Below are positions 1-64,000 of a stretch of DNA of 64,000 nt, piece after piece. Origin of the DNA: Betaproteobacteria bacterium (lineage in GTDB: Bacteria; Pseudomonadota; Gammaproteobacteria; Burkholderiales; SG8-39); the NCBI GenBank assembly GCA_022340285.1, contig JAJDOG010000024.1, forward strand, positions 1 through 64,000. The letters are read 5' to 3'. The notes below the pieces were generated by a model. The model saw only the letters and a list, made by a program, of their open reading frames with translations, was not told the origin of the DNA and ran no database searches. Numbering within the stretch: the stretch's first letter is position 1; each line of letters begins with the position of its first letter. The translations under genes and the position numbers were made by a program.

Positions 1-1189
<1,189 letters not shown>

Positions 1190-1253
1190 GGTCGGTTGAC
1201 TCCCGAGTTGCCCGTATTGCCCGTGTTGACCGTGTCGCCTCAGTCCGAATTCG

Positions 1254-1328
<75 letters not shown>

Positions 1329-1394
1329 CGGTGGTTCATCGTCGCGTGTTCATCCGTCCGCCGCCTTCGCGCCTCGCCCGCGTCCGATCCGGTA

Positions 1395-1468
1395 TGGAGC
1401 GGGTGAAGGGAATCGAACCCTCGTCATAAGCTTGGAAGGCTTCTGCTCTACCATTGAGCTACACCCGC
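1395..1468 (-). tRNA. tRNA-Gly (TCC), encoded CCA
   Basis: Reverse complement GCGGGTGTAGCTCAATGGTAGAGCAGAAGCCTTCCAAGCTTA...GGTTCGATTCC...CACCCGCTCCA. Confidence 0.96.
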
Positions 1469-1541
1469 TTGGTCTTCACCCGCTTGGTGCCGGCCTGCGC
1501 GTACCCGTACCCTCGAGCCCGCTCCCTGCCTCAACCACCCG

Positions 1542-1632
<91 letters not shown>

Positions 1633-2067
1633 CAGCGAAACATGCGATTTTGCTTGGTTTTCAGGGTAGTGTCAAACGCCCGACTGCCGATGGTGCGCTG
1701 CGGCAGAGCCCTCCCAAGCGCACCGGATCGCGGCTCACCCCGCACCCATACCCGTTACCCGTGTATGGCCGGGGCGCCCCGCCACGTCCGCAACGAGCAA
1801 CGCCACGCGCCCGCCTGGCAGAAGAACTCCTCGCCGCGCACCGAGGTCAATAGAGGAGTAATCGCCGCCTGTCGCCAATGCCTCGCGGATCCGCACGACG
1901 TGCCGGAAATACGCCCGGGCCGCCGCGGGATGCCAGCGGGTAGAATTGGTCCGTCCTCTGCGACGATACTCGTCCGCGCGGAACAAAATTCCGCGTCTGG
2001 GCGAACGGTGCCGTCCTCGCCACACGCGGGAACGGATGATCGATAAAGAGAAGCTCGAGGAGACCGC

Positions 2068-5000
2068 ATGGCCGCCGTTGCCGAATCCCACCGTGCCCGT
2101 CCGCCGCTCGCGGACGTCACCCTGGACCAGAAATACACCCTCGACCGTGGCCGCGTCTATCTGACCGGCATTCAGGCGCTCGTGCGCCTCGCGCTGCTGC
2201 AGCGCGAGCGGGACGCGAGGGCCGGCCTGAACACCGCGGGGTTCGTTTCCGGGTATCGCGGTTCGCCGCTTGGCGGGCTGGACCAGGCGATGTCCGCTGC
2301 GCGCGAACACCTCGAGCGGCACCATGTCGTCTTTCAGCCCGGCGTCAACGAAGATCTGGCCGCCACCGCGGTCTGGGGGACCCAGCAGGTCAATCTCTTC
2401 CCCGGCGCGAAGTACGACGGCGTGTTCGGAATGTGGTACGGAAAAGGCCCCGGCGTGGACCGCTGCGGCGATGTCTTCCGGCACGCGAACGCCGCGGGCA
2501 CGTCGAAGCATGGCGGCGTGCTCGCCCTGGCGGGCGACGACCACGCCGCGAAATCCTCGACGCTTCCGCACCAGACCGATCACGTCTTCAAGGCCGTGAT
2601 GATGCCCCTTCTCTACCCGGCATCAGTGCAGGAGTATCTCGACCTCGGCGTGCACGGATTCGCGATGTCGCGCTACTCCGGATGCTGGGTTGGCTTCAAG
2701 TGCGTGTCGGACGTCGTCGAGAGCTCGGCGTCGGTGTACGTCGACCCGGAGCGCGTCAAGACCGTCCTGCCCTCCGATTTCGTTCTGCCGCCCGACGGCC
2801 TCAACGTCCGCTGGCCGGATCCCTTCCTCGTTCAGGAAGAGCGCCTGCTGCATCACAAGCTCTACGCGGCGCTGGCGTACTGTCGCGCGAACAGCCTGAA
2901 TCGCATCGTGATCGACAGCCCCCGTCCGCGGCTCGGCATCATTACCTCCGGGAAATCCTATCTCGACGTGCGCCAGGCGCTCGAGGATCTCGGCATCGAC
3001 GAGCGGCTCGCCGCGGAAATCGGCATCCGTCTCTACAAGTGCGGAATGATCTGGCCGCTCGAGTCCGAGGGCGTGCGCCGCTTCGCCGATGGGCTCGAGG
3101 AAATACTGGTGGTCGAAGAGAAGCGCCAGTTCCTCGAGTATCAGGTCAAGGAGGAACTCTACAACTGGCGCGAGGACGTACGCCCCCGGGTGATCGGCAA
3201 GTTCGACGAGAAGGGCGAGTGGGCGTTGCCGCACGGGGAATGGCTGCTGCCCGCCGCGTCGGAGCTCTCTCCCGCGCGCATCGGCCGGGCCATCGCGTCG
3301 CGGATCGCGCGCTTCTACACCTCCGACCGCATCAAAGCGCGGCTCGCGTTCCTCGAGGCGAAAGAGAAAGCACTCGCAAAGCCGCGCGTGACAGTGGCTC
3401 GCACGCCGTACTTCTGCGCGGGATGTCCGCACAACACCTCGACCCGCGTGCCCGAAGGCAGTCGCGCGACCGCCGGCATCGGCTGTCACTTCATGGCGGT
3501 CTGGATGGACCGCGAGACCGCGACCTTCACGCACATGGGCGCCGAGGGCGTGCCCTGGATCGGCCAGGCGCCGTTCACCGAGACGCAGCATATCTTCGCG
3601 AATCTCGGCGACGGCACCTATTTCCACTCGGGGCTGTTGGCGATTCGCGCGTCCGTCGCTGCGGGGGTGCCGATCACGTACAAGATTCTGTACAACGATG
3701 CCGTGGCCATGACCGGTGGGCAGAAGATCGACGGACCGCTGACCGTTCCGCAGATCACCCGCCAGCTCGCCGCCGAGGGTGTCGAGAAGATCGTCGTCGT
3801 GACCGACGAGCCGCACAAGTACGGTGCCCGCCAGGGGTTCGCGCCCGGTGTCCCGGTACACCACCGTGACCAGCTGGATCGCATCCAGCGCGAAGTGCGC
3901 GACTGGTCCGCCCAGCACTCGGCGGTGTCGGCGATCGTCTACGACCAGACTTGCGCGGCTGAGAAGCGGCGCCGACGCAAGCGGGGCACGTTTCCCGATC
4001 CGGCCAAGCGGGCATTCATCAACGAACTCGTTTGCGAAGGCTGCGGCGACTGCGGGATCAAGTCGAACTGCGTCGCCGTGGAACCGCTCGAGACCGAATT
4101 CGGCAGAAAGCGCGTCATCAATCAGTCGGCCTGCAACAAGGATTTCTCCTGCGTGAACGGTTTCTGCCCTTCGTTCGTCACCGTGGAGGGCGGCCGACCG
4201 CGCCGTGGCAAGGCGCTCGCTGCGGGCGCCGAGGCCTGGCCCGAGTTGCCCGACCCGACGCTGCCCGTCACCGACAAGCCTTACAACGTGCTCGTGACGG
4301 GTGTCGGCGGAACGGGCGTGGTGACCATCGGCGCGCTGCTCGGGATGGCCGCGCACCTCGAAGGCAAGGGCGTCTCCATCCTCGACATGACCGGGCTCGC
4401 GCAGAAGAACGGCGCGGTGATGTCACACATCCGCTTCGGCAATCGGCCGGAAGACATTCACGCGGTGCGCATCGCGGCCGGCGAGGCGGATCTCGTGCTC
4501 GGCTGCGACATGCTCGTCGCGGCCGGCAGCGAGGCACTCGCCAAGATGCAGGTGGCCCGCACCCACCTCATCATCAACAGCGCAGAGGTTCCAACGGCGG
4601 ATTTCACGCGAAATCCCGAATGGACCTTCCCGGGCGGCGACATCCAGGCGGAGTTGAAGGCGGCAGTCGGTGCAGGCAACGCCGATTTCGTGGACGGCAC
4701 CCGGATCGCCACCGCGCTGATGGGTGACGCCATCGCGACGAACCTCTTCATGCTCGGGTACGCATGGCAAAAGGGGCTCGTGCCGGTCTCCGCCGAGGCG
4801 ATCGAGCGCGCCATCGAGTTGAACGGGGTCGCCGTTGAGCCGAATCGAAAGGCGTTCCTGTGGGGACGGCGAACGGCTCATGACTCGCGGGCGGTCGAGA
4901 AGGTCGCGAACCCGGCGGACGTGATCCCGCTTTCGCCGCGAATGTCGCGCAACCTGGACGAGCTCGTCGCACGGCGCGTCGAGTTCCTGACCGGATATCA

Positions 5001-5610
5001 GGACGCGACCTACGCGGAGCGCTATCGCAAGCTCGTGAACCGGGTCCGTCAAGTTGAAGCGGACCGCGTGGGCGGGACCCGCTTGACCGAGGCGGTGGCG
5101 CGCTACTACTTCAAGCTGCTTGCCTACAAGGACGAGTACGAAGTGGCCCGGCTGTTCACACGACCCGACTTTGCGCAACGGGTCCAGGCCGCGTTCGAGG
5201 GCGACTTCAAGCTGCGCTTCCACCTCGCGCCGCCGCTCATCGCGAAACCCGATCCGGTGACCGGCGAGCCGCGCAAACGCGCTTTCGGTCCCTGGATGAT
5301 GACCGTGTTCCGGGTGCTCGCGCGCCTCAAGGGGCTGCGTGGCACCGCGCTGGACGTTTTCGGATACAGCGACGAGCGGCGCCGTGAACGGCAACTCATC
5401 GTCGATTACGAGAAGGCGATCGAGGAGATCCTCGCCGGACTGAGCCGCGACAATCACGGAACGGCCGTGGCCATCGCAGGAATCCCCGAAGAGATCCGGG
5501 GGTTCGGTCCGGTGAAGACGAGAAATCTCGAGAAAGCGAAGGCAAACGAGGCCGAGCTCTTCGCGCGCTTTCGGGCGCCGAGCGGCGCCCCGCAGAAGGC
5601 CGCGGCGTGA
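2068..5610 (+). CDS. Indolepyruvate ferredoxin oxidoreductase, fused single-chain form (1180 aa)
   Basis: GFVSGYRGSPLGGLDQAM TPP region, CAGCPHNTSTRVPEGSRA, CEGCGDCGIKSNC Fe-S motif, LVTGVGGTGVVTIGALLGMAAHLEGKGVSILDMTGLAQKNGAV gamma-type domain. Confidence 0.93.
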   Translation: MAAVAESHRARPPLADVTLDQKYTLDRGRVYLTGIQALVRLALLQRERDARAGLNTAGFVSGYRGSPLGGLDQAMSAAREHLERHHVVFQPGVNEDLAATAVWGTQQVNLFPGAKYDGVFGMWYGKGPGVDRCGDVFRHANAAGTSKHGGVLALAGDDHAAKSSTLPHQTDHVFKAVMMPLLYPASVQEYLDLGVHGFAMSRYSGCWVGFKCVSDVVESSASVYVDPERVKTVLPSDFVLPPDGLNVRWPDPFLVQEERLLHHKLYAALAYCRANSLNRIVIDSPRPRLGIITSGKSYLDVRQALEDLGIDERLAAEIGIRLYKCGMIWPLESEGVRRFADGLEEILVVEEKRQFLEYQVKEELYNWREDVRPRVIGKFDEKGEWALPHGEWLLPAASELSPARIGRAIASRIARFYTSDRIKARLAFLEAKEKALAKPRVTVARTPYFCAGCPHNTSTRVPEGSRATAGIGCHFMAVWMDRETATFTHMGAEGVPWIGQAPFTETQHIFANLGDGTYFHSGLLAIRASVAAGVPITYKILYNDAVAMTGGQKIDGPLTVPQITRQLAAEGVEKIVVVTDEPHKYGARQGFAPGVPVHHRDQLDRIQREVRDWSAQHSAVSAIVYDQTCAAEKRRRRKRGTFPDPAKRAFINELVCEGCGDCGIKSNCVAVEPLETEFGRKRVINQSACNKDFSCVNGFCPSFVTVEGGRPRRGKALAAGAEAWPELPDPTLPVTDKPYNVLVTGVGGTGVVTIGALLGMAAHLEGKGVSILDMTGLAQKNGAVMSHIRFGNRPEDIHAVRIAAGEADLVLGCDMLVAAGSEALAKMQVARTHLIINSAEVPTADFTRNPEWTFPGGDIQAELKAAVGAGNADFVDGTRIATALMGDAIATNLFMLGYAWQKGLVPVSAEAIERAIELNGVAVEPNRKAFLWGRRTAHDSRAVEKVANPADVIPLSPRMSRNLDELVARRVEFLTGYQDATYAERYRKLVNRVRQVEADRVGGTRLTEAVARYYFKLLAYKDEYEVARLFTRPDFAQRVQAAFEGDFKLRFHLAPPLIAKPDPVTGEPRKRAFGPWMMTVFRVLARLKGLRGTALDVFGYSDERRRERQLIVDYEKAIEEILAGLSRDNHGTAVAIAGIPEEIRGFGPVKTRNLEKAKANEAELFARFRAPSGAPQKAAA

Positions 5611-6383
5611 GCGGACCGGACGGTGGCGCGGACCGGGACGCCCGGACAGTCGATTCCGCCGCCCACTCCCCCGCCGCATCCAATCCGGGGCTGCGCCGGC
5701 TCGACCTCGAGAACAACCTGCTTCGGCGCGCCCTGGAGTCCACGCCGCTCGCCGCCAAGCTCCTTTCCGAAGAGGCGCTGGAGGCGACGCTCCTGGAAGC
5801 CCTCGGCTCGCGCCATCGCACGCCCGACGTGTGGCTGTTTGCATACGGCTCGTTGGTATGGAATCCGGTGCTCGACTTCGACGAGCGCGTGGTTGCGACC
5901 GTGCACGGCTACCATCGCAGCTTCTGTCTCTGGTCACGCATCAATCGCGGCACACCGGAGCGGCCCGGCCTGGTGCTCGGGCTGGATCGCGGCGGCCGTT
6001 GCCCCGGCGTCGCCTACCGGATACCTGCCCACCTCGCCGAAGGTGAACTGCGGTTGCTCTGGCGCCGCGAGATGCTCCTCGGGTCGTACTCGGCACGATG
6101 GGTCCACACGACTCGATCAGGAAAGCAGTTTCGCGCACTCGCCTTCGTGGTAAACCGCCAGCGGTCCGGATACGCGGGGCGATTGCCGCCTGAGACGATC
6201 GTCGAGGTCCTGCGCCACGGACAGGGCAAGCTCGGCAACGGCATCGACTACCTGCGACAGACGGTGGACGGGCTCGCTGCAGCGGGCATCCGGGATCCGC
6301 ATCTGCTGCGGCTGGATGCGCTTGCGCGCGAGGTGTTGGGCGAGGAAATCCCGCCAAGCAGTCGGGCGCGGCTACAGCCCTAG
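5607..6383 (+). CDS. ChaC-like gamma-glutamylcyclotransferase, copy 1 (GTG start overlapping the upstream TGA)
   Basis: VWLFAYGSLVWNP, GYHRSFCLWS, LGLDRGGRCPGVAYRI, LWRREMLLGSY. Confidence 0.9.
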   Translation: MSGPDGGADRDARTVDSAAHSPAASNPGLRRLDLENNLLRRALESTPLAAKLLSEEALEATLLEALGSRHRTPDVWLFAYGSLVWNPVLDFDERVVATVHGYHRSFCLWSRINRGTPERPGLVLGLDRGGRCPGVAYRIPAHLAEGELRLLWRREMLLGSYSARWVHTTRSGKQFRALAFVVNRQRSGYAGRLPPETIVEVLRHGQGKLGNGIDYLRQTVDGLAAAGIRDPHLLRLDALAREVLGEEIPPSSRARLQP

Positions 6384-6482
6384 AGCCGAGCTCACCAGCT
6401 CATGTGAGCGCCGGTACCGACCGGGAGCCGCATGCGCGCCGGGCGCTCGCGGTAAGATGCCGGAAAAGAAGCAGACTCTACC

Positions 6483-7157
6483 GTGTCCATCACTCGCAAC
6501 GACCTGGAAACCGGTCGCCATCGCAAGGCAATCAGGGAGTGCGGCATCGCGCCGCGCCTGCTTTCCGACCAGGAGCTCGAAGCATCGATAGCGCGCGTGC
6601 TCGCGCGGCACCCCCGTGGACACGATGTGTGGGTATTCGGCTACGGATCCCTGATCTGGAATCCCCTGTTCCACTACACGCAGCGCCGGCTCGCAACGGT
6701 GTACGGCTATCACCGTCGCTACTGCCTCTGGTCGGTCATCGGCCGCGGCACGCCGGAGGCACCCGGAATGATGCTCGGCCTCGACCGCGGCGGTCGGTGT
6801 CGGGGCGTTGCGTTCCGGCTCGAGGCGACCAAGGCCGAGGAGGAGCTGCGGCTGCTCTGGCACAGAGAGATGGTGACTGGCGCATACACGCCCCGCTGGG
6901 TGCACGCTCGCGACGCGGGTGGACCGATCACCGCACTTGCCTTCGTGGTCGACCGCGCGCATCCCTGGTACGCGGGGAAAGTGCCCCTCCAGAAGATCGC
7001 GAGCGCGGTCGCGCGAGGCAATGGAATGATCGGTTCTTCGGCAGACTATCTGCGCAAGACGTGCGAGGAGCTCGTCGCGCACGGCATTGCCGACGAGCAC
7101 ATGTTCCGGGTGCACGAAGCCGTGTTCGGCGCGGCGCCCAAGCGCAAGACGGCATAA
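6483..7157 (+). CDS. ChaC-like gamma-glutamylcyclotransferase, copy 2
   Basis: VWVFGYGSLIWNP, GYHRRYCLWS, LGLDRGGRCRGVAFRL, LWHREMVTGAY; clearly paralogous to the preceding gene. Confidence 0.92.
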   Translation: MSITRNDLETGRHRKAIRECGIAPRLLSDQELEASIARVLARHPRGHDVWVFGYGSLIWNPLFHYTQRRLATVYGYHRRYCLWSVIGRGTPEAPGMMLGLDRGGRCRGVAFRLEATKAEEELRLLWHREMVTGAYTPRWVHARDAGGPITALAFVVDRAHPWYAGKVPLQKIASAVARGNGMIGSSADYLRKTCEELVAHGIADEHMFRVHEAVFGAAPKRKTA

Positions 7158-7194
7158 CGGCGGGATCGATTCCGCCGGCCAAGGAGGCATGCAC

Positions 7195-8295
7195 ATGACG
7201 ACGTCGCTGTGGGAAAACCCCATGGGCACGGACGGCTTCGAATTCGTCGAGTACGCCGCGACCGATCCCAAGGCGCTCGGCGCACTGTTCGAGACGATGG
7301 GCTTCCGTCCCGTCGCACGTCACCGCCACAAGGACGTCACGCTCTATCGCCAGGGCGGCATCAACTTCATCGTGAATGCCGAGCCGGCAAGCTTTGCGCA
7401 GCGTTTCGCGCGGTTACACGGCCCGTCGATCTGCGCGATCGCGTTTCGCGTACAGGACGCGGCAGCCGCGTACGAGCGCGCGCTGGAGCTCGGTGCCTGG
7501 GGCTTCGACGGCCGTAGCGGACCGATGGAGCTCAACATTCCGGCAATCAAGGGAGTCGGCGACTCGTTGATCTATTTCGTCGACCGCTGGCGCGGCAAAC
7601 ACGGGGCTGCGCGGGGTGGCATCGGAGATATCGACATCTACGACGTGGACTTCGAGCCGCTACCCGGTGTCGACCCGTTCCCGACGGGCTGCGGTCTCCA
7701 GGGCGTCGACCACCTGACTCACAACGTACACCGCGGGCGCATGAAGGAATGGGCGGACTACTACGAGCGGCTGTTCGGATTTCGGGAACTGCGCTACTTC
7801 GACATCGAGGGGCAGGTCACGGGCGTCAAGTCGAAAGCGATGACCTCTCCGTGCGGAAAGATCCGGATCCCGATCAACGAGGAGGGTGTGGAGAAATCCG
7901 GCCAGATCCAGGAATATCTCGACCAGTACCACGGCGAGGGGATTCAGCACATCGCGCTCTCCTCCGCGGACATTCACGCGACGGTCGAGACCATGCGCTC
8001 CCGGGGTGTCGTGTTCCTCGACACCCCCGACACCTACTATGAGCTGGTCCCACGGCGCCTGCCGGATCACGGCGAGGATCTCGCGCGGCTCAGGCGAAAC
8101 CAGGTCCTGATCGACGGCAGCCCGGGGGGCGGTCTGCTTCTGCAGATCTTCACCAAGACGCTCATCGGCCCGATCTTCTTCGAGATCATTCAGCGCAAGG
8201 GCGACGAGGGCTTCGGCGAGGGCAATTTCAAGGCGCTGTTCGAGTCCATGGAGCTCGATCAGGTACGCCGCGGAGTCCTCTCGACCAAAGAGTGA
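7195..8295 (+). CDS. hpd: 4-hydroxyphenylpyruvate dioxygenase
   Basis: MTTSLWENPMGTDGFEFVEYAA..., GVDHLTHNV, GIQHIALSSADIHATV, GGGLLLQIFTKTLIGPIFFEIIQRKGDEGFGEGNFKALFESME; AAGGAGG at 7181-7187. Confidence 0.95.
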   Translation: MTTSLWENPMGTDGFEFVEYAATDPKALGALFETMGFRPVARHRHKDVTLYRQGGINFIVNAEPASFAQRFARLHGPSICAIAFRVQDAAAAYERALELGAWGFDGRSGPMELNIPAIKGVGDSLIYFVDRWRGKHGAARGGIGDIDIYDVDFEPLPGVDPFPTGCGLQGVDHLTHNVHRGRMKEWADYYERLFGFRELRYFDIEGQVTGVKSKAMTSPCGKIRIPINEEGVEKSGQIQEYLDQYHGEGIQHIALSSADIHATVETMRSRGVVFLDTPDTYYELVPRRLPDHGEDLARLRRNQVLIDGSPGGGLLLQIFTKTLIGPIFFEIIQRKGDEGFGEGNFKALFESMELDQVRRGVLSTKE

Positions 8296-8376
8296 TCCAA
8301 CGCCGGTCGTTGCGCGCGATGCGCCAGTCACTCCCTTGGCGCGGGTTGCGTATCATCGCGGCTTTTCGCCCGCTGC

Positions 8377-9291
8377 ATGTCACCACTCGCTCCCAGTTCG
8401 ACCCAGCACAAGATCGGCATCGCCACCATGATCCTGTGCGCGAGCCTGTGGAGCATCGCGGGGCTGCTCATGCGCGCGTCGTCGGTGACGAACGGATGGG
8501 AAGCATCGTTCTGGCGCTCGGCGTTTCTCGCCGCCGCAGTGGGAGCGTTTCTGCTCGCCCGAAACGGCCGCAACGTGCATGCCCGGATTCTGGCCATGGG
8601 CTGGCCCGGACTCGTGTCGGGCCTCGCATGGGCCACGATGTTCACATGCTTCATGCTCGCACTTTCGCTGACGACGGTCGCCAACACTTTGTTCATCATG
8701 GGACTCCTTCCTTTCTGCGCCGCACTGGCGGGATGGATCGTCCTGGGCGAGCGAGTACCGCTGCGCACGTGGGTGGCCATGGCTGCCGCGACCGCCGGCA
8801 TCGGGATCATGTTTCACGGCGCGTTCCGCACCGGCAACCTGAACGGCAGCCTGATCGCGCTCGGCGTTCCCTTCGCGGCAGCGGTGAACTACGTCGCGGT
8901 GAAGCTGGGCCGCGGCCGGGTCGACCTGATCCCCGCGCTCGTCCTAGGTGGCGCGCTTTCTGCGCTGATCGCGCTCCCGCTTGCGCTGCCGATCACTGCC
9001 GACGGCACGGATCTTTCGCTCTTCGGCGCGCTCGCGGTATTTCAGCTCGCCATACCGGGCGTCCTGTACACGGTGGTCGCCGTGCCGCGACTCTCCGCGG
9101 CGGAGGTGGGGCTGCTCTCGCTGATAGAAGTGATCCTCGGACCGCTCTGGGTCTGGCTCGCACGCGGCGAGGAGCCGGGCACCGCGGTGCTGACCGGTGG
9201 CATCATCGTCATAACGGCGCTCGCGGTGAACGAGAGTGTCGGCCTCGCGATCGAGCGCCGCGCACTGCGGCGCGCGGCCATTGCGCGCTGA
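8377..9291 (+). CDS. EamA/DMT-family transporter
   Basis: About ten hydrophobic segments; DMT architecture (MILCASLWSIAGLLMRASS...; ...LLSLIEVILGPLWVWL). Confidence 0.85.
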   Translation: MSPLAPSSTQHKIGIATMILCASLWSIAGLLMRASSVTNGWEASFWRSAFLAAAVGAFLLARNGRNVHARILAMGWPGLVSGLAWATMFTCFMLALSLTTVANTLFIMGLLPFCAALAGWIVLGERVPLRTWVAMAAATAGIGIMFHGAFRTGNLNGSLIALGVPFAAAVNYVAVKLGRGRVDLIPALVLGGALSALIALPLALPITADGTDLSLFGALAVFQLAIPGVLYTVVAVPRLSAAEVGLLSLIEVILGPLWVWLARGEEPGTAVLTGGIIVITALAVNESVGLAIERRALRRAAIAR

Positions 9292-9433
9292 CCGACGGGC
9301 GCGCGCAAGGAACACGATCTCGCGTCTTGACAATCCAGAACGCGCGATAATAAATGAACTCCTCTCATCAGGACTGCCCGCACCGGCCCGGGATCGCAAC
9401 CCCGCCCGCCGGCATGGCAATACTGGTTCGCTG

Positions 9434-11107
9434 ATGCTCAAACCGTACAAGCCGCCGGATTACGACTACGTGCCTTCGCCCGACCAGTCGGCGGCGGAAT
9501 GCGCGCACCACCCGGTGATTGTCGTCGGTGCCGGTCCGGTCGGTCTTACCGCAGCGATCGACCTTGCCCGGCACGGCACGAAGACGGTGCTGCTCGACGA
9601 GGACAACACCGTCAGCGCGGGATCGCGAGCAGTCTGCTACGCGAAGCGCACGCTCGACATTCTTGATCGCTTGGGATGCGGCGAGCCGGTCGCGGCGCAC
9701 GGCGTTGCATGGAGCCATGGCAGGGTCTTTTTTCGCGACAAGCAGATCTACGGATTCAATCTGCTCGGCGACGAAGGACATCGTCGGCCCGCGTTCGTCA
9801 ACCTGCAGCAATACTACCTGGAGGAGATACTCGTCGACTGCGCGCGTGACGCAAAGCTCGTGGATCTGCGGTGGAAGAACCGGGTCTTGGAACTCGACGC
9901 GCACGGCGACACCGTGCGCCTTACCGTGGAGACACCGGACGGACCCTATCCGCTCACTTGCGACTGGCTCATCGTTGCCGACGGTGCGCACAGCTCGCTT
10001 CGCCACATGATGGGTCTCGACACGGAGAGCACGATGCACCAGGACTACTTCCTGGTCGCGGACGTGGTGATGAAGGCGGAGTTCCCTGCCGAACGGTGGT
10101 TCTGGTTCGATCCACCGTTTCATCCCGATCGGTCGGTGCTCCTTCACAAGCAGGCCGACAACGTCTGGCGCGTCGATTTTCAGCTGGGTCGCGACGCCGA
10201 CCCGGAGGAGGAGCGGAAGCCGGAGCGAATCGTCCCGCGAATCAGGGCGCTGCTCGGTGACAGCCGCGATTTCGAGCTCCAGACCGTTAGCGTCTACGGG
10301 TTCCAGTGCCGGCGCATGGAGCGTTTCCGACATGGCCGCGTGCTCTTCGCCGGAGACTGCGCGCGGCAAGTTCCGCCGTTCGGATCGCGCGGCGCAAACT
10401 CCGGGATCCAGGACGCTGACAACCTGGTATGGAAGCTCCAGCTCGTCATCGACGGCAAGGCTCCCGAGCAGTTGCTCGAGACGTACTCCGAGGAACGGGT
10501 CTTCGCCGCAGATGACGACATACACAGCTCACTGTGCTCGGTCGAATTCATCACCCCGAGCTCAAAGGCGAGCCGTGCGTTTCGCGACGCGACGCTCGAA
10601 CTTGCCGAGCACCACCCTTTCGCGCGCCGGATCGTGAACAGCGGCCGGCTTTCCGCGCCGCTCGTGCTCACGGATTCCAGTCTCAACATGCCCGACGCCG
10701 ATCCTTTCGACGGCGCGATGGTCCCGGGCGCGCCCGCTGGCGATGCGCCGATCGCAATCGCCGGGAAGGCTTCATGGTTACTGGCCCATCTGGGAGGCGG
10801 ATTCACGGGGCTCTACTTCGCGCACCGGCGGGTGTCGGAGAGCGAGTTCGAAGCGCTTGACCGTCTTGTCGCCGATCCGGTTCCGGTCAAGGTGATCGTC
10901 GTTGCGCGCCCGGCGGAAACCGCCCCCCTGGTCCCGAACGGCTGTCTAGTGATCGAGGACCGGACCGAGCTCATCACGCGGCGCTATGACGGCCGGCCCG
11001 GGACGTTCTACCTTATTCGCCCCGATCAGCACGTTGCCGCGCGGTGGCGGGCGCTGTCGGGCCCGCTCGTGCGCGGCGCTGTGGCGCATGCCACGTGCAA
11101 CGACTGA
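9434..11107 (+). CDS. FAD-dependent aromatic hydroxylase-like monooxygenase (557 aa)
   Basis: VIVVGAGPVGLTAAIDLARHG Rossmann motif; VLFAGDCARQVPPFGSRGANSGIQDADNLVWKL FAD motif. Confidence 0.9.
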   Translation: MLKPYKPPDYDYVPSPDQSAAECAHHPVIVVGAGPVGLTAAIDLARHGTKTVLLDEDNTVSAGSRAVCYAKRTLDILDRLGCGEPVAAHGVAWSHGRVFFRDKQIYGFNLLGDEGHRRPAFVNLQQYYLEEILVDCARDAKLVDLRWKNRVLELDAHGDTVRLTVETPDGPYPLTCDWLIVADGAHSSLRHMMGLDTESTMHQDYFLVADVVMKAEFPAERWFWFDPPFHPDRSVLLHKQADNVWRVDFQLGRDADPEEERKPERIVPRIRALLGDSRDFELQTVSVYGFQCRRMERFRHGRVLFAGDCARQVPPFGSRGANSGIQDADNLVWKLQLVIDGKAPEQLLETYSEERVFAADDDIHSSLCSVEFITPSSKASRAFRDATLELAEHHPFARRIVNSGRLSAPLVLTDSSLNMPDADPFDGAMVPGAPAGDAPIAIAGKASWLLAHLGGGFTGLYFAHRRVSESEFEALDRLVADPVPVKVIVVARPAETAPLVPNGCLVIEDRTELITRRYDGRPGTFYLIRPDQHVAARWRALSGPLVRGAVAHATCND

Positions 11108-11150
11108 TGGCGTACCACGGCTTATTCGGCGATCAAACAGGAAACTGATC

Positions 11151-11384
11151 ATGCGGCTCGACACCGATCCGAATCTTTCTCTGCCAGACGCGTTCTATGA
11201 GGCGCTGATCGACATGCACCGCGGACTTTCCGAGGATCAGTCCGAGAAGGTGAATGCCAGGTTCATTCTGGTGCTCGCCAACCACATCGGCGATCTAGAA
11301 GTGCTCGGGCAGGCGATGAAGATCGCCCGCGGCGACGCGGCCGCGGGCCACCCGGAACCGGCACGACAGGAGGTCATCTCATGA
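11151..11384 (+). CDS. DUF2783-type small protein (77 aa)
   Basis: [46 protein letters not shown]; lies between the monooxygenase and hmgA. Confidence 0.82.
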
Positions 11385-12730
11385 CTGCGCGCACGACCGA
11401 GAAGAAAGTCGCTGCCCCGCGCGCCGGAGCCATCCGGGCATTCTCCTACCAGCCCGGCTTCGGGAATCACCACACAAGCGAGGCGCTCCCGGGCGCGTTG
11501 CCTGTCGGTCGGAATTCACCGCAGAAATGCCCGTATGGCCTCTACGCGGAGCAGCTTTCGGGCACCGCGTTCACTGCGCCGCGGGCAGCCAATCGTCGAA
11601 CCTGGATGTACCGAATTCGGCCGAGCGTGATGCATCAACCGTTCAGGCGGGTCGACGACCGCCTGCTCACCAACGAGTTCGGATCGGTGCCCGCCACGCC
11701 GAATCAGCTGCGCTGGGACCCTTTCCCGATACCTTCGAGCGCCACGGATTTCGTGGACGGACTCGTCACCATGGCCGGCAACGGCGGCCCCGACGCGCAG
11801 AGCGGCTGCGGCATCCACATCTATGCGGCGAATCAGTCGATGACCGATCGGTTCCTGTACGACGCCGACGGCGAGCTGCTCATCGTGCCGCAGCAGGGAC
11901 GCCTGGTCGTCGCGACCGAGCTGGGCGTGCTCGACGCCGAGCCCTGCGAGATCGTCGTGATCCCGCGCGGCGTGCGCTTTCGCGTCGAGCTGCCGGAAGG
12001 CGCGAGCCGAGGGTACGTCTGCGAGAACTTCGGCAGTCCTTTTCGGCTCCCGGATCTCGGGCCGATCGGCTCGAACGGCCTCGCGAACCCGCGCGATTTT
12101 CTTGCTCCCGTGGCCGCGTACGAAGATCGCACGGCGCGATTCGAGCTGGTCGCCAAGTTCATGGGTCACCTTTGGGCCGCCGAAATCGGGCATTCCCCGC
12201 TCGACGTCGTCGCCTGGCACGGCAACCACGTCCCTTACAAGTACGACCTGCGTCGCTTCAACACGATCGGCTCGATCAGCTACGACCACCCCGATCCGTC
12301 GATCTTCCTCGTGCTGCAATCCGTCAGCGACACGCCGGGTGTGGACAGCATCGACTTCGTGATCTTCCCGCCGCGCTGGCTCGTCATGCAGAACACGTTC
12401 CGGCCGCCGTGGTTCCACCGGAACATCGCCGCGGAGTTCATGGGCCTGATTCAGGGTGTGTACGACGCGAAAGCACAGGGCTTCCTGCCAGGTGGAGCCA
12501 GCCTGCATAACTGCATGAGCGGGCACGGCCCCGATGCGGAAACGTTCGAGCGCGCCTCCAATGCCGACCTCGCGAATCCCGACGTCATCAAGGACACGAT
12601 GGCGTTCATGTTCGAGACCCGCCTGGCGATCCGACCGACGCGCTACGCGCTGGAAGCCGCCGAGCTGCAGGCCGACTATTACCAATGCTGGCAGGGGCTG
12701 AAGAAGCACTTCGACCCCCGCAAGCCCTGA
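11381..12730 (+). CDS. hmgA: Homogentisate 1,2-dioxygenase
   Basis: [84 protein letters not shown]; 4-nt overlap with the upstream gene. Confidence 0.97.
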
Positions 12731-12745
12731 AATCCCGGACCCTGG

Positions 12746-13738
12746 ATGAAGCTCGGCACGCTCAAGGATGGGACGCGCGACGGCAGCCTCGTGGTCGTCT
12801 CGCGCAACCTCAAAATGGCGCAGATAGCGGATGACATCGCGCCGACCCTGCAAGCCGCGCTCGACGACTGGAGCTTTCACGCGCCCCGGCTGCGGGCGCT
12901 CAGCGATGAGCTTAATGCGAATCCCTCGCCGCGAGCATTCGAGCCTGACTTCGCGAGCTTCGCCGCGCCGCTCCCACGCGCGTTTCAGTGGGCCGACGGG
13001 TCGGCCTACGTGAATCACGTCGAGCTGGTGAGAAAGGCGCGCGGCGCCAAGATGCCGAAGTCGTTCTGGACCGATCCGCTCATGTATCAGGGCGGGTCGG
13101 ACGCATTCATCGGCCCGTGCGACAGCATTCTGGCCGAATCCGAGGACTGGGGAATAGATCTCGAGGGCGAGGTCGCGGTGATCGTCGATGACGTGCCGAG
13201 CGGCGTCACCGCGAAGAATGCGGGAGGCCACGTCATGCTCGTCACGCTCGTGAACGATGTCTCGCTGCGAAATCTCATCCCGAAAGAGCTCGAGAAGGGA
13301 TTCGGCTTCTTCCAGTCGAAACCTTCTAGCGCGTTCGCCCCGGTCGCCGTCACGCTCGACGAGCTCGGCGACGCGTGGGACGGCGGGAAGCTGAACCTGC
13401 CCCTCGTGGTGCACGTCAATGGCGAGCTGCTGGGGAGACCGAATGCCGGCGTAGACATGACTTTCGAATTTCCGAAGCTGATCGCCCATGCCGCGAAGAC
13501 CCGCCCGCTCGGGGCAGGCGCGATCATCGGCTCCGGAACCGTCTCCAACAAGAATCGCGACGCCGGCCCGGCCTGCATTGCCGAGCTGCGCATGATCGAG
13601 ACCATCGAGTCGGGAGCGGCCAAGACCCCGTACCTGCGCTTCGGCGACCGTGTCCGGATCGAGATGCTCGACGGCGCGGGCAGCTCGATATTCGGCGCAA
13701 TCGACCAGCAGGTCGCGAAATACAGCGCTCCCAAGTAA
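12746..13738 (+). CDS. Fumarylacetoacetate hydrolase family protein (fumarylacetoacetase)
   Basis: MKLGTLKDGTRDGSLVVVSRNL; DWGIDLEGEVAVIVDDV; LVNDVSLRNLIPKELEKGFGFFQSKPSSAFAPVAVT; adjacent to hmgA. Confidence 0.92.
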   Translation: MKLGTLKDGTRDGSLVVVSRNLKMAQIADDIAPTLQAALDDWSFHAPRLRALSDELNANPSPRAFEPDFASFAAPLPRAFQWADGSAYVNHVELVRKARGAKMPKSFWTDPLMYQGGSDAFIGPCDSILAESEDWGIDLEGEVAVIVDDVPSGVTAKNAGGHVMLVTLVNDVSLRNLIPKELEKGFGFFQSKPSSAFAPVAVTLDELGDAWDGGKLNLPLVVHVNGELLGRPNAGVDMTFEFPKLIAHAAKTRPLGAGAIIGSGTVSNKNRDAGPACIAELRMIETIESGAAKTPYLRFGDRVRIEMLDGAGSSIFGAIDQQVAKYSAPK

Positions 13739-13766
13739 GCAACAAGACGATTTGCGCGCCGGTGCC

Positions 13767-14987
13767 GTGAAACTGCCGCCTGCCCACATCGGGGTGGCGA
13801 TCATGATCGCGGTGGGGTTTGCTCTGCTGCCGGCCTCGACGGATCTGTTTCTCGCGTCGTTGCCCGGCATCCGGGCCTACTTCGGCGTGAGCGTCTCGCA
13901 GGCGCAGCTGACGCTGTCGGTGTTCCTCGCCGGATTTGCGATTTCGCAACTCGTCTACGGCCCGCTCTCCGACCGGTTCGGGCGCCGACCGGTGCTGCTC
14001 GCGGGGGTGATCATTTACGTCGCCGCGACCGTCGTGTGCGTCGGCGCACAATCGATGCAGGGGTTGATTGCGGCACGCTTTTTTCAGGCAGTGGGCGCCT
14101 GCTCCGGTGCCGTCATCGGGCGTGCGATCATCCGCGATGCCTACGGCGCCACCGGTTCGGCGCGCATGCTCGGCTACATCACTGCGGGCACCGCAGCGAC
14201 GCCGGTATTCGGGCCCATGATCGGAAGCCTGCTCACCGTGTCGTTCGGCTGGCGCGCCAATTTCGTGCTGCTCGCCCTCGTGAGCGCAGCGCTGCTCGTC
14301 GCGGTGGCCCTGCGGCTCCCCGAATCGAACCTGGAACGCGACCCGCATGCCACGGCCCCCCGGCACCTTCTCGCGAACTACGCCGCGATCCTGCGCAACC
14401 GGCAGTTCGTGGGCTATGCGTTGTGCGTCGCCTTCAGCTACGCAGGCATCTTCTCGTACATTTCCGGCTCGTCTTTCGTGCTGATCGACGTACTCGGCGT
14501 ACCGCCGCAGTACTTCGGCTTCCTGTTCGGCGGTGCCGTCATCTGCTACATCGCGAGCAACATCCTCATCGGCAAGCTGGTGCAGCGCACCGGGGTGGAT
14601 CGCCTGATCGGGATCGGGACGACACTCGCCGTGATCGGCGCATCCGTCATGGCGGCACTTGCGTATGCCCGCGTTCAGACCGTGGCCGCCGTGCTCCTGC
14701 CCATGATGCTCGTCCTCTTCGCGACCGGATTCACCATGCCGGGCTCGACAGCGGGCGCAATCGGACCGTTCTCCCGAATGGCCGGCGCCGCTTCTTCGCT
14801 GGTCGGATTCACCCAGATGGGCGTGGGTGCGCTCGCTGGATTTCTGGTTGGCCGCCTTCACGACGGAACGACCTGGCCAATGGCTGCTTCCATCTGCGTG
14901 ACAAGCTGGCTGCTCCTAGCGAGCTTTCGCCTAGTCGTCCGGCCAAAGCCCGGCACACCCGCTTTCCAGGCTGCACAACGTCCCTAG
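13767..14987 (+). CDS. Bcr/CflA-family MFS drug-resistance transporter (GTG start inferred)
   Basis: FALLPASTDLFLASLPGIRAYFGVSVSQAQLTLSVFLAGFAISQLVYGPLSDRFGRRPVLL. Confidence 0.9.
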   Translation: MKLPPAHIGVAIMIAVGFALLPASTDLFLASLPGIRAYFGVSVSQAQLTLSVFLAGFAISQLVYGPLSDRFGRRPVLLAGVIIYVAATVVCVGAQSMQGLIAARFFQAVGACSGAVIGRAIIRDAYGATGSARMLGYITAGTAATPVFGPMIGSLLTVSFGWRANFVLLALVSAALLVAVALRLPESNLERDPHATAPRHLLANYAAILRNRQFVGYALCVAFSYAGIFSYISGSSFVLIDVLGVPPQYFGFLFGGAVICYIASNILIGKLVQRTGVDRLIGIGTTLAVIGASVMAALAYARVQTVAAVLLPMMLVLFATGFTMPGSTAGAIGPFSRMAGAASSLVGFTQMGVGALAGFLVGRLHDGTTWPMAASICVTSWLLLASFRLVVRPKPGTPAFQAAQRP

Positions 14988-15709
14988 GGTTTTTCTGCCT
15001 GCAGTAATCCATTCGCAGTTCCGTTTTCCGTCACGCGGCGGCACTGGGAAGAGGTGAGCGAGGTGCTCTCCGCCGCGGTCTCCTCGCGCATGAGATTGCC
15101 CGGCAGGTCCGAATGCTCGCCGCTGTCGGCCAGAACGTGGGCAAGCTCGTGAGCCATGACGTTCGCGAGATCGCGCGTTCCCGCGGTGATCCAGACGGTG
15201 TCGGTCATCTCCGGTCGCGATCGACTGTTCGCTCGTCCGATCGCCTCGGCGTCAAATGCAGGCTGGTTGAGCGTGTCGGCGACGAAGAAGACAGCGGGTC
15301 GCGCGAGGCGCACGCGCCGCGCGAGATCGCGGGACACCGGGGTTGCGAGGTAGCGATAGCGCGCCGGGCCATCGAACTCGTAGAGCGCCACGAAGGTCGT
15401 GCGAATTCCGCACTGCGCGAGGATCCGGACTGCACGTTTCGTCGCGTCGAGGATCTGCTCCGACGACCATCCCGCCGCGCGCATCATCGCCATCTCCAGA
15501 CGCAATCGATGGGTGGCCGGCGGGCCGTCGGCCACGTCGAGATCCTGCTTGGTGAGCTTCCAGCTCCCGACGAGCTTCAAAGGCGAATCGGCAGCAGGCG
15601 ATTCGGCAGCGCCCGCCGGTGCGTCTGCCATAAGCGCGACGGCCATGCAACCCGCCAGGACGACCCGGCGCATCGTCTCGATACGAAAGTCGGCATACAA
15701 GAACTTCAT
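14984..15709 (-). CDS. Exported putative zinc metalloprotease-like protein of unknown family
   Basis: N-terminal signal-like MRRVVLAGCMAVALMADAPAGA; MAHELAHVLADSGEHSDLPGNLM (HExxH plus Met-turn-like NLM). Confidence 0.7.
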   Translation of the reverse strand: MKFLYADFRIETMRRVVLAGCMAVALMADAPAGAAESPAADSPLKLVGSWKLTKQDLDVADGPPATHRLRLEMAMMRAAGWSSEQILDATKRAVRILAQCGIRTTFVALYEFDGPARYRYLATPVSRDLARRVRLARPAVFFVADTLNQPAFDAEAIGRANSRSRPEMTDTVWITAGTRDLANVMAHELAHVLADSGEHSDLPGNLMREETAAESTSLTSSQCRRVTENGTANGLLQAEKP

Positions 15710-15779
15710 GGTCGCTTGTCAGTCTATCGCCCTGGCGGGTGAACCGGGCGACCATGGAAACCACCATTAGAATCACGGA

Positions 15780-17603
15780 ATGCACGCGATCCGAAGCGCC
15801 GCCGGGGTGGCTGGCTCGGCGCCGCTGGCGGGCGCTTTGCGCTCTCCCGGTGCCATGGCGTTCGTGCGCGTAGCGCGTTGCGTTCTGCTTTTCCTGCTCA
15901 TCGCCTGTGGGTGCGCGACAGCGCGTGCCGAACTGCCGTATCGAGTCGATCTCGAAGGTCCGGAAGATCTCAAGCGCGTCGTCGAGCCGATACTCGACCT
16001 TCCGCGGTGGCGGGACTACCCGGGAATGACGCCCGAGCTCCTACAGCGCCTTGCGGACGAGGAACGTGACCAGATCCGCGCCGCGGTCGAAACCGAAGGC
16101 TATTTCTCGGCCAAGGTCGAGGCCGAAGTGATCGAAGGCAAGCCCGAGTGGCGGGTGCGACTCGTGATCGAGCCAGGCGAACGGACCCGTATCGCGCATG
16201 TCGAGATCCGCTTCAGCGGCCCCCTGCTGAAGGACCCGGATGCCGAGGAGCGGATGAAGGCGGTGCGCAAGGCCTGGGCGCTTCCGGAAGGAGCCCCCTT
16301 TCGGCAGGCGGACTGGGACATCGCCAAGGCCCAAGCCGTGCGCGCAGTCGCGGCGGTGAAGTACGCCGCTGCCCGGATCGCCTCCAGCGAAGCGCGTGTC
16401 GACCCGAGCAAGGCGCTGGCGACGCTGGACTTGGAGATCGCAAGCGGACCGGTATTCCGGGTCGGAGCGCTTGAAGTGCGCGGTACCAGTCGTTACGACC
16501 CGAAGATCGTCGAGCGCCTGAATCCGCTGCGCCCCGGGGACGAGTATTCGGAGGAGAAAGTGATCCTCTTTCGCCGACGGCTCCTGGAGCTCGGGCATTT
16601 CGCGAGCGCAGAGGTGGCGCTCGACACGGATCCTGCGAAGGCTGATGCGGCGCCGCTGCGCGTGGCGGTGATCGAGGGACGCGCAAAGCGGATCGACGGC
16701 TCGATCGGCTTCACGACCGACACCGGATTCCGGGTGCGCGCAAACTACAGCGACGCGGATCTGCTGGGCGAGGGCTGGCGGTTTCGCGCCGAGCTGCTCT
16801 ATGAACGCGACATTCAGAGCGGCATGGTGAGCGTCGACTCGCAGCCGTTGCCGGGCGGCTCGTGGAACACCGTGACGGTGGGCGCCGAACGGAAGGACAT
16901 CGAAGGCCAGGTCACGGAAACGGGTGCGATCACGGTTGCACGCCAGTGGGGCCTCGAGCGCCTGCCTTCGAGCCTGAGTGCACAATGGCTGCACGAACGG
17001 CAGAGCATCGGCGGCGTCAACAGCGACACGACATGGGCCACGTTTCTCAACTACCGCTACACGTTTCGCAATACCGATGCCGTCGGATCGCCGCGCCGCG
17101 GATATCTGGGAACGCTCAATGCGGGCGTGGCGGTGCCCGGACTCTCGAGCCGCGCTTTCCTGCGTGGCACCGCGAAGCTGAACGGTTTCGTCCCGCTGTC
17201 CCGGGAAGACGATCTGCTGCTGCGCGCGGAGGCTGGGGGCGTGTTCGCCAGCACCCGGACCGGGATACCCTTCGCCTATATGTTTCGGACCGGCGGCGAC
17301 CAGAGCATCCGCGGCTACGCGTTCGAGAGCATCGGTATCGACCTCGGGGGCGCGGTCGCGTCCGCACGCTATCTCGCGCTGGCCAGCGCCGAGGTCACGC
17401 ATTGGTTCACCGACGTGCTCGGCGGAGCGGTCTTCGTGGACGTCGGTGACGCATTCGAGACGGTGGAGAGCTTCGACGCCAAGTGGGGTTACGGCGTGGG
17501 TCTCCGGGTGCGCAGCCCGATCGGGCCGTTCCGTGTCGACGTGGCATACGGTCAGGCGGTGAAACAGTTCCGGCTCCATTTCTCAGTGGGGTTCAGCTTC
17601 TGA
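15780..17603 (+). CDS. tamA: TamA-like outer-membrane autotransporter assembly factor (POTRA + beta-barrel)
   Basis: POTRA-like repeats, then GSIGFTTDTGFRVRANYSDADLLGEGWRF and C-terminal FRLHFSVGFSF; followed directly by tamB; the start could be internal. Confidence 0.88.
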   Translation: MHAIRSAAGVAGSAPLAGALRSPGAMAFVRVARCVLLFLLIACGCATARAELPYRVDLEGPEDLKRVVEPILDLPRWRDYPGMTPELLQRLADEERDQIRAAVETEGYFSAKVEAEVIEGKPEWRVRLVIEPGERTRIAHVEIRFSGPLLKDPDAEERMKAVRKAWALPEGAPFRQADWDIAKAQAVRAVAAVKYAAARIASSEARVDPSKALATLDLEIASGPVFRVGALEVRGTSRYDPKIVERLNPLRPGDEYSEEKVILFRRRLLELGHFASAEVALDTDPAKADAAPLRVAVIEGRAKRIDGSIGFTTDTGFRVRANYSDADLLGEGWRFRAELLYERDIQSGMVSVDSQPLPGGSWNTVTVGAERKDIEGQVTETGAITVARQWGLERLPSSLSAQWLHERQSIGGVNSDTTWATFLNYRYTFRNTDAVGSPRRGYLGTLNAGVAVPGLSSRAFLRGTAKLNGFVPLSREDDLLLRAEAGGVFASTRTGIPFAYMFRTGGDQSIRGYAFESIGIDLGGAVASARYLALASAEVTHWFTDVLGGAVFVDVGDAFETVESFDAKWGYGVGLRVRSPIGPFRVDVAYGQAVKQFRLHFSVGFSF

Positions 17604-20600
17604 TGGCTGAGGAGCGCAAGAAGCGTTACTGGTTGCGCGCGCTGGTCGTCCTCGCGCTGCTCGGCGGAATCCTCGCCGGCGGTCTGGCGTGGCTGGCGTC
17701 GAGTGAAACCGCCTTTGCCTGGGCGCTGGCACGACTCGAGACGATGAGCGGCGGCAGGCTGAAGGTGACGGGCGTGAAGGGTACGCTGTTCGGACCGATA
17801 TCGATCGACAGTATCGAATATGCCGATACTGACCTGCAGGTGCGGGCACGCGAGGTCCGACTCACCTGGTTTCCGTGGGCGCTGCTCGAGGATCGCCTCG
17901 CCTTCGGAACGACGTCGGCACAGCGTGTCTCGCTGCGCGTGCTCCCGACGGAAGGGACCGCGTCGATGCCCACATCCGTTGCGCTGCCCCTGCGCGTGAG
18001 CATCGATCGCGCTGCGGTCGGCGAGATGGAGATCGTGAGCGGCGAGTCCCGGCTCACGTTGCGCGACATCGCCCTGGCTTACGAAGGTGATTCGCGCGCG
18101 CACCACGTTCGCTCGCTGCGGGTCGCGACGGATTGGGGCTCCTTGGAGGCAACTGGCGAACTGAGTACCCGCGATCCATTCGCGCTCACCGCGAACGCGG
18201 TCTTCCGGCAAACGCCGAATCGGGTGGCGAAGCTCGCGCTGTCGGGCACGCTCGAGCGCATCGACGCGAAGTCCGAGGTGGAGCTCGACGACATTCGCGC
18301 GCAAGCCGAAGCGCTATTGCGGCCCTTCGACGCGCTCTGGCTCGAGAAGCTTGATGCCAGCGCGCGGGGCGTCGATCTTGCCCGTCTCGTCGAAGACGCC
18401 CCGGGAAGCGACGTCTCCGTATCGGTGAGCGCCGCCAGCCAAAACGCACAGAGCGTGGCGGGTACGTTGCAGGCGAGCAACGCTACGGCCGGGGCACTGG
18501 ACGAGGGACGCCTTCCCGCACGCGAAGTCCGGGTGGACTTCGTGACCGACCTTCGCACGGCACACCTGGACCCGATCGAGATCGAAATGTCCGGTAGCGG
18601 TCGTTTGACTGGATCGGGCGAGCTGGTCGACAGCCGCGCGACCCTTGCACTCGTCGCGCGAGCGATCAATCTGCAGGGCATTTATGCGCCCTTGCTAGCC
18701 ACCGCGCTCGACGGTCGGATCGACGCCTCGATCGCCGGTTCAGGAGAGATGTTACGTGCGGAACTGACGCAGGGACCGCTCGCGATTCATCTCGATGGCA
18801 CGCGCAGCGGTTCGGAGCTCGTGGTGCGCGAAGCACGTATCACCGCCCGCAGCGGTCGCGTCGAGGCAAGCGGCCGGCTGGCGCTGGATGGCGAAATGCC
18901 GGCGACGGCCGCAGCCACCTTCGTGGGATTCGATCCGTCGGAGTGGGGCAGCTTTCCGGCGGCGAGAGTGAATGGGGAGCTCGCGTTGCAAGGCGCGGTA
19001 GCGAGACGTTCCGGCGAGCTGTCGTTCAAGCTGACGCAAAGCCGGTTGAGAGATGTCAACGTCGCCGGACATGGACGGGCCCGCGTCACCGACGAGCGGA
19101 TCCATTCCGCGGACATGGTGCTGGAAGTCGGCGCGAATCGGTTCTCGGCGCGTGGCGCCTTTGGCGCCGCGGGCGATGTGCTCGCGTTCACCGTCGCCGC
19201 GCCGAAGCTTGTGCAGCTTGATCCGCGCCTGGAAGGCCGCCTGGATGTCTCGGCACGAGCAGGGGGCACTTGGCGCGCACCGCAAGTGAGCTTCACCGCG
19301 AGTGGCGTCGATCTTCGCGCGCAACAGGCCCTCGAGATCGGGGTGCTCGGTGCGAGCGGCGAATTCGAGTGGGTGCCCGGCGGCCCCCTGCAGATCAGTG
19401 CGGAAGCAGACAGCGTCACCGGCCGCGGCCTGACCGCAGACCGGATCACGCTGCACGCGAAAGGCACGCCGGCGCAGCATGCCATCGACGTGGCGGCCAC
19501 CGGAAAGTCGGCGGACTTCACGGCAAGGCTCGTTGGGGGCTGGCGCGCCGGACGCGGCTGGACGGGAACCCTGGCTTCCCTCGAGAATCGCGGTGCCTTG
19601 CCGATCTCGCTCGACTCCGCGTTGCAGCTCGACCTGTCGCCAGGGCGCGTCGTCGCCGGGCCGGCAACCTTGCGGGTCGGCGGCGGACGCGTCGCGCTCG
19701 GCGAGACGCGCGTGACGCCGGGCAATGTCGCGACGAGCGGCGATTTCGACTCGATGCCGGCCGCCCTGCTCGTCGCGCTGGCCGGAGCGGGCGAGTTCGT
19801 CGAATCATCGCTCGTTCTGGGCGGCAGCTGGCGCCTCGCCGCAACGCCGCGCCTGAATGGCAGGATTCGGATCGAGCGCCAGAGCGGCGACCTCGTCTTC
19901 AAGACCGATCCAAAGCTCGCGCTCGGGCTTTCGACGCTCGAGCTCGACGCGGGCTTGAAAGACGAACGCGCGACTGGGCGTCTGGTCGCGCAAGGTAGAG
20001 AGATCCTGCTCGACGTGCAAGGCGAGGCGCTTCCCGTCGGGACCGGCATCGAGGCCGGACTCGCACGCGACTCGCCCATATCGCTGGCGGCGCGGCTCGA
20101 CGTGCCGTCCCTGGCGCCGTTCGCGGCGCTGGTTCGCACGCGCGCGACTTTCGATGGCCGCGTGCGTGCGGATCTCACCGCTACGGGCACCCTGGGCCGT
20201 CCCGTGTGGCAGGGGCTTGTCAACGCAAATCGGGTTCGCATCCAGTCGCCGCCGCTCGGCATCGACTGGCACGATGGCGTGCTGCGCGCCGAGATCTCGG
20301 AAAACGCGGTTCGGGTCAGCGAGCTTTCGATTGCGGGTGGCGAGGGTCGCCTGACCGGTGATGGGCTGATGACGCGATCCGGCGAGGAGCAGACCGGACA
20401 GCTGAGCTGGCGCGCCGAGCGCTTCGCGGCATTGAACCGGCCCGACCGCAATCTGACGCTATCCGGCTCGGGAACGATTGTCGCCGAGGCGAAGCAGCTG
20501 ATGCTGCGCGGATCGCTGCGCGCGGATTCGGGACACTTCGAGTTCGATCCGGGCGACACGCTCGAACTGGGCGACGACGTGGTGGTCGTTGGCCGGACGC

Positions 20601-21337
20601 CTGGGCGAGAATCCGACACGTCCGCCGTGCGTCGGCTCCCGGTGCTGCTCGCGTTCGATCTCGACATGGGGAACAACCTCACCATTCGGGGCGCCGGCCT
20701 CGACGCGCAGCTCGTCGGCCGACTCAATGTGCGCAGCCTTCCTACGGGCCAGGTGCTCGGCGACGGCGTGATCCGGACGCGGCGCGGAGTGTTTCGAGCG
20801 TACGGGCAGCGCCTCGTGATCGAGCGCGGTCGCTTGATCTTCGACGGGCCGATCGAGAATCCGGCGGTCGACATCGCGGCCTGGCGACGCAATCAGGCCG
20901 TCGAAGCGGGCGTCGAGGTCAAGGGGCCGCTGCGCGCGCCGCTCATCCGCGTGGTATCCAACCCGCCGGTCTCCGAGAGCGAGCAGCTCGCGTGGCTGGT
21001 GCTCGGCAGACCTGCCGAATCCGGCGCCCAGGCGGACTATGCGGCGCTTCAAGTCGCTGCCGCGGCCCTGATCGGTGCGGCGAGCGGCAAACAGGAATCG
21101 TTGGCGAACCGTGTGGGTCTCGACGATATCGGCGTCGCGTCGGACCGGGAGGGAAGCCAGGCGGTCACGCTCGGCAAGCGCCTGAGCGATCGGATCTACG
21201 TGTCCTACGAGCAGTCGATCAATGCGGCACTTGCCGTGCTGCGGCTCGAGTATGCCCTGACGCGCCGTCTCTCGGCGCGCGCCGAAACCGGGACGCGCAG
21301 CGGAATGGATCTCTTCTACCGCTATTCGTTCGACTGA
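17603..21337 (+). CDS. tamB: TamB-like translocation/assembly module protein (1244 aa)
   Basis: ATG overlaps the tamA TGA; N-terminal TM anchor; long beta-rich region; C-terminal DUF490-like VVSNPPVSESEQLAWLVLGRPAES and RTRRGVFRAYGQRLVIERGRLIFDGPIENPAVDIAAWR. Confidence 0.92.
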   Translation: MAEERKKRYWLRALVVLALLGGILAGGLAWLASSETAFAWALARLETMSGGRLKVTGVKGTLFGPISIDSIEYADTDLQVRAREVRLTWFPWALLEDRLAFGTTSAQRVSLRVLPTEGTASMPTSVALPLRVSIDRAAVGEMEIVSGESRLTLRDIALAYEGDSRAHHVRSLRVATDWGSLEATGELSTRDPFALTANAVFRQTPNRVAKLALSGTLERIDAKSEVELDDIRAQAEALLRPFDALWLEKLDASARGVDLARLVEDAPGSDVSVSVSAASQNAQSVAGTLQASNATAGALDEGRLPAREVRVDFVTDLRTAHLDPIEIEMSGSGRLTGSGELVDSRATLALVARAINLQGIYAPLLATALDGRIDASIAGSGEMLRAELTQGPLAIHLDGTRSGSELVVREARITARSGRVEASGRLALDGEMPATAAATFVGFDPSEWGSFPAARVNGELALQGAVARRSGELSFKLTQSRLRDVNVAGHGRARVTDERIHSADMVLEVGANRFSARGAFGAAGDVLAFTVAAPKLVQLDPRLEGRLDVSARAGGTWRAPQVSFTASGVDLRAQQALEIGVLGASGEFEWVPGGPLQISAEADSVTGRGLTADRITLHAKGTPAQHAIDVAATGKSADFTARLVGGWRAGRGWTGTLASLENRGALPISLDSALQLDLSPGRVVAGPATLRVGGGRVALGETRVTPGNVATSGDFDSMPAALLVALAGAGEFVESSLVLGGSWRLAATPRLNGRIRIERQSGDLVFKTDPKLALGLSTLELDAGLKDERATGRLVAQGREILLDVQGEALPVGTGIEAGLARDSPISLAARLDVPSLAPFAALVRTRATFDGRVRADLTATGTLGRPVWQGLVNANRVRIQSPPLGIDWHDGVLRAEISENAVRVSELSIAGGEGRLTGDGLMTRSGEEQTGQLSWRAERFAALNRPDRNLTLSGSGTIVAEAKQLMLRGSLRADSGHFEFDPGDTLELGDDVVVVGRTPGRESDTSAVRRLPVLLAFDLDMGNNLTIRGAGLDAQLVGRLNVRSLPTGQVLGDGVIRTRRGVFRAYGQRLVIERGRLIFDGPIENPAVDIAAWRRNQAVEAGVEVKGPLRAPLIRVVSNPPVSESEQLAWLVLGRPAESGAQADYAALQVAAAALIGAASGKQESLANRVGLDDIGVASDREGSQAVTLGKRLSDRIYVSYEQSINAALAVLRLEYALTRRLSARAETGTRSGMDLFYRYSFD

Positions 21338-21342
21338 TCGGT

Positions 21343-22560
21343 TCAGTCGTAGCGACGGATGAACTTGCCCACCCGCGGCGCGATGGTCTCGCGCCACTTC
21401 CGACCGCTGAAGATGCCGTAGTGCCCCACGTTGGGCACCAGGTAGTGCTCGCGCCGGCGTGCCGGAATGTTCGCGCAGAGTGCGTGGGCGGCCTCGGTCT
21501 GGCCGTTGCCCGAAATGTCGTCCAGCTCGCCTTCGATGGTGAGGAGCGCCGTGCGGCTGATCGCTGCGGGATTCACCAGCTCGCCACGCACCCGCCAGCG
21601 TCCCTGTGGCAGGTCGAAATCCTGAAAGACCGTGCGAATCGTGTCCAGATAGAACTCGGCCGGGAGATCGAGAACCGCGTTGTACTCGTCGTAGAACCGG
21701 CGGTGGGCCGCGGCGCTCTCGCCATCGCCCTCGATCAGATGGTGGAAATAATCCCAGTGCGCATCCGCGTGCCGCGAGGGATTCATGCCGACGAAGCCGA
21801 GCCACTGGAGGAAGCCCGGGTAGACGCGCCGCATGAATCCGGGGTACTTCGCGGGAACACGTTGGATCAGCGCGCGCTCGAACCACACGAACGGCTTGCG
21901 CGTCGCGAGCCCGTTCACGGCGGTGGGACTGCGTCGGGCGTCGATCGGACCGCCCATCATGACCATGGTGCGCGGCCAGACCGACTCGCCCGCGGCAGCC
22001 ATCAGCGACACCGCTGCGAGCACGGGCACCGTGGGCTGGCACACCGAGATGACGTGCACGTCCGGTCCGAGGTACCGGATGAACTCGCGCACGTAATCCA
22101 CGTAGTCGTCGAGATGAAAGTGCCCTTCGGCCAGCGGCACCATCTTGGCATCGGCCCAGTCGGTCAGGTAGACGTCGTGATCCGGAAGGAGCGCCCTCAC
22201 GGTGTCGCGCAGCAACGTAGCGAAATGTCCGGAGAGCGGCGCGACGACAAGCACCTTCGGATCGCTGCGTCGGGCCGCCCGCTCGAAATGCAGCAATGTG
22301 CAGAACGGCTTCTTCAGCGCCGCCCGCTCGGTGACCGCGACATCAGTGCCCCGAATGACCGTGCGGCTCAGTCCGAACGCGGGCTTCTCGTAGCGGCGGG
22401 TCAGGCGCTGCATCAGATCCGCACCAGCGGTGACGCGGTCCGCCAGCGGGTGGTAGGAGAGTGGGCTGAACGGATGGCTGAACAGCTCGTGGTTCGTTCG
22501 CGCCAGCACGTGCCACGGTTCGAGCAGCGCATGGTGGAGCTCGTGCAAGTCGTAGAGCAT
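21343..22560 (-). CDS. phaZ: Polyhydroxyalkanoate depolymerase, intracellular
   Basis: MLYDLHELHHALLEPWHVLARTNHELFSHPFSPLSYHP; VISVCQPTVPVLAAVSLMAA lipase-like box with Cys. Confidence 0.93.
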   Translation of the reverse strand: MLYDLHELHHALLEPWHVLARTNHELFSHPFSPLSYHPLADRVTAGADLMQRLTRRYEKPAFGLSRTVIRGTDVAVTERAALKKPFCTLLHFERAARRSDPKVLVVAPLSGHFATLLRDTVRALLPDHDVYLTDWADAKMVPLAEGHFHLDDYVDYVREFIRYLGPDVHVISVCQPTVPVLAAVSLMAAAGESVWPRTMVMMGGPIDARRSPTAVNGLATRKPFVWFERALIQRVPAKYPGFMRRVYPGFLQWLGFVGMNPSRHADAHWDYFHHLIEGDGESAAAHRRFYDEYNAVLDLPAEFYLDTIRTVFQDFDLPQGRWRVRGELVNPAAISRTALLTIEGELDDISGNGQTEAAHALCANIPARRREHYLVPNVGHYGIFSGRKWRETIAPRVGKFIRRYD

Positions 22561-22667
22561 CGCGTGTCCCCCTGGGTCGATATAACCGACCGGTTACAAG
22601 CTTTGCACGGTTTATACCAGAATTGCTGCACTGCCGCATCGCCGCTGGACAGTCACTGTGCAGAAGG

Positions 22668-23588
22668 TCATGCGGCCCGCGTAACTACCCGGCGGATATA
22701 GAGATTATTCGCCGCAAGCGCACCGACCACGAGCACCGCGCCGGCCAACTCGATGACCGTGAAGCGGTGGCCCTGGGCGATCCGGATGGCGAACGTGACG
22801 ATCGGGACGAGATTGCCGAACAGCACCGCGTTCAGCGGCCCGATCAGCCGGATCCCGTTGTTCCAGAACAGGACGCCGATGAACGCGGTAAGAAACGTCA
22901 GGAACGCCAGCTGCCAGCCGACGGGCGCGATCGAGCTCGCGGTGGGCAGCTGGACGACGCCGAGCGCGGTCACCCCGAGCGCGACCGCGACCAGCCCGAT
23001 GGCTCCCGGGATGCAGGTGAGCGCCGTGTAGCGCAGCGCGCTCCAGCCGGAAAATTTTACGACCCCCATGATGTACGCGACCCAGCTCGACGCGCCCAGA
23101 AACACGAGCGCGTCACCGAACAGCGTTCCGCCGGCCACCGCCGAGGCGACGTCGCCCTTGGTGATCACGAGGATGACGCCGAGGAGCGCGAGCGTCATGC
23201 ACACCAGCGTGAAACGGGCCGGCCGGACACCGCGCCACGCCCAGTGCACGATGGCGGTCAGCGGCGCCTGCAGCGCCATGATGATCGCCGCGTGCGCGGC
23301 AGCCGTGTGCTGCATGCCCCCGAACGTGAAGAGATTGAAGCCGCCGAATCCGACACATCCGACGAGTACGGCGACGCCCATCTTTCCTTCGTAGGTGAGC
23401 GCTCGCCGCCCTTCCACGACCCACAGAACGACGGCAAAGAGCGGCGCGACGACCACGTAGCGCAACGCGCCCAGCCAGTAGGGGTCGATGCGTGTGACCG
23501 CGTCCTTGCCGATCGGGAACGTCGCACCCCAGACCAATACGGTCACGGCGAGCAGCGCGACGCCCTTAACGATGCGATCTTGGGTCAA
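22668..23588 (-). CDS. EamA/DMT-family transporter
   Basis: LVWGATFPIGKDAVTRIDPYWLGALRYVVVAPLF; ten hydrophobic segments. Confidence 0.87.
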   Translation of the reverse strand: MTQDRIVKGVALLAVTVLVWGATFPIGKDAVTRIDPYWLGALRYVVVAPLFAVVLWVVEGRRALTYEGKMGVAVLVGCVGFGGFNLFTFGGMQHTAAAHAAIIMALQAPLTAIVHWAWRGVRPARFTLVCMTLALLGVILVITKGDVASAVAGGTLFGDALVFLGASSWVAYIMGVVKFSGWSALRYTALTCIPGAIGLVAVALGVTALGVVQLPTASSIAPVGWQLAFLTFLTAFIGVLFWNNGIRLIGPLNAVLFGNLVPIVTFAIRIAQGHRFTVIELAGAVLVVGALAANNLYIRRVVTRAA

Positions 23589-23668
23589 GTTGGCGCGGGG
23601 TGAGAAGGAATGTGGCCGGCGATTTCACCGCTTCGCCGCTGCGGCTCTCTCCCGCTCGACCCGCGACG

Positions 23669-25351
23669 TCACGCCGCCTTCTTGCGTTTGGCGAGCTCCT
23701 CGTCGCGCAGCGCGCGGCGCAGGATCTTTCCGACGTTGGTCTTGGGAAGCTCGTCGCGAAACTCGATAAAGCGCGGCCGCTTGTAGCCGGTGAGGTGCTC
23801 CTCGCAGTGCTTGCGCAGCACGGCCTCCGTGAGCGTGGCGTCCTTCCTCACCACGAAGAGCTTGACGACCTCTCCGGACTTCTCGTCCGGCACGCCGATC
23901 ACCGCACACTCCAGCACGGCGGGGTGGGCCGCCACGACGCCTTCGACCTCGTTCGGGTACACGTTGAACCCGGATACGAGCACCATGTCCTTCTTGCGGT
24001 CCACGATGCGCACGTAGCCCTTGTCATCCATGTAGCCGATATCGCCGGTCGCGAAGTACCCGTCCTTGTCGATCGACTTTGCGGTGTCTTCCGGGCGCTG
24101 CCAGTAGCCCTTCATCACCTGTGGGCCCTTGATGCAGATCTCGCCGACTTCGTTCAGCGGCAGGGCCTGGCCGTCCTCGCCCTTGATCGCGACCTCTGTG
24201 GACGGGACGGGCAGACCGATCGCGCCGCTGTATTCCGCCAGATCCAGCGGGTTGGCGGTGGCGACGGGGGAGGTCTCTGTCAGGCCGTAGCCTTCGACGA
24301 GCACCTTGCCCGTGACCTGCTTCCAGCGCTCGGCGACAGCCTTCTGGACGGCCATGCCGCCGCCGATCGAAAACTTGAGGTTCGAGAAGTCGAGCTTCGC
24401 GAAATCGGGATCGTTGAGCAGCCCGTTGAAAAGCGTGTTGACGCCCGTGATGGCGTTGAACTTGTGCTTCGTGAGCTCCTTGACGAACCCGGGAATGTCC
24501 CGCGGGTTCGTGATGAGGACGTTGCAGCCCCCGAGCTTCATGAAGACGAGACAGTTCGCGGTGAGGCAGAAGATATGGTAGAGCGGCAGCGGCGCGATCA
24601 CGGTGATGCTCTCGTCGCCGAGCACCGGCGCGAACCACGCGGACGTCTGCTCGAGGTTTGCAATGATGTTGCGATGGAGCAGCATGGCGCCTTTCGCGAC
24701 GCCGGTCGTGCCTCCGGTGTACTGGAGAAACGCGATGTCGTCGGGTCCGATCTCGACGCGCTTCAGCTCGCGCTGCGCTCCCTGCGCGAGCGCCACGTTG
24801 AAACGGATCGATCCGGGCAGGTCATAGGCGGGAACCATCTTCTTCACGTGGCGCACGACGAAATTCACGATCACGCCCTTCAGTCCCAGCATGTCACCGA
24901 GCGATGCGACGACGATGTGCTTGACCGAAGTGTTCTTGACGATCTGCTGGAGCGTGGTCCCGAAGTTCTCGAGGATCACGATCACTTCCGCACCCGAATC
25001 CTTGAGCTGATGCTCCAGCTCGCGCGGCGTGTAGAGCGGGTTGACGTTGACGACGGTATAGCCTGCGCGCAGCGCGCCGAAGATACATACCGGGTACTGC
25101 AGCACGTTCGGCATCATGAGCGCAACGCGCGCGCCCTTTGCGAGGCCCATCGATTGGAGCCATGCCCCGAAATCGCGCGAATGCTTTTCCAGTTCGCGGA
25201 ACGTGATCGTCCTGCCCATGTTGTGATAGGCCGGACGCTCGGCGTACTTCTGCACGCTTTCATCGAAGACTGCACCCACCGACTTGTAGCGATTGGCGTC
25301 GATCTCGGCCGGCACACCCTTTGGGTAACTCTTGAGCCAGACCTTTTCCAT
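23669..25351 (-). CDS. fadD: Long-chain fatty-acid-CoA ligase
   Basis: [89 protein letters not shown]. Confidence 0.95.
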
Positions 25352-25476
25352 TGATCCCTCCTCCTGTGGGCTCGCGGGTGCTTGGCCGGCAGACGCCGAT
25401 CCCTCCGGCGCGCAGGCGGGTCATTCTACTTGACAGACGGGCCGGCAGTCTTCGCCAGGGGGGGCCAGTCCAGGAA

Positions 25477-26439
25477 CTACTGGCGGGCCGGCGGCAGGTG
25501 ATACCGGCGGAAGAAGCGCCAAATTTCCTCGTTCGCGTCGATCACGTCCGTGCCGGGTCCGAGCAGCCGCGGCAGAAAATCAAGCTCGCCTCCCGGCCAC
25601 ACGTGACCGGCCCCGGTGAGCTGCCACAGCGCGACCTCGGTCCCGTCCCGGCAGCCCGTGTATACGTAGAGCCGGGCCGTGTGATCGGCGCTTTGCGTCC
25701 CGGGCGTCCCGTGACGTTCGTCCCGCAGTTCGGCCTTCGGGTTGCATCCGCCGAACGCGGCCCATTCCGAAAGCGTCTCTTCGACAGGCCGATGCCGCAC
25801 CCGGACGTTGGTGAACGGGAACGGCGGACCGAGCCCGCCTCGATAAAGCGCCCGCGGGTCGTCGATGCTGTGCACGTGGAGGATCGGCACCATGCGCTTT
25901 GCGTGGAACCGTGGCATTGCGCTGGCGCCCCCCACCGGGGCAATCGCCGCGATGCGATCGGATAGTTCGGCCGCCAGCCGGTAGCTCATCATGGCGCCGT
26001 TCGACAACCCGGTGGCATAGATCCGCGCGCTATCGACCGGCAGACGCCTGGCCAGCTCGTCGAGCAGCGCGCGCACGTACCCGACGTCGTCGGTGCCCTG
26101 CCGAACGGCGATTCCGCAACACGTTCCCGCGTTCCAGGTCAGCAGGCTGTCCTGCAGCATCCCGGTGCCGTTCGGGTACACGACGATGAATCCCTCGCGA
26201 TCCGCGATGGCGTCCATGTGCGAGTAGCGCTGCTGGCTCACCGCATTGCCACCGCCACCGTGAAAATTCAGCACGACGGGCAACGGTCGCCCCTCCGCCA
26301 CCTGGGGCGGCACGTTCACCAAGGCCGTGCGCTTCAAGCCATCGTGCCGCACGGTGATGTTGATGACGCCGCCAGCGGCACGTGCCGGAAGCGACGCATG
26401 GAGTCCAAGCAGGATGGCGATCAGGAATCGGATAACCAC
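25477..26439 (-). CDS. PHB depolymerase/LpqC-family secreted alpha/beta hydrolase (GTG start inferred)
   Basis: Signal-like VVIRFLIAILLGLHASLPARA; LPVVLNFHGGGGNA; ATGLSNGAMMSYRLAAELSDRIAAIAPVGG; AGHVWPGG. Confidence 0.85.
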   Translation of the reverse strand: MVIRFLIAILLGLHASLPARAAGGVINITVRHDGLKRTALVNVPPQVAEGRPLPVVLNFHGGGGNAVSQQRYSHMDAIADREGFIVVYPNGTGMLQDSLLTWNAGTCCGIAVRQGTDDVGYVRALLDELARRLPVDSARIYATGLSNGAMMSYRLAAELSDRIAAIAPVGGASAMPRFHAKRMVPILHVHSIDDPRALYRGGLGPPFPFTNVRVRHRPVEETLSEWAAFGGCNPKAELRDERHGTPGTQSADHTARLYVYTGCRDGTEVALWQLTGAGHVWPGGELDFLPRLLGPGTDVIDANEEIWRFFRRYHLPPARQ

Positions 26440-26456
26440 GCCAAGAGTCTGCCCTA

Positions 26457-27668
26457 TCAGCGCGGCGACCTCCAGCGCAGCGCGAGCGGCGCGAGCACCG
26501 CGCCGACGCCGAGCGTGGCATACGCCATCCCCCACGCGATCGCCGGCCCCCCCGTGCCCGCGACATCCAGCGCGGCCCCGAACACAAGCGGCGCAACGAA
26601 ACCGGCACCGAATCCAAGCGTCGAATGGAGCGCGAGCGCAGTTCCTTTCACCGCGGGATCGGCAGCCTGCACGAGGCCGGCGGTGAGCGTCGATGAATCG
26701 CTCATCACGAGCGCCATGTGCAGGATGGCGAGCAACAGCAACACGTACCACGGCGCGCCGATCAGAAAACCGAACGCGCAGGTGATCAGTCCCGATGCGG
26801 TCATGCAGACGCGTATCACACGCGGACGGCCCGAGCGCATCGCCACCTCGTTGCCGAATATGCTCGCGAGCGGCGCGAGCATGTTCGCGATCGCCGCGAT
26901 CGCGATCGGGCCCAACGGCCACGTCGCGCCGTGCTCGCCTTGCGCCCGCGCAAGAAACGCCACCATCCAGGAACGCGTTCCGAACAGCTCCCAGCAGTGC
27001 ACGGCATACCCGAGGATGAAAGCCATCGCCACGCGCTGGCGCAGGACGGGACGGAAATCGAGCAGCCGGGGCCGGTGCACGGCGGCATGCGGCGTGCGCC
27101 GCGGCAGTCCCGCAACCACCATGGCGCCCGCGATGGGTGGACCGATCCCCGCGACGAGGAAGGCGTCGCGCCACCCTACTAGCTCCGCGACCATGCCGGC
27201 GAGCATCACGGAGCCGGCCATGCCGACGCCGAAGATCGCGGTGTAGAAGGAGATTGCGCGGCCCTGCGCCTTGCCTTCGGTGTTGTCGGTGAGCGCCCGC
27301 AGGCCGGGCATGTAGGTTCCCGCGACGCCCGCGCCCACGAGCAGCTGAAAGGCTGCCCCGCTGACGGGCCCCTGCGCAAGCAATCCGAATCCCGCGCTGC
27401 CGGCACCGGCCACGAGGCTCGATGCGAAATAGACGCGACGCGCATCGATCCGGTCGGTCAGACTGGTCAGTATCGGGACGGCGATCATGTAGCCGGCGAA
27501 GAAGAGCCCCGACAGCAGGCCCGCTTCGGCCCCGCTCATCGCCCACGCGGCGCGCAGCTCGGGCAGCAGCGCGGGATAGGTCGAGAAGCCAGCCAGGCTC
27601 AGGATGTGCGCGACGCACATCCACGCGATCACCCTCCAAGCACGCGTATGGAGAACCTTCATCGCCAA
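26457..27668 (-). CDS. MFS transporter
   Basis: 12-TM profile; LLSGLFFAGYMIAVPILTSLTDRIDARRVYF. Confidence 0.87.
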   Translation of the reverse strand: MAMKVLHTRAWRVIAWMCVAHILSLAGFSTYPALLPELRAAWAMSGAEAGLLSGLFFAGYMIAVPILTSLTDRIDARRVYFASSLVAGAGSAGFGLLAQGPVSGAAFQLLVGAGVAGTYMPGLRALTDNTEGKAQGRAISFYTAIFGVGMAGSVMLAGMVAELVGWRDAFLVAGIGPPIAGAMVVAGLPRRTPHAAVHRPRLLDFRPVLRQRVAMAFILGYAVHCWELFGTRSWMVAFLARAQGEHGATWPLGPIAIAAIANMLAPLASIFGNEVAMRSGRPRVIRVCMTASGLITCAFGFLIGAPWYVLLLLAILHMALVMSDSSTLTAGLVQAADPAVKGTALALHSTLGFGAGFVAPLVFGAALDVAGTGGPAIAWGMAYATLGVGAVLAPLALRWRSPR

Positions 27669-27787
27669 GAAAGAAGCGAGAAGGGAAGACCTTGAGAAGC
27701 ATTCACGGTGTTCAGTTCAGCGGGAAGGAGGGTAACGGGAGGAAACCAGGCGGTTTCCTCCTGTTCGTAACCCATGGGTTTCGCCTT

Positions 27788-28564
27788 TCACCGGTGTTTC
27801 CACTCGGGCTTGCGCTTCTCCACGAAGGCGCGCATCCCCTCCTTCTGATCCTCGGTCGCAAAGAGCGCGTGGAACATGCGCCGCTCGAACAGGATTCCGG
27901 GGGTCAGGGCGCTCTCGTAGGCCTGATTGACGCACTCTTTCGCCGCCATGACCGCGGGCAGCGACATCTCCGCAATCGTGGCCGCGCATGCGATCGCCTC
28001 GTCCACTAGCTTCTCGGCAGGTACGACCCGCGATACCAGGCCGGCACGCTCGGCTTCCTGCGCATCCATCATGCGCGCAGTCAGGATGAGGTCCATGGCC
28101 TTCGCCTTGCCGACTGCACGCGGCAGGCGCTGGGTGCCGGTCGCGCCGGGGATCACGCCGATCTTGATCTCGGGTTGGCCGAACTTCGCCGTATCGGCGG
28201 CGATCAGGATATCGCAGGCCATCGCGAGCTCGCAGCCTCCGCCTAGCGCATAGCCTGCAATGGCCGCGATCACCGGCTTGCGCACTTTGCGGATGGTCTC
28301 CCAGTTGCGCGTGATGTACTCGGTCTTGTAGACGTCCATATAGCCCCAGTCCTTCATTGCCGCGATGTCCGCACCCGCGGCGAAGGCCTTCTCGTTGCCG
28401 GTGATGACGATCGCACCGATGTTCTCGTCTGCCTCGAAACTCGTGAGCGCATGACCGAGCTCGTCCATCAGTGCGTCGTTCAGCGCGTTGAGTGCCTTGG
28501 GACGATTGAGCGTGACCACTCCGACCCGGCCGCGAGCTTCGACGAGAATGTTCTGGTACGACAT
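27788..28564 (-). CDS. Enoyl-CoA hydratase/isomerase family protein
   Basis: [90 protein letters not shown]. Confidence 0.95.
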
Positions 28565-28633
28565 GGGTCCTCCGAAGAAAGAATGTTTGGTAAATGGGAG
28601 CCGCCCGTCTCGAGCGCGCCTCGGTCCTACTTC

Positions 28634-29407
28634 CTACTTGAGTGCTTGCGCGATCTGCCGTGCCGCCTGACCGAGCAGCATCACGTCGATGCCGACCGCG
28701 AGCAGCGTGAAACCTTTTTCCAGGTACGGACCCGCCGCCGCCGCGGCGCCGACGTAGATGCCGAGCGGTTTGCCTGCGGCCTCGCACGCGAGGCGCACGC
28801 CTTCGATGGCGGCGAGCACGTCGATATGGTCGACCTGACCGAGTCGACCCATGCTGCCCGACAGATCGTAGGGACCGACAAATACCGCATCCACGCCCGG
28901 CACGGCGATGATCGACTCGATGTTCTCGACCGCGGTGATGTGCTCGACTTGCACGATGACCGCAGTCGACTCGTTGGCGTTGGCAACATACTCCTGGAAG
29001 TCGAATCCGTAACCCTGTGCGCGGGCGAATCCCACGCCGCGGGTACCGAGCGGTGGATACTTGCAAAATGACACGATGGCCCGCGCCTGCTGCGCGGTAT
29101 TGACCATCGGGACCAGGACGCCCGCGGCGCCCGTATCGAGGGCCCGCTTCAGCGTGGCCTCTTGACTGTCGGGAACACGCAACACGCCCGGCACGCGCGC
29201 CGCCTGCAGGAGGCGTTGTGCCAGCATCGGGTCGAGCGGCGCATGCTCACAGTCGATGATCAACCAGTCAAGCCCTGCCGCCGACATCGCCTCCGACACC
29301 TCGGGCGCCGACAGAGTGACAAACGATCCGATCAACCGCTCTCCGCGGCGCAGCCGAGTTGCGAACGGCTCGCTCACGGTTGTCCCCACCGGGTCGCGAT
29401 GCTCCAC
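28634..29407 (-). CDS. HpcH/HpaI aldolase/citrate lyase family protein
   Basis: GSFVTLSAPEVSEAMSAAGLDWLIIDCEHAPLD; PLGTRGVGFARAQGYG; VDAVFVGPYDLSGSMG. Confidence 0.93.
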   Translation of the reverse strand: MEHRDPVGTTVSEPFATRLRRGERLIGSFVTLSAPEVSEAMSAAGLDWLIIDCEHAPLDPMLAQRLLQAARVPGVLRVPDSQEATLKRALDTGAAGVLVPMVNTAQQARAIVSFCKYPPLGTRGVGFARAQGYGFDFQEYVANANESTAVIVQVEHITAVENIESIIAVPGVDAVFVGPYDLSGSMGRLGQVDHIDVLAAIEGVRLACEAAGKPLGIYVGAAAAAGPYLEKGFTLLAVGIDVMLLGQAARQIAQALK

Positions 29408-29420
29408 TGCGGCGCAAACC

Positions 29421-30038
29421 TCATTCCTCCTCCGCTGTCTTCTTGTACTCGGAGAGGGGAATCACTTTCGGCAGCGCGAGCCGCTTGCGGTCCGCGTGCA
29501 CCTCGGTCAGGGCCTCCGTCTCGATCATCGTCGCGACGCACCTCACGGTGAGGTCCTGATACAGCGCAGTCGCGTCCTTCTTCCACGCCAGCTCCTCCGC
29601 GGTCAATTCACGGCGGACCTTTGCGGGAATTCCGGCGACCAGGCTGCGCGGCGGCACGATCATCTCGGCCTTGACGAAGGCGAGCGCGGCGACGATCGCC
29701 GACTCGCCGATCACCGCGTTGTCATTCACGACTGCGTGGATTCCGACCATCGCGTTGCGCTCGATCGTCGCCCCGTGGATCACGGCACCGTGGCCGATAT
29801 GGCCGTCTTCCGCGATCACCGTGTCCTTGGCGGGAAATCCATGGATGATGCAGCAGTCCTGAACGTTCGCGCCGCGCTCGATGACCAGGCGACCGAAATC
29901 CCCGCGCAGCGATGCGCACGGCCCGATGTAGACGCCCGGGCCGACAATCACGTCGCCGATCAACACCGCGGAAGGGTGCACGTATGCGGTGGAATGAACC
30001 ACCGGCACGACGCCGTCAATCGAGTAGACTTTCACCAT
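29421..30038 (-). CDS. paaY: PaaY-like hexapeptide-repeat protein (gamma carbonic anhydrase fold; phenylacetate degradation-associated)
   Basis: [70 protein letters not shown]. Confidence 0.85.
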
Positions 30039-30073
30039 GCTGTTGTCAGGCAGATCGGGACGGATTCTATCGC

Positions 30074-31057
30074 ATGCGGTGGTGCGGAACGCGGCTCGGA
30101 ATACTGCTTATCCTTGCACTCGCCATGACGCGCGCAGCGGCGCTTGACCTGCAGGGTCATCGCGGCGCGCGCGGCCTTGCGCCGGAGAACACGCTGCCCG
30201 CGTTCGCGCGCGCACTCGCGATCGGCGTCACCACTCTCGAGCTCGACTGCGGCGTGACGCGCGACGGCGTCGTCGTGGTCAGCCACAACCGCGCGCTCGA
30301 TCCCACCATCACACGCGGCCCGGACGGGGAGTGGTTGCCCGATTCCCCGCTCATCAGCGCTCTGGATGCGGCAACGCTCGCGCGCTTCGATGTCGGGCGT
30401 ATCCGCCCGGGCTCCGACTACGCGCGTCGCTTTCCCGAGCAGCTCGGTATGGACGGCGTGCGTATTCCGCGTCTGGCGGAAGTCTTCGAGCTCGCGCACC
30501 GCGCGGGAAATCGGACGGTGCGATTCAACATCGAGACGAAGATCGACCCGGCCCGGCCCGAGGAGACCGTCGGCCCGCAAGCGTTCGCACGCGCTCTGAT
30601 CGCGGTCGCACGCGAGCACGGCGTCGCAAACCGAACCATTGTCCAGTCGTTCGACTGGCGCACCCTCCGGATCGTGCAGGCCGAGGCGCCGGAGATCGCC
30701 ACCGCCTATCTCACCATCCAGCAGCCCGGCGAGGACAACATTCGCGCCGGCGACGAGGGTTCGCCGTGGACCGCCGGCATGCGCTATCGCGACCACGGCT
30801 CGGTGCCCAGGATGGTCAAAGCCGCGGGCGGCGCGATCTGGTCGCCCTACTATCGCGACCTGACGGCCGCGCTGCTGGATGAATCGCACCGTCTCGGCCT
30901 GAAAGTGATTGCGTGGACGGTCAACGATCGCGGGGAGCTGGACCGCTTGATCGGCCTGGGCGTGGACGGCATCATCTCGGACTTTCCGGACCGGCTGCGC
31001 GAGGCGGCGGACGCGAACGGGCTGCCATTGCCTCCACCGACGCCAGTCGAGCCCTAG
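30074..31057 (+). CDS. Exported glycerophosphodiester phosphodiesterase
   Basis: Signal peptide then [76 protein letters not shown]. Confidence 0.93.
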
Positions 31058-31116
31058 TTCAGTCGCGCATCCTCGCGGCGCCTGCAACCGTACTTCAGGC
31101 AAGGAGGGTTGCAACG

Positions 31117-31923
31117 ATGGGGTGGGTCAACGAATTTGCCGGCCGCAGGCTTGCGCGTTTCCTGACGCAGCCGGTCCGGCAAAGCACCCAAATCGCCACC
31201 GCCACCCACGAACAGCTCGCGGCGGCACTGCAGCCCGCCGACGTAGTGCTCCTCGAGGGCAACACCCGCGTCAGCGTGGCGATCAAGTACCTCACCCAGT
31301 CGACGTGGTCGCATGCGGCGCTCTACATTGGCGATGCGCTGCCGCCCGGCAAGCCGTGGCAGCTTCCGCGAGTCCTTGTGGAAGCTGATCTCGAGGAGGG
31401 CGTGCGTGCTGTCCCGCTAGCGAACTACGCGCGCATGCATACACGTATCTGCCGCGCCGTGGGTTTGAGCGACGCGGATCGGAAGCGAGTGGTCGGATAC
31501 GTCGTCGACCGCATCGGCCAGCAGTACGATCTCAAGAACGTCTTCGACCTTGCGCGTTATCTGCTTCCGGTGCCTCCCGTCCCCACGCGATTCCGGCGGC
31601 GCATGCTCGCGCTGGGCAGCGGCGATCCGACCCGCGCGATATGCTCCACACTCATCGCGCAGGCGTTCCAGGCGGTACGTTATCCGATCCTCCCCGAAGT
31701 CCGGCGGGAATGGGCGGACGATCCCGCGTCCGCGGATTTTTTCGCGGACGTCTATCGCATCCGTCACCACAGCCTGTTCGCGCCACGCGATTTCGACATC
31801 TCGCCGTTCTTCCAGATCGTCAAGCCGACGATCGAAAGCGGATTCGACTACCGCGCTCTGCGATGGGATGACGCGGCGGACAGCGCGGAACGGTCTCGAC
31901 CCAGCGAAGCGGACGCAGCCTGA
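31117..31923 (+). CDS. YiiX/YebB-like permuted papain-fold (NlpC/P60-like) protein
   Basis: ADVVLLEGNTRVSVAIKYLTQSTWSHAALYIGD (His) and RAICSTLIAQAFQAVRYPILP (Cys). Confidence 0.8.
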   Translation: MGWVNEFAGRRLARFLTQPVRQSTQIATATHEQLAAALQPADVVLLEGNTRVSVAIKYLTQSTWSHAALYIGDALPPGKPWQLPRVLVEADLEEGVRAVPLANYARMHTRICRAVGLSDADRKRVVGYVVDRIGQQYDLKNVFDLARYLLPVPPVPTRFRRRMLALGSGDPTRAICSTLIAQAFQAVRYPILPEVRREWADDPASADFFADVYRIRHHSLFAPRDFDISPFFQIVKPTIESGFDYRALRWDDAADSAERSRPSEADAA

Positions 31924-31940
31924 CGCGAACCCGGATCCAC

Positions 31941-33359
31941 TCAGCGCGGCGCGCCGCCCGTGACGAGGCCCGCGAGCGCCACGACGGCGTGGGTGAAGCA
32001 TTCGGCGGGCGCGCGCGTCAATCCGGCGCCGACCTGACCGACGCCCGGCTCCCGGTGCGCGATCCCCGTGTTGATTGCCGGGAGAATGCCCGTGTCCACG
32101 ACCTTGCGCACGTCAATGCCCGCGGGCGTCCCGGCGAATTCGAGCTGCGGGATGGTAAAGGCGGCGTTTTGCCCGAGCGTGATGTGCAGCATTTCCATCG
32201 TGTTCGCGAGCGCAAGCTGCGGCGTGCCGCCGACGAACTGCACGATCGCCGGCGCCGCGGCCATCGCGAATCCACCGATCCCGGCGGTCTCGGTGATCGC
32301 GCTGTCGCCAATGTCGCGCGCCGCGTCCGCACGCGTATACCCGGAGAAGTAAAGACCCTCCACCATGGGAGCGGGAGCGGTGAACCACGTGTCGCCGGTG
32401 CCGCTCACGCGAATGCCGAACTCGACGCCGTTGCGCGCCATCGTCGTGACCATGCTGCTCCCGGGCACCCCCCGCGCCGCGTCGAGCATGTTCTTGCACG
32501 CGGCCATGCTGACGTTGAGAAAGAAGAAGTCGTTGCCGACCACGAACTCCAGCGCGTCCGCAGCGTCGCGCGCGGAGATGCCGGCCTTCAGCGCGCCGAG
32601 CACGAGTTGCTTCATCAGGAGTCCGCTGGCCGCGACGTTTCGGTTGTGCATCTCGTCGCCCATGTGGAGCGCGCGCGCCATGAGCGGCTTCAACTCGATC
32701 GGACCGATCGCGTGCAAGGCAGCCTCGACCACCGGCGCGAGATGTGAGGCCATCCAGCGCAATCGGTCGAGCACTTCGGGGCTGTTCGCGCCGTAGCGGA
32801 GCACCTTGCCGAGTCCCTCGTTGAGATTGCTGTAGGTCATGTTGCCGTGACGCGCATTACGCACGATCCAGACCGGCATGGACGGGCTGATCACGCCGGC
32901 CATGGGGCCTACCGCACCGTGGTGATGACATGGTGCGAAACTGATCTCGCCCCGCCCGGCGATCTCGCGCGCCTCCTCGGCATCACGCGCCCAGCCTTCC
33001 AGCATCGCCGCGCCGATCACGGCTCCCTGCATCGGCCCGCACATGGTGTCCCAGCCGATCGGCGGCCCCGAATGCAGCAATGTGCGGCTCCCCATACCGC
33101 GAATGACTTCGCGCGCGATACCGATCCCCTCCAGCACGGGTTCCGCGTCCAGGTAGGCCGCAAAAGCCTGCCGGTTTGCATCTTCGACCACAGGATTGCC
33201 GACCAGGTTGGCGAGCGCGCGAACGACCTGCGCGTCACCGCCTGCCGGTGGCGACCATTGCACGCGAGTTACCGGGACACCTGCGGCAGCGATCGGATCG
33301 GCGAATGCGTCGATCCCGAGATTGACGACGGAGAGAGGATTGCCGATGAGGGTGCTCAT
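31941..33359 (-). CDS. DUF1116 / YlbE (AllG)-like protein
   Basis: NPLSVVNLGIDAFADPIAAAGVPVTRVQWSPPAGG; GPPIGWDTMCGPMQGAVIGA; APCHHHGAVGPMAGVISPSMPVWIV; directly follows fdrA with ATGA overlap. Confidence 0.88.
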   Translation of the reverse strand: MSTLIGNPLSVVNLGIDAFADPIAAAGVPVTRVQWSPPAGGDAQVVRALANLVGNPVVEDANRQAFAAYLDAEPVLEGIGIAREVIRGMGSRTLLHSGPPIGWDTMCGPMQGAVIGAAMLEGWARDAEEAREIAGRGEISFAPCHHHGAVGPMAGVISPSMPVWIVRNARHGNMTYSNLNEGLGKVLRYGANSPEVLDRLRWMASHLAPVVEAALHAIGPIELKPLMARALHMGDEMHNRNVAASGLLMKQLVLGALKAGISARDAADALEFVVGNDFFFLNVSMAACKNMLDAARGVPGSSMVTTMARNGVEFGIRVSGTGDTWFTAPAPMVEGLYFSGYTRADAARDIGDSAITETAGIGGFAMAAAPAIVQFVGGTPQLALANTMEMLHITLGQNAAFTIPQLEFAGTPAGIDVRKVVDTGILPAINTGIAHREPGVGQVGAGLTRAPAECFTHAVVALAGLVTGGAPR

Positions 33360-34945
33360 GCCTTTCTCCGTTTGCTTGCCGACCGACTCGGTGCGGCGGC
33401 GGTGCCGCGCTTGGCGATCGCGGCGGCGATGCGTATCGCGTCGGCGTTGCTCTGGCCCAGCACGACACCGGCGTCACGAAGTGTCGCCTCCTGGCGCGGA
33501 AGATCCTGCGGATCGTCGGCGGTGCCGCAGAGGAATGCGACGAACGCGATTTGACGCTTGCGGCGCTTGGCCGCGGCCTGCGCGGTGCGAATGGCGGGCA
33601 CCATTTCGGCGGACGGATCCGGGTGAGCGCCATGGCCCAGCACGACGTCGAGCACGATGACGGCGACCTCGGGATCTTCCGCCTCGCGCAGGATCCGGTC
33701 ATTTCGCAACCTGTGGTCGATCATCGGATGCGGCCGGCCACGCGTGAACTCGTCGGCACCGAGATCGATGACCGTGTGACCGTGGCTCGTCCAGGGGTTA
33801 CGAAGCGCGAACTTCTTGTGCACCGGTGCGTTCGACCAGACCTCGTCCCCAAGGGCCGCGCCGAGTAGCCAGGATGCTTCGTAGGCGAACGTGCCCCCGC
33901 TGTACAGGCCTCGCACACAGCGCTGGCCGCGCGCGAAGCGTGCCCGGAAGGGCGGTGCACGCGCTGCGGTGCGGCGCGCCGGCGCCCGACGCGCCGCAAG
34001 CGAAGTCGCGATACGGGCTGCATCCTCGAGCGTCCGGGCGTAGTGCAAGTTCCCGTCCTTTGCCGCGGGCGGCTCGGCGCCTACGAAGCATACGACGGTC
34101 GGCTTCCGGATCTTGCGGGCGGCGGCGAGGACATTGCGGGCGATGCTCGGAGCTGGCGGCTTGGAGACGAGCACCAGCACCCGGGTGCCCCGATCCCCGG
34201 CGAGCGCCTGGATTCCGGCGAGCATCGACACGCCGCCCACCGCTTCGGAGAGATCGCGGCCGCCCGTGCCGAGCGCGTGGGACACGCCCTGGCCATAGCG
34301 ATCGATGAGCGAGGTGATTTGCTGAAGTCCGGTCCCGGATGCGCCCACGCAGCCGATCACGCCACGGCGCACGACATTCGCGAAGGCGAGCGGGACGCCG
34401 TTCACGATCGCCGTCCCGCAGTCCGGGCCCATCACGAGGAGGTTCCGTGCCTGCGCGAGCGACTTGATCGCGACCTCGTCCTCGACCGAGACGCCATCGC
34501 TGAAGAGCATCACGTTCAGTCCGAGTCGCAGCGCCTTCATCGCCTCGGCCGCCGCATACTCGCCGGGCACCGAGACGAGCGCGAGATTTGATTGCGGTGC
34601 TGCGGCGATCGCCATGGCGGTCGAACGCGGCGCGACCGGTTCGGGTCCTCCGCCGTGCGCGGCCGGCGCCAGCGCACTCGTTGCAAGGCTTCGCTCGGCT
34701 TCGCCGAGCGCGCCGGCGAGCGCCTTGTCGCTCGTCGCCCGCACGACGATGAGCACGTCGCTCGGACGGGCATCGGTGTCGTCTGTCAGCAGACCGGTTT
34801 GGCGCAGAAGATCGACATTGCCCTCGGTCGCCATGACGAGCGACGCCTGCTCGACACCGGGCATCGCCGCGAGCGCGGCGGATAACTTCATGAGCGCGAT
34901 CGAATCGCGGTATGCGCCGCGAACGATTCGCGTGGCGGTGGCCAT
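33356..34945 (-). CDS. fdrA: FdrA (AllF)-like protein, acyl-CoA synthetase-type fold
   Basis: VVRGAYRDSIALMKLSAALAAMPGVEQASLVMAT; MGPDCGTAIVNGVPLAFANVVRRGVIGCVGASGTGLQQITSLIDRYGQGVSHALGTGGRDLSEAVGG. Confidence 0.88.
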   Translation of the reverse strand: MATATRIVRGAYRDSIALMKLSAALAAMPGVEQASLVMATEGNVDLLRQTGLLTDDTDARPSDVLIVVRATSDKALAGALGEAERSLATSALAPAAHGGGPEPVAPRSTAMAIAAAPQSNLALVSVPGEYAAAEAMKALRLGLNVMLFSDGVSVEDEVAIKSLAQARNLLVMGPDCGTAIVNGVPLAFANVVRRGVIGCVGASGTGLQQITSLIDRYGQGVSHALGTGGRDLSEAVGGVSMLAGIQALAGDRGTRVLVLVSKPPAPSIARNVLAAARKIRKPTVVCFVGAEPPAAKDGNLHYARTLEDAARIATSLAARRAPARRTAARAPPFRARFARGQRCVRGLYSGGTFAYEASWLLGAALGDEVWSNAPVHKKFALRNPWTSHGHTVIDLGADEFTRGRPHPMIDHRLRNDRILREAEDPEVAVIVLDVVLGHGAHPDPSAEMVPAIRTAQAAAKRRKRQIAFVAFLCGTADDPQDLPRQEATLRDAGVVLGQSNADAIRIAAAIAKRGTAAAPSRSASKRRKA

Positions 34946-34979
34946 GACTGTACTCCCTGGTTATCCCTGTCCGCTTCGC

Positions 34980-35732
34980 CTACTTGCCGGACCAGTGCAC
35001 GAACCGCTTCTCCATCAGGAGAAACAGCAGATTGAGGCCGTACCCGAGCGCGCCTGCCGCGAAGATCGCCGCGTACATGTCGGGCATCTCGAAGAGCTGC
35101 TGGGCCTCGAACACGCGCTGGCCAAGGCCGTCGGTGGAGCCGATGAACATCTCCGCAACCACGACGATCACCAGCGCAAGCGATACCCCGTTGCGCAAGC
35201 CCACGAAGGTCTGCGGCAGCGACTCTAGCAGCATCACGTCCGTGAGCACCCGAAACCGCGTCGCGCCCATCACCTTGGCGGCGAGCAGCCGGGTCTTGCG
35301 GGCGTTCATGACGCCGTACGCGACGTTGAACAGGATCACCAGCGCCGCGCCGAATGCCGCGACCAGGATCTTGGTCAGATCGCCGACGCCGAAGATCACC
35401 AGGAAGAGCGGAAACATGGCCGAGGCCGGCGTCGAGCGGAAGAAGTCGATCACGAATTCGACCGACCGGTAGATCCGCTCGTTCGATCCCAGCGCGACGC
35501 CGATCGGAATCGCGATCACCGCCGCGATCGCGGTCGCATAAGCGGTCCGCTCGACCGTGCGCCAGAAATCGTAGCCGAGCTTTCCGCCGGCCATTCCCTT
35601 CACCAGCGCGGCGAAGGCGGCCTCCGGGGGAGGCAGCAGCACCGGGTCGACCACTCGCGCCCACACGGCCAGATACCAGACAACGATCAGGCCGGCGACC
35701 CCGACGAGCGGCAGGAGCGATTCGCGTTTCAT
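34980..35732 (-). CDS. ABC transporter permease, SsuC/TauC/NrtB type
   Basis: Multiple TM segments; AFGAALVILFNVAYGVMNARKTRLLAAKVMGATRFRVLTDVMLLESLPQTFVGLRNGVSLALVIVVVAEMF. Confidence 0.92.
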   Translation of the reverse strand: MKRESLLPLVGVAGLIVVWYLAVWARVVDPVLLPPPEAAFAALVKGMAGGKLGYDFWRTVERTAYATAIAAVIAIPIGVALGSNERIYRSVEFVIDFFRSTPASAMFPLFLVIFGVGDLTKILVAAFGAALVILFNVAYGVMNARKTRLLAAKVMGATRFRVLTDVMLLESLPQTFVGLRNGVSLALVIVVVAEMFIGSTDGLGQRVFEAQQLFEMPDMYAAIFAAGALGYGLNLLFLLMEKRFVHWSGK

Positions 35733-35742
35733 GGGTGCACGC

Positions 35743-36564
35743 TCATGCCTTGCGCACTTCGCGCTGGAAGATCTCCAGGCAGTGGCCCTTCAGGTGAACG
35801 TACGCCGGATCGGACAGCGTCTCGTCGCTGCGCGGGCGCGGCAGAAGCACGTCGGGGAAGGCGGCGATCGTCGCCGGGCGGCGCGAAAGAAGCAGCACGC
35901 GATCGGCGAGATACACCGCCTCTTCCAGGTCGTGCGATACCAGCACCATCGTCGTGCGGGTCTCGTTGAACACGCGCTGGAGCTGATCGCGCATGAACAG
36001 CGTCATCTCGTAGTCGAGCGCCGAGAACGGCTCGTCCAGGAACAGCACCTCGGGATCGACCACCAGCGCGCGCATGATCGACACCAGCTGCTGCTGTCCG
36101 CCGGAAAGCTCGTACGGGTAGCGCGTCAGGTCGATCTTCACGCCGAGGTGCGCGACCAGCCGGTCGACGCGCCGCGCGCGCTCCGCCGCGTCCATCTTCG
36201 CGATCTTGAGCGGGTACTCGATGTTCTTCCACGCCGACATCCACGGAAAGAGCGCCTCGCGGTAGTTCTGGAAGACGTACCCGATCTTGGTCTCGCGGAG
36301 CGGCTTGCCGCCGAAGAGGATCGTCCCCGCGTCAGCCGGGATCAGGCCGGCAATCAGGTTGATCAGCGTCGACTTGCCGCACCCGTTCGGCCCGAACACC
36401 GATACAAACCTGCCGCGCGGCACGTCGAGGTCGAAGTTGTCGTAGACGGGCGCGCCCTGGAAGCACTTCGTCAGGCCGCGGATCGTGATGTGCACGGGCT
36501 CGGCCGCAGGCCGCTCCGAGCGATCCGTCGCACCGCTTGCCTTCGCCGTCGCGGCCTGCCCCAT
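35743..36564 (-). CDS. ABC transporter ATP-binding protein, SsuB/TauB/NrtD type
   Basis: Walker A FGPNGCGKSTLINLIAGL; YELSGGQQQLVSIMRALVVDPEVLFLDEPFSALD. Confidence 0.95.
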   Translation of the reverse strand: MGQAATAKASGATDRSERPAAEPVHITIRGLTKCFQGAPVYDNFDLDVPRGRFVSVFGPNGCGKSTLINLIAGLIPADAGTILFGGKPLRETKIGYVFQNYREALFPWMSAWKNIEYPLKIAKMDAAERARRVDRLVAHLGVKIDLTRYPYELSGGQQQLVSIMRALVVDPEVLFLDEPFSALDYEMTLFMRDQLQRVFNETRTTMVLVSHDLEEAVYLADRVLLLSRRPATIAAFPDVLLPRPRSDETLSDPAYVHLKGHCLEIFQREVRKA

Positions 36565-36583
36565 CGCCCGCCTCTCGCCGGGC

Positions 36584-37567
36584 CTAGAAATGGTAGAGAT
36601 ACTTGGTGACGTCCACCTTTTGCGACAGGATGCCGCTCGCGGTCGAGAAGTCGATGAATTTCTGGAACTCGGCCTTGTTCCCCGCGGTGAGGTCCGTGAT
36701 CTTGGTGAACTTCACCAGCGGGACCGTCGCGACCACCGAGTCGGGCGTGAACGTGTTCTTCGCGAGGTACTTGCGCGCCTCCTGCGGGCTCGTGTTGATG
36801 AAGTCGATTGCCTTGAGCCAGGCCGCGGTGTAGCGCTTCGCCACGTCCGTGCGGTTCTTGATGAAATCCGAGGAGATCACGCCGCCCGCGATCCACGCGA
36901 GCGCCTTGGGGTCGCCGAGGATGTACTTCGCGATCACGCCGGCCTCCAACGTGGTCGCGACGCCGTTCGCGCGCATGACCGACGCGTTGGGCTCGAGCGT
37001 ATAGCCCGCGTCGAAAGTCCCGGCGGTCATCGCGTTGATGTGCTGGCCCATGTCGAGCTGGTCGAGCGTGTAGTCGCCCTCCTTGAGCCCGACTGCGGCA
37101 AGGACCGCCTTGGCCATCGTCACGTTCGCCGGCCCCGGCGCCGACATGATCTTCATGCCCTTCAGGTCGGCGAGCGAATTCGCCTTCACGCCCTTGCGCA
37201 CGACGAACTGCTCCATCTGGTACTGGGCATTCTGCGCGTTGATCGAGATGTACATCGCGACGCCCGGTTTCTTCAGGTCCGCGTTCATGCCCTCGATCGT
37301 CACGAGCACGGCCGATGCGTCGATCTGGTTGGTGATCAGCCCAGCGACGTTCGGCGGGCCGCCGATCAGTCGGACCATCTCCACATCGATCCCGGCGTCC
37401 TTGAAGAACCCGCGATCCCGCGCCACGAAGTATGGCAGCGAAGAACTGACCGGAAACACTCCGACCTTCACCTTGTCGAGCGCCTGCGCGCCCACCGGCC
37501 AGAAGAAAGCTGATACCACCACTGCGGCGGCGGCCAGCCGCCCGAAGATCCCTTTCGCCTTGCTCAT
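36584..37567 (-). CDS. ABC transporter substrate-binding protein, NMT1/SsuA-like
   Basis: Signal peptide; VKVGVFPVSSSLPYFVARDRGFFKDAGIDVEMVRLIGGPPNVAGLITNQIDAS. Confidence 0.92.
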   Translation of the reverse strand: MSKAKGIFGRLAAAAVVVSAFFWPVGAQALDKVKVGVFPVSSSLPYFVARDRGFFKDAGIDVEMVRLIGGPPNVAGLITNQIDASAVLVTIEGMNADLKKPGVAMYISINAQNAQYQMEQFVVRKGVKANSLADLKGMKIMSAPGPANVTMAKAVLAAVGLKEGDYTLDQLDMGQHINAMTAGTFDAGYTLEPNASVMRANGVATTLEAGVIAKYILGDPKALAWIAGGVISSDFIKNRTDVAKRYTAAWLKAIDFINTSPQEARKYLAKNTFTPDSVVATVPLVKFTKITDLTAGNKAEFQKFIDFSTASGILSQKVDVTKYLYHF

Positions 37568-37625
37568 GTCAGTTCCTCCGCTGTTGAGAGTTCACGACTT
37601 GCCTGCTCGATTGCCGGGCATGCGC

Positions 37626-38720
37626 TCATTCACCGACGTCCACGACCGCGATCACCGGGCCGCCACCGTGCGGGCCCTGGTGCATCGCGTCGACCGAGAC
37701 GAACACCGCCGGATCGCCGATCGCGGCCGCGGCGATGCCGCCGACCGCCGCCTTCGAGTGTCGGTGATGATGCACGTCCGAATCGTCCAGCATGATCTGC
37801 CGCCGGCCGCGCAGCTTGCCGCGATGGTCGGCTTCGCACTTCATGAAGCAGTTGACGAGCCGCGACCCGAGGTCCTCGGCACGCGGCCGTTCCGGCAGGT
37901 CGAGGCCGGCATTGCGAATCGCCGCGTAGATCCCGTCGATATCGAGTGCGTCGCGCATCACCCCGTGACCGATCCGGTAGCGTCCGCCGGCGCCTGACTT
38001 GTTGCCGAGCAGCACGATCTGCGCGGCGTCGAGTTCCACGCCCGAGGAGCAGGAGGCGACCGACGAATACAGATCGAGGTCCCTGCAGATCTGCTCGGCC
38101 TTCGGCATCGCGATCTCGCCCAGCGCCACCGCGATGCCGAGGCCGGTCGTGCCGTTCGATACCCCCATCGAGTCGTGCACCTCGCAGGCGACGGTGTTGC
38201 CGCGCTGCTGGGCATCCTGGATCGAGTCGATCGTGAGCAGCGGCGTCTTGGTCTGCACGTAGTGCACGTCCTTCGGGTTCGAGATACCTGCCGCGCGCAT
38301 TGCGAGACGCACCCCCTCGGCCACCTTCTCGACCATCGCCGGGCGTCCGATGTCCTCGGGCAGGATGGTCGGGCTCATCGCGGTGCCGATCACGAGCCGG
38401 TCCTTGTTCTGCGGGCCCGTCTTCGCGTTCGCGGCGAACACCGTCGCGTGCGGCGTGATCACCCCGTCGCAGCCCCCCGACCACACCATGGGGATCGCTT
38501 TCACCTCGCGCTCGGAGCGCGTGCCGAGCCGAAGCAGCACGGCGCGAAACGCCTGGTCCGCCAGGATACGCGTGAAGTCGTTGACCCCGCCGTTGCCTTC
38601 GGTCTTGCCGATGACCGCCGCCACCTCGTCGGCCGTGAACCGGCCCTCGCGAATACAGTTCTCCAGCCCGGACGCATCCTGCACACTCTTCAGCTCGACC
38701 TTCGCGACTTCAATGGCCAT
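37626..38720 (-). CDS. Ring-opening amidohydrolase, cyanuric acid hydrolase (AtzD)/barbiturase family; substrate not assigned
   Basis: Three internal repeats, each with Lys and Ser motifs: IGKTEGNGG / [23 protein letters not shown] / [77 protein letters not shown]. Confidence 0.93.
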
Positions 38721-38733
38721 CCGATGTCCTTCG

Positions 38734-40623
38734 TCACATCCGCGGCGCGAACTCGCCGCGCAGCATCTTCTCGTACCCGGGCCCGCGATCGACCATTGGC
38801 GGTTGCCCCTCGCGCGCCGCGCGCAGCCCGGCGCGAAGCTTCTCGGTCGCCGCGATGTCTATCGTCGCCTCCTCGCCATCCCGGGTGAGCACGACGCCAT
38901 AGTCCGCGCGCGCCGCCTCCGGGGAGACCTTACCCTGCAGCACATCGCGCTGCACGAGCTCTGGCTCGCGCTCGAGCGGATCGCCCCAGCCTCCGCCACC
39001 GGTCGTGACCACGCGCATCACCTGCCCGGCCGCCAGCGGCTCGCCGTCCACCAGGCCACCGAGATCCTTCGCCCTGCCGTGGAGATCCACGGTGACGCAG
39101 AACGGCTTGCCGGCCTTGCCGCCGTTCAGCCCGTAGCAGCCGAGGCGAACGCGGTCCGCCGTCACGATCGTGTGGCAATCGACGAGCACGCGATAGTGCT
39201 TCTCGTAGCCTAGACCGCCGCGCCGCTGGCCCGCGCCGCCGGAGTCGGTCGCGAGGGCGAGCTTCTCGACGATCACCGGGAAGCGGTTCTCGGTGAACTC
39301 TGCGGGCTGATTGCGCGAGTCGGGGACGATGTGGATCACGTCGGAGCCGTCGGCATAGAACCGGCCGCCGCTGCCGCCACCCAGCACCTCGCGCGAAAGG
39401 AAGGGCTTGCCTTGCGCGTCATTTCCATAGAAGCCGGTGTAGCGGATCGTTTCCTGATCGGCTGGCATGCGTCCTCCCACCGCCTGGGCGACGACGCCGG
39501 CGAGCAGCCCGAGCGAGCGCAGCAGCACGAACGACCGAGCGTTGGTCGCGGCCGGCCACTCCGGTGTGATCAGCGTGCCCTTGGGCGGAAACACGACTTC
39601 GAACACTTCGCATACGCCCTCGTTCACGAAGATCTCGGCGGCGCGCTCGGGCGAGTCGGCGAGGCTGCGCAGCACCGGGGCGATCCACTTGATCAGGAAC
39701 GCCCCGTCGGCGTAGTCGGCCGGCCAGTTGATCGGTCCGGACGACTGCGGTGCCGTGCCGCTGAAGTCCAGCGTGATTCGATCGCCGCGCTTGGTCATCC
39801 TGAGCGCGAGCTTGTGCAGCTTCGGATCGGTGACGCCATCGTGCTCGACGAAGTCCTCCCATGCGTACTCGCCGTCGGCGATCTTCGGCAGGAGCTCGTT
39901 CACGTAGATGTCGCGGCACTTGTCGAGGATTGCCTGGAAGCAGGCCTCGACCGTGTCGGTACCGAACCGCGCGAACAGCTCCTCCAGACGCTCCGCGCCC
40001 ATCACGATCGCCTGCATCTCCGAGTCGAGGTCGGCTTCCAGCATTTCCGGCACGCGTGTGTTGCGACGGATGATCTTGAGGGCATCCTCGTTTCGCTTGC
40101 CCTCGCTGTAGAGCTTGATCGGGGGGATCGCGAGACCTTCCTCGAACACCGTCACCGCGGTGCCAGGCATCGATCCGGGGACCCGGCCGCCGATGTCGTC
40201 GTGATGTCCGAAAGCCTGGATGTATGCGACCACCGCACCGTCGTGGAACACCGGCACCGTCGAGCAGATGTCAGGCAGGTGTCCGATCGAGCCCTCGGTG
40301 AGATAGGTGTCGTTCATCAGGAAGACATCGCCCGGCCGCATGGTCTCGGGCGGGAAATCGCGCACCACGGCATTCGGCATGGCCGAATACGAGCGCCCGG
40401 TCAGCTTGCGGCAATAGCGGTCGAAGACCCCGACGCGATAGTCGTGCGCCTCGCGGATCATCGGCGATCGCGCGGTGCGCTCGATCGCGAACTCGATCTC
40501 GCGCTCGATCGAGTTGAGCGTGCCTTCGACGATCTGCAGCACGATCGGATCGACCTCGACTGGCTGCGTCCGCGCGGGCGGCGTGGGCCAGGGTTTGCGC
40601 TCGGTGGAAGCGCGCGTGGACAT
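38734..40623 (-). CDS. hyuB: Hydantoinase B/oxoprolinase family protein
   Basis: [129 protein letters not shown]. Confidence 0.95.
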
Positions 40624-40641
40624 TTCAGCTCCTCCGGTTCG

Positions 40642-42762
40642 TCATTGCTTGAGCGCCGTCACCTTCTCCCGCACGAGCATGATGCCGTGCGGGTCGACCT
40701 CGAGCCACTGCCCGGGCCAGACGACCGTCGTCGAGCCGAATTCCTCAACGACCGCCGGGCCGTCGAGGCGAAACCCCGCCGCCAGCGCGGCGCGGTCGTA
40801 CACCGGGGTGTCGAGCCACTGGCCGTCGAAGAACACCCTGCGCGCGCCTTTGCGCGCGGGCGTCACCCCGGGCCGTGAATCGAGCTTGGGCAGCGTCGGC
40901 CGCTCGATCACCCCGAACCCGGACACACAAAAATTGACCAGCTCGACCTTCTGCCGACCCCGGTAGTCGTAACCGAAGGCTTTGTGGTGCGCTGCGTGGA
41001 ACGTGTCGAGCAGCTTGGTCGCGAATGCGTGGTCGACCGGACCCGCCGGGGCGATGACACGCACTTCCATCGACTGGCCTGCGTAGCGCAGATCGGCCTC
41101 GCGCACCGTCCGGCAGCGCACCGGATCGATGCCGTCGCGGGCAAGCGTCTCGACTGCCTCGCGCTCGAGCCGAGCGTACACCTCGGCGAGCTCGTCGAGC
41201 GCGAGAGCATCCTCGTGCGTCACGCGCGTCGCGATGTGGTCGGTGCGCCAGTCGACCGCGAGCAGCCCGAAGGCCGAGAGATTGCCCGGGTTGAACGGCA
41301 CGATGCAGCACTTCATCCCGAGCAGCCGCATCACCGCCGGCGACTGCGCTGGTCCTGCGCCGCCGAACGAGAGCAGCGCGAAGCGACGCGGGTCGATGCC
41401 CTTCTGGATGGTCATCTGCCGGATGCAGTTCGCCTGGTTCCAGTCTGCGATCTCGATGATTCCTTCGGCGAGCTCTTCGACGCTCATCGTCTTTCGCGCG
41501 GGTCCGGCCGGGCCGAGGCCCGCTGCGAGTCGCGCGAGCCCGCCGCGCGCACGCTCGACGTCGAGGCGGATGCCACCGCCGATCAGCGCGGGCGGGATCC
41601 GCCCGAGCGCGAGATTGGCGTCGGTGATGGTCGGCTCGTCGCCGCCCTCGGGATAGCACATCGGCCCCGGCACGGCGCCGGCGCTTTTCGGGCCCACTTT
41701 CAGGTGGCCCTCGCGCGAGATCCAGGCGATCGAGCCGCCGCCGGTGCCGATGGTCTCGATCTCGATCATCGGGATGCGCACCGGGAACGGCCCGATGGAT
41801 GCCCCGTTGGTGATGTGCGCGCGCCCGTCCTCGATCAGGCAGATGTCGGTGGAAGTGCCGCCGGCGTCCAGCGTCACCACCTCGCGGAATCCGGCGACCT
41901 CCGCCACCACCGAGCAGCCCAGTGCGCCGGCCGCCGGACCGGAGAGCGCGGTGGTGATCGGCTTGTCGACGACCTGCTCGGCGGAGATCACGCCGCCGGA
42001 GGACTGCATCACGAGAAACGGCTTCGTACCGAGCTCGCGACCGAGCTCGGTACGGATGCGCCGGAGATAGATCGCCATGTGCGGCTTGACGAAGGCGTCG
42101 ACCAGCGTGGTCATCGCCCGCTCGTACTCGCGGTACTCGGGCAGCACCTCGCTCGAGAGCGAGAGCACGAGTTCCGGATACTCCGCAAGCATCGCGTCGC
42201 GCACGCGCTGCTCGTGTGCCGGGTTGGCGTACGAGTGGATCAGGCAGATCCCGGCGGCGCGGATGCCCTTGCGCCTGAAGAACCGCGCCGCGTCGCGCGC
42301 GCTCGCCTCGTCGAGCGGCCGCAGCTCCTCGCCGCGGAAGTTCAGCCGCCCGCCTACCTCGCGGACGAGGTGAAGCGGCACGATGCGCTCGGGCTTCACC
42401 CAGAAGTAGGAGTTGCCGTAGCCGACCGGGACCGCCTGGCGCGCGATCTCGAGAATGTGGCGGAATCCTTCGGTGACCACCAATCCGAGCGAGTCGATCG
42501 CGCCCTGCAGTAGGGCGTTGGTGGCGACCGTGGTGCCGTGCGAGAGCGAGGCGACATCGGCATTATCGGCTTCGCACTGGTCCATGATGTCGCGCACCCC
42601 CTTCACCAGGCCGATCGCGGGATTGGCGGGCGTGCTGGAAACCTTGGTGACGTGCATGACACCCGTCGCGGAATCGACCGCGACGATATCGGTGAACGTT
42701 CCCCCGGTATCGATCCCGATCCGGACCTTGCCCGGCAACGGCCGCGCTGGCACTGCGCTCAT
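40642..42762 (-). CDS. hyuA: Hydantoinase A/oxoprolinase family protein
   Basis: RIGIDTGGTFTDIVAVD; SLSHGTTVATNALLQG; VMQSSGGVISAEQVVDKPITTALSGPAAGALGC; VVTLDAGGTSTDICLIEDG; RRFALLSFGGAGPAQSPAVMRLLGM. Confidence 0.96.
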   Translation of the reverse strand: MSAVPARPLPGKVRIGIDTGGTFTDIVAVDSATGVMHVTKVSSTPANPAIGLVKGVRDIMDQCEADNADVASLSHGTTVATNALLQGAIDSLGLVVTEGFRHILEIARQAVPVGYGNSYFWVKPERIVPLHLVREVGGRLNFRGEELRPLDEASARDAARFFRRKGIRAAGICLIHSYANPAHEQRVRDAMLAEYPELVLSLSSEVLPEYREYERAMTTLVDAFVKPHMAIYLRRIRTELGRELGTKPFLVMQSSGGVISAEQVVDKPITTALSGPAAGALGCSVVAEVAGFREVVTLDAGGTSTDICLIEDGRAHITNGASIGPFPVRIPMIEIETIGTGGGSIAWISREGHLKVGPKSAGAVPGPMCYPEGGDEPTITDANLALGRIPPALIGGGIRLDVERARGGLARLAAGLGPAGPARKTMSVEELAEGIIEIADWNQANCIRQMTIQKGIDPRRFALLSFGGAGPAQSPAVMRLLGMKCCIVPFNPGNLSAFGLLAVDWRTDHIATRVTHEDALALDELAEVYARLEREAVETLARDGIDPVRCRTVREADLRYAGQSMEVRVIAPAGPVDHAFATKLLDTFHAAHHKAFGYDYRGRQKVELVNFCVSGFGVIERPTLPKLDSRPGVTPARKGARRVFFDGQWLDTPVYDRAALAAGFRLDGPAVVEEFGSTTVVWPGQWLEVDPHGIMLVREKVTALKQ

Positions 42763-43026
42763 GTCTACTCCGATGCCGGTTCTTCTGGTGTCTCTCGGGT
42801 CGTCACGCCGCCGGACGGAAACGGACCCCGCGAGATCCTTGCGACGCTGGCCGGGTAGAGGCTAGCCAACCGCGGTCGGGGAGTCAAACTTCACGCATTG
42901 ATCCCACGAAATCAAACACCGCCCCAGCCGGCGTGATATTCGCCCGCCCGGCGCACATCGCGCCCCCACCCGTCGATATTTCGCGCTGCATACTTGGCGG
43001 TCATTCAATACAACGGGGTTTCGTAC

Positions 43027-43905
43027 ATGCCGCCTGCACGTACCGACAATCGCACCCTGGAGATCGAGCGCGATCGGCCGTTGAGCGGATGGCTGGGGCT
43101 AGTTGCCGTGCTCGTGCTCTTCGCGCTTGCCGCCACCTTCGCGCTTCGCGCGGGCCCGGCGGGCATCGTGGTCGGAGTGATGCTTGCGCTGACCGGCTTC
43201 TTCTTTGCCAAAGGGCTCTTTACGCTCGAGCCGAACGAAGCGGCAGTGCTGATCTTCTTCGGCGAGTACGTGGCGACCGTGCGCAAGGACGGGTTCTTCT
43301 TCGTCAACCCGCTTTACAACCGCAAGCGCGTGTCCCTGCGCGTGCGCAACTTCAATACGCCGACGCTGAAGGTGAACGACAAGGAGGGCAACCCGATCGA
43401 GGTCGCCGCGGTCATCACCTGGCGCGTCGCGGATACGGCGCAGGCGATGTTCGACATCGAGGATTTCGAGGACTACACGCACATGCAGAGCGAGATGGGC
43501 CTGCGCGAGCTGACCTCGAGCCACGCATACGACGGGCATGGCGGCCAGGAAGTCACGCTTCGCGGCAATCTCGAAATCGTCGCGAAGATGCTGGCGGAGA
43601 CCGTGCAGCGGCACGTCGATATCGCCGGCGTGATGGTGCTCGAGGCGAAGATCACCCATCTCGCCTACGCATCGGAGATCGCGAGCGTGATGCTGCGCCG
43701 GCAACAGGCCGACGCGGTGGTGCAGGCGCGCGAGCGCATGGTCGAGGGTGCGATCGGGATGGTGGAGCTCGCGCTCAAGCGGCTCGAGTCCGACGGGGTC
43801 GCCCAGTTCGGCCACGAGCAACGCGCTACCCTGGTCACAAACCTGATGACGGTGCTGCTCTCGGAAACCGGCGCCCAACCGGTCGTGTCGGTCTCGCACG
43901 GCTAG
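43027..43905 (+). CDS. SPFH/Band 7 domain protein (stomatin-like)
   Basis: Two N-terminal TM segments; FTLEPNEAAVLIFFGEYVATVRKDGFFFVNPLYNRKRVSLRVRNFNTPTLKVNDKEGNPIEVAAVITWRVADTAQAMFDIEDFEDY; a TTG start at 42994 is also possible. Confidence 0.88.
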   Translation: MPPARTDNRTLEIERDRPLSGWLGLVAVLVLFALAATFALRAGPAGIVVGVMLALTGFFFAKGLFTLEPNEAAVLIFFGEYVATVRKDGFFFVNPLYNRKRVSLRVRNFNTPTLKVNDKEGNPIEVAAVITWRVADTAQAMFDIEDFEDYTHMQSEMGLRELTSSHAYDGHGGQEVTLRGNLEIVAKMLAETVQRHVDIAGVMVLEAKITHLAYASEIASVMLRRQQADAVVQARERMVEGAIGMVELALKRLESDGVAQFGHEQRATLVTNLMTVLLSETGAQPVVSVSHG

Positions 43906-43964
43906 TCCTGCCCCGGATCGGCACCACCGGTCTCGCCCGTCCGGCATCGCTCCACTTCACGGAC

Positions 43965-44696
43965 ATGACCGAAATCCTGGTCGCCATCGTGGTCCTCGGC
44001 GCGCTGGCGGCCATTCTTGTGCTCCTGCCCCGCCTGAAGCGCGCCCAGGATGCCAAGGAACACCGTCGGGCAGCGGAGCGGGCGCGACGCGTGCGCGATC
44101 TCGCGTGGGACTACGACCCGAGTCGTGAAGGGGACATCCAGTATCGGTTCCGGGGCGTGTCCCCGGCCGGCGTCGCATGGCAGATGCACTACGATTCGAA
44201 TCGGTCCTCGAAGAGCGCTCGCCCGACGCTCGTCTGGCGCGCCGAAACGATCGGCGCGGCGCGCACCGAGCTCGGCATCGGTGGTCGGCGCATGTACGAA
44301 GCGTTCACTGGTGGCGTTGCGCGCATGTTGCTCTCCGGCGCGGCGCGCGTCTTCGGACGTCTCGCCGACGGTGCGCTCCACGACTTGAATGAATTCGTGC
44401 GCGAAGCGCGACCCCTCAGCGCAGGATCGTCGCGCTTTCGCAAGGATTTCGTCCTCGTCGCGCGAGACGCGCGCTACGCGGGTCTCGTCGATGCGGACAT
44501 CGAGCGACTGGTGCTCGACTGGCCGCGGTCGCAGGGCAAGCGACTCGCTCCGGATCGCGCGCTCCAACTCAGGCTGGACCAGAAGGGACTGCACGCGCAG
44601 GTTCAGGTCGACACACCGTCCATGGCGGTGTGCGAACATCTCGCGCGCCTCGGCGAGGGCATCGCCGACCGGTTGCGGGCAACGCACGGTCGCTGA
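43965..44696 (+). CDS. Uncharacterised membrane-anchored protein downstream of the SPFH gene
   Basis: MTEILVAIVVLGALAAILVLLPRLKRAQ single N-terminal TM, then a 210-aa soluble domain; no family recognised. Confidence 0.65.
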   Translation: MTEILVAIVVLGALAAILVLLPRLKRAQDAKEHRRAAERARRVRDLAWDYDPSREGDIQYRFRGVSPAGVAWQMHYDSNRSSKSARPTLVWRAETIGAARTELGIGGRRMYEAFTGGVARMLLSGAARVFGRLADGALHDLNEFVREARPLSAGSSRFRKDFVLVARDARYAGLVDADIERLVLDWPRSQGKRLAPDRALQLRLDQKGLHAQVQVDTPSMAVCEHLARLGEGIADRLRATHGR

Positions 44697-44767
44697 GTGG
44701 TCGAACTTCGCGGGGCGCTTGGCAGCGCTGCGGTAGAATGCCGCGCGATCACCGCAATCCTCCGCAG

Positions 44768-46534
44768 ATGTCCAAACCGGAACCGCAGGCGCCCTCGTCC
44801 TCCAATTTCATCCGCCAGATCGTGGAGGCGGATCTGGAGGCGGGCAACTATGCGGCGCGCAACTGGGGCGGAGAACCGGGAACGGCTGAGACGCATCGTA
44901 GCGGATCGACCGACCCGGCAAGGATCCGCACACGGTTTCCACCCGAGCCGAATGGGTACTTGCACATCGGGCACGCGAAGTCGATCTGTCTCAACTTCGG
45001 CCTGGCGCAGGAATACGGGGGCATCTGCCACCTGCGCTTCGACGACACCAACCCGACCAAGGAAGAGCAGGAATTCGTCGACTCGATCCTGGACGCCGTG
45101 CGGTGGCTGGGCTTCGATTGGGGCAAGCACCTCTACTACGCATCCGACTATTTCGAGCATCTCTACCGGTTCGCCCGACACCTCGTCGAACGCGGTCTCG
45201 CCTACGTGGATTCGCTCACCGCGGAGGAGATGCGGGCCATGCGGGGAACTCTGACCGAGGCGGGGCAGAACAGCCCTCACCGCGACCGGCCGGTCGCCGA
45301 AAGCCTCGACCTCTTGGCACGCATGTGCGCCGGAGAGTTTCCCGACGGCACGCACGTGCTGCGCGCCAAGATCGATATGGCCGCCCCGAACATCAACCTG
45401 CGCGACCCCGCGATGTACCGGATCCGTCACGCGAGCCATCACCGGACGGGCGACGCCTGGAGCATCTACCCGACTTACGACTGGGCGCATGGCGTATCGG
45501 ATGCGCTCGAGAACATCACCCACTCGATCTGCACCCTCGAGTTCGAAGACCACCGGCCGCTCTACAACTGGTTCAACGAACGCCTCGCCGAGGGTGGTCT
45601 GCTCAATACACCCCTGCCGCAGCAGATCGAGTTCGCACGGCTCAATCTCACCTACGTCGTGCTTTCCAAGCGTAAGCTCATCCAGCTCGTCGAGGAAAAG
45701 CACGTGGACGGGTGGGACGACCCTCGCATGCCGACCCTCGTGGGCGCGCGCCGGCGCGGCTATACCCCCGAGGGCTTCCGCCTCTTTGCCGAGCGCATCG
45801 GCGTGTCCCGTGCCGATTCCTGGATCGACTACTCGGTGCTCGAGGATTGCATGCGCGAGGACCTGAACGCGCGCGCCGAGCGCCGTATCGCCGTGCTCGA
45901 CCCGGTGAAGCTCGTGATCGACAACTACCCCGACGACCGCGAAGAGCTCTGCGAAGCGCCCAATCATCCGCAGAAGCCCGAGCTCGGCACCCGCCCGGTA
46001 CCGTTCACGCGCGAGCTCTGGATCGAGCGAGAGGACTACGCGGAAGTGCCGCCCAAGGGCTACTTTCGCCTCGCGCCCGGGGCCGAGGTGCGACTGCGCT
46101 ACGCGTACGTCGTGAAGTGCACCGGCGTCGACAAGGATTCCGGTGGCAACGTCATCGCGGTGCATTGTGAATACGATCCCGACACGCGCAGCGGCACGCC
46201 CGGTGCGGAGAAGAAGAAAGTGAAGGGCAACATCCACTGGCTGTCCGCGCGGCGCGCGCAACGGAGCGAGGTGCGGCTGTACGACCGGCTCTTCCTGAGC
46301 GCAAATCCGGGCGCAGGCGATCGCGACTTTCTCGCCGATCTCAATCCGGAATCTAAGCGGATCGTTACCGCGCTGGTCGAGCCGGCTTTGGCGGTAGCCC
46401 GGCCCGAAGACCGGTTCCAGTTCGAGCGGCACGGTTACTTCGTCGCCGACCGTGTCGACACGCGCGCGGGCGCCGCGGTGTTCAACCGCGCCGTGACCTT
46501 GCGCGACACCTGGGCCAAGAAATCCGCGACGTGA
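44768..46534 (+). CDS. glnS: Glutaminyl-tRNA synthetase
   Basis: FPPEPNGYLHIGHAKSICLNFGLAQEYGG (HIGH); RFDDTNPTKEEQEFVDSI; YVVLSKRKLIQLVEEKHVDGWDDPRMPTL. Confidence 0.97.
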   Translation: MSKPEPQAPSSSNFIRQIVEADLEAGNYAARNWGGEPGTAETHRSGSTDPARIRTRFPPEPNGYLHIGHAKSICLNFGLAQEYGGICHLRFDDTNPTKEEQEFVDSILDAVRWLGFDWGKHLYYASDYFEHLYRFARHLVERGLAYVDSLTAEEMRAMRGTLTEAGQNSPHRDRPVAESLDLLARMCAGEFPDGTHVLRAKIDMAAPNINLRDPAMYRIRHASHHRTGDAWSIYPTYDWAHGVSDALENITHSICTLEFEDHRPLYNWFNERLAEGGLLNTPLPQQIEFARLNLTYVVLSKRKLIQLVEEKHVDGWDDPRMPTLVGARRRGYTPEGFRLFAERIGVSRADSWIDYSVLEDCMREDLNARAERRIAVLDPVKLVIDNYPDDREELCEAPNHPQKPELGTRPVPFTRELWIEREDYAEVPPKGYFRLAPGAEVRLRYAYVVKCTGVDKDSGGNVIAVHCEYDPDTRSGTPGAEKKKVKGNIHWLSARRAQRSEVRLYDRLFLSANPGAGDRDFLADLNPESKRIVTALVEPALAVARPEDRFQFERHGYFVADRVDTRAGAAVFNRAVTLRDTWAKKSAT

Positions 46535-46601
46535 TGCCGCCCCTGCGAATGCTGTGCCGTACGGACCGGACTACACTGACTACTTTCTGGAGCACCAGGC
46601 T

Positions 46602-47108
46602 ATGAAAACTCGTGCGGAATCGACTCGTTCGCTCGGTGCGCAATTTCTTCGCGCGCTGATCTTTATCTCGTTGGCGGGGTCGGCGGCCAGTGCAGTCGCC
46701 GAGGTCACGGTGATGCAGCCATGGGTACGCGGCACGGTCGCGCCGCAAAAGGCGACCGGAGCCTTCATGACGCTCAAATCGACCAGCGACGCCAAGCTCG
46801 TCGCGGCGAGCTCACCCGCGGCGAAGCAGGTGGAGATCCACGAGATGGCAATGGTCAACAACGTGATGCGGATGCGGCCCGTCGCCGGAATCGAACTGCC
46901 GGCCGGAAAGGACGTCGCGCTCAAGCCAGGGGGCTATCACATCATGCTCATGGGAATCGGGCATCAGTTCAAGCAGGGCGAAACGATCCCGATCACGCTG
47001 ACCGTGCGTGACACCAACGGCAAGACCGAGACTATCGAGGTGAAGGCACAGGTACGCGATCTCACCGCGCCGGCCCCGATGCAGGGCATGTCGCACGACC
47101 GGCATTGA
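46602..47108 (+). CDS. Copper chaperone PCu(A)C family protein, periplasmic
   Basis: Signal peptide; HEMAMVNNVMRMRPVAGIELPAGKDVALKPGGYHIMLMGI (HxM...M...HxM-type metal motif). Confidence 0.92.
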   Translation: MKTRAESTRSLGAQFLRALIFISLAGSAASAVAEVTVMQPWVRGTVAPQKATGAFMTLKSTSDAKLVAASSPAAKQVEIHEMAMVNNVMRMRPVAGIELPAGKDVALKPGGYHIMLMGIGHQFKQGETIPITLTVRDTNGKTETIEVKAQVRDLTAPAPMQGMSHDRH

Positions 47109-47135
47109 CGCCTTTCGCGCGGCGGGGCGCCGTTC

Positions 47136-48092
47136 CTAGCCCACGGCGCGCCGCACGCTTTCGACTGCGTGATGGCGCAGGCGCGGGCCGGCGCGCATGA
47201 CTTGGCCCGGCAGTGGATGGCCGACGACTTCCTCGACCCTTCGCGCCACGCGGATGGCCCGCTCGAGATCGATGCCCGTCTCGAATCCGCATTCGTGAAG
47301 CAGGTAGACTAGATCCTCGGTGCAGATATTGCCCGTCGCGCCGGGCGCGAAGGGACAACCGCCGATGCCGCCGATCGAGGACTCGAATTCCCGGATGCCG
47401 AGCTCGAGGCCAGCGAGCACGTTCGCGAGGCCGATGCCGCGGGTATTGTGGAAATGGAGGGCGATCTCGAGCTCTGGAAAACGGCTGCGGATCGCCGCGA
47501 CGCCGGCGTCAACCAGCCGTGGCGTCGCCATGCCGGTGGTGTCGCCCAGCGAGATGTGTCGCACGCCGAGGCCGGCGTAGGCCTCGACGATGCGCAACAC
47601 CGATTCGATGGGCACTTCGCCCTCGAATGGGCAGCCGAATGCGGTGGCGACCGCGCCGCGCAACGGAATGCCCGCAGCGCGTCCGATCGCGGCAACCTCG
47701 GCCACGTTCTCGAGCGATGCGCCGATCGGCTTGTTCAGGTTGGTCTGATTATGGCTCTCGCTCGCCGATACGAAGCAGACCATCATGTCGACCCTGGCCG
47801 CAGCGGCGGCTTCGGCGCCCCTCGCGTTGGGCACCAGCGCTTGTAATCGCACGCCCTTGCGCCGCTCGACCTGCGCCATCACCTGGACGGCATCCGCCAT
47901 CTGCGGCACTGCGCGCGGCGACACGAACGAAGTCGCCTCGAAGCTCGCAACTCCGGCATCGATCAGCGCGTCGAGGATCTCGACTTTGGTGGGCGTCGGG
48001 ATGAATGCCGGCTCGGCCTGGAACCCATCACGGGTGCCGACTTCGGTGACGAGGACCTTGCGGTCCGCGGCATTGGCGGGTGTCAGACGCAT
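47136..48092 (-). CDS. Hydroxymethylglutaryl-CoA lyase
   Basis: VLVTEVGTRDGFQAE; VSASESHNQTNLNKP; ATAFGCPFEGEVP; HFHNTRGIGLANVLAGLELGIREFESSIGGIGGCPFAPGATGNICTEDLVYLLHECG. Confidence 0.94.
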   Translation of the reverse strand: MRLTPANAADRKVLVTEVGTRDGFQAEPAFIPTPTKVEILDALIDAGVASFEATSFVSPRAVPQMADAVQVMAQVERRKGVRLQALVPNARGAEAAAAARVDMMVCFVSASESHNQTNLNKPIGASLENVAEVAAIGRAAGIPLRGAVATAFGCPFEGEVPIESVLRIVEAYAGLGVRHISLGDTTGMATPRLVDAGVAAIRSRFPELEIALHFHNTRGIGLANVLAGLELGIREFESSIGGIGGCPFAPGATGNICTEDLVYLLHECGFETGIDLERAIRVARRVEEVVGHPLPGQVMRAGPRLRHHAVESVRRAVG

Positions 48093-48240
48093 GGGTGGCT
48101 CGCTCGCGTGATTCCGGTTCGCACAAGCCTACCACCGGCCCGGTCGTCGGGTCGGCTTCGCGCGAGACTTCCCACAGCGCGCGACGAGAGGTAAGGTAGC
48201 TGCCCGGGCAACGCTCGGCAGCATGGAGTGAGGAGGCGAG

Positions 48241-49113
48241 ATGTCCAGAAGTGAGGCAAAAACCGGGCGCGCCCAATCCGGCGACGTCGGCCTTTTTTTC
48301 CGGCGATTCGGCAGCCCCGGGGCGACGCCGGTGCTGATCCAGCACGGTCTCTCCTTCTTCTCGTACGACTGGATCGAGGCCGCGAGCGCACTGGCGGCGG
48401 ACCGCGAAGTCGTCGCGATGGACATGCGCGGCTTCGGCGACTCGGATTCCAGCCCGCGCGGGGACTATTCGCTGGCGGCGTTCGCGGGAGATACCATCGC
48501 CCTGCTCGACCATCTGGGTTGGCGCCAAGCCGTGCTGATAGGCCATTCGATGGGTGGCCGCAACGCGACGTTCTGCACGGCGGAGCATCCCGGGCGAGTG
48601 AAGGCTCTGGTGCTCGTGGACTACTCGCCCGAGAACGCCCCGGCCGGGTCGAAGCGGGTCAGGGCGCAGGTCGCCGGCACCCCCGACACGTTCGAATCGG
48701 TAGACGCGGCGATGCTGCACTTCAAGAACGATCCCGACGAGCCCGCGAAGCGCGCGCGCTTCGAGGCATATCTGCGCAAAGTCGAGGGCGGCTATGCGAT
48801 CAAGCGGGATCCGTACTTTCGAGAGCAGTTCCGCCGCGCGCTCGAGACTGGTCAGCACCCCAAGCTCGGTGTCGACATGTGGCAGATGCTCGGGCGCCTG
48901 CAGTGTCCCACGCTCGTCATTCGCGGCGCGCGCTCGGACATGTTCGCGCCGGAGACCGTCGCGAGAGTGCGCGCCGCCAACGCCCTGATCCAGGTCGTCG
49001 AGGTCGATGCCGGTCACAACATCGCGGTCGAGAACCGGGACGGATTCCTGTCTGCTGTACGACCGTTCCTGCAGCAAGTGGAGGCGCACCATGAGCAAGA
49101 CGCACGAGCCTGA
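48241..49113 (+). CDS. Alpha/beta fold hydrolase
   Basis: VLIQHGLSFFSYDWIEAASALA; VLIGHSMGGRNATFCTAEHP; AGHNIAVENRDGF. Confidence 0.9.
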   Translation: MSRSEAKTGRAQSGDVGLFFRRFGSPGATPVLIQHGLSFFSYDWIEAASALAADREVVAMDMRGFGDSDSSPRGDYSLAAFAGDTIALLDHLGWRQAVLIGHSMGGRNATFCTAEHPGRVKALVLVDYSPENAPAGSKRVRAQVAGTPDTFESVDAAMLHFKNDPDEPAKRARFEAYLRKVEGGYAIKRDPYFREQFRRALETGQHPKLGVDMWQMLGRLQCPTLVIRGARSDMFAPETVARVRAANALIQVVEVDAGHNIAVENRDGFLSAVRPFLQQVEAHHEQDARA

Positions 49114-49684
49114 CCGGGTCTCGACCCGTGGCATCGACCACCTTGCGTTCGTCACCGACGATCTGCCCGGCACCATGGATTTCTACACGCGCGTGGTCGG
49201 CATGCGCCTCGTGCACGTCCGTCGGGTGCCCTACGAGCGCGACCGCGGCCAGCCGCCCTACGACAACCTGCGCCATTATTTCTTCGACATGGGCAACGAC
49301 AGCCTGCTCGCGTTCTTCGAGTACCCGAAGGGGCTCGCGCGCTCGAACCGCGACCTTCCGGGCGGCATGCAGCACGTCGCCTTTCACGTTCCGATGGACC
49401 GCTTCGACGCAGTGGTCGAGCGCGTGCGCTCGCACGGCGTGAACGTCATCGGCCCCGTCAGCCTCGGCGGGCGGTTCTGGTCGGCCTACTTCTTCGATCC
49501 GAACGGCATTCGCCTGGAATTCGCGACATCGCGCACGAAGACGCCAGTGGGTGTCGTCGACTCGGTGCGCCAGACCGAGGAAGAGGCGCGCGCGGAACTC
49601 GAGACGCTCTTCGACGATCCGCGTCTCGTCGACGAGTGGCTCGCGAAGATGCCCCTCCTCGACACCCCCGTCGAGACGACCTAG
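49091..49684 (+). CDS. VOC (glyoxalase/extradiol dioxygenase) family protein
   Basis: GIDHLAFVTDDLPGTMDFYTRVVGMRLVHVRR; QHVAFHVP; SAYFFDPNGIRLEFA; starts 23 nt inside the upstream hydrolase. Confidence 0.9.
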   Translation: MSKTHEPDRVSTRGIDHLAFVTDDLPGTMDFYTRVVGMRLVHVRRVPYERDRGQPPYDNLRHYFFDMGNDSLLAFFEYPKGLARSNRDLPGGMQHVAFHVPMDRFDAVVERVRSHGVNVIGPVSLGGRFWSAYFFDPNGIRLEFATSRTKTPVGVVDSVRQTEEEARAELETLFDDPRLVDEWLAKMPLLDTPVETT

Positions 49685-49691
49685 CACAGCG

Positions 49692-51074
49692 CTACAGCAT
49701 CTTCTCCGGGCGCACCCAGTCAGCGAACTGGGTTTCCGTGACGTAGCCGAGCGCGAGCGCGGCCTCGCGCAGCGTGGTGCCCTCCGCGTGCGCCTTGTGC
49801 GCGATCTTCGCCGCCTTGTCGTAGCCGATGTGCGGCGCGAGCGCGGTGACCAGCATCAGCGAGCGGGCGAGCAGATCCGCGATGCGCTCCGGGTCGGGCT
49901 CGATGCCCGATGCGCAGTAGTGATCGAACGACCGCGCGCCGTCGGCCAATAGCCTGCAGCTCTGCAGGAAGCAGTAGGCGATGACCGGCTTCGCGACGTT
50001 CAGCTCGAAGTTCCCGGACGCACCCGCGACGCCGATGGCGACGTCGTTGCCGAACACCTGCGCCGCGAGCATCAGGACCGCTTCGCACTGGGTCGGGTTC
50101 ACCTTGCCTGGCATGATCGAGCTCCCGGGCTCGTTCTTCGGGATCGTGATCTCGCCGATTCCGCAGCGCGGGCCGCTCGCGAGCCAGCGCACGTCGTTCG
50201 CGATCTTCGCGAGCGCAGTCGCCGCGGTGCGCAGCGTTCCATGCGCGTTCACCAGCGCATCGTGTGCCGCGAGTGCCTCGAACTTGTTCGGCGCGGAGAC
50301 GAACGGCAATCCGGTCAGCCGCGCGAGCTCGGCCGCCGCTCGCACACCGAACTCGGGCGGTGCATTGAGCCCCGTCCCGACGGCCGTGCCCCCCAACGCG
50401 AGCCCCGCGAGCCGTGGATACGCCGCCTCGATATGGCGAACGGCGTGGTCGAGCTGCGCGGCATAGCCAGAGAACTCCTGGCCAAGTGTCAAGGGCGTGG
50501 CGTCCTGCAGGTGGGTTCGCCCGATCTTCACGATCCGCGCAAAGGCCTCGCTCTTCGCCGACAGCGTCGCGGCCAGCGCCCGCAGTGCCGGAACAACGTC
50601 GTGCACGAGCGAGCCATAGGCGGCGACGTGCATGGCGGTGGGAAACGCGTCGTTGGTGGACTGACTGCGATTCACGTGGTCGTTGGCATGCACGCGGCGA
50701 CCCGCTCCACGCGCGTCGCCGAGGAGTTCGCTCGCGCGGTTGGCGAGCACCTCGTTCACGTTCATGTTGGTCTGGGTACCCGAACCGGTCTGCCAGACCA
50801 CGAGAGGAAAGTCGTCGGCATGGCGACCGGCGAGCACTTCGTCGGCCGCCGCGACCACGGCATCCGCGATCGTGGCGTCGAGCGTGCCAAGATCGCGATT
50901 GACCGTGGCCGCCGCGCGCTTGACCCGCACCAGTGCGCGGATGAGCTCTGCCGGCATGCGTTCGTTCGAGATCCTGAAATGCTTGAGGGAGCGCTGCGTC
51001 TGTGCCCCCCAGAGGCGCTCGGCCGGAACCTCGACGGGTCCGAAGCTGTCGTGCTCGATTCGCGTGTCAGCCAT
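49692..51074 (-). CDS. fumC: Fumarate hydratase class II
   Basis: [64 protein letters not shown] signature. Confidence 0.97.
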
Positions 51075-51103
51075 CTTCGATTCTCCAGCTGTTCGGTTCC
51101 ATT

Positions 51104-52399
51104 CTAGGGACCCTGGCGCTCGTCCGTCCGGGGCGCCGCCGATTCCCCGATTACGATGCGCGCGTGGCGCTCGAACGTCCAGTATGACCACGCCCATTCC
51201 ATCAGCACGACGAACCGGTTGCGAAATCCGATCAGGAAATAGATGTGGGCGAAGAGCCACGCGAGCCACGCCGGGTAGCCCCAGAGCCGCATGCGCCCGA
51301 TCACCGCGACGGCGGCCCGGCGGCCGATCGTGGCAAGCGTCCCGTAGTCGCGGTAGCGAAACGGCCGCGTCGGGCGTCCCGCGAGCAGCGCGATCACGTT
51401 GCGCGCGGCGTGCGCGCCCATCTGCTTCGCCGCCGGGGCAATGCCCGGCACCGGTGAGCCGTTCGACTGGACCGAAGCAAGGTCGCCCGCCACGAAGATT
51501 TCCGGGTAACCCGGGACCGACAGATCGGGCGCGACGCGAACGCGGCCGGCCCGATCGAGCGGCACGCGAAGCGAAGCGCCGAGCGGCGAGGCTGCCACGC
51601 CCGCCGCCCAGATCACGGTGCGTGCCGGGATGCGCGAACTGCCGATGGAGGAGCCGATAGAGGCGCCGATCGAGACACCGGCCGCGTCGATCGCCGTCGC
51701 GAGGCATCCGGTGCGCACCTCGACGCCGAGACGTTCCAGCTGTCGGCGTGCCCGCTCCGACAGCTCGGGAGGATACGGCGGCAGCACGCGATCGGCGCCT
51801 TCGAGGAGGATCACCCGCGTCTGGTGCGTGTCGATGTGGCGGAACTCGCCGCGCAGTGTGTGGCGCGCGATCTCTGCGAGGGTGCCGGCGAGTTCGACGC
51901 CGGTCGCACCGGCGCCGATCACTACGAACGTCAGCCACGCTGTGCGCGCGGCCGGATCGGCCTCGCGCTCCGCGCGCTCGAAGGCGGTGAGAATGCGACG
52001 GCGGATTTCGAACGCGTCCTCGAGCGTCTTGAGTCCCGGCGCGTCAGCTTCCCACTCGTCCCGCCCGAAGTAGCTGTGTCTGGCACCGCTTGCAACGATC
52101 AGAAAGTCGTACGCGACCTCCTCCTCTCCGTCGAGGACCACGACGTGCCGCTCGGGGTCGATTCGGCGCACGTCCGCCATCAGCACGGTAAGGTTCTTCT
52201 GGCGCCTCAGGATGTGCCGGATCGGCGCGGCGATCTCGGTGGCCGAAAGGCCCGCCGTGGCGACCTGGTAGAGGAGCGGCTGGAAGAGATGATGGTTCGC
52301 GCGGTCGATTATCGTCACCCGCACGCCATCGCGGCCGACCCCGCGTGCTGCGGCGAGCCCACCGAAACCACAACCGATGATCACGACGTGCGGCGTCAT
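51104..52399 (-). CDS. NAD(P)/FAD-dependent oxidoreductase, type II NADH dehydrogenase-like
   Basis: [101 protein letters not shown]. Confidence 0.93.
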
Positions 52400-52450
52400 G
52401 CCGCAAGTGTAATCGGGCGGCATTCGCGCCGCCCCGCGCCTAGACGCCCG

Positions 52451-53983
52451 TCAACTCGGGCACTCGAGCGTGCTCTGGACTTCGCCGTCGTCGCTGACCG
52501 ACTCGAGGCGCACGGTGAAGCCCCACAGGCGTCCGAGGTGCTTGAGGGTTTCCTCCGCCTCGTCCTCGCGCAGCGGCTGGCCGCGCGGCATCTGGTGTCG
52601 CAGCGTGAGCGAGCGATCCCCGTCGCGCTCGTAGTTCGCCACCTGTATGTCAGGCACTGTGAAGTCCCGGCTGTATTGACGCGAGAGCAGCGTGCGCACG
52701 CGTTGATAGCCGGCCTCGTCGTGAATCGCATCGACGACGAGCTCGGGCTCGTCCTCATGGTCGGCGACCGCGAAGAGCCGGAAGTCGCGGATGAGCTTCG
52801 GCGAAAGATACTGCGCGATGAAGGACTCGTCCTTGAAGTTCCGCATCGCGAAATCGAGAACCTGCCGCCAGTCGCCGCCGGCAATCTCCGGAAACCACTG
52901 CCGGTCCTCGTCGGTGGGCGCCTCGCAGATACGCTTGAGGTCCGTGAACATCGCGAAACCCAGCGCGTAGGGGTTGAGGCCGCCGTACCCGGGCTGATCG
53001 AACCCGCGTTGCGAGATTACGTTCGTGTGAGACTGGAGGAACTCGAGCATGAACGAGTCGTCCACGAGACCCTTGTCGTAGAGCCGGTTGGTGAGCGTGT
53101 AATGCCAGAAGCACGCCCAGCCTTCGTTCATGACCTTGGTCTGCGACTGCGGATAGAAGTACTGGGAGATCTTGCGCACGATGCGCACGATCTCCTTCTG
53201 CCAGGGTTCGAGCTTAGGGGAATACTTCTCGACGAAGTAGAGCACGTTCTCTTCGGGCTCCGCAGGGAACACCGGGCGAGTCGCCTCCTCGGCCTCTTTC
53301 GACTCCTTGCGGGGCAGAGTTCGCCAGAGATCGTTGAAGAGTTGCCGCGCACTCTCCTCGCGCTCCGATTGCCGGCGCACTTCGTCCTTCAGCGACTTCG
53401 CGCCCGGCCGCTTGTACTTGTCCACACCGTGCGGCGAGAGCGCATGGCAGGAATCCAGTATCTCCTCGACGGCCGGGATACCGTAGCGCTCCTCGCATTT
53501 CATCACGAAGCTGCGCGCGAATACGAGGTAGTCGAGTATCGCGTCCGCGTAGGTCCACTGGCGAAAGAGGTAGTTGCCCTTGAAGAACGAGTTGTGACCA
53601 TAGCTCGCGTGCGCGATCACGAGCGCCTGCATGGTGATCGTGTTCTCCTCCATGAGGTACGCGATGCAGGGGTCGGAATTGATGACGATCTCGTAGGCGA
53701 GCCCTTGGTACCCCTTGCGATAGAGCGCCTCGTTCCGGATGAACTCCTTGCCGTGGGTCCAGTGCGGATACGTGATCGGCAGTCCGGTCGAGGCGTACGC
53801 ATCGAGCATCTGCTCGGAAGTGATGACCTCGATCTGGTTGGGATAGGTGTCGAGGCCGAATTCGCGCGCGCACTCGCCGATCGCGTCGTCGTAGCGGCGA
53901 ATGAGGTCGAACGTCCACTCTGGACCGCGCGAGATCGGCTCGGCCGCGCGCCGGATCGTCCCGACCGTCGGATTCGCGGTCAC
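52451..53983 (-). CDS. SpoVR family protein
   Basis: GPEWTFDLIRRYDDAIGECAREFGLDTYPNQIEVITSEQMLDAYASTGLPITYPHWTHGKEF; EGWACFWHYTLTNRLYDKGLV. Confidence 0.95.
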   Translation of the reverse strand: MTANPTVGTIRRAAEPISRGPEWTFDLIRRYDDAIGECAREFGLDTYPNQIEVITSEQMLDAYASTGLPITYPHWTHGKEFIRNEALYRKGYQGLAYEIVINSDPCIAYLMEENTITMQALVIAHASYGHNSFFKGNYLFRQWTYADAILDYLVFARSFVMKCEERYGIPAVEEILDSCHALSPHGVDKYKRPGAKSLKDEVRRQSEREESARQLFNDLWRTLPRKESKEAEEATRPVFPAEPEENVLYFVEKYSPKLEPWQKEIVRIVRKISQYFYPQSQTKVMNEGWACFWHYTLTNRLYDKGLVDDSFMLEFLQSHTNVISQRGFDQPGYGGLNPYALGFAMFTDLKRICEAPTDEDRQWFPEIAGGDWRQVLDFAMRNFKDESFIAQYLSPKLIRDFRLFAVADHEDEPELVVDAIHDEAGYQRVRTLLSRQYSRDFTVPDIQVANYERDGDRSLTLRHQMPRGQPLREDEAEETLKHLGRLWGFTVRLESVSDDGEVQSTLECPS

Positions 53984-55251
53984 GCCGTCTCCTTGCTGAA
54001 CAGATCGCGAAAGACCGGATAGATCTCGGCGTGCCCCGCCACACGTCGCATCGCGAAGTTCTGCGCGATCGCCGGGAGTTCCTCGTACGCCGCCCAGAGC
54101 GTGCTCGTGCGCCCGTCGTTCTCGTCCGGGATCTCGACATAGGCGAAGAAGCGGGTGAGCGGGAGCAAGAATTCGCGCAGGAATCGCACGCTTTTCGCCG
54201 GGTCGCTGCCGAAGGCGTCCCCGTCGGAAGCCTGCGCCGCGTAGATGTTCCAGCTCGAGTCGTTATAGCGCTCCTCGACGATCTCGTGCATCAGCTCGAG
54301 CGCGGAGCAGACGACCGTTCCGCCGGTGCGCGGATCGTGGAAGAAGGCCTGCTCGTCGCACTCCTCGGCGTTGTCGGTATGCCGGATGAATACGAGATTA
54401 ACCTGCTCGTACTTGCGCGTCAGAAAGAGGTAGAGCAGCGTGAAGAACCGCTTCGCGAGGTCCTTCTTGCGCTCGTCCATCGATGCCGAGACGTCCATCA
54501 GGCAGAACATCACCGCTCGCGCGACGGGCGCCGGGACGGCCACCCGGTTGCGGTAGCGCAGATCGAGATCGTCCAGAAACGGCACGCGCTGCAGCTTCTT
54601 CTCCAGCGTCTCGACGCGCTCGCGCAGCATCGAAACCTGCATGATCGATACGGAGCGGCGCTCGGCCTCCTCCAACTCCGCGCGCGCGGCCTCGAGCTCG
54701 TCGCGGATGGCCGCGGAAAGCGCGATCCGGCGCCCGAGTGATTGCTTGAGCGTGCGCACGACGGCCAGGTTGTTCGGGGAGCCCTCTCGACGGTAGCCGG
54801 CGCGCACCCACTTGCGCTCGGGGATGTCGCCGAGGAAGTTGCGCACCAGATCCGGAAGCTCCATGTCCTCGAAGAAGAGATCGAGGAACTCCTCCCGCGA
54901 CAGGCTGAACACGAAATCGTCGACGCCCTCGCCCTCGCCGCCTTCGCTACCCCGGCCACCGCCTTCGCCGCCGCCCTGGGGACGGGGGATCGTGTCGCCT
55001 GCGATGAATTCGCGATTCCCGGAATTGACGACTTCGCGGTCGCCGCCGGGCCCATGGCGGAACACCGGCTCGCGAATGTCGCGCGCCGGAATGTTCACGT
55101 TGCCGCCCTTGTCGATGTCGGTGATCGAACGCTCGGAGGCGATCCCCTTTACCGAGCGGCGGATCTGCTCCTTGTAGCGGCGCAGGAAACGCTCGCGATT
55201 GACCGCGCTCTTGTTCCCGCCCCCGAGCCTCCGGTCTATGAGGTGGTTCAT
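53980..55251 (-). CDS. DUF444 / YeaH-YhbH family protein (vWA-like)
   Basis: MNHLIDRRLGGGNKSAVNRERFLRRYKEQIRRSVKG; VMFCLMDVSASMDERKKDLAKRFFTLLYLFL; ATGA overlap with SpoVR. Confidence 0.95.
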   Translation of the reverse strand: MNHLIDRRLGGGNKSAVNRERFLRRYKEQIRRSVKGIASERSITDIDKGGNVNIPARDIREPVFRHGPGGDREVVNSGNREFIAGDTIPRPQGGGEGGGRGSEGGEGEGVDDFVFSLSREEFLDLFFEDMELPDLVRNFLGDIPERKWVRAGYRREGSPNNLAVVRTLKQSLGRRIALSAAIRDELEAARAELEEAERRSVSIMQVSMLRERVETLEKKLQRVPFLDDLDLRYRNRVAVPAPVARAVMFCLMDVSASMDERKKDLAKRFFTLLYLFLTRKYEQVNLVFIRHTDNAEECDEQAFFHDPRTGGTVVCSALELMHEIVEERYNDSSWNIYAAQASDGDAFGSDPAKSVRFLREFLLPLTRFFAYVEIPDENDGRTSTLWAAYEELPAIAQNFAMRRVAGHAEIYPVFRDLFSKETA

Positions 55252-55328
55252 AGGTCGCAATACGGTGTGTGTCGCGCCCCGATCAGGGCGGCGATCGACC
55301 GGGTTCGACCGGCGGGAAGGTTGAACGA

Positions 55329-55388
55329 ACAAGGGGAGGAATCCCCTTGTATATCCCCCACTCGGGACAAGGGGGCAAGCCCCCTTGT
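55329..55388. repeat. Tandem imperfect ~38-bp repeat forming two 9-bp hairpins in the prkA-DUF444 gap
   Basis: ACAAGGGGA-GGAA-TCCCCTTGT (55329-55350) and ACAAGGGGG-CAAG-CCCCCTTGT (55367-55388), followed by TATATCCCC / TAGATCCCC respectively. Confidence 0.85.
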
Positions 55389-55438
55389 AGATCCCCGAGG
55401 CGTGCCGCGTTGCTTACACGTTCGGATAGCGGCTCGGT

Positions 55439-57364
55439 TCACTGTGACTTACGGACCCTCAGGTACCACTCGCAGAGCAGCCGGACCTGTTTGTCGGTGT
55501 AGCCCTTCTCGACCATGCGCGCGACGAAGTCCTTGTGCTTCTGGTCGTCGTCGGTCGACGCCTTGGCGGTAAAGGAGATCACCGGGAGCAGGTCCTCGGT
55601 GGTCGCGAACATCTTCTTCTCGATCACCTCCCGCAGCTTCTCGTAGCTGCGCCAGTCGGGGTTCTTGCCTCCGTGCGAAGCGCGCGCACGCAGCACGAAA
55701 TTAACGATCTCGTTCCGGAAGTCCTTCGGGTTGGCGATGCCGGCCGGCTTCTCGATTTTCTCGAGCTCCCCGTTCAGGTGCTGGCGATCGAATATCTCGC
55801 CGGTCTCCGGATCGCGGTACTCCTCGTCCTGCAGCCAGCAGTCGGCATAGGTTACGTACCGGTCGAAGATGTTCTGCCCGTACTCGGTGTAGGACTCGAG
55901 ATACGCGGTCTGGATCTCCTTGCCGATGAACTCTGAGTAACGCGGCGCGAGATAGCCCTTGATGAATTCCAGGTAGCGACGCCTGATCTCGTCAGGCAGG
56001 TCCTCCTTCTGCAGGCGCTGCTCGAGCACGTACATCAAATGAACCGGGTTCGCGGCGACTTCGGTCTGGTCGTAGTTGAACACCGAGGAGAGCACCTTGT
56101 ACGAGAAGCGCGTCGAGGTGCCGGTCATTCCCTCGTCGTGCCCGGCATAGTCGCGGTATTCCTGATAGGACTTTGCCTTCGGATCGACGTCTTTCAGGCT
56201 CTCGCCGTCGTACACGCGCATCTTCGAATAGATGCTTGAGTTCTCCGGCTCCTTCAGCCGGGTGAGCACCGCAAACTGCGCCATCATGTCGAGCGTACCG
56301 GGCGCGCACGGGGCGCTCGAGAGGCTCGAGTTGTTGAGCAGCTTCTGATAGATCTTGATTTCCTCGGAAACGCGCAAGCAGTACGGCACCTTGACGATGT
56401 AGATCCGGTCGAGGAACGCCTCGTTGTGCCGGTTGTTCCGGAATGTCTGCCACTCGGTCTCGTTCGAGTGCGCGAGGATGATCCCCGCGAAGGGAATCGC
56501 ACCGAATCCCTCGGTGCCCTTGTAGTTGCCCTCCTGCGTCGCCGTGAGCAGGGGGTGAAGCATCTTGATGGGGGCCTTGAACATCTCCACGAATTCGAGG
56601 AGGCCCTGGTTCGCGTGGCAAAGTCCGCCGGAGTAGCTGTACGCGTCGGGGTCGTCCTGCGCGAAGCGGTCGAGCTTGCGGATGTCCACCTTGCCGACCA
56701 GGGACGAGATGTCCTGGTTGTTCTCGTCGCCCGGCTCGGTCTTCGTGATGGCGACCTGCTTGAGGATCGAAGGCTTGATCCGCACGACGCGGAACTTGGA
56801 GACATCCCCGTCGTGCTCCTTCAGCCGCTTGACGGCCCACGGAGACATGATTCCGGAAAGGTAGCGCCGCGGAATCCCGTATTCCTTCTCGAGCGCCTCG
56901 CCGAACTGCGGCGTGCTGAACAGCCCCAAGGGCGATTCGTTGACCGGCGAACCCTTGAGCGTGTAGATCGGATGGGACTCCATCAGGAACTTGAGGCGCT
57001 CGGCGATCGAGGACTTGCCGCCGCCGACCGGCCCGAGCAGGTACAACACCTGCTTCTTCTCCTCCAGTCCCTGGGCGGCGTGCTTGAAGAAGGAGACGAT
57101 CTGGTCGATCACCTCCTCCATGCCGTAGAACTCGTCGAAGGCGGGGTACCGGCGGATCAGCCGGTTGCCGAATATGCGCGATAGCCGGGGATCGTTGCGG
57201 GTGTCGACCAGCTCGGGCTCGCCGATTGCCTTGAGCATCCGCTCAGCCGGCGTCGCATACGCCAGCGGGTCGAAGCGCGCAAGGTCGAGATATTCGTGGA
57301 GCGACATCTCCTCGTGATTCGTACTCGAGTAGTACGACCGGAAGCTCTGGACGATGTCAACCAT
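55439..57364 (-). CDS. PrkA (YeaG) family serine protein kinase
   Basis: MVDIVQSFRSYYSSTNHEEMSLHEYLDLARFDPLAYATPAERMLKAIGEPELVDT; LGPVGGGKSSIAERLKFLME P-loop; HEGMTGTSTRFSYKVLSSVFNYD. Confidence 0.97.
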   Translation of the reverse strand: MVDIVQSFRSYYSSTNHEEMSLHEYLDLARFDPLAYATPAERMLKAIGEPELVDTRNDPRLSRIFGNRLIRRYPAFDEFYGMEEVIDQIVSFFKHAAQGLEEKKQVLYLLGPVGGGKSSIAERLKFLMESHPIYTLKGSPVNESPLGLFSTPQFGEALEKEYGIPRRYLSGIMSPWAVKRLKEHDGDVSKFRVVRIKPSILKQVAITKTEPGDENNQDISSLVGKVDIRKLDRFAQDDPDAYSYSGGLCHANQGLLEFVEMFKAPIKMLHPLLTATQEGNYKGTEGFGAIPFAGIILAHSNETEWQTFRNNRHNEAFLDRIYIVKVPYCLRVSEEIKIYQKLLNNSSLSSAPCAPGTLDMMAQFAVLTRLKEPENSSIYSKMRVYDGESLKDVDPKAKSYQEYRDYAGHDEGMTGTSTRFSYKVLSSVFNYDQTEVAANPVHLMYVLEQRLQKEDLPDEIRRRYLEFIKGYLAPRYSEFIGKEIQTAYLESYTEYGQNIFDRYVTYADCWLQDEEYRDPETGEIFDRQHLNGELEKIEKPAGIANPKDFRNEIVNFVLRARASHGGKNPDWRSYEKLREVIEKKMFATTEDLLPVISFTAKASTDDDQKHKDFVARMVEKGYTDKQVRLLCEWYLRVRKSQ

Positions 57365-57451
57365 GGCTTACCTCCAATCCTTGGCGGGTCAACTGCGCCC
57401 GCCGAAATCAACTATAGACCCAGCGTGTCGCGCACAGTTCCGCTTTGACTG

Positions 57452-57468
57452 AAGCATTTCGCGTTCCA
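57452..57468 (-). promoter_or_regulatory. Candidate sigma54 (-24/-12) promoter upstream of prkA
   Basis: Reverse strand TGGAACGCGAAATGCTT against consensus TGGCACG-N4-TTGCW: GG-N10-GC spacing exact, two mismatches. Confidence 0.5.
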
Positions 57469-57615
57469 GTTCCCTCCCCCGTCTGCTCCGCGAATTCTCA
57501 CTTTTCTCGGTGCTCGCGTCGATCGACGACGCTTGTAACTTTCAAATAACGCTCGACCATGTTGATGCGACTACCGCACTGTAACGCTTTCCGCTCGCGC
57601 GAGAAACCGCGAATT

Positions 57616-57740
57616 TTGCGCCCCGGCGCAAGTAGGATCCGCGCTTTCCTGCATACGTGACCGAAGTCTCACCGGGTTGGCACTCTTGCGCAAGGTCTGC
57701 CAGGCTGCCCGAGAACGGGGCAAACAGGCGCAATGTGCGC
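57616..57740. promoter_or_regulatory. Cluster of three GCGCAA/TTGCGC dyads upstream of the candidate prkA promoter
   Basis: TTGCGCC-CC-GGCGCAA (57616-57631), TTGCGCAA (57686-57693), GCGCA-ATG-TGCGC (57728-57740). Confidence 0.4.
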
Positions 57741-57830
57741 GCTTCTGGGGCACCCAGCGCGCCGAAACAACGCTCACCGCCGCCCGTTGTGTGATATATG
57801 CCGCAGGCATTCCCGGCACGGCCGCCGCGC

Positions 57831-60149
57831 TCAGGCTGGTTTGCGGCGCAAGAGCCGCCAGACCTTCTCGCGCGTGACCGGCATGTCCACGTGGTCGACG
57901 CCGAAAGATCGCAAAGCGTCTATGACGGCGTGGACGACGGCCGGCGCAGCCCCGCACGGCCCCGCCTCTCCGACGCCCTTCGCGCCCAGCGCGTTGGACT
58001 GCGAGGGTGAGCTTTGATCGAACACGCTCAGGAAGGCCGGCAAGTCGTCCGCACGCGGCATGGCGTAGTCCTGGAACGATCCCGTGACGAGCTGACCCGA
58101 TTCGCGGTCGTACACGCATTCCTCGAGGAGCGCCTGGCCGACGCCTTGCGCGACGCCCCCGTGGAGCTGTCCTTCGACGATGAGCGGATTAACCACGGTT
58201 CCGATGTCGTCGACCGCGACCATGCGCACCAGCCGGACCACCCCGGTGTCAGGATCGATCTCGACTTCGCACACCTGGCAACCGTTCGGGTAGGTCTGGG
58301 CATCCGCGGTGTAGGTGCCGTCCGCGCCTATCCGGCGGTCCGGCTGGCGTGCGGCAAGCTCGAACGGGCCGATCGACCGGTCGGTCCCGGCGATGCGGAA
58401 CTGCCCAGCACCAAATTCGATATCCGGTGCAGCCGCCTCGAGCGCCTCGGCGGCGAGCGGCCTGGCGACTTCGATCCACGCGTCTGCGCCCGCGCGGACG
58501 GCGCCGCCGCCGACCTGCAGTGAGCGCGAGCCCCCGCTGCCGCCCCCCGATGCGATCGACCCGGTGTCGCCCTGCACAAGCGTGATCGACTCGGGTGAGA
58601 CGCCGAGACGCTCGGCGACGATCTGCGCATAGGACGTCCAGAGCCCCTGACCCATCGCCTGGGTGCCCGACTGCAGCCGGACCACGCCGTCGCCGCCCAC
58701 CGAGACGTTGACGGCTTCAGTGAGATTGCCGCTGCCGGTCGGCTCGATGTAGAACGCGATCCCGCGTCCGGCGAGCAGGCCCCGCGCCTCGGCGGCGCGC
58801 TTGCGCGCCGGATAGCCTTCCCAGTCGGCCGCCGCCGCGGCTTCGTCGAGCACCTTGATGAAATCCGCTGGCTCGTAGACCGTTCCGACCGGATTCGTGA
58901 ACGGCATGTCCGCACGGCGAATCAGATTCCGGCGCCGCAAGTCGACCGGGTCGAAACCGCATGCCATCGCCGCGCGGTCCACGACGCGCTCGATCAAATA
59001 TGCCATCTCGGGGCGGCCCGCGCCCCGGTATGCGTCCACCGACACCGTATTAGTGAACAGCATTCGCACCTCGTGCCGGAGCAGCGGAATGCGGTACGCC
59101 CCGGTGGGCGTGCGCGCACCGGCCATTGCGGGAACGGCCGAACCATAGTGCGAAATGTACGCGCCGATGTTCGCGCTCGAGCGGATGCGGAGCGCCGTGA
59201 ACCTGCCTTCGGCGTCGAGACCGAGCTCCGCTTCGCTCACATTGTCACGCCCCTGCGCGTCGGACAGGAACGCCTCGGACCGGTCGGACAGCCACTTCAC
59301 CGGCCGGCCGGTCCTGCGTGCCGCCCAGAGCACGGCCGCGTACTCCGGATACGGAAACACTTTCGTGCCGAACCCGCCGCCGACGTCCGGCGTGATCACG
59401 CGAAGCTTGTCGAGCGGAATCTTGAAGACATCCTCGGCGAGGCACTTCCGCACGAGATGTGTCCCTTGCGAGCAGCACTGGAGCGTGTAGCGCCCCGACG
59501 CTGCGTCGTATTCGCCGATCGCGGCGCGCGGCTCGATGGGATTCGAGACCACCCGGTTGTTGACGATCCGCACCTTCACCCGGTGGCGTGCGGCGGCGAG
59601 CGCCTTCTCCACCGCGGAATCGTCCCCGAATTCGTACATTGCGGCGAGATTGCTCCCTGCGGGCGGCCACACGAGTGGCGCCCCGGGCGCTTCCGCCGCA
59701 TCCGTGTCCACCACCGCCGGAAGCGGCTCCCACTCGACGGCAACCAGCTCGGCGGCATCGCGTGCTGCGAGCGATGTCTCGGCGACGACGAGCGCGACCG
59801 CGTCGCCCACGAAGCGGGCGACATCCGCGGTCAGCGGCAGCCGCGGTGCGGCGGTGATGGGCGAGCCGTCCGGCCGCTTGTGCAGCGGAAAGAACGGCAG
59901 CGAGCCCAGTCCGTCGGCGACGGCGTCCGCGCCCGTCAGCACCGCAATAACCCCGGGCGCCTCACGCGCCGCCGCGGCATCCACCGCTACGACACGCGCA
60001 TGCGCGTGCGGTGAGCGGACGAATGCCGCATGTGCCTGGTGCTTGACCTCGATATCGTCGGTGAACCGTCCCTGTCCGGTAAGGAGCCGCGCGTCCTCGA
60101 GGCGCCGCACCGGTTTGCCGATCCAATTCTGCTGATGGGGAAGCGTCAT
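57831..60149 (-). CDS. Xanthine dehydrogenase family molybdopterin-binding large subunit (CoxL form II-like)
   Basis: IGKPVRRLEDARLLTGQGRFTDDI; TPDVGGGFGTKVFPYPEYAAVLWAARRTGRPVKWLSDR; VDAYRGAGRPEMAYLIERVVD; ALGAKGVGEAGPCGAAPAVVHAV. Confidence 0.95.
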   Translation of the reverse strand: MTLPHQQNWIGKPVRRLEDARLLTGQGRFTDDIEVKHQAHAAFVRSPHAHARVVAVDAAAAREAPGVIAVLTGADAVADGLGSLPFFPLHKRPDGSPITAAPRLPLTADVARFVGDAVALVVAETSLAARDAAELVAVEWEPLPAVVDTDAAEAPGAPLVWPPAGSNLAAMYEFGDDSAVEKALAAARHRVKVRIVNNRVVSNPIEPRAAIGEYDAASGRYTLQCCSQGTHLVRKCLAEDVFKIPLDKLRVITPDVGGGFGTKVFPYPEYAAVLWAARRTGRPVKWLSDRSEAFLSDAQGRDNVSEAELGLDAEGRFTALRIRSSANIGAYISHYGSAVPAMAGARTPTGAYRIPLLRHEVRMLFTNTVSVDAYRGAGRPEMAYLIERVVDRAAMACGFDPVDLRRRNLIRRADMPFTNPVGTVYEPADFIKVLDEAAAAADWEGYPARKRAAEARGLLAGRGIAFYIEPTGSGNLTEAVNVSVGGDGVVRLQSGTQAMGQGLWTSYAQIVAERLGVSPESITLVQGDTGSIASGGGSGGSRSLQVGGGAVRAGADAWIEVARPLAAEALEAAAPDIEFGAGQFRIAGTDRSIGPFELAARQPDRRIGADGTYTADAQTYPNGCQVCEVEIDPDTGVVRLVRMVAVDDIGTVVNPLIVEGQLHGGVAQGVGQALLEECVYDRESGQLVTGSFQDYAMPRADDLPAFLSVFDQSSPSQSNALGAKGVGEAGPCGAAPAVVHAVIDALRSFGVDHVDMPVTREKVWRLLRRKPA

Positions 60150-60232
60150 GAGCCCGGTCGCTGGTGTCTGGATTCTTGTCGGGACGCTATTATGCCGGCG
60201 CGCGGGCTCAATCCGCTCGAAGGAGAAAGGCA

Positions 60233-60640
60233 ATGACCGAAGTGAGAATCATGAACGTGCCCGAGCTCGGGACGCCGCTTGGGCAGTACTCGCATCTTGC
60301 GCGGGTCAAAGCGTCCGAGCATCTCTACATCGCAGGCATGCTGTCCGCCGATGCGTCCGGCAGCGTCGTCGGCGGGGGCAATTTCGACGCCCAGTGCGTG
60401 CAGGTATTCGCGAATCTGGAGACGGCGCTCAAGTCGCAGGGCGCCGGCTGGGGCAACGTCGTCCAGTTCACGACGTACCTCGTGCATTCCCAGGACATCC
60501 CCAACTTCATGGCCTACCGAACACGCGAGTTTCCCCGGTTCTTTCCCGATCGCCGCTGGCCGCCGAACACGTTACTGATGGTCGACCGGCTGGTGAAGGA
60601 GGAGTTTCTCCTCGAAGTCCAGGCGATCGCCGCGCTCTGA
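60233..60640 (+). CDS. RidA (YjgF/UK114) family protein
   Basis: LYIAGMLSADASGSVVGGGNFDAQCVQVFANLETALKSQGAGWGNVVQFTTYLVHSQDIPNF; AAGGAGA upstream. Confidence 0.9.
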   Translation: MTEVRIMNVPELGTPLGQYSHLARVKASEHLYIAGMLSADASGSVVGGGNFDAQCVQVFANLETALKSQGAGWGNVVQFTTYLVHSQDIPNFMAYRTREFPRFFPDRRWPPNTLLMVDRLVKEEFLLEVQAIAAL

Positions 60641-60654
60641 CAGCACCACGCCCT

Positions 60655-61302
60655 ATGCCGCTCAAGTGCGCCGTCATTCCGGTCACCCCGTTTCAGCAGA
60701 ACTGCTCGGTCGTCTGGGAGGAAGAATCGCGCCGGGCCGCGATCGTGGATCCGGGCGGGGACCTCGAGCGCATCAAGGTCTTCATCACCGAGCAGGGCCT
60801 GATCCCCGAGAAAATTCTGCTCACTCATGCGCACATCGATCATGCAGGCGGAACCACCGCGCTCGCTCGCGACCTCGGTGTGCCGGTCGAGGGCCCCCAT
60901 CGCGACGAGCAGTTCTGGATTGATCTGCTTCCCCGGCAGGCGCAGGAGTGGGGGTTCCCGCCTGCCGAAGCATTCACCCCCGACCGCTGGCTTGAGCAAG
61001 GCGACCGCGTCACGGTGGGAGCGCTCGAGCTGGAAGTGCGGCACTGCCCGGGCCATACGCCGGGCCACGTCGTCTTCTTTCACGCCCCGTCGCGTCTCGC
61101 GATCGTCGGCGACGTGTTGTTCAGCGGATCGATCGGGCGCACGGATTTTCCGCGCGGCGACCACGCCACGCTGCTGCGCTCGATTCGCGAGCAGCTCTTC
61201 ACGCTGGGGGACGACGTCGTATTCGTGCCCGGCCACGGCCCGCTGTCGACCATCGGCGCGGAGCGCGCCAGCAATCCGTTCGTCGGCGACGGCTCAGGCT
61301 GA
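60655..61302 (+). CDS. MBL-fold metallo-hydrolase (glyoxalase II-like)
   Basis: LTHAHIDHAGGTTALARDLGVPVEGPH; HCPGHTPGHVVFFHAPSRLAIVGDVLFSGSIGRTDFPRGD; FVPGHGPLSTIG. Confidence 0.94.
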   Translation: MPLKCAVIPVTPFQQNCSVVWEEESRRAAIVDPGGDLERIKVFITEQGLIPEKILLTHAHIDHAGGTTALARDLGVPVEGPHRDEQFWIDLLPRQAQEWGFPPAEAFTPDRWLEQGDRVTVGALELEVRHCPGHTPGHVVFFHAPSRLAIVGDVLFSGSIGRTDFPRGDHATLLRSIREQLFTLGDDVVFVPGHGPLSTIGAERASNPFVGDGSG

Positions 61303-61305
61303 TGT

Positions 61306-61833
61306 TCAGCGCCCGCGCACGGAGCGTTTTGCGCCCGCGCGCTTCGGCGCTTTCCGCGGCGACTTCTTCTTCGCCGCCTTGCGCTTGGCCGATGCGGCCT
61401 TGTGCTTGGCCGGCGCGACCTTGCGCTTTGCGGTGCCAGTCCTGCGCGCCGTCGACGACAGCATGCGCACGAACACCTCTAAGAGGTCACTCTCGGTGAT
61501 CACTCCGAGCACGTTCATCTCGGTGTTCACGATCGGCAGGCAGCCGATTTTCCGGCTCCTCATCAGCCGAGCCGCTTCGACGACTTGCAGATCCGCTTGC
61601 GTCGAGATCACCGGACGGCGCATCACTTCGCCGATTTCCACTGGAGCGTTTTGGTACCGGGTGGCCGCGACCAGCATGTCGCGCAGCGCGACGATGCCCA
61701 CAAGGTGCTCGGCCGCATCCACCACGGGGAGATGGTGCAGGTCGCGCTCGCGCATGACATCGAACGCCGTCCGGTAGTCCGCGTCGGCGCGTACCGTGAT
61801 CGCCGGCGCGCTCATGTACTTCCTCACTTGCAT
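61306..61833 (-). CDS. Two-CBS-domain protein with a Lys/Arg/Ala-rich C-terminal tail
   Basis: MQVRKYMSAPAITVRADADYRTAFDVMRERDLHHLPVVDAAEHLVGIVALRDML...LMRSRKIGCLPIVNTEMNVLGVITESDLLEVFV, then TAKRKVAPAKHKAASAKRKAAKKKSPRKAPKRAGAKRSVRGR. Confidence 0.93.
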   Translation of the reverse strand: MQVRKYMSAPAITVRADADYRTAFDVMRERDLHHLPVVDAAEHLVGIVALRDMLVAATRYQNAPVEIGEVMRRPVISTQADLQVVEAARLMRSRKIGCLPIVNTEMNVLGVITESDLLEVFVRMLSSTARRTGTAKRKVAPAKHKAASAKRKAAKKKSPRKAPKRAGAKRSVRGR

Positions 61834-61957
61834 CGCGCGTTCCTCCCTGTTCCGTCTTCAACCATGATACCGGCTTCGCGTGACCCGGACACCTCGTCCG
61901 GTTGGCGGGTGAGCCGATCCGGGGTTGGCGGTATCCTTGCTCCAGGAGGGTATTCGC

Positions 61958-62887
61958 ATGAAGATTCTCGTGCTCGGCGCGGGCGGCGTCGGCGGCTACT
62001 TCGGGGGCAGGCTGGCCCAGGCGGGCAGCGACGTCACATTCCTGGTGCGCGAACGGCGTGCCGCGCAACTACGTGCGGACGGTCTCGTCGTGCAGACTCC
62101 CGATGGCGAGTTCCGTGTCCCGGCCCAGGCCGTCCAGCGGCACGAGATCAGCGCGCCCTTCGACCTCGTTCTCCTCACCTGCAAGGCCTACGATCTCGAC
62201 TCCGCGATCGACACGATCCAGCCCGCGGTCGGACCCGACACCGTTGTCGTGCCGCTGCTGAACGGGTTGGCGCACCTGGACCGGCTCGACGCCGCCTTCG
62301 GAGCGGGGCGCGTGATCGGTGGATCGTGCGGCATTGCGGCGACCCTCACTCCGGAGGGCGTGGTGAAGCAGATGTCTCCCTTTCACTGGATGCGGTTCGG
62401 CGATCGAAGCGGCAAGCCGCGGACACAGGTTCAGAAACTCGCAGCGGCGTATGCCGGCACTCCGGTGGACGCCTCGGCGGTGCCGGACATCCTCCTGGTG
62501 ATGTGGGAGAAGTTCGTGCTCCTCACCACGCTCGCCGCCTGTACCTGCATGATGCGCGGCTCCGTGGGTGACGTCCTCGCCACGCCGGACGGCGAGGCGA
62601 CCATGCGCGAGCTGCTCGACACGTGCATCGACACGGCCAAGGCGGCGGGGCACGCCCCGCGAGCGGAATCGCTCACTCAGACCGAGTCGCTGCTCTTCGC
62701 GCGCGGTTCGTCGTTCAGCGCGTCCATGCTGCGCGATATCGAGCGTGGCGGGCCGACCGAGGCGGATCACATCGTGGGCGACATGCTGCGCCGCGCGCGT
62801 TCCGCCGGGCTGGACGCCCGGCTGCTCGCCGCGGCGTACACGCATCTGCGGGTGTACGAGGGGCACCGCGCCGCGGCGGCCAGCTGA
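61958..62887 (+). CDS. 2-dehydropantoate 2-reductase (ketopantoate reductase family)
   Basis: MKILVLGAGGVGGYFGGRLAQAGSDVTFLVRERRAAQL; LLTCKAYDLDSAI; VVPLLNGLAHLDRL; VMWEKFVLLTTLAACTCMMR. Confidence 0.92.
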   Translation: MKILVLGAGGVGGYFGGRLAQAGSDVTFLVRERRAAQLRADGLVVQTPDGEFRVPAQAVQRHEISAPFDLVLLTCKAYDLDSAIDTIQPAVGPDTVVVPLLNGLAHLDRLDAAFGAGRVIGGSCGIAATLTPEGVVKQMSPFHWMRFGDRSGKPRTQVQKLAAAYAGTPVDASAVPDILLVMWEKFVLLTTLAACTCMMRGSVGDVLATPDGEATMRELLDTCIDTAKAAGHAPRAESLTQTESLLFARGSSFSASMLRDIERGGPTEADHIVGDMLRRARSAGLDARLLAAAYTHLRVYEGHRAAAAS

Positions 62888-63832
62888 TCACTGCAGCGAG
62901 TCGAGCCAGAAGCCGAGGCCCTGCGCGTTCAGCTCGATATCCCAGCCGAGCACCTCGAGCACACGCTCGCGCGAAAACGGCCAGCGGTAGCGATCCGCTT
63001 CGCGAAAGACGATGTCCGCGACGCCTTGCCTGAGCCGCTCGTGCCGCGCTGGCCCGGCGTCCTTGTGCGCGAGCGCCACGTCGCGGTGCGCATCGATGAG
63101 GCGATGCAGGTCAGCGCCGAGGCGCGGTACGTCACGCACCTGGCTGTAGTGCGTGACGTAGATCGCCTCGGGGTCTTTCGCCAGCATCATGTCGACCGAT
63201 GCATGGTGGGCAACCGGATCCCACTGCACCGGGCTCGTGGTCGGCATGATGTATTGCCGTCCATCGCAATCGAGCTCGCGGTACGAGAGCCCGAACGTGT
63301 CGCCCGCGAAGATGTGCCCGGTCCGGCCGTCCCGCACGACGACGTGATGCCGCGCGTGGCCCGGCGAATCGAGAAACAGGAGCTCACGGCCCCCGAGTCG
63401 GACAGTGCTTTCATGGGGCGTCTCCACGATCCGCTCGGCGGGAACTGGAAGAATGTCGCCGTAGATTCTCCGTGTTTCCTCTTCTCCGTAGATCGATACG
63501 GTCCCCTCGACGAGACGGCTCGGATCGATCATGTGCCGCGCGCCGCGCGGATGCACGGTGACGCGCGCATTCGGAAGCTTGGAGACGAGCAGCCCTGTGC
63601 CGCCGGCATGGTCGAGATGGATGTGGGTGAGGATCACCCATTGCACATCGTCAGGTCCGAGTCCCTTCTCGGCGAGCGCTTCCAGAATGCGCGGCACCGA
63701 GCGGTTCACGCAGGGGTCGATGATCGCGCCCTCTCCCTCTTCGACGATCAGGTGGACCGATGTCTGCAGGGGCCGGTCGTATTCGCCGTCCACCGCGCTG
63801 ATGCCGTGCTCGAAATCGATGATGTGTGCCAT
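62888..63832 (-). CDS. MBL-fold metallo-hydrolase
   Basis: VILTHIHLDHAGGTGLLVSKLPNARVTVHPRGARHM; FLDSPGHARHHVVVRDGRTGHIFAGDTFGLSYREL. Confidence 0.94.
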   Translation of the reverse strand: MAHIIDFEHGISAVDGEYDRPLQTSVHLIVEEGEGAIIDPCVNRSVPRILEALAEKGLGPDDVQWVILTHIHLDHAGGTGLLVSKLPNARVTVHPRGARHMIDPSRLVEGTVSIYGEEETRRIYGDILPVPAERIVETPHESTVRLGGRELLFLDSPGHARHHVVVRDGRTGHIFAGDTFGLSYRELDCDGRQYIMPTTSPVQWDPVAHHASVDMMLAKDPEAIYVTHYSQVRDVPRLGADLHRLIDAHRDVALAHKDAGPARHERLRQGVADIVFREADRYRWPFSRERVLEVLGWDIELNAQGLGFWLDSLQ

Positions 63833-64000
63833 GCGTCCTGCCCAAGCGAAGCAGCATTCTAAACGGCGTGGGGCGAATGATTGCCCGCCATGCTTCTTCA
63901 TTGTTGTGGCCGCGCGGGGCGAGGCGGCCCGTGTCGGGGCTCATGCGGGCGTCTGTGGCCTCAGGCGCCGGACGGGCATGGTCGCTGACCCGCCTGCCGA

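Follow-up and report, generated by a model that had tools for sequence, protein, structure and literature searches.

An FdrA-AllG gene pair linked to a barbiturase-type enzyme and encoded without adjacent AllH in a betaproteobacterial operon

An eight-gene operon ending in fdrA and allG

The window, by which we mean the whole analysed stretch of 64,000 nucleotides from a Betaproteobacteria bacterium (contig JAJDOG010000024.1), carries on its minus strand a run of eight closely spaced genes (42762-31941) with intergenic gaps of about 10-60 nt, arranged in the order HyuA, HyuB, ring-opening amidohydrolase, ABC binding protein, ATPase, permease, FdrA and AllG (Table 1). As the preliminary description had stated, fdrA and allG (ylbE) overlap at an ATGA, corresponding to a 4-nt overlap of the two reading frames, and close the operon, and the YiiX-like neighbour is convergent. 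It ends 17 nt from AllG.

Table 1. Genes of the operon and the convergent neighbouring gene.
Feature	Position	Strand	Basis or remark
YaeF/YiiX-type Peptidase_C92	31054-31923	+	convergent to AllG
AllG/YlbE (DUF1116) homologue, YahG type, 472 aa	31941-33359	-	PF06545 319 bits; PDB 3clq 428 bits
FdrA/AllF homologue, YahF type, 529 aa, carbamoyltransferase subunit	33356-34945	-	NF004760, PF00549, PF02629
ABC importer permease	34980-35732	-	PF00528
ABC importer ATPase	35743-36564	-	PF00005
ABC importer substrate-binding protein, NMT1/SsuA type	36584-37567	-	PF09084, TIGR01728
Barbiturase-type (probable) ring-opening amidohydrolase, AtzD/TrzD family	37626-38720	-	PDB 5hwe, signature residues, tree
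HyuB-type subunit (hydantoinase B/oxoprolinase)	38734-40623	-	PF02538 453 bits
HyuA-type subunit (hydantoinase A/oxoprolinase)	40642-42762	-	PF01968, PF05378

The binding protein of the ABC importer is presumed to serve the uptake of a ring compound. The two hydantoinase-like subunits are less readily placed, as the best named NCBIfam model for the HyuB-type protein is caprolactamase beta with a score below its cut-off, and the HyuA-type protein reaches 504 bits with the caprolactamase alpha model, below the cut-off of 1000. Both genes are common to the window and the related locus L001 and are not kept across the barbiturase-linked clade described below; they have no explained part in the route we propose, which counts against our main reading. 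Neither a barbiturate-making gene nor an obvious malonamate amidase was found among the operon genes, which likewise counts against this reading.

The ring-opening amidohydrolase

The amidohydrolase matches PDB 5hwe, which we take to be the barbiturase of R. erythropolis, with 482 bits, no cyanuric acid hydrolase scoring above 305. Both residues of the Ser226/Lys156 dyad (Azorhizobium numbering) are present in its alignment. Barbiturases are distinguished by the signature Asn195, His321, Lys325, Val345 and Ser/Ala346 (PMC3758960, Peat et al.), of which the window enzyme carries four of five residues, reading N195, H321, K325, V345 and D346 in AtzD numbering. The aspartate, shared by all six FdrA-linked homologues in place of the Ser or Ala of known barbiturases, counts against a barbiturase reading. 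In the phylogenetic tree the enzyme falls together with 5hwe into a barbiturase clade with a support of 100/100, in which the FdrA-linked enzymes form a subclade of their own (100/99). The enzyme is probably of the barbiturase type, and opening of the barbiturate ring is predicted from these sequence comparisons. When 399 genomes of the order were scanned for the enzyme, in a sample that left out the known barbiturase-linked genomes of the family, only relatives of no more than 45% identity were returned besides the window.

The candidate assignment as cyanuric acid hydrolase was rejected by residues 195, 321, 325 and 345 together with the tree; the label 'cyanuric acid amidohydrolase' of NF052395, which the enzyme matches with 448 bits at a cut-off of 360, is likely an over-annotation. 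Regarding the barbiturase residue equivalent to Arg188 of cyanuric acid hydrolases, PMC4051656 and PMC3758960 disagree, one giving Gln and the other Asn; our alignment has Asn at this position. A second group within the barbiturase clade (L075, L078, L081 and L083) displays the signature N/T/K/V/A, with no FdrA-AllG found nearby; in L186 the gene adjoins genes for TauD-type dioxygenases.

The FdrA-AllG pair and its barbiturase-linked clade

FdrA exceeds the cut-off of NF004760 (525 bits vs 433), combines CoA-binding and CoA-ligase domains (PF02629, PF00549) and matches E. coli FdrA (PDB 3dmy) with 320 bits. Both proteins are intact and under purifying selection, with dN/dS values between the window and L001 of 0.28 for FdrA and 0.22 for AllG. 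Where at least 95% of 26 AllH-linked relatives agree in a residue, AllG retains 91 of 92 positions and FdrA 78 of 80, and a sliding comparison of divergence between the barbiturase-linked and the other clades revealed no specially relaxed region. As the core positions are kept and no stretch is relaxed, nothing in the sequences points positively to the loss of an AllH interface. An AlphaFold model of AllG built with five sequences gave a mean pLDDT of 48.

A segment of about 50 amino acids is located at the AllF C-terminus in E. coli and at the AllG N-terminus in the window (33204-33359). The E. coli AllF tail aligns with residues 9-52 of the window AllG at 41% identity (blastp, E 1.4e-9), and the shifted segment also matches residues 430-477 of 3dmy. 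The segment has thus crossed the fdrA/allG gene boundary between AllF-type systems, as in the FdrA C-terminus of L037, and YahF-type systems. As it can reside in either protein, a direct partnership of FdrA and AllG is suggested.

In a tree of 69 AllG sequences, the window forms a clade of six (100/99) with L001, L002, L049, L050 and L057. Five of these six loci are linked to a barbiturase gene, directly in L049 and L002 and through the same operon in the window and L001, whereas L050 is counted by inference, since its contig begins within FdrA and a barbiturase-FdrA stretch forms the end of a different contig (L073) from that genome. The sixth locus, L057, lies on a 3.7-kb contig on which a binding protein adjoins AllG. 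Genome G090 (L165) shows the same barbiturase arrangement with a cut AllG, and in the FdrA tree it groups with the barbiturase-linked loci at a moderate support of 91/94. The clade probably reflects one evolutionary event, and its loci do not represent independent counts.

Neither AllH nor carbamate kinase was found beside the FdrA-AllG pair in any of the six loci of the clade or in G090. As the sister groups often encode FdrA-AllG-carbamate kinase without adjacent AllH (L046, L048, L051, L052) and more distant groups carry AllH, it seems that AllH was decoupled stepwise. An FdrA-AllG pair without adjacent AllH is not peculiar to this locus; the same arrangement is seen in relatives and in enterobacterial genomes of high quality. 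FdrA-AllG-carbamate kinase occurs without any AllH match in the genome in G292 (draft, 100% complete) and in G308, G328 and G428, whose assemblies consist of one or two contigs each and which we call enterobacterial from the near identity of their genes to the E. coli yah genes. In the latter three (L146, L147, L148), yahD lies directly upstream of yahF, at the position of yahE in E. coli, so these yahD-yahF-yahG clusters appear to be natural variants that have lost the third subunit. The case for AllH independence is stronger in these four genomes than in the barbiturase-linked ones. Stand-alone AllG (DUF1116) genes without nearby FdrA or AllH were also observed (L159-L163, L167, L181, L192, L194), for example with an amidase gene in Ruegeria and, in Rhodococcus opacus, with genes resembling glutamine synthetase.

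The reported lack of AllH (DUF2877) in the window was borne out by a PF11392 search, and a tblastn search of the window, run with seed sequences of AllH and with AllH proteins taken from the loci, detected no remnant at E<1e-3, its positive control having worked. Extended to the whole assembled genome, the PF11392 profile search gave no match while the E. coli positive control was recovered, and a congener AllH, a more specific query without its own positive control, found nothing in this assembly either; the genome-wide absence is however qualified by a contig break beside a second AllG. Carbamate kinase, likewise described as missing from the window, is absent from the whole contig too, whereas absence from the genome does not hold, since contig C118 encodes a candidate (NF009007, 345 bits vs a cut-off of 266). 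In this locus (L040:213-5625) it neighbours, and is divergent from, three genes that encode a permease, a BiuH-like hydrolase and an allophanate hydrolase (TIGR02713, 800 bits). FdrA-AllG would likely work independently of AllH.

A proposed reaction and its relation to known systems

Ureidomalonate, the product of barbiturase, is the homologue of oxalurate with one CH2 more. The preliminary description had left the choice between a minimal two-subunit enzyme and a different reaction, and in view of the intact core and the barbiturase-tied clade both parts probably apply, as a two-gene enzyme acting on a different substrate. Carbamoyl transfer would for the same reasons probably proceed from ureidomalonate rather than oxalurate, and the almost complete retention of the conserved positions in AllG and FdrA speaks for a carbamoyl-transfer chemistry that is unchanged but directed at a new ureide. 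According to this model, the importer of the operon would bring in barbiturate or a closely related compound, whose ring would be opened to ureidomalonate (H2N-CO-NH-CO-CH2-COO-) by the barbiturase-type enzyme, and FdrA-AllG would convert ureidomalonate and Pi to malonamate and carbamoyl phosphate, as AllFGH does with oxalurate. The carbamoyl phosphate may then be used by the C118 carbamate kinase or in biosynthesis. That the operon takes in and degrades barbiturate or a relative, with the two-gene FdrA-AllG running in the phosphorolytic direction on ureidomalonate without a dedicated AllH, has in our estimate an even chance of being correct; that the E. coli enzyme requires all three subunits for full activity counts against it. 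We would more tentatively propose a branch of oxidative pyrimidine degradation that is phosphorolytic and conserves energy, in which barbiturase is followed by an AllH-independent two-subunit enzyme that yields carbamoyl phosphate and not urea.

The pair might instead need AllH in trans from a second AllFGH set that is hidden here by a contig break, which we consider less likely, although several observations point this way. The second AllG of this genome (C18:30-1466) lies 29 bp from a contig end, and in all three congeners G043, G044 and G045 AllH is found directly upstream of the AllG orthologous to this copy, and C18 shares a syntenic run of seven genes with G044 and G045; a second FdrA was searched for in this assembly and not found, as expected if the stretch is absent. 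Four of the seven barbiturase-linked genomes (G044, G084, G085, G053) carry AllH elsewhere, and the proteins of AllH-linked and AllH-less systems show no localised difference in constraint. However, the AllH of the relatives accompanies another AllG and not the barbiturase-linked pair, and of the three genomes without an AllH match, which include this one (G000), G090 and G845 (the genome of L002), both draft assemblies, also possess the barbiturase-linked pair. Upstream of the second AllFGH set, G045 carries a transporter gene for which a search of this genome gave no ortholog (best 39%, distant paralogs only), so the set may be truly reduced here, and C18 represents either an FdrA2-AllH region lost in an assembly gap or a set reduced in this species.

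A change of FdrA-AllG to other chemistry, such as a ureidomalonase releasing malonate and urea or the formation of a CoA thioester via the CoA-ligase fold, appears improbable. The reaction could have shifted in the absence of AllH and a linked carbamate kinase, FdrA does contain CoA-binding and CoA-ligase domains, and the step known to follow barbiturase is that of ureidomalonase (PMC3758960), but the conserved core is nearly unchanged relative to the AllH-linked enzymes and E. coli FdrA, which has the same domains, belongs to a transcarbamylase. We regard it as highly improbable that the ring opener acts as a cyanuric acid hydrolase, with carboxybiuret or biuret being split by FdrA-AllG: the NF052395 score and the joint occurrence of BiuH-like hydrolase, allophanate hydrolase and carbamate kinase genes on C118 would be in line with it, but the enzyme has barbiturase-type residues at 195, 321, 325 and 345 and groups with the R. 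erythropolis barbiturase in the tree.

If ureidomalonate phosphorolysis is true, energy would be saved during pyrimidine breakdown through phosphorolysis of the opened barbiturate ring. The linkage proposes the FdrA-AllG gene pair for the step after barbiturase, and a clade with a conserved core encoded without AllH offers a natural test of the role of AllH. A full-text search of the open-access literature returned no paper linking barbiturase to FdrA or AllG; AllFGH itself was recognised as a transcarbamylase in 2024 (PMC11326118).

Two further, independent links between ring openers and FdrA-AllG were found on a Citrobacter plasmid and in Embleya. The former, Citrobacter freundii pE51_002 (NZ_CP042536.1, L112), is a conjugative IncA plasmid on which a cyanuric acid hydrolase-permease-AllH-FdrA-AllG-carbamate kinase-LysR cluster is flanked on either side by IS26, and hits to both query genes of this cluster came from many plasmids of Citrobacter, Klebsiella, Enterobacter, Leclercia and Raoultella. 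In Embleya sp. NBC_00888 (L114, L189), a barbiturase gene adjoins one for carbamate kinase, and AllG-FdrA-AllH follows at a distance of about 16 kb in a locus that also holds a PucR regulator, a permease, a molybdenum hydroxylase and a carbon-nitrogen hydrolase; the region possibly encodes a full uracil-to-malonate route. From this linkage, FdrA-AllG(H) would seem to be a general toolkit for the cleavage of ureides formed by ring opening (oxalurate, ureidomalonate, carboxybiuret), with each system residing beside its own ring opener. The plasmid cluster resembles the window in placing a ring-opening amidohydrolase beside FdrA-AllG and differs in its true cyanuric acid hydrolase signature (R/T/R/G/G) and the presence of AllH and carbamate kinase.

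The closest functional reference is E. coli AllFGH (fdrA-ylbE-ylbF), the oxamic transcarbamylase, whose reaction takes oxalurate and Pi to oxamate and carbamoyl phosphate and for which allFG without allH yields only 7% of the wild-type oxamate (2.9 +/- 3.3 mM; PMC11326118), so the E. coli background given in the preliminary description was right. Both systems have homologous FdrA and AllG with almost all conserved positions kept, and carbamoyl transfer between ureide and phosphate is predicted for the window pair by analogy. In contrast to E. coli, the window pair has neither AllH nor a linked carbamate kinase, barbiturase takes the place of the linked allantoin genes, and the segment of about 50 amino acids lies in AllG. 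E. coli YahEFG-YahI shares the architecture type (FdrA of about 515-529 aa, AllG of 472 aa), whereas YahG falls on a separate branch of the AllG tree and the window lacks YahE (DUF2877) and YahI. The oxidative pyrimidine pathway of Rhodococcus, in which barbiturase is followed by a hydrolytic ureidomalonase yielding malonate and urea (PMC3758960), has the barbiturase-type ring opener in common with the window, which differs in its Asp346, in linking FdrA-AllG and not a known ureidomalonase, and in its predicted products, malonamate and carbamoyl phosphate.
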